Shown: positions 1 through 35,994 of the stretch, in pieces
Position numbering within the stretch: position 1 is the first letter of the stretch
Layout of the letters: each line of letters starts with the position of its first letter
NCBI GenBank assembly: GCA_031263295.1
Contig: JAISGC010000057.1
Span: forward strand, 1 to 35,994
Source of the DNA: Rickettsiales bacterium
Lineage (GTDB): Bacteria > Pseudomonadota > Alphaproteobacteria > Rs-D84
Direction: 5' to 3'
Length of the DNA: 35,994 nucleotides
Translations under genes and position numbers: made by a program
Notes under the pieces: generated by a model
Seen by the model: the letters and a program-made list of their open reading frames with translations, nothing else
Databases searched by the model: none
Told to the model about the DNA's origin: nothing

Positions 1-4
1 AGCT

Positions 5-195
5 GGTGTTCCCCTCCTTTGGAGGGGTGGCATTTTGCGAAGACACGAAGTGTCGTAGCAAAATGACGGGGTGGTGTGTCCAACGGGCACAGCTCGTTAT
101 CGCCACCACCCCGCCGCCTTCGGCGGCACCCCTCCAAAGGAGGGGAACACCCGTTGGACGGCACGGCCAAGAGAAACAAAAACAGGGAGAAAACT
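5..195 (+). repeat. Palindromic repeat family A, inverted pair plus leader, copy 1
   Basis: GTGTTCCCCTCCTTTGGAGGGGTGG...GACGGGGTGGTG followed by the inverted CCACCACCCCGCCGCCTTCGGCGGCACCCCTCCAAAGGAGGGGAACAC. The leader aacaaaaacagggagaaaa(c/a)tATG is shared with copy 2 at 31973-32165. Confidence 0.85.
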
Positions 196-735
196 ATGAA
201 AAAGTTCAATTATCAAAGTGCAAAGTTCAATGATGGCTTGCGGGAGCGCAGAGGCGCATTCGGCAAGCTATCATTGAACTTTGCAATTTGCACTTTGTTA
301 TTTTGCGGCGACGCAGTCGCCGCAAAGCTTTGCATGCGAAATCCGCCGAACGGCGGGAAGTTCACCAGAAACCCGACCGCGAATATCTGGGCCAACGGGC
401 CCGACTGCATGACCTGGTCGACCGGCGAAAACAGCGTTTCGGCCGAAACCGACCCGATGAAGCTCTGCCCGAATGTCAAAATGCACGGGGAATCGCGTTT
501 CATTTGGTTTTATAATGCAGCCGGGGAAAATCGGCCCGTCGCCGGAGAAAGCGCGAGCACCGAACCGGAGAAAGGCAGTTGCCTCTGCAAGATAAACTAT
601 CCTTTCCAAACGAAGTGGTTTCTGGTCGGACCGGACTATAATAGTTCCAATACCTGCAACCGGTGGTGCGGCAGCCTGTCGGTCCGTCCGAGCGACAGAA
701 ACTTTATAAAATATATCGGATTGGGGTTTGATTGA
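196..735 (+). CDS. Small secreted Cys-rich protein; signal peptide encoded within a heptamer-repeat hairpin
   Basis: ATG at 196 follows AGGGAG. N-terminus MKKFNYQSAKFNDGLRERRGAFGKLSLNFAICTLLFCGDAVAA|KLC has an AxA-like site. The mature part resembles the 32166-32603 protein (AK(L/M)C, A-x-IWANG, C-x-C, C-x3-C spacing). Confidence 0.75.
   Translation: MKKFNYQSAKFNDGLRERRGAFGKLSLNFAICTLLFCGDAVAAKLCMRNPPNGGKFTRNPTANIWANGPDCMTWSTGENSVSAETDPMKLCPNVKMHGESRFIWFYNAAGENRPVAGESASTEPEKGSCLCKINYPFQTKWFLVGPDYNSSNTCNRWCGSLSVRPSDRNFIKYIGLGFD
212..297. repeat. TGCAAAG-type heptamer hairpin, copy 1, inside the CDS
   Basis: Left arm caaagtgcaaagttcaatgat; right arm atcattgaactttgcaatttgcactttg. The right arm is identical over 26 nt to that at 20371-20396. 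Confidence 0.85.
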
Positions 736-828
736 GCGGCCGGCGCGCCGCAAAGATAGCGGAGCGCAGGCGAACATCCAATAATCCCGAAGACCAACGG
801 GGCGAAGTTAGACAGAGCCAGCGACAAG

Positions 829-878
829 CACCACCCCGCCGCCCTTCGGGCGGCACCCCTCCAAAGGAGGGGAACACC
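829..878 (-). repeat. Palindromic repeat family A, single copy
   Basis: Reverse strand GTGTTCCCCTCCTTTGGAGGGGTGCCGCCCGAAGGGCGGCGGGGTGGTG, just downstream of accC. Confidence 0.8.
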
Positions 879-894
879 ACGCGTCACGCATCGC

Positions 895-2241
895 CTAGTT
901 TTTAAGGAAGTGTTCCAGCCAGTGGTTGTCGATTTTGTTCGACTGGACATCCGCGGCGTCGAGCAGGCGCAACTGCAATGGCGCAGTCGTTTTCACGCCT
1001 TCTATCATAAACTCGCCCAATGCGCGGCGCGCCCGGCGGATGGCCGACGCGCGGTCGTCCGCGTGCACAATGACCTTGGCAATCATAGAATCATAATAAG
1101 ACGGGATTTTGTATCCAGGATAGCAGGCCGAATCCACCCGGACGCCGTATCCGCCCGACGGGCAGTATTGCGTCAGCGTTCCCGGGTTCGGCATAAATGT
1201 GTCCGGATCCTCCGCGTTGATGCGGAACTCTATCGCGTGGCCCTTGGGTTTCAGGTCTTTTTGCGCGAACGACAGCTTTTCGCCCATCGCTATCCGTATC
1301 TGCTCGCGGACCAAATCGACGCCGTAGACCATTTCGGTCACGGGGTGCTCGACCTGCAATCTGGTGTTCATTTCAAGAAAATAGAACTTGCCCTTCTCGA
1401 ACATAAACTCCAATGTTCCGGCGTTCGTATAGCCGAGTTTTTTCATGGCGGCGCCGCAGACCTTTATCATTTCCGCGCGCTCGTCTTCCGTAATCGCGGC
1501 CGCGGGGCATTCCTCCATAACCTTTTGGTTTTTCCTTTGCAAGGAGCAGTCGCGCTCGCCCACAATCGCGACATTGCCCTTTTCGTCGCCAAGCACCTGG
1601 AACTCTATGTGCCGCGGATGCATCAGCAGCTTTTCCATATAAATAGTGTCGTCGCCGAAGCCGGACCGCGCCTCGGCCTTGACCAGCTGGAACGATTCCG
1701 CGAGGTCGGCCGCCGCAAAGACCGCGCGCATCCCCTTGCCGCCGCCGCCGGCCGCCGCCTTTAACATAACCGGATAGCCGATTTTCTCGGCCCATTTTTC
1801 AGCCGACGCCAAATCCGCGACCGCGCCGTCCGAACCCGGGACGACCGGCAGGCCGCATTCAATCGCCGTTTTCTTCGCCGCGACCTTGTCCCCCATGCGG
1901 GCGACCATATCGGAGGTCGGGCCAATCCATTTCAGGCCGTGCTGCTCGACCTTTTTAATAAAGTCCGCCCGCTCGGAAAGCAGGCCGTATCCGGGATGAA
2001 TCGCGTCGCAATCGGTCAAAAGCGCCGCCGACAATATCGCCGCCTCGTTCAAGTATGAGTCCCGGGCCGCCGCCGGGCCTATGCAGACGGACTCGTCGGC
2101 CAAGGCCGCGTGCCGTGCGTCCGCGTCGGCCGTCGAATAGACCGCGACCGATTGGATGCCCATATCGCGGCAGGCGCGGACTATGCGGAGCGCGATTTCC
2201 CCGCGGTTGGCGATCAATATCTTTTTGATTTTCTTTGGCAT
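895..2241 (-). CDS. accC: Acetyl-CoA carboxylase biotin carboxylase subunit
   Basis: KKILIANRGEIALRIVRACRDMGI, AAAGGGGKGMR, FLEMNTRLQVEHPVTE motifs. Confidence 0.96.
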   Translation of the reverse strand: MPKKIKKILIANRGEIALRIVRACRDMGIQSVAVYSTADADARHAALADESVCIGPAAARDSYLNEAAILSAALLTDCDAIHPGYGLLSERADFIKKVEQHGLKWIGPTSDMVARMGDKVAAKKTAIECGLPVVPGSDGAVADLASAEKWAEKIGYPVMLKAAAGGGGKGMRAVFAAADLAESFQLVKAEARSGFGDDTIYMEKLLMHPRHIEFQVLGDEKGNVAIVGERDCSLQRKNQKVMEECPAAAITEDERAEMIKVCGAAMKKLGYTNAGTLEFMFEKGKFYFLEMNTRLQVEHPVTEMVYGVDLVREQIRIAMGEKLSFAQKDLKPKGHAIEFRINAEDPDTFMPNPGTLTQYCPSGGYGVRVDSACYPGYKIPSYYDSMIAKVIVHADDRASAIRRARRALGEFMIEGVKTTAPLQLRLLDAADVQSNKIDNHWLEHFLKN

Positions 2242-2254
2242 TTTGGACCTTTTT

Positions 2255-2339
2255 AATGAATAAAGAATAATGAATAAAGAATAATATCAGTGTTTTAACG
2301 CGCCATATTTATTCTTTATTCATTGTTCTTTATTCATTT
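2255..2339. repeat. GAATAAA heptamer hairpin in the accB-accC intergenic region
   Basis: aatgaataaagaataatgaataaagaataat ... atttattctttattcattgttctttattcatt. Confidence 0.85.
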
Positions 2340-2801
2340 TATAACCATAAGCGCGGTGCCGTATTCGACGGTTTCGCCGTCTTTGACCAGAATCTTGTCC
2401 ACGACGCCGTCCCGGTCCGCCTTTATCGGATTGTATGTTTTCATCGCCTCGACCAGGCACAAGGTGTCGCCCTTGGCGACTTTTCCGCCCGCCGTTACAA
2501 ACGGCTTGCTTTCCGGATCGGGCGCAAGGTAGACCACGCCGACCATGGGCGAGCAAACGCTGCCCGCGGGGGCCGCCGCATCGCACATTCCGCCGGAAAC
2601 GGCCGGATTTTCCGGCATCCGGGGCGCGGGCGCCGAAATGATGCCGGAACCAGTTGCCGCAGTTGCGACACAAATATTTTGTTTTGACAAGTGTATTTTA
2701 CGCGAAATGATGCCGAACAGGACCGATGTTTCGGTGGTGATTTCAGAAAGGCCCGCTTCGTCCATAATTTTGACCGCGGCCACTATTGATTTTTTTGACA
2801 T
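2334..2801 (-). CDS. accB: Biotin carboxyl carrier protein of acetyl-CoA carboxylase
   Basis: Biotin attachment motif LVEAMKTYNPIKAD; start placed at MSKKSIVAAVKIMDEAG. Confidence 0.93.
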   Translation of the reverse strand: MSKKSIVAAVKIMDEAGLSEITTETSVLFGIISRKIHLSKQNICVATAATGSGIISAPAPRMPENPAVSGGMCDAAAPAGSVCSPMVGVVYLAPDPESKPFVTAGGKVAKGDTLCLVEAMKTYNPIKADRDGVVDKILVKDGETVEYGTALMVIK

Positions 2802-2866
2802 AAGTTCCCTTTTTAACTGCGGGACCGATTGTAGCAGATTTTTGGGGTTAGTCAAATAGTTGGGGT

Positions 2867-2957
2867 TTGAGTTCGAGTTTGTGTGTAACATGCGTTGTCG
2901 ATTAAAGACAAACGCCATCGCAAGTTTCACTCAAACTCGAACTCAAACTCCAACTTA
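2867..2957. repeat. GAGTTY hexamer hairpin
   Basis: ggtttgagttcgagtttgtgtg ... cactcaaactcgaactcaaactcc. Confidence 0.8.
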
Positions 2958-3251
2958 CCTTACGACCACCTTCCCAATCGCCCCATACCCGAAGTATTTG
3001 TTGATTTTTTCGGCGATTTCCGGGGCGGAATACGAGATTTCCAGCCGCCGGGCCGGGTTTTTCGCCCGTATCGTCGCGGTTCGGTCCTTGACGCCGCGGG
3101 TTATTCTGACCAGTTCGGTATCCGGACCGACCAGCTCCGGCCAGCGCGCCGCAAGGTCGGCGTCGGACGCCTTGGCGCCGAGGCGGGACAAGAGCTTGTT
3201 TATCGCAGAGCCTATGAAAGCCGGGCGCGTGTCCCTTTTAATTGCCACCAT
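2955..3251 (-). CDS. DUF721 (DciA-like) family protein
   Basis: AINKLLSRLGAKASDADLAARWPELVGP...L.I...AP.IAEKINKYFGY pattern; start MVAIKRD overlaps the queH 3' end. Confidence 0.6.
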   Translation of the reverse strand: MVAIKRDTRPAFIGSAINKLLSRLGAKASDADLAARWPELVGPDTELVRITRGVKDRTATIRAKNPARRLEISYSAPEIAEKINKYFGYGAIGKVVVR

Positions 3252-3765
3252 TGTATGTCTCCGAAAACTCGCAGCCGCAGTATTTTTGGCGGTAGCCGCC
3301 CGGTTCCGGCGCATAGCCGAAGTCCGCATCGATATATTCTATGTCCGAATCCGGGCCGAGGGCCGCGCGGGCCGCCCTGCGCACCTGGGCCGCGTCTTTA
3401 TGCGGGGAGACGCCGAAGACGCTGGCAATGCGTCCGCATCCGTTCGCGCGCGCCCAGTCCGCGCCGTATCGAAGCCGCATCGCGAAGCATTTTTCGCACC
3501 GCGCGCCGCGCTCGGGGTCTTTCTCGTGTCCGCGGACCGCCCGCAGCCAGGCCGCGTGGTCGTAACGGCTTGTCGCCCACCGGACTCCGAGCTTGTCGCA
3601 AAGCTTTATCTGCTCGTCCAGGCGCCGGTCGTATTCGGCGCGCGGGAAAATGTTCGGATTGTAAAACAGCACGCAGAAATCCGCGCCGTCCTTTTTGAGG
3701 CGCTTTACCGCCGCCGCAGAGCAGGGCGCGCAGCAGGACATCAAAAGGAGCTTGGAACTTTTCAT
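3238..3765 (-). CDS. queH: Epoxyqueuosine reductase QueH (DUF208)
   Basis: LLMSCCAPCSAAAVKRL, FYNPNIFP..EY..R, CxxC (CEKCF), YCGCEFS motifs. Confidence 0.9.
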   Translation of the reverse strand: MKSSKLLLMSCCAPCSAAAVKRLKKDGADFCVLFYNPNIFPRAEYDRRLDEQIKLCDKLGVRWATSRYDHAAWLRAVRGHEKDPERGARCEKCFAMRLRYGADWARANGCGRIASVFGVSPHKDAAQVRRAARAALGPDSDIEYIDADFGYAPEPGGYRQKYCGCEFSETYNGGN

Positions 3766-3770
3766 ATATT

Positions 3771-3862
3771 TTAATGACTAATGACTAATAACTAATGTCT
3801 AATTACTAATAAAATGCCGCCGATTAGACACTAGTAATTAGTCATTAGTTATTAGTCATTAA
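3771..3862. repeat. TAATGAC heptamer hairpin
   Basis: taatgactaatgactaataactaatgtctaattactaat ... attagacactagtaattagtcattagttattagtcatta. Confidence 0.88.
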
Positions 3863-3869
3863 AAACATT

Positions 3870-3943
3870 TGGAGGCCTGAGTCGGACTCGAACCGGCATA
3901 AACGGATTTGCAGTCCGGTGCATAACCCTTCTGCCATCAGGCC
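3870..3943 (-). tRNA. tRNA-Cys (GCA), CCA encoded
   Basis: Reverse complement GGCCTGATGGCAGAAGGGTTATGCACCGGACTGCAAATCCGTTTATGCCGGTTCGAGTCCGACTCAGGCCTCCA folds as a cloverleaf with anticodon GCA. Confidence 0.95.
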
Positions 3944-3956
3944 TCGGCGGGGCCAA

Positions 3957-4586
3957 TCATACAACGGCCGCCGCGTTTTTGCAAGGGCATATCTTGGCGA
4001 CGGGACAATCGTCGCACTTTGGGCGCAGCGCCTTGCAGATATAGCGCCCGTGCATAACCATCAGGTGGTTCGCCAGATCGTGAAATCGCGGCGGGATGAT
4101 TTCGACCAGGCGGCGCTCGACCTTTTCGGGCGTGTTGTCCGCGGCGCCCGCCCAGCCGAAGCGGTGCGACAGGCGGAAAACATGCGTGTCTACGCCGATA
4201 TTCGGCGCGCCCCATAAAATGTTCGACACGACATTCGCGGTCTTGCGCCCTATGCCGGGCAATTTCACCAGTTCGTCGCGCTCATGGGGCAGGGCGCGGC
4301 CAAGCAGTTTTTCCGACAGCGCGATGATATTTTTCGCCTTGTTGTTAAAGAAAGAAATAGACTTGATAAAATCCTTTAATCCTTGCAAACCAAGGGTCAG
4401 AAACTTTTCGGGCGTATCGGCCGCGGCGAATAATGCGGGCGTGCAGGTGTTCACATGCTTGTCCGTCGCCTGGGCCGAAAGAATAACCGCAATCGCGAGC
4501 GTGAACTCGTTGGTGTAGTAAAGTTCGGTCCGCGCGTCAGAGCCGAACTTTTTCTTCATTGCGTTGAAATATTTTGTCGGATTCAT
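3957..4586 (-). CDS. nth: Endonuclease III
   Basis: LSAQATDKHVN, LPGIGRKTANVV, VDTHVFRLSHRFGW, C-terminal FeS cysteines C-x6-C-x2-C-x5-C. Confidence 0.95.
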   Translation of the reverse strand: MNPTKYFNAMKKKFGSDARTELYYTNEFTLAIAVILSAQATDKHVNTCTPALFAAADTPEKFLTLGLQGLKDFIKSISFFNNKAKNIIALSEKLLGRALPHERDELVKLPGIGRKTANVVSNILWGAPNIGVDTHVFRLSHRFGWAGAADNTPEKVERRLVEIIPPRFHDLANHLMVMHGRYICKALRPKCDDCPVAKICPCKNAAAVV

Positions 4587-4660
4587 TTTTCCACTACCCC
4601 GTCTGCTCGCTCCGCTCGCAGCCACCCCTTCGCCAGCGAAGGGGAATTGCGCTCTGGAAT
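4587..4660 (-). repeat. Palindromic repeat family D, copy 1 (between ileS and nth)
   Basis: Reverse strand ATTCCAGAGCGCAATTCCCCTTCGCTGGCGAAGGGGTGGCTGCGAGCGGAGCGAGCAGACGGGGTAGTGGAAAA; near-identical copy at 32995-33071. Confidence 0.85.
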
Positions 4661-7600
4661 CTATATTTTTGTTATTCCAATTTCAAGCTTGTGGCCCTCG
4701 ATTTCCACACTAAACTGCGACGCGGGTTCGTAGGCTATCTCCGTCGCCAAGGCGTCCGCCGCGACCCGTGCTTCGTGAGCGCGGATCGCATCGACAATCG
4801 GCGCATCGCCAGAAACCGACAACTTTATCCTGTCCGAGACATCGAGATCCGCGGTTTTCCGCGAATCTTGGATAAAGCGCAACGCGTCGTTGGCGAGACC
4901 CTCGGCCGCCAATTCCGGCGTTATTTCGGTGTCCAAAACCACGACCGCCGTATTGTCTGGCAAGGCCGCGCCCGCTATGCCGTCCCGAACCCGAAGGCGG
5001 GTTTCGTATTCTTCGGGCAACAGGCCGAAGGCCGCCGGGTCGAAGTCTGGCCTTTTCGACGCGGCGATTATTTCTTTAAGTTTGCCGCCCAGCCGCGCGC
5101 CGATTTTCGGCGTCAAAAGGTAGACGAACTTTTCGGCGACCGCATCGGCATTCTCGCTGTGCCGGATTTCTTTTACATTCAGTTCGGAGGCGATTATCGA
5201 ATCAAACGCCGCATCAGCCGAGCCCGCGATTTCCAAGGACCGGAGCGGAAGCCGATTGCGCAGTCCGTGCTTTTCGCGCAGCTGTTTTCCAAGCGCTATG
5301 ACCGCGCGCGCGCGGTCCATTTTGTCTTCAAGCCCTCTGTCCTGCGGAAGCTTCGACACATCCGGCCAGTCTTCGAGATGCACGGACTCGCGGCCGGTCA
5401 AGGCCCTGAATATAAAATCCGCCGCCATCGGGAGATAGGGCGCCAAGGCCCTGCAAAGCGTCGTCAGAATCGTCCACAAGGTATCGAACGCGGCCGCATC
5501 CTTGCCGTCCCAGAATCTCGCGCGCGAGCGGCGGACATACCAGTTGTTGAGGATTTCCATAAAGTCTGCAAAAAGCGGTGCCGCGTCGTTTATCCGGTTC
5601 GCGTCCAAAAGCGCGGCCGCGCGCCCGACAAGGGTGCGCAGCTTCGACAGGATATAGCGGTCGAGAATATCGCCGCCATCCGCGGTTTGTTTGGCCTTGA
5701 CCGATTCCGCGTTGGCGTAAAGCGTGAAGAAATAAAACGCGTTCCAAAGCGGCGTCAGAACCTGGCCCGCGGCCTTGGATATATCCGCGCCGTCTTTCGA
5801 TATGGAAAGGTTGCCGCCGGATAAAATCGGCGAACTCATCAGGAACCAGCGCAGGCTGTCCGAGCCGAGGGTTTCGATAATTTCCATCGGGTCTGGGTAA
5901 TTCCTCTTGGATTTCGATAATTTCTTGCCCTCGGAATCCACGACCACTCCGTGGCAGACCGCCGACTTGAACGGAACATTGTCGAAAAGCGCGGTCGACA
6001 ATATCATCATATTATAGAACCAGCCGCGCGTTTGGGCTATGTATTCGACGATAAAATCCGACGGGAAATGATTGTCGAACCAGTCTTTGTTCTCGAACGG
6101 ATAATGCGCCGCCGCAAAGGGCATCGCGCCGCTCTCGAACCAGCAGTCCAGGACCTCCGGTATGCGGCGCATCGTCGATTTTCCGGTCGGATCGTCGGGA
6201 TTCGGACGCGTGAGGGCGTCTATCGCGGGCCGGTGAAAATCGGTAATTTCGACGCCGAAATCCCGCTCCAATTCCGCAACCGAGCCGTAGACATCGACGC
6301 GCGGATAGTTTGCATCGTCGGATTTCCAGACCGGTATCGGCGCGCCCCAAAAGCGCGACCGCGAAATCGCCCAGGGCCGCGCGCCTTCAAGCCATTTGCC
6401 CATTTGCCCGTCGCGGATGTGGCCCGGAATCCAGTCTATCTTTTGATTCAATTCGACCATTCGTCCTCGGATTTTCGGAACATCCACATACCAGCTGTTC
6501 AGCGGCATATTGATAAGCGGAACGCCCGTGCGCCAGCAATGCGGATACATATGCCTGTAAAGTTCCTTCTTTATCAAAACCCCGGCTTTTTTAAGATCTT
6601 CCACAATCGGAGCGATTGCGTCGAACACAAGCATTCCCGCGTATGGCCCGACCTGTTTCGTAAAGCGGCCCTTGCCGTCGACCGGCGCGCGCCAACTGAT
6701 TCCCCACTTGTCCATAACCGCAAGGTCTTCCTCGCCGAACGGCGCAATATGCACGATGCCCGTTCCGTCCTCGGTCGTTATGTAATCGGCCGAGACGACC
6801 CTGAACGCGCCCGGAGTATCCGGGAAGAAAGGAAACAGAGGCCGGTAAGTTTTTCCGACCAGTTCAGACCCCTTTATATTGCGGACGAATGCAGCATTCG
6901 CAAGCTGCTGCTTATATCGTTCGCGAGCCGCATCGCCGATTATATAAAGGCGGCCGTCCTCCTCCATAACCGCGTATTCTATGTCTTGCCCCACGCAAAG
7001 CGCGAAGTTCGACACCAATGTCCAGGGCGTGGTCGTCCAGGCCAGGATGCTCGCGGGCTTGCCGTCGATTTTATCGTCCAGCGCGAATGCGATTGTGACG
7101 GCCGTGTCGTCGCGCTCGCGATAGCAGTCGTCCTGGCGCGTTTCGGAATTGGATACTGTCGATTCCGCCCCGTATGAATACCATATCGAATAGGTTCCCT
7201 CGTAAATAAGGCCCTTGTCGTAAAGCTGCTTGAAGGCCCAAATCACGCTTTCGGTGTATTTCGCGTCCATCGTGCTGTAAGTCTTATCGAACTCTATCCA
7301 GCGCCCCATTCGCGTCAATATCTTCTCCCATTCCGAAACATACATTTGGACCCGGGTCCGGCAGACGGCGTTAAAGTCCTTTATGCCGAACTTTTCGATT
7401 TCGTTCTTGCCCGATATTTTAAGGTATTTCTCGGCGTCCAATTCCGCGGGCAGGCCGTGGCAGTCCCAGCCGATATTGCGCGGGACAAGCTTGCCGCGCA
7501 TAGTCTCGTATCGCGGTTTCAAGTCTTTTACATACGATGTCAAAATATGGCCGTAGTGCGGCAGTCCGTTTCCGAACGCGGGTCCGTCGTAGAAGACATA

Positions 7601-7729
7601 TTCCGGCGCGCCCGAGCGTCGTTCCAACGATTTCTTGAAGATGTTTTCTGTCTCCCAGAACGCCAGCATTTCGCGCTCCAACTTCGGAAAGTCCGGCTTT
7701 GCGGGGACATCTGGATAATATTTTGCCAT
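4661..7729 (-). CDS. ileS: Isoleucyl-tRNA synthetase
   Basis: DGPAFGNGLPHYGHIL (HIGH-like), KLSKSKRNYPDP (KMSKS-like), long IleRS alignment by eye; start at MAKYYPDVPAKPDF. Confidence 0.96.
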   Translation of the reverse strand: MAKYYPDVPAKPDFPKLEREMLAFWETENIFKKSLERRSGAPEYVFYDGPAFGNGLPHYGHILTSYVKDLKPRYETMRGKLVPRNIGWDCHGLPAELDAEKYLKISGKNEIEKFGIKDFNAVCRTRVQMYVSEWEKILTRMGRWIEFDKTYSTMDAKYTESVIWAFKQLYDKGLIYEGTYSIWYSYGAESTVSNSETRQDDCYRERDDTAVTIAFALDDKIDGKPASILAWTTTPWTLVSNFALCVGQDIEYAVMEEDGRLYIIGDAARERYKQQLANAAFVRNIKGSELVGKTYRPLFPFFPDTPGAFRVVSADYITTEDGTGIVHIAPFGEEDLAVMDKWGISWRAPVDGKGRFTKQVGPYAGMLVFDAIAPIVEDLKKAGVLIKKELYRHMYPHCWRTGVPLINMPLNSWYVDVPKIRGRMVELNQKIDWIPGHIRDGQMGKWLEGARPWAISRSRFWGAPIPVWKSDDANYPRVDVYGSVAELERDFGVEITDFHRPAIDALTRPNPDDPTGKSTMRRIPEVLDCWFESGAMPFAAAHYPFENKDWFDNHFPSDFIVEYIAQTRGWFYNMMILSTALFDNVPFKSAVCHGVVVDSEGKKLSKSKRNYPDPMEIIETLGSDSLRWFLMSSPILSGGNLSISKDGADISKAAGQVLTPLWNAFYFFTLYANAESVKAKQTADGGDILDRYILSKLRTLVGRAAALLDANRINDAAPLFADFMEILNNWYVRRSRARFWDGKDAAAFDTLWTILTTLCRALAPYLPMAADFIFRALTGRESVHLEDWPDVSKLPQDRGLEDKMDRARAVIALGKQLREKHGLRNRLPLRSLEIAGSADAAFDSIIASELNVKEIRHSENADAVAEKFVYLLTPKIGARLGGKLKEIIAASKRPDFDPAAFGLLPEEYETRLRVRDGIAGAALPDNTAVVVLDTEITPELAAEGLANDALRFIQDSRKTADLDVSDRIKLSVSGDAPIVDAIRAHEARVAADALATEIAYEPASQFSVEIEGHKLEIGITKI

Positions 7730-7887
7730 AATTTTCTGCCTTTTATAAAAAACGGGCGCCCATGCGCCCCGGACCACGCCAAAGCGCCGCGCCGTTTATT
7801 CGATAATGATTATCTCTTTGTTAAACATGCGCCGATTATAGAACAACTTTTGATGGATTTCCAGTTTTTTTATTATAGAATTATCGG

Positions 7888-9528
7888 GTGAAAAATTACG
7901 ATGTCATTATTATCGGGGGCGGGCATGCGGGCGTAGAGGCGGCGGCCGCCGCCGCGAGGCGAGGGGCGCACGCGCTGCTTTTGACCAAGGCGGCGGCGGA
8001 CCTTGGGGCGATGAGTTGCAACCCTTCCATAGGCGGGCCGGGCAAATCCCAGATGGTCGGCGAGATGGCCGCACTCGGCGGAGTGATGCCGCGGGCCGCC
8101 GATGCCGCGGGCATTCAATTTCGGATGCTGAACGCAACGCACGGGCCCGCGACCCAGGCCCTTCGCGCGCAGATTGATCGCGATTTATATCGGGCCGCCG
8201 TCTCACGAATCACGAGCCACGAACCACGAATCACGATTGAATATGAATCTGTCGAAACACTCGATTTGGAAAACAAAATCGTCAATGGGAAATATCGGGC
8301 CAAGGCGCTGGTTTTGACAACGGGGACTTTTCTGAACGGCCTCGCGACCAGGGGCGCGGAACGCATCCCATCGGGGCGGCTGATGGACGATGGGAACTAT
8401 CAGGATGCGACGGCCGGAATATCGGAAATACTCAAAAAGGCCGGTTTTTCGATGCTGCGATTAAAGACCGGAACGCCCGCGCGATTGTTTGCCGATTCAA
8501 TCAATTTCGCCGTTTGCGAGGAGCAAAAGGGGGATGAGCCGCACGAATGGTTTAGTTTAGGGGTTAGGGGCCAGGGGTTAGGGGTTAGTTGTTTCATAAC
8601 TCACACAACGGAGGAGACGCACGATATTATAAGGGACAATATTGCGGCGGCGCCGATGTATAACGGGGGCATAGAGGGCATCGGGCCGCGATATTGCCCA
8701 AGCATCGAGGACAAGGTTATGAAGTTCCCCGAGCACCTGTCGCACCATATTTTCTTGGAGCCCGAGACGCGGGCGGGCGATGTGATTTATCCGAACGGCC
8801 TGTCGACTTCGTTCGGCGCCGATATTCAGGACCGGTTTTTGCGGACGATTCCGGGACTCGAAAATGTGCGCGTCGCCCGATACGGATACGCGATTGAATA
8901 TGACGCCATCGATGCGCGGGCTTTGCGGCCGTCGTTGGAGGCGCGGATGCTGCCCGGTCTTTTTTTCGCGGGCCAGATAAACGGGACATCGGGATACGAA
9001 GAGGCGGCCGCGCAGGGGCTGGTCGCCGGGGCAAATGCCGCTGCCTTCGCACTGGGCGGCGCGCCGCTCGAACTCGACCGGACCAATTCTATGATCGGCG
9101 TTATGATTGACGACATTACGACCCTCGGCGTCGACGAGCCTTATAGAATGTTCACCAGCCGCGCCGAATATAGATTGCAATTGCGGAGCGACAATGCCAT
9201 TTTTCGTATTGGACCGCGGGCGGTAGAACTTGGATTGCTGGCGCGGGATGTTTATGAACAAATGAGCAATGAGCAATTAGCAACCCGCAATGAGGTGGAC
9301 AAACTTTACGCCGGTTATATTGCGCGGCAGAATGCGCAGATTGAAAAAATGCGGCGGGACAAATTGGTCAAAATCCCGGTCGGATTGGACTTTTCCGCCC
9401 TGTCGGGATTGACCAACGAACTTGTGCAAAAGCTCGCGGCGGCGCGGCCCGACAATCTCGCCGCCGCGATGCGCATTCCCGGAATGACGCCCGCCGCCGC
9501 GATGGTAATCTTGTCCGCGATTAAATAG
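7888..9528 (+). CDS. mnmG: tRNA uridine-5-carboxymethylaminomethyl modification enzyme MnmG/GidA (shortened)
   Basis: GTG start; YDVIIIGGGHAGVEAA, MSCNPSIGGPGK, YCPSIEDKV.F, FFAGQINGTSGYEEAAAQG, EPYRMFTSRAEYRL, C-terminal RIPGMTPAAA. 546 aa. Confidence 0.95.
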   Translation: MKNYDVIIIGGGHAGVEAAAAAARRGAHALLLTKAAADLGAMSCNPSIGGPGKSQMVGEMAALGGVMPRAADAAGIQFRMLNATHGPATQALRAQIDRDLYRAAVSRITSHEPRITIEYESVETLDLENKIVNGKYRAKALVLTTGTFLNGLATRGAERIPSGRLMDDGNYQDATAGISEILKKAGFSMLRLKTGTPARLFADSINFAVCEEQKGDEPHEWFSLGVRGQGLGVSCFITHTTEETHDIIRDNIAAAPMYNGGIEGIGPRYCPSIEDKVMKFPEHLSHHIFLEPETRAGDVIYPNGLSTSFGADIQDRFLRTIPGLENVRVARYGYAIEYDAIDARALRPSLEARMLPGLFFAGQINGTSGYEEAAAQGLVAGANAAAFALGGAPLELDRTNSMIGVMIDDITTLGVDEPYRMFTSRAEYRLQLRSDNAIFRIGPRAVELGLLARDVYEQMSNEQLATRNEVDKLYAGYIARQNAQIEKMRRDKLVKIPVGLDFSALSGLTNELVQKLAAARPDNLAAAMRIPGMTPAAAMVILSAIK

Positions 9529-9997
9529 TTTCTTCCAAAAATGCCGATTCCAAAAGACGCGCGGCCTCCGCGTCGGAGAGCCCCGCGGTCTCCAAATATT
9601 TTATCTGCGGCGCGCCCGGACGCCAGAGCGACGCCGAATGCGTCGCCGATTTCGGAATAGAACCTATGCGCTGGGCCGGGGTCATTTTCAAGGATTTCAT
9701 TTTCGGCGACGCCAGGACCGCGAATGAAATATCGGATTCGCCGCCGGGCGCGTTCGGCGGTATGACCGCCGTGGCCGACAATGTATTTTCCGAACCCGCG
9801 CCCGCGAGCAGCTTTATTTCTATCTTGTGATTTCCGGTCGCGGTTATTTCTAGCGTCAGCCGCCCCGTGTTTTTAATTATCGCTTTGGCCGCGCCCGTCA
9901 GGTTCGCGCGGATATGCGCCGCATCGTCCACGACAATCCGCGGCGGCAAATCCGTCAGAGTAATATCGCCCTTGATAGTCGCAACATTGTGTGTCAT
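9521..9997 (-). CDS. Short SufB/SufD-domain-like protein
   Basis: C-terminal part KMTPAQRIGSIPKSATHSASLWRPGAPQIKYLETAGLSDAEAARLLESAFLEE resembles the SufBD core C-terminus; much shorter than canonical SufD. Confidence 0.45.
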   Translation of the reverse strand: MTHNVATIKGDITLTDLPPRIVVDDAAHIRANLTGAAKAIIKNTGRLTLEITATGNHKIEIKLLAGAGSENTLSATAVIPPNAPGGESDISFAVLASPKMKSLKMTPAQRIGSIPKSATHSASLWRPGAPQIKYLETAGLSDAEAARLLESAFLEETI

Positions 9998-10023
9998 AGT
10001 GCCCCTATTATAAAGGATTTGTT

Positions 10024-11091
10024 ATGGGTTTCAATTGCGGAATAGTCGGATTACCAAATGTGGGGAAATCAACATTGTTTAACGCTTTGACTGCGACCAT
10101 CGCGGCCGACGCGCAGAACTATCCGTTCTGCACCATCGAGCCGAATCTCGGAAAGGTGGTCGTGCCCGACGACACCTTGGCGCGGCTGGCGGCGTTCGAG
10201 AAATCCGTCAAGGTCATTCCGGCGCAACTCGAAATCGTAGACATTGCCGGGCTGGTCAAGGGCGCCGCGGCGGGCGAGGGGCTCGGCAACAAGTTCCTTG
10301 GGCACATTCAGGCGACCGATGCGATTATTCATATGGTGCGCTGTTTCGAGAACGACGATATTGTTCATGTCAGCGGGCGCATCGATCCCATCGCCGACAT
10401 AGAGGTCATTCGGACCGAACTGGCTCTGGCCGATTTGGAATCTTTGGACAAGCAGATGAAAAATCTTGAAAAGAAAACCCATGCCAACGATAAGGCCGCG
10501 ATTCTTTCGCTGGCCGCGGCGAAGGAAATAAAGGCGAAGTTGGAGGCGGGCGAAACAATCACCGGCGAGGGCGCGGGGTTCAATCTGTTGTCGTCGAAAC
10601 CCGTCATTTATGTCTGCAATGTCGACGAGAAATCGGCCGCATCCGGCAATGATTTTTCCCGGTCCGTTTGCGCTTTTCTTCCAAAAGAGCCGGTGTTGGT
10701 TATCTCGTCAAAAATCGAATCAGAGATTGCGCAGCTGGCAAATCCGGACGAGCGGAAAATGTTTTTGGAAGACCTCGGATTGGCGGAATCGGGATTGTCG
10801 AAAATAATCAAGGCGGGATATGCGGCGCTCGGCCTTGAAACATTCTATACCGCCGGGCCGAAAGAAGCCCACGCCTGGACAATCAAAAAGGGCAGCACCG
10901 CGCCCGAGGCCGCCGGAAAGATTCATACCGATTTCGAGAAGGGATTCATCCGCGCGGAAATTATCCGACCCGAAGACTGGTTCGGGCTCGGGGGCGAGGT
11001 TGCGGTAAAGGCCGCCGGAAAGATGCAATTGGTCGGCAAAGAATATGTTATGAAAGACGGCGATATTGCCAATTTCTTATTCAATGTTTAG
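10024..11091 (+). CDS. ychF: Redox-regulated ATPase YchF (OLA1 family)
   Basis: MGFNCGIVGLPNVGKSTLFNALT, DIAGLVKGAAAGEGLGNKFL, TGS domain C-terminus. Confidence 0.96.
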   Translation: MGFNCGIVGLPNVGKSTLFNALTATIAADAQNYPFCTIEPNLGKVVVPDDTLARLAAFEKSVKVIPAQLEIVDIAGLVKGAAAGEGLGNKFLGHIQATDAIIHMVRCFENDDIVHVSGRIDPIADIEVIRTELALADLESLDKQMKNLEKKTHANDKAAILSLAAAKEIKAKLEAGETITGEGAGFNLLSSKPVIYVCNVDEKSAASGNDFSRSVCAFLPKEPVLVISSKIESEIAQLANPDERKMFLEDLGLAESGLSKIIKAGYAALGLETFYTAGPKEAHAWTIKKGSTAPEAAGKIHTDFEKGFIRAEIIRPEDWFGLGGEVAVKAAGKMQLVGKEYVMKDGDIANFLFNV

Positions 11092-12611
11092 GCCCAGATT
11101 TCGAGAATCTGGTCGCGGACGGATTGGATTTGGGCGGCAGGGGCGGATTCGGAAATCATTGCGTCCAGCTGCTTTTTAAGCGCGATTTCGCGAATGACCT
11201 TTTTCGCCGTTTCCTCTGTCATCCTTGATTCGTAAGGATCGGAGGGGTCGGCCGCGCCCAAAAGCTCGAAGTTGTCGCCGTAAAGCTCCGGGAACTTTCG
11301 CGCGATTTCATTCACAAGGTGCGCGGCGCGGTCGGTCGGATCGGGCGCCCGCATCTCCGGCTTTATTTCGCGGCGGTATTTGTTCCACTGCTCCCATTCT
11401 TTGTTTTTAAGGACCAGAAGGTATTCGTTCTTTAACATCAGGTCCGGGATTTTTTCGTATTCCGCGCGGAGCCACCGGTCCGCGTTCACCCGGCCGCTTT
11501 CGGTCATAACCGGATAATTGTTATTCGCGAGCGTCCAGACGAAATCGGGAAGCGCCGCGGCCGCGTTTATTATCGGATCCATCGAGCCGCCCGCCGTCAG
11601 GATTTCGTCCGGGTCTTTGCCGCCGTCTACGAAAGCAAATCTTATCGTATGCTCGGCTTTCAGCAGCGGCATAACCAGGCCCGCCGCCCGCGCCGCCGCC
11701 TTTTGCCCTGCGGTGTCGCCGTCGAAGCAGAAGACCAATTCTTTCGCATATTTCAGTAATATTTCGATGTGCTCCGCGGTCAGTGCCGTGCCCAAGGGCG
11801 CGATGGTTTCGCCGTATCCGTGCGTCTGCATCTGCATGCAATCTATTTGCCCCTCGACCACAATCGCGCGTTTTTTCAGCCGGATTTCGGGCAGGGCGAA
11901 GTTGATTCCAAATAGCGTTCGCCTTTTGGCGAAGAACTCGGTTTCGGCTATGTTCATATATTTGGGCTCGCTGCCGTCAAGCGACCGGCCCGAAAACGCG
12001 ACCACGCGGCCGCGGATGTCGATTATCGGAAACATCAATCGGTTGCGGAAAAAGTCATAGTCCGCGCCGCCGTGGGTCGAATGGCGGGTCAGCCCGGCCG
12101 CCAATCCGTCGGGGCCGAAGCGGGCGGCGACGGGGCTGTTTTTCGGAGCATATCCGAGGCCGTATTTTTCGACGACCGCCGCGGGAAGTTTCCGACGCGC
12201 CAAATATTCCGCCGCCGGGGAGCCGGGCAGGGCGGCGATATAGATATTCATGGCCGCCGCCATCGTGTCGAAATATTTATTCTCGCGGGATTCTTCTTCC
12301 GGGTCGCGGGGGCGAAAATCGGGCATTTTCATTCCGGCGATTCCGGCCAGCTCCTTTATCGCGTCGATGTATCCCATTCCGAACTTTTTCATTAAAAATG
12401 TTATGACATCGCCGCCTTCGCCGCAGCCGAAGCACTTGAAGATTCCGCGCTCTTCGGAGACCGAAAAACTCGGCGTCTTCTCGTTATGAAACGGGCAGCA
12501 GCCCCACCAGTTCTGGCCCTTGGGTTTCAGCGGCACCGACCGGCCGATTATGTCCACGATGGACACGCGGCTTTTGAGCTGTTCGACGAAGGGTTTTAGG
12601 TTTTCGGACAT
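11088..12611 (-). CDS. dnaG: DNA primase
   Basis: CCPFHNEKTPSFSV, zinc-binding N-terminus, FSGRSLDGSEPKYMN, EGQIDCMQMQTHG, FCFDGDTAGQKAA. Confidence 0.95.
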   Translation of the reverse strand: MSENLKPFVEQLKSRVSIVDIIGRSVPLKPKGQNWWGCCPFHNEKTPSFSVSEERGIFKCFGCGEGGDVITFLMKKFGMGYIDAIKELAGIAGMKMPDFRPRDPEEESRENKYFDTMAAAMNIYIAALPGSPAAEYLARRKLPAAVVEKYGLGYAPKNSPVAARFGPDGLAAGLTRHSTHGGADYDFFRNRLMFPIIDIRGRVVAFSGRSLDGSEPKYMNIAETEFFAKRRTLFGINFALPEIRLKKRAIVVEGQIDCMQMQTHGYGETIAPLGTALTAEHIEILLKYAKELVFCFDGDTAGQKAAARAAGLVMPLLKAEHTIRFAFVDGGKDPDEILTAGGSMDPIINAAAALPDFVWTLANNNYPVMTESGRVNADRWLRAEYEKIPDLMLKNEYLLVLKNKEWEQWNKYRREIKPEMRAPDPTDRAAHLVNEIARKFPELYGDNFELLGAADPSDPYESRMTEETAKKVIREIALKKQLDAMISESAPAAQIQSVRDQILEIWA

Positions 12612-12670
12612 TTGAGTTCGAGTTTGAGTTTGAGTGGAGCTCGACTCAAACTCCAACTCGAACTCAAACT
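12612..12670. repeat. GAGTTY hexamer hairpin between dnaG and topA
   Basis: ttgagttcgagtttgagtttgagtgg agctcg actcaaactccaactcgaactcaaac. Confidence 0.85.
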
Positions 12671-14879
12671 ATTTATTCCATTTTCTCTTAAAAGCGCTGG
12701 GCTTTTTGTTGTTTATGAGGTCGGCGGCCGCGTCGAGGTCGGGCTGCTCCTTGACGCTGACATTGACCTTGTTGCTCGAAATATATGGTCCGAAGCGGCC
12801 GGTCGGATAGAACAGAATCTCGGCGTCGGTCTTGGGATTTTTGCCGAGTTTTATCGGCTCGGATTTTTGACCGACCGCCGCCAGCAGCTCTTTGGCGATT
12901 TCAAGCGTTATGGTTTCGCGGGTGTATTTTTTCGCGCTCGCGTTTTTCGTCCCGTCCGAAACATAGGGGCCGAAGCGGCCTGTCTTGAACGAGATGCCTT
13001 CGCCGAGGTCGGGCGATAAATCGCTTTGATCCTTGGATTCGGAGGACGCGAGGTTTTTAATGTATTTGCAATCGGGATAATTCTTGCAGGATATGAACGC
13101 GCCGAAGCGACCCTGGCGGATGCCGAGCTCGCCGCCGCAGTCGGGGCATTTGGTGCCGCCCGCGAGAAAATGAGGCGCAAGGTCGGCCGACATTTTATCC
13201 CAGACATCTTTAATCGGAACCGCCGCCGCCGCCGCCGCCCAGTCCGCGAACGGCGACCAGAAGCCTTTGAGGACTTTGGAGCGGTCGGCCGTGCCGTTCG
13301 ACACATCGTCCAGCGCATCCTCGGTCTTGGCCGTGAAGTCGACCTGAATCAGCTGGTTGAAGTAATCGGTCAGAAATGTCGAGACCAGCCATCCGGCGGG
13401 GGTCGGCGTAAAGCGCCGACCGCGGTCGACATCGACATACTGGCGGTCGACGATTGTCGACATAATGGAGGCGTAGGTGGACGGGCGGCCGATGCCGAGC
13501 TCCTCCATTTTTTTCACAAGGGAGGCCTCGGTAAAGCGCGGAGGCGGCTGAGTAAAATGCTGGTCCGACTGATACTTTTCGACCGGCACGATGTCGCCGA
13601 CCGCAAGCGGAGGAAGGGCCGCGTCGTTTTCTTTGTCCGTTTCCTCGTCCGTCGATTCGTCGTAGGCTTTCAGGAATCCGTCGAAAATCAAAGTCTGGCC
13701 GGTGGCGTGGAATTGCGCCGTTTTATCGGCGGCGAAATCGACCGCGACCGCGTCGAACAGGGCGTTGGTCATCTGGCAGGCGAGCGTCCGTTTCCAAATC
13801 AAATCGTAGAGCTTCGCCTCGTCGCCATCGAGCGCGGGCGCGGGGCCGAAGTGGGTCGGACGCACGGCCTCGTGAGCCTCCTGCGCGTTCTTTTGTTTTT
13901 TCGCATAGACATTCGGCGCGGCGGGAAGATATTTCGCGCCGTATTCCGAACCTATGAAATCGCGCATCTCGGCCAACGCATCCGCCGAAAGATTCGTCGA
14001 ATCGGTTCGCATATAGGTTATGAATCCCTGCTCGTAAAGGTGCTGGGCCGCCGACATCGTGCGCTTGGACGAGAAATGCAATTTCCGCGCCGATTCCTGT
14101 TGCAAGGTCGAGGTCGTGAAGGGCGCGAAGGGCCGCCGCGTCGTCTGTTTCTTTTCGACCGAGATAACCTCTATCGTCTTATGCGGTTTCAGGGCGGCCA
14201 GGATTTCGTCGGCCTCGGCCTTGGAACCGATGGTCATTTTCTCTATTTTTTTCGCGCCGAACTTCGACAGGTGCGCGGCAAAGCCGCAGAGCGCATCGAT
14301 GGACCAATACTCTTGCGCGCGAAACGCCTCGATTTCTTTTTCCCGCGCGACCACCAGCCAGACCGCGACGGACTGAACGCGTCCCGCGGATTTGCCGACC
14401 GACTTTTTCCACAAAACCGGCGACAGGTTGAAGCCTATCAAATAGTCCAGCGCGCGGCGGACCAGATACGCGTCGACCAAGTTCTGGTCTATTTCGCGCG
14501 GATGCTTCAATTGCTCCATAACCGCGGTTTTGGTAATTTCGTGGAAGGCGACGCGGAAGACTTTTTTGCCCGCGAGCGCTTTCTTCTCGTTCAATATCGA
14601 AAGGATGTGCCATGAAATGGCCTCTCCCTCGCGGTCCGGATCGGACGCCAGATAGACTTCGTCGGCCTTTTTAACCTCGTCCACAATCTGCTTTATGACC
14701 TTTTCCTTGCCGGGCATAATCTGCCACTTCGGGGCGAAATCGTTCGCGACATCGATGCTGCCGTTTTCGGGCACAAGGTCGCGCACATGGCCGACCGAGG
14801 CTATGACGCGCCAGCCCTTGCCGAGATATTTCTCAATCGTTTTGGCCTTGGCCGGAGATTCAACAATCATTAGATTCAT
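12669..14879 (-). CDS. topA: DNA topoisomerase I
   Basis: MNLMIVESPAKAKTIEKYLG, YLASDPDREGEAISWH, FITYMRTDSTNLS, zinc-ribbon C-terminus. Confidence 0.97.
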   Translation of the reverse strand: MNLMIVESPAKAKTIEKYLGKGWRVIASVGHVRDLVPENGSIDVANDFAPKWQIMPGKEKVIKQIVDEVKKADEVYLASDPDREGEAISWHILSILNEKKALAGKKVFRVAFHEITKTAVMEQLKHPREIDQNLVDAYLVRRALDYLIGFNLSPVLWKKSVGKSAGRVQSVAVWLVVAREKEIEAFRAQEYWSIDALCGFAAHLSKFGAKKIEKMTIGSKAEADEILAALKPHKTIEVISVEKKQTTRRPFAPFTTSTLQQESARKLHFSSKRTMSAAQHLYEQGFITYMRTDSTNLSADALAEMRDFIGSEYGAKYLPAAPNVYAKKQKNAQEAHEAVRPTHFGPAPALDGDEAKLYDLIWKRTLACQMTNALFDAVAVDFAADKTAQFHATGQTLIFDGFLKAYDESTDEETDKENDAALPPLAVGDIVPVEKYQSDQHFTQPPPRFTEASLVKKMEELGIGRPSTYASIMSTIVDRQYVDVDRGRRFTPTPAGWLVSTFLTDYFNQLIQVDFTAKTEDALDDVSNGTADRSKVLKGFWSPFADWAAAAAAVPIKDVWDKMSADLAPHFLAGGTKCPDCGGELGIRQGRFGAFISCKNYPDCKYIKNLASSESKDQSDLSPDLGEGISFKTGRFGPYVSDGTKNASAKKYTRETITLEIAKELLAAVGQKSEPIKLGKNPKTDAEILFYPTGRFGPYISSNKVNVSVKEQPDLDAAADLINNKKPSAFKRKWNK

Positions 14880-14936
14880 TTTGATTCCTTTGCCCGAGCA
14901 TTTAACTATTTATTTTATATATTTGCAACTCACAGA

Positions 14937-16091
14937 TTATCCTCCCTTGGCGGAAAGTTGCAAATCCCTATGCACCCAGCAGTTCTGCACCAGTCCGAAG
15001 CCGAACATCAGCGATAGTAGCGCCGAGCCGCCGAAACTAAACAGAGGCAGCGGCACGCCGACGGTCGGAAGCAGCCCCATATTCATACCTATGTTTATAA
15101 AGTAATAGGCGAACCAGTTTATCGCGAATCCGAATATCATCAATTGCGCGTATCGGGATCGGCACAATCGCGCCATTCTGTAAAGCATTATCGCGATTCC
15201 GAAAAAAAGCCCGAGCAAAACTATGCCGCCGAAAAAGCCCAACTCCTCCCCCGTCAGCGTCCATATGAAGTCCGTCTGCTTTTCGGGCAGGAACTGGTTC
15301 TGGCCCTGGGTGCCGCGGGCGAATCCTTTGCCCGACATTCCGCCCGAGCCGAAGGCTATTTTCGCCTGCGTTATCTGGTATCCGGCCCCCTTCGCGTCGT
15401 GGTCCGGGTTCACGAATGTTATTATACGCGCGCGCTGATATGGATGCATCGCCGTATGCCATACGACCGGCGCGGCCAAAATCGCCGCCATCGCCGCGAT
15501 AACGAACCAGTTTTTATTCGCGCCGACAATAAAGAACATACATACGATTTGCAGCGCCAAAGTCATACCTGTTCCGAGGTCCGGCTGGGCGACTATGAAC
15601 GCGAACGGAATCAGAAAGAGCAGGGTGGGAATCGCGTAGTTTTTAATCTGCGAAACCTGGCCCGAGTTATACCAGGCGAAGTATCTGGCCAGCACCAGCG
15701 CGAGCGTTATCTTTATGAACTCGGAGGGCTGAATCGTAATGAATCCGAGGTTCAGCCATCTTTGCGCGCCCATTCCGGTGTGCCCTATGAAGTTCACGGC
15801 CACAACCAGCAGAACCGCGATTCCGAAATAAAAATAGGCGAACTTTATCCATGTCTTTATGTTCGACGCCGCGACCGCGAAATATACGACCAGGCCGAGC
15901 GCTATTTTCCCAAGCTGCGGCAAGACATAGGGCCCTACCTTGCCGCCGCCCGCCGAATAGAGCATAACCAACGAATATCCGAGCAGGCAGAATATCAATA
16001 GCGTCAATGGCCACGACATCTGGCGGATGCGCTCGGCGACGCCGATATTCTCGCTCCGCGCGGTCCTGGTGTGGAATAGATTTTTAGACAT
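14937..16091 (-). CDS. rodA: Rod shape-determining protein RodA (SEDS family)
   Basis: Multi-TM; AQRWLNLGFITIQPSEFIKI, FAIVAQPDLGTGMT, FLPEKQTDFIWTLTGEELGFFG, GVPLPLFSFGGSALL. Confidence 0.95.
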   Translation of the reverse strand: MSKNLFHTRTARSENIGVAERIRQMSWPLTLLIFCLLGYSLVMLYSAGGGKVGPYVLPQLGKIALGLVVYFAVAASNIKTWIKFAYFYFGIAVLLVVAVNFIGHTGMGAQRWLNLGFITIQPSEFIKITLALVLARYFAWYNSGQVSQIKNYAIPTLLFLIPFAFIVAQPDLGTGMTLALQIVCMFFIVGANKNWFVIAAMAAILAAPVVWHTAMHPYQRARIITFVNPDHDAKGAGYQITQAKIAFGSGGMSGKGFARGTQGQNQFLPEKQTDFIWTLTGEELGFFGGIVLLGLFFGIAIMLYRMARLCRSRYAQLMIFGFAINWFAYYFINIGMNMGLLPTVGVPLPLFSFGGSALLSLMFGFGLVQNCWVHRDLQLSAKGG

Positions 16092-16100
16092 AGCTTTTAT

Positions 16101-16224
16101 AGAGAATAAGAGAATAAGAGAATAAGAGAATAAGAGAATGGAACTTGCGGAGTCGCAAACGCCATTCTCTTATTCTCTGCAAACGCGAAGCGTTTGCATT
16201 CTCTTATTCTCTAATTCTCTTTCT
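16101..16224. repeat. GAGAATAA octamer hairpin between rodA and mrdA
   Basis: agagaataag x5 then agaATGGAACTTG...CCATTCTCTTATTCTCT plus an inner cgcaaacg/cgtttgc repeat. Confidence 0.88.
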
Positions 16225-17980
16225 CCATTTTTATAATTTCTCTCATCACGGCGGACGCGGCGCGCGCGACCATCCCAGAGCCGCCTGCATGCTCGGCGAC
16301 CACCGCGACGACATAGCGCGGGTCTTCGGCCGGGGCGAATCCCGCGAACAATCCGTGATTGCGCAATTCCCACGGCAAATCCGAATCTTTGCGGACGCCG
16401 GTCGCGCGCTCTTCCAATGAAATCCGGCGGACCTGCGAAGTGCCGGTTTTGCCGCCCATCGTAGCCCCATTTATATTAAAATAGCTTCCCGACGCGGTGC
16501 CGCCTTTTTCGAGGACCATCTGCAAGCCCTTCGACACATCGGCGATGTTTTTCGGGTCGAGGTTCATCGGCTCCCTCGAAATCGGCTTGTCGTAAGTAAG
16601 CCGCGGCTTGACCCGATAGTTCGTCATGGCCGCCCCGAGCATCACGGCCAATTGCAGGCAATTGGTCAGAACAAACCCTTGGCCTATCGCCGTGATGACT
16701 GTGTCGCCGAGGACCCAAGGAACACCGATATTCGACTCCTTCCATTCGCGGGACGGCACGACGCCGACCTTTTCCGATTCGTCGTAATTCGCGAACGCCC
16801 GCGAGCCGAGGCCGAGTTTTTTCGCCATCGCCGCAATCGCGTCTATGCCGACTTTCAGCGACATCTGGTAAAAGTATATGTCGCACGAATGTTTCAGCGC
16901 GCCGAACAAATCGACCGGGCCGTGCCCGCGCTTGACCCAGCAGTGATACATATGCGTGCCGAGCCGCCATTCGCCGCGGCAGGTTATCTTTTCGGCGGGC
17001 TTTATCACGCCCGTCTCCAAGCCAGCGAGCGCGACCACTATCTTGAACACCGAGCCCGGCGGATAGAGCCCATCCAACAGCTTGTTCAGGAACGGCTTCA
17101 TCGGGTCGGCCGCCAGAGCGTCCATATACTCCTCGCCGTCCTCGAAGCCGAATCGGTCCGCGTCGAAACCGGGGGCCGATGCTATCGCGATTATGTCGCC
17201 CGTCGTCGCGTCCATCGCGACGCCGCATCCCGATTTGAGATTTTCGAGTTCGGTTTCAAGGCGCTCTTGGACCTTTTTCGATATGGTCGTTTCAAGCGGA
17301 AAGCCCGCGCGCGCCGGAATCGACTGGCTCTCGTCCTCGCCTATTATCCGGCCCTCGGCGTTAGATATGCTGACCGAGCGGCCGGTTTTGCCCATAAGGT
17401 CCGAATTATAGATTCGCTCCAAGCCGGACTTTCCGGTCTTGAAAAAGGGCACGAGCGAACCCGACGGCTCGGCCAAATATCCCAGAGTATGCGCCGCGTG
17501 CCCGCCGGGGTATCTTCGCGCGAATCCCTGTTCTATATGGACGCCGGGGATATTCATTGCGGACAATTCGGCCATTTTCTGCCAGGGCAGTTTCTCGCGG
17601 ACAAGTATCGGCTGGAAGTCCCTCTGGCGGCGGCGAAACCGCATAATCCGTCGGACCGATTTATCGCCGAGCCCGAGATTGCTTTCCAAAAACGCTATCG
17701 TCTTGTCGAAGTCGGGAAGTTCTTTCGGGATTATATAAAGCCTATAAACCTGCTCGTCGCGGGCGAGCTCTACGCCGTCGCGGTCCAGAACCGGGCCGCG
17801 CCTCGGTATCTCGACGCGCACGCGGAAAATATTGTTCTCGGACAGCCTTTTGTATTTGCCGCTTTGGAACACTTGGAGATTCAGCATCTGCAAGACCAGG
17901 GCCGAGGTCAGAACGCCCGCGCCCCCGAGCATCAGCGCCGCCCTTCTGTCGAACAAGATTTTCAAGTATCCGTCTATCAT
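16211..17980 (-). CDS. mrdA: Penicillin-binding protein 2
   Basis: YPPGSVFKIVVAL (SxxK), GGKTGTSQVRR (KTGT), N-terminal GPVLDRDGVELA; adjacent to rodA and mreCD. Confidence 0.96.
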   Translation of the reverse strand: MIDGYLKILFDRRAALMLGGAGVLTSALVLQMLNLQVFQSGKYKRLSENNIFRVRVEIPRRGPVLDRDGVELARDEQVYRLYIIPKELPDFDKTIAFLESNLGLGDKSVRRIMRFRRRQRDFQPILVREKLPWQKMAELSAMNIPGVHIEQGFARRYPGGHAAHTLGYLAEPSGSLVPFFKTGKSGLERIYNSDLMGKTGRSVSISNAEGRIIGEDESQSIPARAGFPLETTISKKVQERLETELENLKSGCGVAMDATTGDIIAIASAPGFDADRFGFEDGEEYMDALAADPMKPFLNKLLDGLYPPGSVFKIVVALAGLETGVIKPAEKITCRGEWRLGTHMYHCWVKRGHGPVDLFGALKHSCDIYFYQMSLKVGIDAIAAMAKKLGLGSRAFANYDESEKVGVVPSREWKESNIGVPWVLGDTVITAIGQGFVLTNCLQLAVMLGAAMTNYRVKPRLTYDKPISREPMNLDPKNIADVSKGLQMVLEKGGTASGSYFNINGATMGGKTGTSQVRRISLEERATGVRKDSDLPWELRNHGLFAGFAPAEDPRYVVAVVAEHAGGSGMVARAASAVMREIIKMEKEN

Positions 17981-18417
17981 CTGAACTTTCCGAACAATGC
18001 GGCCGCCGGAATGTAAAGCGCGAGAAGAAGCGCTTCAAGCCAAAGCAAGCCGACAAGGAACGATCCCGCGCCGCCAGAAAACAAACCGGTTGTGAAAAAC
18101 ATCAATGCCATCGCCGCCGCCGTGTATATCAGAAATCCCCGTATGCCCGAGGCCTCCGTAAAAATCCCGAGCGCCGCGTTCACCGACATCGAAACAAGAT
18201 ACACCGCCGAAAACAAAAATATCGTCCCCGCCGACGCGTCCAGAAGAAAAGACATCAGCAGGCCGAATGCCGTCCAATGGGGACGCGGCTCGGCGAAGCC
18301 GTAATAGAATATCGGCATCAGGCACAACGCGCCGAACGGATTCAGCGACGGGCTCGGCATCGCCCAAAGCAGGATCGTTATGAAATAGGGAAAGATGTTT
18401 TTCAACGCTTGCTTCAT
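17977..18417 (-). CDS. mreD: Rod shape-determining protein MreD-like
   Basis: Multi-TM protein of about 146 aa between mreC and mrdA. Confidence 0.75.
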   Translation of the reverse strand: MKQALKNIFPYFITILLWAMPSPSLNPFGALCLMPIFYYGFAEPRPHWTAFGLLMSFLLDASAGTIFLFSAVYLVSMSVNAALGIFTEASGIRGFLIYTAAAMALMFFTTGLFSGGAGSFLVGLLWLEALLLALYIPAAALFGKFR

Positions 18418-18449
18418 TTGATTCGCAATTCATAATTATGAAAATGAAC

Positions 18450-19286
18450 TCACTCGTATTTTCCGTCCTTGTCGAACAGCAGAATAACCGCGCTTTCCTG
18501 ATTATTCAATTCCGCGCCGGGAAGGACCGGGATGCCGCCGGGCGCCACCTTTTTAATCCGGCCGACCGGAATATCGCCCGGCAGATTTCCCATAACGCCG
18601 CTGGTTATCAGCAATTGGCCCGGCTGCGGGATATAGTCCCCGTCAGACAGGAACGCCAGCTCGGGATCTGCGCGCGGGCCGGTTCCCTGCAAAAATCCGA
18701 AAATGTTCGTCCCCGCGATGCGGACCGGAATGTTGCTTTTGCCGTCGCGCAAGGTCTGGATGCGCGCGTAGCCTCCGAGGGATTCCGAGACTATGCCGAG
18801 AAGCTGGCCCCCGTTAGAGAGGACTACATTGCCCGCCTCGGCCCGGCGCACGCCGCGCACGCCGCCGCCGCGGTTTTTGACGAAGAAGGACTGGCGGCTC
18901 GCGAAGCTGTCGTCGCGGACGATTTCGGCGATTATCGATTGCTTGGGGAGCGCCGCCTGCATACCGGCTTTTTCGCGCAGCAATTCGTTTTCGCGGCGCA
19001 GAATCTCGTTTTCGGAAAAGACCTTGTCGAACTCGTCCATCTTGCGCCGGACCTCGGCGTCTTCGGAAAGCGCGTCCCTGCTGTCCCTTATCCCGCGGAC
19101 CATGCGGCCGACCAGCCGGAACGGATAGGACGCGCCCGCGGCGACGGCCTCGGCAATAGGAATGGTGTTGCGGTGGAGGAAATTAAAAAAGCGGTAATCG
19201 GGCTTGTCTATGAGAATGACTATGACCGCGATTACAACCGATACTATGGAAACGGAGGCGGACAAAAAGCTCTTCTTCTGCTGCAT
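18450..19286 (-). CDS. mreC: Rod shape-determining protein MreC
   Basis: N-terminal TM plus coiled coil; VVLSNGGQLLGIVSESLGGYARIQTLRDGKSNIPVRI; position in mreCD-mrdA-rodA. Confidence 0.88.
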   Translation of the reverse strand: MQQKKSFLSASVSIVSVVIAVIVILIDKPDYRFFNFLHRNTIPIAEAVAAGASYPFRLVGRMVRGIRDSRDALSEDAEVRRKMDEFDKVFSENEILRRENELLREKAGMQAALPKQSIIAEIVRDDSFASRQSFFVKNRGGGVRGVRRAEAGNVVLSNGGQLLGIVSESLGGYARIQTLRDGKSNIPVRIAGTNIFGFLQGTGPRADPELAFLSDGDYIPQPGQLLITSGVMGNLPGDIPVGRIKKVAPGGIPVLPGAELNNQESAVILLFDKDGKYE

Positions 19287-19351
19287 TTCTGACTTATACT
19301 ATATTGGAAGAAATGTTTCAATATTTTTTATTTTCTCCGGGTCCTCTGGAC

Positions 19352-19395
19352 CCATCGAAAATAAAAAAGGTGTGTTTCATCGAAACACACCCCAC
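19352..19395 (-). terminator. Intrinsic terminator downstream of bL36
   Basis: Reverse strand GTGTGTTTC-GATG-AAACACAC-CTTTTTTATTTT. Confidence 0.85.
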
Positions 19396-19415
19396 CAGGC
19401 AGTGCCAGACGGCGC

Positions 19416-19550
19416 CTATTTCTTTTTGTATCCCTGCTTGGCCTTGAACTTCGGCTTGGCGGGATCGACCAGAATAATCTGCTTGCCGCGGCGAATCTGT
19501 TTCAGGTCGCCGCGCTTTTTCCAGCCCTTCAATGAACTCAAAATCTTCAT
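19416..19550 (-). CDS. rpmJ: Ribosomal protein bL36 (divergent, 44 aa; missing from the ORF track because of length)
   Basis: MKILSSLKGWKKRGDLKQIRRGKQIILVDPAKPKFKAKQGYKKK*, followed by an intrinsic terminator. Confidence 0.8.
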   Translation of the reverse strand: MKILSSLKGWKKRGDLKQIRRGKQIILVDPAKPKFKAKQGYKKK

Positions 19551-19642
19551 AATTACCTCGCTTGTCCGGCAATATTATCCCAGAAAGCGCGCAAATGCAA
19601 ATTATTTATTGGCCCGAACCAGCCAATGACCGGCGGGCCGGG

Positions 19643-20401
19643 CTACTTCGTTATTTTTTGCACGGCGGAAGGGAACGACGCCGGCGGCACGCCGGTGCAT
19701 TCGGCGATTCTTGCGCCGCGGTCGGACAGGTCGATTTTTTTATCCGCGACGGCCTGCTCCGCGGCCAATTTCTGGCGAATAAGGCGCATCTGCGGCCCGG
19801 TCGACAACTGCTTTTCGATTCCGTCCATGGCGGCGGGGATGCCGGATTCGCTTTCGACGAAAACTGGCAGTATCTGCGCCGCGGCGGCCGCAAGCGATTT
19901 TTCTATGTCCGCGCGGTTTTCGCGGACGGCCGTCAAATGCGCCGCTATGTGCTCGTCCTCGTGAGCCGCAATCGCGAGCCACTCGCAGGATTCTTCTTTG
20001 TAGCGCCGGTCGATGAAAACGGAGAAATCCGAAAAGCCGATGGTCGCGGTTATTTTTTCTGGAAACACGCACCACCCGCCGCCCGCGTCCGGGCCTTCGC
20101 CATCCGAAGGATGGCTTCGGGTGGCAGGCCGAGCCGCAAAATCTATCTCGTATTCCTCGGAGAGGTTCGCCACAACCTTGCCGTGCAGAAGGCCTATGTC
20201 GACCTCGGACGGGAAAACCGCGACCGAAACGCTCGGCTCCTTGATTTGCAAGGACGGGACGGATTTATAGCGGGAGCATTCGTCGGCGAAAGCCGGCTGA
20301 ATTAGCAAAGTGCAAATTGCAAAGTTCAATGTAAGCCTGCCGAATGCGCGCAGGCGTTTTAACAAGCCGTCATTGAACTTTGCAATTTGCACTTTGCACA
20401 T
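19643..20401 (-). CDS. Secreted protein with HExxH-type motif (HEDEH); signal peptide encoded by a repeat hairpin; coupled to virB4
   Basis: ATG (20401-20399) overlaps the virB4 stop as TAATG. MCKVQIAKFNDGLLKRLRAFGRLTLNFAICTLLIQPAFA|DEC...EWLAIAAHEDEHIAAH. Confidence 0.75.
   Translation of the reverse strand: MCKVQIAKFNDGLLKRLRAFGRLTLNFAICTLLIQPAFADECSRYKSVPSLQIKEPSVSVAVFPSEVDIGLLHGKVVANLSEEYEIDFAARPATRSHPSDGEGPDAGGGWCVFPEKITATIGFSDFSVFIDRRYKEESCEWLAIAAHEDEHIAAHLTAVRENRADIEKSLAAAAAQILPVFVESESGIPAAMDGIEKQLSTGPQMRLIRQKLAAEQAVADKKIDLSDRGARIAECTGVPPASFPSAVQKITK
20072..20124. repeat. In-frame palindromic insertion in the HEDEH protein
   Basis: CCACCCG...GCCATCC-gaa-GGATGGC...CGGGTGG nested inverted repeat; encodes ~18 aa (ATRSHPSDGEGPDAGGGW). 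Confidence 0.6.
20305..20397. repeat. TGCAAAG-type heptamer hairpin, copy 2, inside the CDS
   Basis: Arms GCAAAGTGCAAATTGCAAAGTTCAATG / CATTGAACTTTGCAATTTGCACTTTGC are perfect 27-nt reverse complements. Confidence 0.92.
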
Positions 20402-22827
20402 TATTCCCGATCCTCGACCTGCCGCAGGTAATGCTCGACGAAGTCGTTTCCGAACTGCTTGTAAAGGTCTTCGGCCAAGAGGACCGAGGGACGGCCGCTC
20501 TCGAATAATTTCAACAGGTTTCCGAGCCCGCCCAATTCGGTGTTCAATATGACCGACTCCCCGGTTATCGGCCGCGAAATCAAAATCGCCCGTTTGAGGT
20601 TCGGATAGGCCTGGCCCCTTATAAACGCCATTTCCGTCGGGTTCAGTTTCCAATAGCTGTAATCGTCGCTGGTCGCCGCGGGATTGCGGAAGAACATTAT
20701 CGTCTGCGCCTGGCCGCGCACCACATCGCCCATTCCGAGTTTGTCCAGGACATTCGCGCGCTGGAAGGCGGCCATAAACGCCTGGCGATTCTTGCGGCCC
20801 TCCTGCAATCCCGTGATAAAATTATCCCGGAACATCTTATTTTCCAGCATCGGCGCGGTTTCGTCTATCATTATCAAGGCCGGATTTCCGCCCGAAACCG
20901 TTATCGAGTTTATCCGATGCAGTATGTATGAGATAACCGCGGGCGCGAGCACAGGGTCCGCCAAAACATCGGTAAAGTCGAATGTGGTCAGCCGCGAAAA
21001 CAGGTCGAGAGTATCTTCGGTTTCGTTGAACACGCCGCCGTATTGGAGCGGGTCTATCCATTTTTTCAAGGCGCCGCGGACATTGCCGCCCGACGAGAAG
21101 CAGGCTATGTGGAGATTTTTCAAGAGTTTTTCTTTATCCGGCAAGTAATCGAACACCACCGAAACCGCGCGCGCTATTTCGTCCAAGTCGTCCGGCGAGT
21201 TGGTGTACGCGTGCATTCCGAGCCATCTTCGCAGGAACGCCCGGTTAGATTCCGTGTCGTCCATTTTCAACGGATTCAGGCGCGCGTTGAATCCGCCAGA
21301 TATTTTCTCCGCGTTCTCGGATTTATTTTCAAGGCCTATGTATTTGCCGCCCGCCGCAAGCGTAAATATCTCGGCGCCGCGGTTCCTGTCGAAAAAGAAA
21401 GCCTTTAATTTCGGATGCCGCAAAGACTGCGCTATCAAAAATGAAAACAGCGTCGTTTTTCCGCCGCCGGTCGGTCCTATGACCAAGGTGTGTCCGACCG
21501 CACCCGGGGCGTCCGAGACATGGAACTGGAATCTATACGGCGTGCCGCTGCTGGTCGGGAAAACCGCAATCGGGCCGGGGCCCCAGTCCGAGTTCTCGGT
21601 TCCGGACGGCACATTATTCATTGGAATGGTCGCCGCCGCGGCCGCCGACAGCAGATTGAATCCGCGCGGAAAATCGTTGAATCCCGGCATCGCCGCAAAG
21701 AACGCGGATTTGGCCGCTATGCTTTCGACCACCGCCGCGACGCCGAACTCGGCCGCGATTTTCTTCATTTCCGCGACCGCCGCATCGACAGCCTCCGCGG
21801 TTTCGCCCAGCACTTGGAACGACGGGTAAAAGTTCGCGAAGACCTGGTTGCCCGATATGTTCTCGTCCACCTGCATATAGGCCGCGTCTATCTGCTGCTC
21901 CACAATCTCTTTGCTGTTCTGGTTCGATGTCTCGGACGATTTTTTCCGGCGCAAAAGCTTTTCCATATTGTTCGCATTATGCACGGACAAGGCCGACATT
22001 ATTATCATCTCGCTCTGGACGCCCGCGATATTCTCGAAAAAATCCGCATCCATAAAGTCCGGGGCGAACTTGAACGAAACCATCCGCGCGTATTTCTCCG
22101 CGCCGCCGAAGTTATACCTTATGAATCCGTCCGGCATAAAGTCAACATTGTCGGTCGAGACCAAGGATCCCATATTCTCGTCCGCGCGCGAAAGGTTCGG
22201 CGCCGAAATCGGTGAAAGTATTTTCGCGTAAAGCGCGGCGATATTGTCCGGCTCGTTATGGTGGAGCAATTTGATTCCGAACGCCGACAAGACCGACAGA
22301 ATCATATTCGTATGGTTGTCGATTTTCTCCAACGCGTCGGCGCCCGCCGCGGTCAGAACAAGATAATTTCTGTTCTCGAATATTTTCAGGCCCTGGCGCC
22401 GCCAGCGGTTGTATATCCTTTGCAGGATATTCTGGTCGAACTCGTAATCGTAATTCTGCGGGGATCGGGTGCGGATTGTGAAAAAGCGCAGAATCGCGTC
22501 GTCCCGTATCTGGTTGAACAGCATCTTTTTCTGCTCGAACAAGCGCTCTTTGCCCGCCTCGTCCAGCATTCCGTTCTGGACGCCGGTAATAGAAAAAGCG
22601 CGCGCGACGGACCCATCCTTTAACCGGACCGAGGCGTTATCAGGCAATATGGAATCGAACGGCAGATAATCAGAATATCTCTTGTATCCGAATATCGGAA
22701 AAAATACCCGGCCGAGCACGGGCAGATAAAACAGCAGCACCAGAAAAACAAGCAGGCCGAGCCCGGCGAACAATCCCGCCGTCATAGACAAATCGTTTTT
22801 CGTGAAAAAGTCAAAAAATTGTTCCAT
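20401..22827 (-). CDS. virB4: Type IV secretion system ATPase VirB4
   Basis: Walker A VIGPTGGGKTTLFSFL; PALIMIDETAPML Walker B region; 808 aa; adjacent to VirB3-like. Confidence 0.88.
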   Translation of the reverse strand: MEQFFDFFTKNDLSMTAGLFAGLGLLVFLVLLFYLPVLGRVFFPIFGYKRYSDYLPFDSILPDNASVRLKDGSVARAFSITGVQNGMLDEAGKERLFEQKKMLFNQIRDDAILRFFTIRTRSPQNYDYEFDQNILQRIYNRWRRQGLKIFENRNYLVLTAAGADALEKIDNHTNMILSVLSAFGIKLLHHNEPDNIAALYAKILSPISAPNLSRADENMGSLVSTDNVDFMPDGFIRYNFGGAEKYARMVSFKFAPDFMDADFFENIAGVQSEMIIMSALSVHNANNMEKLLRRKKSSETSNQNSKEIVEQQIDAAYMQVDENISGNQVFANFYPSFQVLGETAEAVDAAVAEMKKIAAEFGVAAVVESIAAKSAFFAAMPGFNDFPRGFNLLSAAAAATIPMNNVPSGTENSDWGPGPIAVFPTSSGTPYRFQFHVSDAPGAVGHTLVIGPTGGGKTTLFSFLIAQSLRHPKLKAFFFDRNRGAEIFTLAAGGKYIGLENKSENAEKISGGFNARLNPLKMDDTESNRAFLRRWLGMHAYTNSPDDLDEIARAVSVVFDYLPDKEKLLKNLHIACFSSGGNVRGALKKWIDPLQYGGVFNETEDTLDLFSRLTTFDFTDVLADPVLAPAVISYILHRINSITVSGGNPALIMIDETAPMLENKMFRDNFITGLQEGRKNRQAFMAAFQRANVLDKLGMGDVVRGQAQTIMFFRNPAATSDDYSYWKLNPTEMAFIRGQAYPNLKRAILISRPITGESVILNTELGGLGNLLKLFESGRPSVLLAEDLYKQFGNDFVEHYLRQVEDRE

Positions 22828-22833
22828 AATTAT

Positions 22834-23142
22834 TTAAGCGTTCAATATATTGGGTATTTTCTTTCTCCATAACGCCAGGCGCGACATCCATATCTGCAAT
22901 AAAAACGGCTCCTTTTTGGACCAAACCGCCAGAATCGAATGGGTCGCCATAACAGAAAGCAGAAAATACAGCGGATTTACCCCCTCGCCCGAAATCACAA
23001 AAACCGCGGCGAATATCGCGACAAAGACAAACAGCTGCATAACGAAATTAAACACCGCAAGGTTAAACGGCACGAAAAATATCCGCGCCGGATTCGCCAA
23101 AGCCTTTAACACTGGTATTTTCATCTCTCCATCCATCCTCAT
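22834..23142 (-). CDS. virB3: VirB3-like type IV secretion protein
   Basis: Small two-TM protein (IPVLKALANPARIFFVPFNLAVFNFVMQLFVF...) directly upstream of virB4; start codon uncertain. Confidence 0.65.
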   Translation of the reverse strand: MRMDGEMKIPVLKALANPARIFFVPFNLAVFNFVMQLFVFVAIFAAVFVISGEGVNPLYFLLSVMATHSILAVWSKKEPFLLQIWMSRLALWRKKIPNILNA

Positions 23143-23324
23143 TTTAACATTTTCTAACAATAATCTGAAACGATAAATAATATCTGTTGAAAATCGGAAC
23201 AATCCGCCGCTTATTGTTATGTTTATTATTGCGACTTGTTTTTAACAATCTATATTAAATGGCTGAAATGCCAGTTATTTTTGTTAGAAACTTGTTAAAA
23301 TAAATAAATTATTATTTTTAACAT

Positions 23325-23491
23325 ATTTAACAACACTAATAATAATAACAATTAAATAGATTGATTTTTTTGATTAGATAAAAATAATGCCCGGCCCGGC
23401 ATCGGGCCCAGATTTAACAACACTAATAATAACAATTAAATAGATTGATTTTTTGATTAAAGAAAAATAACGCCCGGCCCGGCATCGGACC
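23325..23491. repeat. Imperfect tandem duplication (~87 bp + ~80 bp) in AT-rich intergenic DNA
   Basis: atttaacaacactaataat..aacaattaaatagattgattttttt(t)gatta...gcccggcccggcatcgg occurs twice back-to-back. Confidence 0.92.
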
Positions 23492-23503
23492 AATTTGATT
23501 ATA

Positions 23504-23531
23504 TTGACAATTCCGGTTATTCATATATAAT
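23504..23531 (+). promoter_or_regulatory. Sigma70-type promoter of initiator tRNA
   Basis: TTGACA-N16-TATAAT immediately upstream of the tRNA. Confidence 0.85.
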
Positions 23532-23542
23532 AATGCGGCAAT

Positions 23543-23619
<77 letters not shown>

Positions 23620-23718
23620 GACACTGCGTGTCTTTCTCTTTTGAGAAATGGCACGCTTATTTTTTATATATTCGCGCATCTTGATAATCTTACGATTTAT
23701 TGCTAAAATTACCCCATC

Positions 23719-24432
23719 ATGTTAAAAAAGACGAAAGACGCCATTATTGACTTTGTTTTCGGGAATGCGGTTATGCAGTGGCTGACCGCCGCGGTCTTTT
23801 ATTTCGGCATAAAGCTGGTCTGGCTGCTGAACAAAAAGGAAGTCCGAAACGATTATATCTTCCGGGAGTTTTCCGGGCGGCCCGCCATTTGGGTCGTCTG
23901 GCACGGGCGCTCCATGATGATGGTGCCCATCGTCCGAAAATACAGGCTCCGCGGATCGGTCATAACCGCCCGTTCCCGCGACGGCAAAATTATGGCGAAA
24001 TTGCAGCGGCTGGCCGGGCTGAAATCCATATCGGGCAGCACGAAAAAGGGCGGGGTGAATGTTCTGCGCAAAGGCGTTCGCGTCCTGCAATCGGGCAACC
24101 TGGTGACGCTTTCCCCGGACGGGCCGCGCGGCCCGCGGATGCGTCTGAACGACGGATGCCTTTATTTCGCGAAAATGTCGGGCGCGCCGATAATCCCGGT
24201 CTGCTACACCACGACCAAGCCGTGGTTCCAGCATCGATGGGACAGGTATCTTATCGCCAAGTTCTTCGGCAAAATCATAGTCTCGGTCGGGGCGCCGGTT
24301 TATTTCGACAGAAAAAATCCGGGCGAGATGACCGAACTTCACGACAAGCTCGAAAAAATAATGGTGGAGCAGCAGCAGAATCTGGACAGAGAGGTCGGGC
24401 TGCCGCCGATAGAGCCGCAGGCGGCAAAATAA
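23719..24432 (+). CDS. DUF374 family lysophospholipid acyltransferase-like protein
   Basis: WVVWHGRSMMMVP, ITARSRDGKIMAKL, GSTKKGGVNVLRKGVRVLQSGNLVTLSPDGPRGPRM, IIPVCYTTTKPW. Confidence 0.85.
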   Translation: MLKKTKDAIIDFVFGNAVMQWLTAAVFYFGIKLVWLLNKKEVRNDYIFREFSGRPAIWVVWHGRSMMMVPIVRKYRLRGSVITARSRDGKIMAKLQRLAGLKSISGSTKKGGVNVLRKGVRVLQSGNLVTLSPDGPRGPRMRLNDGCLYFAKMSGAPIIPVCYTTTKPWFQHRWDRYLIAKFFGKIIVSVGAPVYFDRKNPGEMTELHDKLEKIMVEQQQNLDREVGLPPIEPQAAK

Positions 24433-24435
24433 TAG

Positions 24436-25377
24436 ATGAAAAATGCGATTTGGTTTAATCGGTTGAATATTCTTGCGCTGGCGCTGATGCCGGTTGGTTT
24501 TATGGTGCGGATTTTTGGATGGCGCTTTCGCCGCCGCCGGAACTCTAAATTAAAAATCATTTCGATTGAAAATATAACCGGCTTCGACGCGGGCCGGACC
24601 GAAATCATCCGCGAGATTGCAAAATATATGAACGCCGCGGTCGTTCTGGGCGGATATGGTCGGGGGCGCATTGCGCGCGAAAACGATCCGGTTTCCGAAA
24701 TAGGCGCGGAGGCGAAAATGATTGCCAAATCCGGCCTGGAAGTCTGGGTCGGGAACAAGTCCGAATCCGTCCAATCCTTGGAAATAAAGGATCAGAAGGT
24801 TTCGGCGGTTGTCGCGGCGGGCCCCGTTCCGGTGAAAAACGCGGTCCGGATATTATTATTCGACGGGGCGTCGGCGGCCGGGAACGGGCTGTTTTGGCCG
24901 GCCGGTCCGTTGAGGCGCGGCATCGTTTCGGCCGTAAAGTCGGCCGACGCGGTTCTGCTGGCCGGGACGCCCGGCGCAGGCTCTGCGCGGATCCTGCGGA
25001 TTGCGAAGAGAAAGAAAAAGCCAGTGTTTTTTGTCAGGAAAGATTTCGACACGGACGGCCTGTTCGGGAAATACGCCGCCTTCGGCGACGGGCCGGAACT
25101 ATTCGGCGCGCTCGGGGGCATTTTAAGCGTCCGCCTGGTGGATAAAATCCGCTTTCCTGCGGGCCGCGTCTATAACAAAAACGACATAATAAAACTTTTC
25201 CGCGCGGCCAAGGCTTTCGAGGCGCGGCTGATAACCGACGAGAAAAACTGGGTCCGCCTGCCGTCGAACATTCGCGCGAAAGTCCGGTTCGTTCCGGTCA
25301 GGGTCGGATTGCAGCCGAACTTTTATCTGTGGTTGGAACGGCGAGTCGCCGCGGACATTACAGGAGTCCGAATATGA
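24436..25377 (+). CDS. LpxK-like tetraacyldisaccharide 4'-kinase, divergent
   Basis: IISIENITG..., VVLGGYGRGRIARENDPVSEIGAEA, GNGLFWPAGPLRRGI, ADAVLLAG; directly upstream of lpxC. Confidence 0.65.
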   Translation: MKNAIWFNRLNILALALMPVGFMVRIFGWRFRRRRNSKLKIISIENITGFDAGRTEIIREIAKYMNAAVVLGGYGRGRIARENDPVSEIGAEAKMIAKSGLEVWVGNKSESVQSLEIKDQKVSAVVAAGPVPVKNAVRILLFDGASAAGNGLFWPAGPLRRGIVSAVKSADAVLLAGTPGAGSARILRIAKRKKKPVFFVRKDFDTDGLFGKYAAFGDGPELFGALGGILSVRLVDKIRFPAGRVYNKNDIIKLFRAAKAFEARLITDEKNWVRLPSNIRAKVRFVPVRVGLQPNFYLWLERRVAADITGVRI

Positions 25378-26384
25378 AAACTATAAAAATATCCGGCGTA
25401 GGTGTTCACAGCGGAAAAAAATCCGTTATGGAAATAACGCCGACCAAATCCGGCGGCATAGTTTTTGTCCGTGACGGCGTTCGCATTCCGGCGAGATTCG
25501 ACAATGTCGGAAATGCCATGTTGAGGAACACCACCATCGGGACCGCGCCGAACGAAGTCCAGACCATCGAGCATCTGATGGCGGCGCTTTTCGTTTCGGG
25601 CGTCGCCGACTGCGAGATAAAAATCGATAATTCCGAGACGCCGATTCTGGACGGCTCGGCCGCGGAGCTGATAAAATTATTAAAACCAATTGCGGAAAAA
25701 AGCCGGGCGCCATACCTTGTTATAAAAAAGCCCGTCATTGCCAGGCAGTCTGAATCGATGAAAAAAATGCCGGTCCTTTTGAGGTTTTTATCCAAAACAG
25801 CCGGGTTTTTTAAGGGGCGAAAACTGGACGGATGGGTCGGGTTGTCGCCGGTCCGCGGGCGCAAGTTGGAGGTCGCTGCGCGCCTTATATATAAGGAGAG
25901 GATTATCGGCGACCAATCGTTCGGCTTTGTTTTCGATTACGACGACTTCGCGAAATCGGCCGCCGATTTTGCGAAAAATATCGCCCGGTCCCGGACCTTC
26001 GGAAAGGCCGGGGAATGGGAATGGTTGAAGGCGCATGGAATGGGCCGCGGCGTCGACGAGACGAATGTCATAGCGCTCGGCACAATCGGCGATTTGGAGC
26101 GGCTGCATAAAATCGGAATCGGGAAAGGCATAAAAAAAAGCGCGTTGAAGGCGCGCGGCGAAAACGAGGTCGTCGCGCTGAACGGGCTGTTTTATCCCGA
26201 CGAGTTCGTCCGGCACAAAATCATAGACGCGGTCGGCGACCTTTACACATCGGGCTTCCGCATAGTCGGAAAGCTTGAATCATACAAGGGCTCGCACGCT
26301 ATGAACAATATCGTTCTTCGGAAACTTTTCGCCGACCCGGAGAATTATGATATAATTTCAGAGAATAAGAGAATAAGAGAATAA
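25374..26384 (+). CDS. lpxC: UDP-3-O-acyl-N-acetylglucosamine deacetylase
   Basis: GVGVHSGK, QTIEHLMAALFVSGV, PILDGSAAELI, DEFVRHKIIDAVGDLY, GSHAMNN. C-terminus ENKRIRE* is encoded by the repeat. Confidence 0.93.
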   Translation: MKTIKISGVGVHSGKKSVMEITPTKSGGIVFVRDGVRIPARFDNVGNAMLRNTTIGTAPNEVQTIEHLMAALFVSGVADCEIKIDNSETPILDGSAAELIKLLKPIAEKSRAPYLVIKKPVIARQSESMKKMPVLLRFLSKTAGFFKGRKLDGWVGLSPVRGRKLEVAARLIYKERIIGDQSFGFVFDYDDFAKSAADFAKNIARSRTFGKAGEWEWLKAHGMGRGVDETNVIALGTIGDLERLHKIGIGKGIKKSALKARGENEVVALNGLFYPDEFVRHKIIDAVGDLYTSGFRIVGKLESYKGSHAMNNIVLRKLFADPENYDIISENKRIRE

Positions 26385-26478
26385 GAGAATGGAACTTGTT
26401 AAAAGGTTTTTGTTAAAAATTAAAGCACTGCGGTTATCGCAGGCTCCATTCTCTTATTCTCTTATTCTCTTATTCTCT
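26360..26478. repeat. GAGAATAA octamer hairpin cassette, copy 2
   Basis: (gagaataa)n gagaATGGAACTTGTTAAAAGG...GCTCCATTCTCTTATTCTCTTATTCTCTTATTCTCT. Confidence 0.92.
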
Positions 26479-26826
26479 CTTACCGCGTGCAGCAGCCCCA
26501 ACTCGGGCAATATCGACAATGCGACGATTCTAAACTGGGAAAACGATATGGCCACCAACGAGCAGTTCGTCAAAGATCACAAATACTGCCTCGGCGTCGA
26601 CAAGCCGTCCCATATGCCCCGCTCCCGCGTAGCCAAGCTTCTGATGCCGAATGCCGGCGGCCAGATGCCCGACTGGGAGGGCCTTTGGGTCACATTCCAA
26701 TCCAACGAAAATCGCGACATCCCCCAGCGATTCCTGATGTCCGCCCCGCCCGGCACAACCAGCAAGTCCACGGGCGCATACAGAAAATGCATGTTCAAGA
26801 AAGGCTATCTCCTCCGCGCCGAATGA
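26389..26826 (+). CDS. Predicted lipoprotein whose signal sequence is the octamer repeat element
   Basis: MELVKRFLLKIKALRLSQAPFSYSLILLFSLTAC|SSPNSG...; lipobox LTAC; ATG lies 4 nt after the lpxC stop. Confidence 0.78.
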   Translation: MELVKRFLLKIKALRLSQAPFSYSLILLFSLTACSSPNSGNIDNATILNWENDMATNEQFVKDHKYCLGVDKPSHMPRSRVAKLLMPNAGGQMPDWEGLWVTFQSNENRDIPQRFLMSAPPGTTSKSTGAYRKCMFKKGYLLRAE

Positions 26827-26905
26827 GGCGCGAAGCCGGCGGGGAGGCCCCCGCGGGCCTACTCTGGCGCAGTGCCGGAAATAAGGCAATCCCTTTTATA
26901 ATAAT

Positions 26906-27766
26906 GTGATAAAAATGAAAAATAAAATGCTCTTTATAACATCCGACCTTTCGCGGCAGTTGATAATTCTGGCGAAAAAAATCGCGCGCAGCGGGACGCC
27001 CGTCGCGATCGCCGCGCCGGAAAACAAAAACAGCCAGTTTTTCGACGGGCCGGAGATACGGCTTCGCCGCGCGTTCGGGCATCTGTTCGGAAAAAATAAA
27101 ATCCGCGGCTTCGGTTCGGCCATCGCCTTCGACAAGCCCGCGGCGCGCCTGGCCGAGCGGGCCGGAATCCCCGCCTCCGGATACAACGGGGGCGTCGGCA
27201 TAGACCTTTCCGTCTGGAATCCGGGCGCCGTTTCTGGAAACCGCCAGACCATGCTCTTGGGCAAATACAACATCGCGCCGCATCAGAAAATGATAATCGC
27301 GACCGACCCGGACGAAAAGAGCATTCGCGCTCTGATCCTTGGTTTGGAAGGATCAGAGAGAAACGACTTTGTGATTGCTCTTTACGGCGCCTTGACCAAA
27401 AAGCAGGCGCGGCGCATATCCCGGCGCCTCGAAGACGAGCCGCGGATAATATACCTCGGCAACGAGCCGGACCTGCCGACGCTGATGCGCGCGAGCTTCG
27501 CCGTTATGTCTTTTTCCGATTCCGCGAAGTTTTACAAAATCGCCGCGCTCGCCATGGGCCGCATGACTGCATGGAAGAAATCCAAAATCGCCCCGAATGT
27601 CGCGGTGAAAGACGATTTCGCGGCCGCCGCCTTCGCCTTGCTCGATATGCCCGCCAAAGAGCGCGAGCGCTTCGAGAAGGAAAATGTCGTTCGCGCCGCC
27701 CAATTCGATATGGACAAGATTGTCGCGAAGTTGAAAAAATTAGTGCGAGTGCGAGTGGGAGTTTGA
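26906..27766 (+). CDS. Uncharacterised glycosyltransferase-like protein
   Basis: Two-domain alternating fold suggested by MLFITSDLSRQLIILAKKIARSG...PDLPTLMRASFAVMSFSD; C-terminus LVRVRVGV* encoded by the hexamer repeat. Confidence 0.4.
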   Translation: MIKMKNKMLFITSDLSRQLIILAKKIARSGTPVAIAAPENKNSQFFDGPEIRLRRAFGHLFGKNKIRGFGSAIAFDKPAARLAERAGIPASGYNGGVGIDLSVWNPGAVSGNRQTMLLGKYNIAPHQKMIIATDPDEKSIRALILGLEGSERNDFVIALYGALTKKQARRISRRLEDEPRIIYLGNEPDLPTLMRASFAVMSFSDSAKFYKIAALAMGRMTAWKKSKIAPNVAVKDDFAAAAFALLDMPAKERERFEKENVVRAAQFDMDKIVAKLKKLVRVRVGV

Positions 27767-27835
27767 GTGGCGCTGCCCATTAAATGCAAACGCGATTATA
27801 AGCTCAACTCAAACTCACACTCGAACTCAAACTTT
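27743..27835. repeat. GAGTTY/GTGCGA hexamer hairpin
   Basis: gtgcgagtgcgagtgggagtttgagtgg ... ctcaactcaaactcacactcgaactcaaac. Confidence 0.82.
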
Positions 27836-27853
27836 TTATGATATAATCACACT

Positions 27854-28477
27854 ATGAAAAGGTCTTTGCTCTATTTGTTTCTGACGCTCGCCGCGCTGGT
27901 TTATGCGGCGGTCAAATTCGCCGCGTCCGATTCGACCGCGTCCAGGGCGCGGATAATTTCCGACGGGCCGGTCGGCGAAAATCTCCGCGCTTTCGTTTCC
28001 GCGAATGTCGGCAACCCGGATTTGCCGCGCATCGTCGCCGATAACTTTTCCGGCGTCAGATTCGTCTCGGTCAGGAACGATATGAACGGGACCGCCGTCA
28101 TAACCATCCGGCACAAGAAGACCATCGCGGTCTGGACCGACGGCGAGAAATACTATCCGCTGCTTGAAAACGGCGCCCATTTGGACGCGCCTTTCGCGGC
28201 CCGGCCGCAGAGCGTGGTTTTCAAGGGCGCGGTGCCCGCGGATGTTTTGGGCATAATAAAATCGGTCGCGGCCGCGCCGCGGTTTTTCGCGAAGGCGGAC
28301 TTTTTGGAATGGGTGGAGGGTCGGCGCTGGAATGCGATTTTATTCGACAGGGCCAGGGTGATGCTGCCCGATCGCAACGCCGCCGCCGCCATCGCGAAGA
28401 TTGAATCGTCCGGCATTCTGGGCAAAAAGTTTTCCGTCCTGGATCTTCGGGACCCGGAGCGGATGCTGGTCAAATAG
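27854..28477 (+). CDS. ftsQ: FtsQ-like cell division protein
   Basis: N-terminal TM, VITIRHKKTIAVWTDGEKYYPLLENGAHLD, C-terminal KKFSVLDLRDPERMLVK; followed by FtsA-like. Confidence 0.68.
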   Translation: MKRSLLYLFLTLAALVYAAVKFAASDSTASRARIISDGPVGENLRAFVSANVGNPDLPRIVADNFSGVRFVSVRNDMNGTAVITIRHKKTIAVWTDGEKYYPLLENGAHLDAPFAARPQSVVFKGAVPADVLGIIKSVAAAPRFFAKADFLEWVEGRRWNAILFDRARVMLPDRNAAAAIAKIESSGILGKKFSVLDLRDPERMLVK

Positions 28478-28608
28478 GAGAATAAAGAATAAAGAATAAA
28501 GAATAAAGAATAAATAGCGGCGCGTTTGCAGGCAGAGCGCATATTGTTGCGTCATAACTTGTCGCCCGTGCATATTTATTCTTTATTCTTTATTCTTTAT
28601 TCTTTATT
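28478..28608. repeat. GAATAAA heptamer hairpin
   Basis: gaataaagaataaagaataaagaataaagaataaat ... atttattctttattctttattctttattctttatt. Confidence 0.92.
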
Positions 28609-28617
28609 AGAAGCATT

Positions 28618-30313
28618 GTTCGACAATAAACAGACATTTCTTGCGCTCGACATCGGGACCGGCGTGGTCCGCGCGTTCGGCGCCGCCGTCAAGGACGGGC
28701 GGGCGCGGCATTTTTCCTTCGCCGCGTCCGGGGGCGCGATCGCCGAAAATATCATGAACGCCGCCGACGCGGTCGAAAGGGAGCTCGGCGTGAAGTTCCG
28801 GGATGCGGCGATAACCGGCAACCTCGGGGCGGTCGAATCGGTTGTCGCCAAAAACGGCGTCGCCTTTCCGCGCGTTCGCGAAATAACCGAGACGGACGCG
28901 TTCAATGCAATCTGCAATTCGGCCGAGGTCCGCGGCAATCCGGGCATGGTCCTGCATCTTATACCGCTGCAATTTTCGGGCGCGGCGGATGCGGCCGATG
29001 GCGAGATGGCGCCGGGGCGGCCCGCCTTCGGGCGAGTCCTTTCGGTCCGGTTCAATATGCTTTTCGTCGACGGCGCCCGCGTGTCAGAAATCAAGCGCGC
29101 ATTGATGTCGGCCTCCATCCGGCCAGTCGGATTCTATGACCCGATTTATTTATTGGGGCTGCGCTATCACCAGAAAAAGCGGACGGAGATTTTCATAGAC
29201 TTCGGCGCATCCTTTATAAAGGCCGGGGTTATGACCGACCGCGGCCTGACCAAGCGGTTCGATGTCGCGGCGCCTGTCTTTTCGACCGACGAGAAAATCC
29301 GGCTGGCCGTTTTGGAGGACGAGCCCATGGGCTCGGACCGCTATGTCGCCGCGGCCGAAAATATCACGCGCCAGGATGTCTGGGACGAATGGGCCGCGGC
29401 GATGGGCGATGCGGTCGATATTATTTTGGAGAGAGCCGCCGCGCCGGGCGCCGCGATTTTCATATCCGGCGCGGGCGGAAACGCGGAGCATATAAAGTCT
29501 CTGATCCTTGAAAACAAAGGATTGGAGAATATTACGATATTGGATGGGTTCGCGGCGGCCGGATCTTTGGCGCTCCGCGGCGCGGGTTCCGCCGAACCGC
29601 GGTCTGCGACTGCCGCAGGCGGCGCCGCTCCGCGGCGGGCACCGCGCCGCGGGCGTCGGCCGCAGGCCGCGGCCGTTCTGCCGAGCGTTCTGAACTGGGA
29701 CATAAACAACGGATGGGTTTATAAGATGTTTCAGAACGCCGGAATAAAGCGGCTGCACATCGATGTGCAGGACGGCTTCTATACCGCGGCCGTTTCGGGC
29801 GGGGTGCCGGAATTGAAAAAAATCCGCGCGTTGTGGAGGGGCGGGATGCAGGTTCATCTGATGGTCGACGACCCGGCTTCGTGGGCGCAGGTCGTTATGA
29901 AAATCGGCGCGGATACTATTATCGTCCAGGCGGGGACGCGGAACGCCGAGGCCGCGATGACGAAAATAAAGCGGGCGGGCAGGCGGGCCGGATTTGCGAT
30001 TTCGCCGGACTTCGACATCAAAAAATTGCCGAGGCTGATGCTCGCGATGGCGGACGAGATAATCGTGCTCGCGGTCGCGCCCGGCCCGAGCGGACAGGCG
30101 TTCGGGGAGGCGGCGCTGGCGCGCATACGCGCGCTGAAAAACACGCGGACGCGATATAGGTTCGATTACGAGATAATCGCCGACGGCGGGATAAATCCCG
30201 AGACCGCGAAACTCTGCCGGGAAGCGGGCGCGGATGCGGTCGTCAGCGGAAGCTTTCTGCGCAACGCGCCGGATTTCCCGTCCGCGGTCGCGGAACTAAT
30301 TCATAATTCATAA
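28618..30313 (+). CDS. FtsA-like / ribulose-phosphate 3-epimerase fusion
   Basis: FtsA-like FLALDIGTGVVRAFGAAV...IFIDFGASFIKAGVM...IFISGAGGNAEHI, then Rpe VLPSVLNWD...KRLHIDVQDG...VHLMVDDP...IIADGGINPETA in one frame without stop. Start uncertain (track gives 28526; TTG at 28618 plausible). Confidence 0.75.
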
Positions 30314-30487
30314 TTCACAATTCATAATTTTCCCCACCCAAGTTTTTCTAAATCTCGCGGGCTTTGCCCGCTCGATAAGAAAAACTTTCCCGCCCCGCTG
30401 GACCCTGCGGGTCCGCGGGGCAGGAGGGAGCGCGACGGCAAGCAACAAATTATGAATTATGCATTATGAATTATGAATTATGAATTG
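30299..30487. repeat. ATTCATA heptamer hairpin surrounding a family C palindrome
   Basis: aattcataattcataattcacaattcataatt ... aattatgaattatgcattatgaattatgaattatgaatt. Confidence 0.88.
30332..30397. repeat. Palindromic repeat family C, copy 1
   Basis: CCCACCCAAGTTTTTCTAAATCTCGCGGGCTTTGCCCGCTCGATAAGAAAAACTTTCCCGCCCC; second copy at 33516-33585. Confidence 0.85.
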
Positions 30488-30746
30488 ATATTTCCCCCTT
30501 TACATAAAAATCTGAATAATTTATAATTTCGCTGCCGCGCCAGATTCGCGCGGCGGGGTGTCATTACCCTCTTTTGAGCGTCCGAAGGGACGAAAATTAT
30601 CTCCAACTCCGGTTGGAGGGCCGATGAATATATTGAATAAGCGGCACAATTCTCAAAGATTGTAATGAACCTCCAACCACCCTTCGCGGATGCGCCGCTT
30701 CGGGTGGCGGACCGCCGTTTGCGGCGGCCATACAAAGGAGTTTGAG

Positions 30747-31607
30747 ATGAGAATATTTTTTGCGCTGTTTTCGTTTGTCGTCGCGTCCGCCGCGCGGGCC
30801 GCGGATATTGCCGCGTCGGTATTCGCCAATTGCGCCAGGGTCTGCATCAATCGCGAGATTTCCGTTCCGGACTGCGCGTTTCCCGATGTCGCCGCATTGA
30901 ACGCGCAGCTGGCGGAGGCGAAATCCGGTATTAGCGATCGCGATGCAAAGCTGGCCGGTTTGCAAAAAGAACTCGACGGCGCGAGGGCGGATAATTTGAC
31001 CGCGGCGCAATGCGATGCGAAGGTTGCGGCCGCGGTCGCCGCAGTTCCGGCGCAGGCCGCGCCGCCCGCACCGGCGTGTCCCGCGGCCCCGGCTTGCCCG
31101 GCGACGCCGGTGTGTCCGCCGACACCGGCGTGTCCGGCTTCGCCCGTTGTCGCGGCGGCGGCTCCCGCTCCGGCGCCCGCGCCAGCCCCGGCGGCGGCGG
31201 CCGTCGCCGCCGCGCCGGACCCGAAATGCGCCGCTGCGGTAAAGCAGTATTATTTCGGAGTTGTATTCACAAAGAGATTCAAGGCGGGGGATTCGTTCAA
31301 ATGCAATGCCGGAACTTTCGGGGATCCGTCGGTCACGGGAGCGTCCAAGTATTGCTATGGCGAAGATACTTCGATACTGGTGGCGGAAGGAAATACGCAT
31401 ACCATGAAAACCGACGGAAATATAGGCTTTGGGTCTATTTTTGCGGCTTCGGGCGACAGCGGGAAATGCGATAGAAAAAGTTTTGGAAACAACAAGCTGA
31501 GCAGCAGCGGTTTTCCAATATATTGCTATGACCGCAATCTGAATATCGCCGCGAAGGAAGGGGCGGCCTTCGTTCCGAAGTCGAAGAAGCTGAGCCATTG
31601 CCCGTGA
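30747..31607 (+). CDS. Secreted protein with coiled coil and Cys/Pro/Ala-rich linker
   Basis: RBS AAGGAG; MRIFFALFSFVVASAARA|AD; PACPAAPACPATPVCPPTPACP; C-terminal Cys-containing domain. Confidence 0.75.
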   Translation: MRIFFALFSFVVASAARAADIAASVFANCARVCINREISVPDCAFPDVAALNAQLAEAKSGISDRDAKLAGLQKELDGARADNLTAAQCDAKVAAAVAAVPAQAAPPAPACPAAPACPATPVCPPTPACPASPVVAAAAPAPAPAPAPAAAAVAAAPDPKCAAAVKQYYFGVVFTKRFKAGDSFKCNAGTFGDPSVTGASKYCYGEDTSILVAEGNTHTMKTDGNIGFGSIFAASGDSGKCDRKSFGNNKLSSSGFPIYCYDRNLNIAAKEGAAFVPKSKKLSHCP

Positions 31608-31652
31608 TGCTTGCCGGGGGGACCGCGGCCCCGCGCGCCCGATATTTTCTTC

Positions 31653-31681
31653 TTTGCAAAAAAATGCGGAACGCTTATAAT
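31653..31681 (+). promoter_or_regulatory. Sigma70-type promoter for candidate sRNA
   Basis: TTTGCA-N17-TATAAT. Confidence 0.75.
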
Positions 31682-31687
31682 GGCCGG

Positions 31688-31820
31688 GAACCAAGTTGGG
31701 AAACTTGGGTCGGGGCTATCGAAAGCCTTTACTAGTGCGGCGCGTTCTCGCGTCGTAATCCGCGCATAAAAAACGCCCGGTTGAAATACCCGGTGCCTGC
31801 GGCGATGGCCGCGTTTTTTA
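31688..31820 (+). ncRNA. Candidate small structured RNA
   Basis: Promoter, 5' hairpin CCAAGTT-GGGA-AACTTGG, further stems, intrinsic terminator GCGGC-GATG-GCCGC-GTTTTTT; no convincing ORF. Confidence 0.55.
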
Positions 31821-31972
31821 TGCCGTCGGCCGGACCCTCCGGGTCTGTCGCCGGTCCCCGTTTTATGGTCGGGGGGCCGTTCGCGAGCAATCCGAACGGA
31901 ATCATTCATTAGTATGATTTTCGATCCCACCCGACCTATCAGGTTTTTCGATATAGGCCGAGCCTTCCGGCG

Positions 31973-32165
31973 GGTGTTCCCCTCCTTTGGAGGGGTGGCA
32001 TTTTGCGAAGTCACGAAGTGTCGTAGCAAAATGACGGGGTGGTGATGAAGACAGGCACAGCGCGTTATCGCCACCAGTGCGTGGCCGCCTTCGGCGGCAC
32101 CCCTCCAAAGGAGGGGAACACCCGCTTGAAGGCATCGCCAAGAAAACAAAAACAGGGAGAAAAAT
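31973..32165 (+). repeat. Palindromic repeat family A, inverted pair plus leader, copy 2
   Basis: Near-identical to 5-195, including cgaag(a/t)cacgaagtgtcgtagcaaaatgacggggtggtg and leader aacaaaaacagggagaaaa. Confidence 0.88.
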
Positions 32166-32603
32166 ATGAGAAAATTATTTGCCGGAATCGCTCTGGTCCT
32201 TTCAGCACAAGGAGCGGAGAGCGCGAAGATGTGCAGGCTGGATAACTCGGGGATGACATACGCATACAATGCGTCCGCAAAAATATGGGCGAACGGGATA
32301 GGCTGCGGCGATACCGAAAAAAGCGGCGGCGCGGACCAGCTTTGCGCGACGCGAAAGATGTCGGGCGTCGGATGGTGCGCCGAGAAAGGATACACGACAT
32401 ATGGGCCGGCGAATGAAAACGAGGTTGGAAAATACTGCCATTGCAGAATGACTTGGCCGATTGAGGGCAGATGGATTTTGGGCTGGTATACCGGAGGAAA
32501 TAATGACCCGTTCACAGATGCGGCGGCCTGCGCCGCAAAATGCGCGATGGCCTGCGGTGCAGACAGCAGAAGCAATTTATTCTTGTTTATGGTGGCCGTG
32601 TAA
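32166..32603 (+). CDS. Small secreted Cys-rich protein, paralogue of 196-735
   Basis: MRKLFAGIALVLSAQGAESAKMCRLDNSG...ASAKIWANGIGC...YCHCRMTWPIEGRWILGW...CAAKCAMAC; same upstream cassette. Confidence 0.75.
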   Translation: MRKLFAGIALVLSAQGAESAKMCRLDNSGMTYAYNASAKIWANGIGCGDTEKSGGADQLCATRKMSGVGWCAEKGYTTYGPANENEVGKYCHCRMTWPIEGRWILGWYTGGNNDPFTDAAACAAKCAMACGADSRSNLFLFMVAV

Positions 32604-32993
32604 TGATTCGATAGTTATTTCACGGGCGGTTCCGTCTGCGGTTATGTTTATGAAAATCGTGTCTTTGGGCAGGAAGGGCAGGGCGAGTTCCGGCCATTCG
32701 ATTAAAACTATGTCGTGGCCGATTGCGTCGAAGAGGCCTATCTCTTCGAGTTCGGCCGCAGACTTTACTCGGTATAGGTCGAAGTGGGATATTCCGGGAT
32801 AGGTTTGCACGATTGTGAATGTGGGGCTCGGAATGTTCTGGTCCTTGGAAACCAAGGACTGGATGATTGCGCGCGAAAACTCGGTCTTGCCCGCGCCGAG
32901 GTCTCCGTTGAATGCGACGACCGAGTTGGGGCGCAACTTTTTTGCGAAGTCGGCGGCGAATTTCTTAAATGATTGTAAGTCTTTTAAAAGCAT
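32577..32993 (-). CDS. tsaE: tRNA threonylcarbamoyladenosine biosynthesis ATPase TsaE
   Basis: AFNGDLGAGKTEFSRAI, SPTFTIVQTYPGISHFDLYRV, VLIEWPELA. Confidence 0.94.
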   Translation of the reverse strand: MLLKDLQSFKKFAADFAKKLRPNSVVAFNGDLGAGKTEFSRAIIQSLVSKDQNIPSPTFTIVQTYPGISHFDLYRVKSAAELEEIGLFDAIGHDIVLIEWPELALPFLPKDTIFINITADGTAREITIESLHGHHKQE

Positions 32994-32994
32994 G

Positions 32995-33071
32995 TTTTCC
33001 ACTACCCCGTATGTTCGCTACGCGCGCGGCCAGTGCGTGTTCGCCAGCGAAGGGGAATTGCGCTCTGGAAT
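32995..33071 (-). repeat. Palindromic repeat family D, copy 2
   Basis: Reverse strand ATTCCAGAGCGCAATTCCCCTTCGCTGGCGAACACGCACTGGCCGCGCGCGTAGCGAACATACGGGGTAGTGGAAAA, directly before the tsaE start. Confidence 0.85.
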
Positions 33072-33074
33072 AAA

Positions 33075-33470
33075 TCACCAATCATACAACTGGTAATCCG
33101 ATGTTTTTTCGATGTCGCCTTTGGTTATTATATTCGCGTGGTTCGGGCAGTTGTAGACATTCGCCGTTATGATATAAGACCGGTCCTCGCCGAAGAACTT
33201 CCATTCGCGCGGGCTGGTTCGCATCGAGACTATCCAGTATGCGTTGCCTTTTCGCGCCTGGTCCACGACGCGGTTTTCAAGGTATGCTATCGCGTCGTCC
33301 TTGTCGTAGACGAGCGCGTCCACTTCGAGCTTGTATAAAAACTGGCAGCCGATGGGCTCGTCTTTTAATTGGCGCAGGTATTTTGTTTCGGGCTTCGGTT
33401 CGATGAAGCCCGAACAGGCGGCCAGCGCGGCTAGCGCCGCCGGGCATAAAATGGTCAGTAGTTTTTTCAT
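33075..33470 (-). CDS. Small lipoprotein (DUF4156-like)
   Basis: MKKLLTILCPAALAALAAC|SG lipobox; CQFLYKLEVDALVYDKDDAIAYLENRVVDQARKGNAYW. Confidence 0.6.
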   Translation of the reverse strand: MKKLLTILCPAALAALAACSGFIEPKPETKYLRQLKDEPIGCQFLYKLEVDALVYDKDDAIAYLENRVVDQARKGNAYWIVSMRTSPREWKFFGEDRSYIITANVYNCPNHANIITKGDIEKTSDYQLYDW

Positions 33471-33513
33471 AGCATCAGAATTATATCATAAAAAATTATC
33501 CAGCCCAAGTTTC

Positions 33514-33586
33514 GCCCCCACCCAAGATTTTCTAGGCTCGCGGGTCTTGCGACCCTTGCTCGCCAAGAAAATCTATCCCGCCCCCA
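33514..33586. repeat. Palindromic repeat family C, copy 2 (overlaps ispH 3' end)
   Basis: CCCACCCAAGATTTTCTAGGCTCGCGGGTCTTGCGACCCTTGCTCGCCAAGAAAATCTATCCCGCCCC. Confidence 0.85.
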
Positions 33587-34418
33587 TAAATGGGGGCAGG
33601 AAACGCGCAATCGCCGATTCGACTTCTTCAATGGAGTAATCCGGTGTGGACAGGCCCGCCGCAATGGCGCAATGCTGTTTCCCGTCGAACCATTCCGGCC
33701 GCAGTTCGGCCGCGTTTTCGACCTGAAAAATATCTTGGCAGAACGGCCCCGCGGCGGCCGCCAGCGCCTTGGTGTTCGATGAGTTCTTTCCGCCGATCAC
33801 AATCATTATGTCCGCCCATTTCGCCAATTCGGCCGCAGCCTTTTGGTTGTTTTGCGTCGCCGGGCATATCGTGCAGACGCTTTGGAAATCCTTGATTTTC
33901 TCGGACAAAAACTTTTCCGCCTCTTGAAACTCGTTTATCGGCTTGGTCGTTTGCGAAATCAGCGCGACGCGTTCCGGCAGGGCGATGCCCCGCAATTGGT
34001 CGACCGACGAGAACGCGAAAACATTCGCGGCCCGCCCTATGATTCCCAGCACCTCCGGGTGGTTCGTTTCGCCGAACAAAAACACCGCGCGTCCGGATTC
34101 GGAAAACTCGCGCGCCAAATCCTGGACGCGCTTCACATTCGGGCAGGTCGCGTCGATTATTTTGATGCCGCGGGCCTCCATCGATTTCTGTTCGGCCTCG
34201 CCTATGCCGTGCGCCCGTATCAGGGCAGTCCCTCCGTTTGGAATCGCGTCGATTTCCAGCGGCCCGACATCGAAGTCCCGCAGCAGGCGCGCCGTTTCGT
34301 GCGGGTTGTGGACTATCTCGCCCGCCGCGATATATGCGCCCGGATTATCCTCGGCCATTTTAATCGCCCGGCGGACCCCGCCGCAAAATCCGATAACTTT
34401 TGTCTTTCTAATTTCCAT
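33573..34418 (-). CDS. ispH: 4-hydroxy-3-methylbut-2-enyl diphosphate reductase
   Basis: GFCGGVRRAI, GEIVHNPHE, DATCPNVKRVQ, TNHPEVLGI, TICPATQNNQ, VIGGKNSSNT. Confidence 0.95.
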   Translation of the reverse strand: MEIRKTKVIGFCGGVRRAIKMAEDNPGAYIAAGEIVHNPHETARLLRDFDVGPLEIDAIPNGGTALIRAHGIGEAEQKSMEARGIKIIDATCPNVKRVQDLAREFSESGRAVFLFGETNHPEVLGIIGRAANVFAFSSVDQLRGIALPERVALISQTTKPINEFQEAEKFLSEKIKDFQSVCTICPATQNNQKAAAELAKWADIMIVIGGKNSSNTKALAAAAGPFCQDIFQVENAAELRPEWFDGKQHCAIAAGLSTPDYSIEEVESAIARFLPPFMGAG

Positions 34419-35481
34419 TCGCAAGAACCTTGTCTATTTCGGCGCACAGGCGGGCGAATATCCGGTCGTTCGGAATCGGAACCGGAGCGCGCCCTCCGAC
34501 GACGAGCATTCCGGTTTTGTCTTCCGCGGACGCGCCGTAGACGCCGACATCCACGCGGCCCGCCTCCTGTCTGTTCACGACGCAGCCCATGACCGCGACG
34601 GATGCGGCGCGCGTTTCGTCTCTATACTTTTCTTCAAGCATATTCGCGATTTTTATGACATCTATGCATTTTCGCGAACAGGTCGGGCACGAGACGATGT
34701 TCAGGCCGCGGCTCGACAATCCGTATGCCTTTAATATTTTTATTCCGGCGCGCGCCTCGTCGACCGGGTCCCCCGACAGGGAGACGCGCAGCGTGTCGCC
34801 GATTCCGCTCCAAAGCAGATGCCCGAGCGCCATCGCGTTTTTTATGCTGCCGTCCAGAATGCCACCGGCCTCCGTCACGCCGAGGTGCAGGGGATAATCG
34901 CATTTCGCGGCCAATTTCTCATAGGCCTCTATCGTCATTTTTGCGTCGGACGACTTGACGCTTATTTTTATATCCGAAAACCCGGCGTCTTCCAGCGCCC
35001 GCGATTGGAGCAATGCGGATTCGACCATGGCCTCCCCGCACGGCTCGCCGTATTTTTCCAGCAGGTCTTTTTCCAAAGATCCGGCGTTGACCCCTATCCG
35101 TATCGAGCATTTGTTCGCCTTCGCCGCCGCGACGACCTCGCGGACATTCTCCGCGCTTCCGATATTCGACGGGTTTATGCGCAGGCATGCGGCCCCGGCG
35201 TCCGCGGCCAGAAGCCCCATCCGCCAATCGTAATGAATATCGGCGACAATCGGAACCTTCGATTTGGGAACGATGCGGCGCAGGACATCCGCGGCCGATT
35301 CGTTCGGGACGGATATGCGCATTATGGAGGCGCCCGCGTCCGCGCATTCGTTTATCTGGCGCAGCGTTCCGTCGAAATCGTCGGGCGCGGCGTTCGTCAT
35401 CGATTGTATTGTTATGGGGGCGCCGCCGCCGACCGGCACATCGCCGACAAAAATCTGTCTTGTTTTTCTTCGCTCAATCAT
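34408..35481 (-). CDS. ispG: (E)-4-hydroxy-3-methylbut-2-enyl-diphosphate synthase
   Basis: ITIQSMTNAAP, VPIVADIHYDWR, CLRINPSNIG, LGVTEAGG, SCPTCSR, GCVVNRQEAGR. Confidence 0.96.
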   Translation of the reverse strand: MIERRKTRQIFVGDVPVGGGAPITIQSMTNAAPDDFDGTLRQINECADAGASIMRISVPNESAADVLRRIVPKSKVPIVADIHYDWRMGLLAADAGAACLRINPSNIGSAENVREVVAAAKANKCSIRIGVNAGSLEKDLLEKYGEPCGEAMVESALLQSRALEDAGFSDIKISVKSSDAKMTIEAYEKLAAKCDYPLHLGVTEAGGILDGSIKNAMALGHLLWSGIGDTLRVSLSGDPVDEARAGIKILKAYGLSSRGLNIVSCPTCSRKCIDVIKIANMLEEKYRDETRAASVAVMGCVVNRQEAGRVDVGVYGASAEDKTGMLVVGGRAPVPIPNDRIFARLCAEIDKVLANGN

Positions 35482-35583
35482 ACGCCCGGCCTTTTGCAAC
35501 GATTGCGATTATAACATTTTTTCCGCCGCCGCAAAAAATAAAGCAGTTGCCTGACAGGCGCATACTTTATTATAATGTTCGCT

Positions 35584-35901
35584 ATGGAAAGGTTCGAGAG
35601 TCTTGTTGGATTTTACGGCGCGGTCAAAACCATCGCGTCCGCCGTCTGCGTCGAGAAGGGCGGCATCGACATAGACAACTATGCCGGGCGCTTTTTTATC
35701 GCCGACTTGCTTGAACTTATCGTCGCATACGGCGAGAAGGCTGGCGCGAAAAACCTGGACGCCCTGCGCCGCGAATTGGCCGCCCGCGCCGCCGACATCA
35801 CTCCGACCAACAAGCCGATTTACGAGATGTCGCTTGAAGAGTTTGAGAAGTTTATAGGCGGCGGCTCCGCCGCCGAAGAGAATAAGAGAATAAGAGAATA
35901 A
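35584..35901 (+). CDS. Hypothetical protein
   Basis: Open frame MERFESLVGFYGAVKTIASAVCVEKGG...; C-terminus ENKRIRE* read through the octamer repeat. Confidence 0.6.
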   Translation: MERFESLVGFYGAVKTIASAVCVEKGGIDIDNYAGRFFIADLLELIVAYGEKAGAKNLDALRRELAARAADITPTNKPIYEMSLEEFEKFIGGGSAAEENKRIRE

Positions 35902-35994
35902 GAGAATGGAACTTGTCAAAAGGTTTTTGCATAAAATAAAAGCGGCACGCATATTGCGCGCTCCATTCTCTTATTCTCTTATTCTCTTATTCTC
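35878..35994. repeat. GAGAATAA octamer hairpin cassette, copy 3 (runs to window end)
   Basis: Same architecture as 26360-26478, with homologous loop ATGGAACTTGTCAAAAGGTTTTTGCATAAAATAAAAGCGG. Confidence 0.92.
35906..35994 (+). CDS. 5' end of a predicted exported protein/lipoprotein with repeat-encoded signal peptide (truncated by window)
   Basis: MELVKRFLHKIKAARILRAPFSYSLILLFS..., open to the window edge; same start context as 26389. Confidence 0.55.
   Translation, partial: MELVKRFLHKIKAARILRAPFSYSLILLF

Follow-up and report, generated by a model that had tools for sequence, protein, structure and literature searches.

Several described repeat systems bear on the signal peptide (SP) analyzed here. 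Like the repeats of this study, Rickettsia palindromic elements (RPE) are palindromes (~100 bp) of several families that occur in intergenic DNA as well as in frame inside genes of a reduced alphaproteobacterial genome, the reported inserts being in metabolic genes. In Yersinia, a dispersed RU-2/YPAL element is fused in frame to YPO1552 and forms part of its predicted SP, to which the SPs of the homologues are unrelated (PMC2759123). TAACTGA direct repeats, and cyanobacterial and LSSR heptamers, are 7-nt tandem units found near start codons in several phyla (PMC4679880). PARCELs (palindromic amphipathic repeat coding elements) resemble our repeats in being palindromic DNA with a patterned peptide as its product, which in many cases belongs to a membrane protein. 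In the open-access literature, we came across neither a report of SPs coded recurrently by repeats nor the argument, developed below, that such coding can be independent of frame and strand.

The window, that is, the whole stretch of 35,994 nt analyzed, is a contig of a fragmented 987-kb assembly (G000) of a gut-type Rickettsiales bacterium. Near its left end lies a forward-strand ORF (196-735) that codes for a Cys-rich, predicted secreted protein of 179 aa, with a predicted SP of residues 1-43 and a mature part, starting at K44, that matches the profile of the mature family. The ATG (196-198) is preceded by a Shine-Dalgarno-like AGGGAGAAAACT and closes a conserved leader, ACAGGGAGAAAA plus ATG (182-198, forward strand). 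In translation, the N-terminus reads MKKFNYQSAKFNDGLRERRGAFGKLSLNFAICTLLFCGDAVAA followed by KLC and the Cys-rich body. The initial annotation had claimed that an inverted repeat inside this ORF encodes the SP, and for an SP-like N-terminus this is borne out by in-frame translation and by hairpin scoring: the best inverted repeat of the SP DNA scores 22, compared to a maximum of 8 when that DNA was shuffled 30 times. The hairpin, here called type A, spans 208-303 on the forward strand and codes for the predicted n- and h-regions; it is an inverted repeat of 7-mers, with 28-nt arms (214-241/263-290) that are 93% complementary around a 21-nt loop, and an outer register at 208-230/281-303. The initial annotation was also right that the paralogue at 32166 (32166-32603, forward strand) carries an ordinary SP and no repeat: behind the same leader, its 20 residues read MRKLFAGIALVLSAQGAESA followed by KMC. 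A true start downstream of the hairpin, which would have voided the claim, finds no place in the data, as all type A copies agree in start codon, leader and frame.

Three things had escaped that first reading: a second palindrome in the same SP, the genome-wide dispersal of the hairpin, and other repeat families that do likewise elsewhere. The second palindrome, TTTGCGGCGAC-GCA-GTCGCCGCAAA (302-326, forward strand), has an 11-bp stem, compared to at most 6 in shuffles, and codes for the c-region with its AxA site (CGDAVAA, the c-region being DAVA-A). A search of the window against Rfam gave no family for the hairpin and matched only two tRNAs. Tat export through the RRGAFG of this SP was considered and rejected, RR not being conserved among the other type A copies. 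All in all, we regard it as highly probable that a dispersed hairpin repeat with 7- or 8-nt units has here been recruited, in one of its copies, as a predicted SP.

By following the leader motif, we gathered 45 family genes, so that the genome holds at least 45 Cys-rich paralogues with a common 5' leader; the 12-mer ACAGGGAGAAAA occurs 44 times in it and its reversed control not once. In 31 of the 45 paralogues the SP is read from a hairpin repeat, of which there are five unrelated kinds (A to E); in the other 14 it is ordinary and short. The unit is 7 nt long in classes A to D and 8 nt in class E. Class A (CAAAGTG/CAAAGTT) serves 8 leader genes, with a typical product MKKFNLQSAKFN...LSLNFAICTLLI; class B (GAGCAAT) serves 13, with MKNQISNEQRAMSN...LLLLIAHCALLI; class C (AATAAAG) a single one; class D (AACAGAG) 4, with MKKRTDNREQRI...IILFSVICSLFS; and class E, whose octamer is GAGAATAA, 5, with MKKRIRELENKRM...FSYSLILLFS. 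Hairpins of leader genes score 12 to 32 (at most 11 when shuffled), and the head-to-tail arrangement of 7-nt units gives 19 to 21 matches out of 21 at lag 7 in the clearest SPs. Repeat-coded SPs are 36 to 47 aa long, and ordinary ones 18 to 22 aa. All complete members have the sequence features of Sec SPs: a start of MK/MR or similar, a hydrophobic h-region (14-aa mean hydropathy of about 1.8 to 2.8), and, in front of K[LMF]C, a run of small residues of which the last is A.

In related genomes, the comparison that the initial annotation had proposed reveals ordinary SPs on members of the Cys-rich family, where readable. In view of these, the repeat-coded state looks derived; taken with the lack of any ordinary h-region remnant beside the repeat-coded one, they favor replacement of an ordinary SP by the repeat as the probable polarity. 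The initial annotation had left the choice between replacement and extension of a native signal, and both appear to apply, since the A-rich arm would lengthen the n-region while the T-rich arm would replace the h-region. The mature domain of the family found no match in Pfam, and its AlphaFold model (pLDDT 77) no PDB fold match at E<=0.001. The family is also expanded in genus g11 (G023, G031 and G036). One type E member (L022, C23:1689-2063), the SP frame of which is broken by TAA, is apparently a pseudogene. Another dispersed palindrome, GGTGTTCCCCTCC-TTTGGAGGGG..., adjoins many Cys-rich genes (window 5-29, 127-151, 854-879 and about 31979-32120); it may correspond to terminators or to a further repeat family.

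The repeats are not restricted to this family. They show two MITE-like traits, terminal inverted repeats and dispersed copies, and, as with RPE, the same palindromes were seen both between genes and in frame inside them. The census of repeats, made by pattern searches, is exhaustive for the patterns used for A and D, refers to the matches listed for B, and covers part of the genome for C and E; in it, the type A hairpin forms the N-terminus of seven further paralogue ORFs and occupies many non-coding sites genome-wide. In the window, a type C hairpin (2256-2336) is intergenic, and two further families of intergenic heptamer hairpins occur at 30294-30480 and 3772-3870 (AATTATG; TAATGAC). Intergenic copies (C10, C25, C96, C46, C47 and window 35575-35901) often abut the upstream gene or supply its stop or C-terminal tail (for example, ..VVVKKVQ* and ..AAEENKRIRE*). 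Heptamer-like stretches lie in frame inside MnmG/GidA, at 8202-8236 (SRITSHEPRITIEYE) and 9257-9291 (MSNEQLATRNEV). At 28472-28609, a type C hairpin covers the 5' end of an ORF containing ribulose-phosphate 3-epimerase; its T-rich arm is in frame and has no obvious cleavage site after it, so the true start of that ORF may be downstream.

Why such repeats read as SPs follows from their structure. Because neither 7 nor 8 is divisible by 3, successive units of an array are read in shifting frames, and the peptide comes out nearly alike whichever frame is used. Stops are few in the T-rich arm, whose product is hydrophobic, like an h-region; that of the A-rich arm is polar, like an n-region; and palindromy puts the A-rich arm first and the T-rich arm second on either strand. 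Given this independence of frame and strand, an element that lies at the start codon, or supplies it, 5' of a mature domain encodes an SP-like sequence. The T-arm peptides, FALCTLH from (TTTGCAC)n, LLIAHCS from (TTGCTCA)n, FSVLCSL from (TTCTCTG)n and ILYSLFF from (ATTCTTT)n, fall in the 0.90 to 0.97 quantile of hydropathy among open heptamers, and 46 to 84% of T-arm frames in leaderless copies have a mean hydropathy above 1.2, compared to 5.7% for window DNA. In types B and E, most A-arm frames of copies remote from the leader are closed (33% and 19% open, respectively). At the leader, the TGA expected from the pure unit has given way to CGA, CTA or TGC in each of the 13 type B SPs, and in type E copies the in-array TAA is replaced by TTA; read from the DNA, this removal of stops shows apparent selection for coding.

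Where the initial annotation saw a peculiarity of this copy, we find instead, beyond the 31 paralogues, predicted SPs encoded by these repeats at about 16 loci outside the Cys-rich family, obtained by scanning T-rich arms for downstream reading frames. Three are in the window. A second type A element (20300-20401, reverse strand) codes for the SP (MCKVQIAKFNDGLLKRLRAFGRLTLNFAICTLLIQPAFA) of a predicted exported protein of 252 aa (20401-19643), the ATG of which overlaps the stop of an upstream VirB4/TrbE-like gene. A type E octamer hairpin (26352-26478, forward strand) with its own ATG at 26389 forms the SP of a predicted lipoprotein, MELVKRFLLKIKALRLSQAPFSYSLILLFSLTA followed by C (26389-26826, forward strand), and another (35870-35994, forward strand), with ATG at 35906 (MELVKRFLHKIKAARILRAPFSYSLILLFS...), runs off the contig end. 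Elsewhere in the genome, type E provides the SP of LolA (PF03548, 9e-20, Pfam) and type D that of TolB (MKKLLSVLCSLFSVLYSASAE). Moreover, the lipobox directly follows the arm in lipoproteins at C20:9294, C16, C31 (with LysM) and C31:20.4k, as it does at window 26389; two outer-membrane-protein-like ORFs (C15 and C18) have their start codon within a type B loop, and a weakly SNase-like protein (C32) also has a repeat-coded SP. The 43-aa lipoprotein at C20:9294 was suspected to be LptM, which Pfam did not support. In type E copies the A-rich arm ends in AGAGA-ATG and leads into a common n-region, M[KE]LVK.F..K.K; both are found at five loci (LolA, the C32 ORF, window 26389, window 35906 and the end of C96), and the start codon comes with the element. 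Insertion can also affect the body of a protein: at C20:15.8 kb (L142), a type B element lies in frame inside Lgt (PF01790), between conserved parts (..FARKQQKLAMSNEQCAMGSRGRSLLIAHCSLHILDTLAV..), and is, judging by this position, an RPE-like insertion in an essential gene.

LolA and TolB allow the comparison to be extended to sister genomes. In G003, the mature part of LolA is 70% identical and the SP comes from a different heptamer hairpin (GTTTCAT); G018 and G008 use yet other heptamer hairpins, whose loop contains the ATG, G001 has a heptamer SP, and G017 has CATTGTTC arrays (CATTGTTCATTGTTCATTGTTCATTG, 27 of 28 matches at lag 7) with the T-rich arm only. LolA SPs look ordinary in G002, G011, G014 and G023. 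TolB has a similar pattern in G000, G008, G018 and G016, its SP in G000 having the T-rich arm only. With codon-shuffled controls, 7/8-nt periodicity (p<0.01) was found in 20 of 42 LolA/TolB SPs of the bacterial family, some of them weak (for example, G010 LolA) and possibly slippage-derived, compared to 2 of 48 when the SPs were taken from elsewhere in the order and class, outside this family (Fisher p 1.2e-6). Among public contigs, 34 contain the 18-mer CAAAGTGCAAAGTTCAAT; most of them belong to Alphaproteobacteria MAGs from rumen, gut and termites. One case is L235, of a termite-gut alphaproteobacterium, in which the arms of a heptamer hairpin are inserted in frame in an ORF that looks TrmB-like by eye (..DDVRKLFELCTLNFNKIYILHPDPWP..).

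From these observations, five repeat families have been recruited as predicted SPs in the Cys-rich family, and further recruitments gave LolA, TolB, lipoproteins and other proteins their SP-like N-termini. Elements would have reached these sites through insertion or local expansion, and the encoded N-termini of all these proteins would direct Sec export. A more ambitious reading, which we put forward tentatively and rate slightly below an even chance, is that they are mobile SP elements: dispersed 7/8-nt hairpins that may give export signals to the genes behind them, whatever the strand and nearly whatever the frame, some (type E) bringing their own start codon and n-region, and that would, time and again across the bacterial family, have taken the place of native SPs on universal envelope proteins.

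The Cys-rich genes themselves could be accounted for more simply, by a single ancient acquisition per repeat class followed by gene duplication only, with no exchange of modules and with mature domains diverged beyond recognition. Copies of a class share loop sequence and are hence related, so that 31 SPs do not mean 31 insertions, and nearest neighbors agree in SP class in 17 of 40 cases (9.4 expected, p 0.014), a weak clustering that also speaks for this explanation. We nevertheless consider it unlikely. On the maximum-likelihood tree of mature domains, SP class is scattered as if at random, needing 21 changes (minimum 5) compared to a shuffled mean of 22.0, although the tree is poorly resolved (1 starred branch) and the decoupling may partly reflect saturation. 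The SPs on four related mature domains with a GTGAP motif belong to four different classes (A, B, D and E), and unrelated genes are left unexplained. Moreover, c-regions of the LAPSAQA, GGGEADA and ALGNAQGA types are found across SP classes. SP DNA identity averages 83 to 89% inside classes A, B, D and E, and mature-domain amino-acid identity is about 29% both within and between classes; leader and SP are better conserved than the mature domains, and the modules look uncoupled. Exchange of modules thus stays the preferred reading, in which the family would have spread a leader-SP cassette through recombination or duplication.

Tandem slippage, rather than mobile elements, could also fill existing h-regions with T-rich heptamer arrays, hydrophobic low complexity being tolerated there. 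Units of 7 nt are the commonest longer satellites, and polymerase slippage has been proposed for them (PMC4679880); the arm-only LolA of G017 and TolB of G000 are of the kind expected. We judge slippage less probable still than single acquisition: it does not provide for full hairpins, for sequences common to several loci, for intergenic copies of the same families, or for a type E internal sequence conserved with its own ATG at five loci.

An action of the hairpin mainly in mRNA, just 3' of the start codon, where it would control translation or stability and the peptide would be incidental, seems improbable. Repeat-SP leaders do fold far below expectation from composition (mean z of -4.5 to -9.1, compared to -1.8 in ordinary paralogues), but around the ribosome-binding site and the start they are unpaired to the same degree as ordinary paralogues (0.70 to 0.86, compared to 0.78), and this speaks against a hairpin that acts solely as regulatory RNA. 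Against it also stand the removal of stops from SP copies, the TolB and LolA cases that have the T-rich arm and no hairpin, and the coded peptide itself, which ends in a hydrophobic core plus a small-residue c-region or lipobox in the Cys-rich family and the exported genes listed. Finally, a coincidental inverted repeat in a mispredicted N-terminus, an artefact that might be favored by the fragmentation of the assembly, some contigs of which end inside repeats (C38, C1 and C35), is refuted in the main, and has next to no probability left, by a frame and start conserved in eight type A genes, on many contigs, and by the same phenomenon in other genomes.

Recruitment of dispersed repeats offers a testable route from non-coding repeat DNA to a functional, here predicted, part of a protein, in which a unit not divisible by 3 and palindromy yield a polar head followed by a hydrophobic tail, almost wherever the element lands. 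Predicted SPs would have been replaced repeatedly even in exported proteins as widely conserved as LolA and TolB. A genome of ~1 Mb devotes at least 45 genes to a predicted secreted Cys-rich family in which SP and mature modules look uncoupled. On the practical side, repeat-coded N-termini may be misread by gene callers and homology tools.

Compared by description with RPE, the present repeats differ in their tandem units of 7 or 8 nt and in a predicted targeting role, as n- and h-regions of SPs, that recurs across genes. Enterobacterial RU-2/YPAL elements are reported at few loci and form one family, whereas here at least five unrelated repeat families serve dozens of genes, including universal ones, with a coding property that is independent of frame and strand. 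PARCELs are tandem domains of about 25 residues in the protein body, and not SPs. As for known heptanucleotide repeats, they are mostly direct, lie 5' of start codons and contain stops in translation, whereas those described here are inverted arrays inside the coding start.

Follow-up and report, generated by a model that had tools for sequence, protein, structure and literature searches.

Protein-coding palindromic repeats with heptamer or octamer arms as probable recruits for signal-peptide cores in a Rickettsiales bacterium

Rickettsia palindromic elements (RPEs) are palindromes of ~100–150 bp that lie in frame in metabolic genes of an alphaproteobacterium (PMC10969869) and have been listed beside the protein-coding palindromes of Wolbachia and Methanocaldococcus (PMC2996958). 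Tandem heptanucleotides (TAACTGA and others) are known from Beggiatoaceae, Cyanobacteria, Xanthomonas, and Nostoc, and in Beggiatoaceae many of them are located 5′ of start codons (PMC4679880, PMC4692102), where they have been proposed to act as translational regulators (PMC4679880). In the open-licence literature, we found no paper on signal peptides derived from such repeats and none linking RPEs with signal peptides.

The repeats described here resemble RPEs in that they are palindromes, form several families per genome, and occur in frame in unrelated genes as well as outside genes (PMC10969869, PMC2996958), which makes RPEs the nearest known kind. In contrast to RPEs, their arms consist of tandem 7- or 8-mers that read alike in all frames, and, within coding sequence, we observed them mainly at the core of the signal peptides of secreted proteins. 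Homology to published RPE families is unlikely because of this different arm structure. Palindromic amphipathic repeat coding elements (PARCELs) share the mobile, palindromic, and protein-coding character and the tie to membrane proteins (PMC2996958), but PARCELs are repeated protein domains (DUF285/TIGR02167 profiles) and not signal peptides; neither P0003, the protein at the locus presented below, nor P0001 gave a DUF285/TIGR02167 match in Pfam or NCBIfam. The TAACTGA sets are direct repeats and mostly intergenic, and do not form hairpins of inverted arms within leaders.

We analyzed a stretch of 35,994 nt (hereafter the window) together with the 987-kb genome to which it belongs and 148 relatives; most of these genomes, if not all, are metagenome assemblies. 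The locus comprises the following features:

20401–22827, minus strand: virB4 (CagE/TrbE/VirB family, assigned by Pfam)
19643–20401, minus strand: P0003, gene for a predicted secreted protein of 252 aa located 3′ of virB4
20285–20401, minus strand: P0003 leader, 39 residues, MCKVQIAKFNDGLLKRLRAFGRLTLNFAICTLLIQPAFA
20371–20397, minus strand: 5′ arm (gene sense) GCAAAGTGCAAATTGCAAAGTTCAATG, encoding the polar stretch CKVQIAKFN
20332–20370, minus strand: loop, 39 nt, encoding the basic residues KRLRAFGR
20305–20331, minus strand: 3′ arm (gene sense) CATTGAACTTTGCAATTTGCACTTTGC, encoding the hydrophobic core LNFAICTL

The two arms (27 nt each) are perfect reverse complements within a longer imperfect stem (20300–20331/20371–20402; 32 nt, 94%), and the 5′ arm begins 4 nt past the A of the ATG. 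The initial annotation had described a perfect 27-nt inverted repeat encoding the P0003 N-terminus, and both its coordinates and its translation (MCKVQIAKFNDGLLKRLRAFGRLTLNFAICTLLIQPAFADEC) agree with ours, as does the overlap of the virB4 TAA (20403–20401) with the P0003 ATG (20401–20399) in TAATG. The RNA fold at the P0003 start reaches −70 kcal/mol (z = −9.25). A chance inverted repeat was rejected, as the arm CATTGAACTTTGCAATTTGCACTTTG occurs 3 times in the window while 0.00 occurrences were expected from window shuffles; across the whole genome, 18 arm matches were obtained, with 0 for a reversed-sequence control. P0003 matched no family in Pfam or NCBIfam. The mature part is conserved in the P0003 family, with an invariant HExEH motif, and this HExEH protein 3′ of virB4 is a possible metalloprotease or T4SS accessory protein.

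To judge the leaders, signal peptides were scored heuristically from charge and hydropathy together with the cleavage pattern and the alignment to orthologues. The P0003 leader combines an n-region of net charge +5 with the h-region NFAICTLLI (Kyte-Doolittle 2.17) and the c-region QPAFA|DEC, the cleavage site being placed by alignment with orthologues. We infer that this leader would target P0003 for Sec export and be cut at FA|DEC. Among 21 hairpin leaders scored in the same way, the best 9-mer had a Kyte-Doolittle value of 2.1–3.2 and was followed by a short c-region in all cases, and 20 carried a net charge of +2 to +8 ahead of the h-region; the exception is the P0003 leader of genome G016, with net 0 ahead of its best 9-mer. 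By these heuristics, hairpin leaders fit the layout of Sec signal peptides of type I or of lipoproteins (basic n-region, h-region, AxA or lipobox).

Orthologues of P0003 are present in 101 of the 148 relatives, and in those relatives whose locus was read (Candidatus Enterousia family) the gene likewise lies 3′ of virB4. Most orthologues bear ordinary signal peptides. A periodic hairpin leader was seen in 0 of 37 orthologues inside the dominant genus and in 6 of 21 outside it, namely in this genome, G004, G016, G017, G026, and G029, with the respective units CAAAGTG, AAGGGAC, AATGAAC, AATTAAC, AAGGCAT, and AGAGCAT. The inverted-repeat score at the leader was 12–31 in these six and 5–11 in the other orthologues. 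Since the orthologues have different and mostly ordinary N-termini, the comparison shows the hairpin leader of P0003 to be, at the sequence level, a non-ancestral feature; in line with the repeat origin put forward in the initial annotation, the gene downstream of virB4 shares no ancestral leader among relatives. That the N-terminus is simply an ancestral protein sequence with no special repeat was rejected on this orthologue comparison, and with leaders that differ between orthologues and a repeat that is dispersed in the genome we regard this reading as scarcely credible.

The same repeat serves further genes of this genome. All nine genes with an exact or 1-mismatch arm carry it in their leader: P0003 itself, plus eight whose leaders follow the pattern MKKFN(L/Y)QSAKFN...LNFA(I/L)CTL, one of them on a contig that ends within the leader. 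The recurrence of LNFAICTLL at ORF starts elsewhere in the genome, which the initial annotation had anticipated, is thus borne out. Seven weaker arm sites include one short predicted lipoprotein (MKKQSFYLKIIALCTLQIALCSC) and one site within trmD, and the remainder appear to be intergenic. Paralogues from a single secreted family account for most of these nine genes, and two members of that family lie in the window:

196–735, plus strand: Cys-rich secreted-family protein, leader at 196–324, repeat at 201–303
32166–32603, plus strand: paralogue of 196–735 lacking a hairpin, its signal peptide MRKLFAGIALVLSAQGAESA being short and of the ordinary kind

The similarity between the repeat at 201–303 and that of P0003, noted earlier, is real (103 nt, 79%), and no family common to the mature parts encoded at 19643–20401 and 196–735 was detected with Pfam or NCBIfam. 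The family has 38 matches genome-wide. It is large, lineage-specific, and Cys-rich (SP-AAKxC...CxC[KR]...), with highly divergent mature parts, no Pfam match, and few distant relatives among sister genomes. Its hairpin leaders are of five kinds (units CAAAGTT, GAGCAAT, AGAGAAC, AATAAAG, and the octamer AGAGAATA), while other members have ordinary leaders, e.g. MKKLIAILALAATAADAAKLC; nearly all hairpin leaders start after an identical ATGAAAAA. Within one leader type, the leader DNA is 79–84% identical and the mature proteins 17–23%. On a tree of the mature parts with few firm branches, leader type is unclustered (14 changes; shuffled mean 14.6), and the well-supported sister pair L006 and L124 (97/94) combines a hairpin with an ordinary leader. 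Part of the likeness among the leaders of paralogues could stem from duplication with fast-evolving mature parts. A second palindrome, CACCCCTCCAAAGGAGGGGAACACC (window 2–127, 31970–32095, and 840–908), is found upstream of many family members.

Given this predominance of paralogues, the case for independent recruitment rests on P0003, a PilP-like protein, L114, the lipoproteins, and the orthologue comparisons. The window contains one such lipoprotein:

26389–26826, plus strand: predicted lipoprotein with a lipobox leader (MELVKRFLLKIKALRLSQAPFSYSLILLFSLTAC) encoded by an octamer hairpin
26360–26478, unstranded: octamer hairpin AGAGAATAAGAGAATAAG.../...TTATTCTCTTATTCTCT of this lipoprotein leader

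The PilP-like protein has an octamer leader in this genome, AAAAGGAC in G016, and an ordinary leader in most other genomes. The conserved membrane protein L114 has a hairpin leader in this genome only. In G016, hairpins form the leaders of BamB and of three other predicted exported proteins. Two neighboring G016 genes (L351:8207–8947 and L351:9499–10329) encode pilin-like N-termini with hairpin arms just 5′ of the presumed cleavage region.

In a 348-kb sample of this genome, we counted 63 periodic hairpins; about 50 of the 63 are intergenic, each case having been read individually, and eight occupy exported-protein leaders (L105:639, L114:1520, L115:1577, L115:4078, L320:9705, and window 214, 20305, and 26360). 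Leaders make up ~1–2% of the sequence if ~15% of genes are assumed to be exported. These leader counts include hand reading and home-made gene calls: the gene caller for this genome was trained on known window genes, G016 elements were hand-read from open frames, and the hairpin at L105:8478–8552 was excluded because no clear start lies upstream. ‘N-TERM’ flags were dropped for dnaG, fmt, holA, accC, an integrase, the FtsW-like gene (14937–16091), and 28526–30313, all with a normal start 3′ of the hairpin. From sampled stretches, hairpin densities per 100 kb of 18 for this genome and 17.5 for G016 were obtained, along with 0.4 for G004 and 0.5 for G035. Intergenic hairpins with 6-, 7-, or 8-mer arms in the window lie at 2255–2338, 2858–2955, 3779–3861, 12611–12668, 16116–16221, 28481–28608, 30297–30480, and 35878–35994.

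Some copies are found in frame inside housekeeping enzymes, whether cytosolic or membrane-bound. UvrD (L362:6963–9200) and MltG (L353:3692–4831) of G016 contain an in-frame extra ~25–30 aa that is absent in relatives. In this genome, repeat arms lie in frame around seemingly native sequence in MurG (L318:13971–15014) and flank the native KIIYFSPRGK segment in TrmD (L016:1200–2012, C57). As a lead and not a result, MurG and TrmD suggest that each arm can be written on its own, to either side of sequence already present. The TrmD loop is length-variable in relatives (L425–L433; RHAGLDPASMDSGSRADAPVRNDE in G009), and the site resembles an insertion hot spot. Like RPEs, the elements thus occur in many dispersed copies between and within genes and as in-frame insertions relative to element-free orthologues (MltG, UvrD, TrmD, and the P0003 leader). 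Leader copies read by eye revealed no consistent target-site duplication of the kind expected for MITEs. Several loops in this genome have a common core like TTGTTATCGCGC...GCGCAATAACAA despite differing arms, a hint that the elements share a core whose arms can be exchanged.

The structure of the arms bears on what they encode. As neither 7 nor 8 is divisible by three, a regular tandem array reads alike in every frame, and computation for each 7- and 8-mer confirmed that the three frames yield a single repeated peptide. For the 3′ arms, these readings include AHCSLLI for (GCTCATT)n, SVLCSLF for (TCTGTTC)n, SLILLFSY for (TCTCTTAT)n, VHCSLFI for (GTTCATT)n, and LCSMLYA for (CTATGCT)n; the complementary arms read as polar peptides, e.g. 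NREQRTE or DKGQGTR, and the computed array peptides do occur in the leaders. Because the arms are complementary, a purine-rich, polar 5′ arm is paired with a T-rich, hydrophobic 3′ arm. Across 59 non-leader hairpins, hydrophobic open frames amounted to 48 of 77 in 3′ arms and 1 of 57 in 5′ arms, compared with 287 of 2872 (10%) in random segments. In the sample of this genome, units whose 3′ arm contains stops (TTAGTCA, CCCTAAC, and AATTATG) occurred exclusively outside leaders. The CAAAGTT array of this genome is imperfect, with a P0003 3′ arm open in two of three frames and hydrophobic in one, and being less regular it confers weaker frame-proofing at P0003. Ohno’s oligomeric-repeat model reportedly holds that units indivisible by three encode the same peptide period whichever frame is read and are thereby immune to frameshifts; the model is general, and the leaders described here may be a case of it operating today, on the scale of signal peptides.

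Taken together, it is quite probable that protein-coding palindromic repeats have repeatedly been recruited as signal-peptide h-regions and that the P0003 hairpin is one such copy. A hairpin with 7-mer or 8-mer arms would be placed around the ATG or within the opening codons of a gene for a secreted protein, so that the 5′ arm and loop would supply a polar, basic n-region and the 3′ arm the hydrophobic h-region, while the old c-region and cleavage site 3′ of the hairpin would be retained. Within this bacterial family, the repeats would have replaced the signal-peptide core of secreted proteins many times, with units that differ by gene and species, and at P0003 a CAAAGTT-type repeat would now be the signal peptide. 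A 27-bp stem just past the start codon could hinder translation, which counts against this explanation. The initial annotation had argued for a portable export module: a repeat-derived leader is indeed found on unrelated proteins, but not as one module, given five families here and other units in relatives. As the elements are mostly intergenic and some lie in frame inside enzymes, we consider them generic protein-coding palindromic repeats, often recruited as signal peptides, and not a dedicated export module.

Purely selfish palindromic DNA, for which start regions and signal peptides merely tolerate insertion and the peptide is a passive hydrophobic passenger, would account for the intergenic majority of copies and for those in frame in TrmD, UvrD, and MltG, much as Rickettsia palindromic elements occur in metabolic genes (PMC10969869). 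We nevertheless judge it improbable: hairpin leaders have no ordinary h-region, so that the repeat is the sole candidate export signal, exact copies are retained at leaders and have drifted elsewhere, and G004, although nearly hairpin-free (0.4 per 100 kb), has one at the P0003 leader. A regulatory RNA, in which a start-codon stem controls translation or slippage in unit number leads to phase variation and coding is secondary, would fit the high stability of the RNA folds at start codons (z −5.7 to −9.3), the purine-rich 5′ arms in the 5′UTR of several G016 genes, and the regulatory role proposed for heptamers 5′ of starts in Beggiatoaceae (PMC4679880). Against it, the 3′ arm of the scored leaders adds to a hydrophobic stretch with a hydropathy near that of ordinary signals, and families with 3′-arm stops (TTAGTCA and others) are not found as leaders in the sample of this genome; we hold it to be very improbable.

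For the 196–735 family only, leader and upstream region may form a cassette that recombination has carried from one paralogue to another, in which case few insertions are needed. Leaders that are far more similar than the mature parts and unclustered on the tree, together with the upstream ACAGGGAGAAAA-ATG context common to paralogues, speak for it; P0003, the PilP-like and L114 genes, and the differing units of the P0003 orthologues are left unexplained. Such a cassette is possible but rather doubtful, and it is compatible with recruitment of palindromic repeats as a mode of spread inside one family.

We see about an even chance that this recruitment reflects a general, continuing birth route of export signals, in which inverted 7-/8-mer arrays are pre-adapted, frame-proof signal peptides and repeat-rich lineages keep replacing the signals of their secretome; the arms may be written around native sequence instead of being inserted whole. 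If true, such a route would exemplify today what Ohno proposed for coding sequence from oligomeric repeats. Recruitment of the repeats as signal-peptide cores would in itself join selfish palindromic repeats in genes with the origin of signal peptides, two subjects unlinked in the papers we found, and in this small alphaproteobacterium of gut type it offers a simple way for selfish DNA to turn into a functional address tag on proteins. Frame-independence and the opposite hydropathy of complementary strands would predict which repeats are able to serve as leaders and which are not. For genomes of this kind, annotated start sites and secretomes may be in error; our codon-based gene caller placed the starts of several hairpin-leader genes 3′ of the hairpin.
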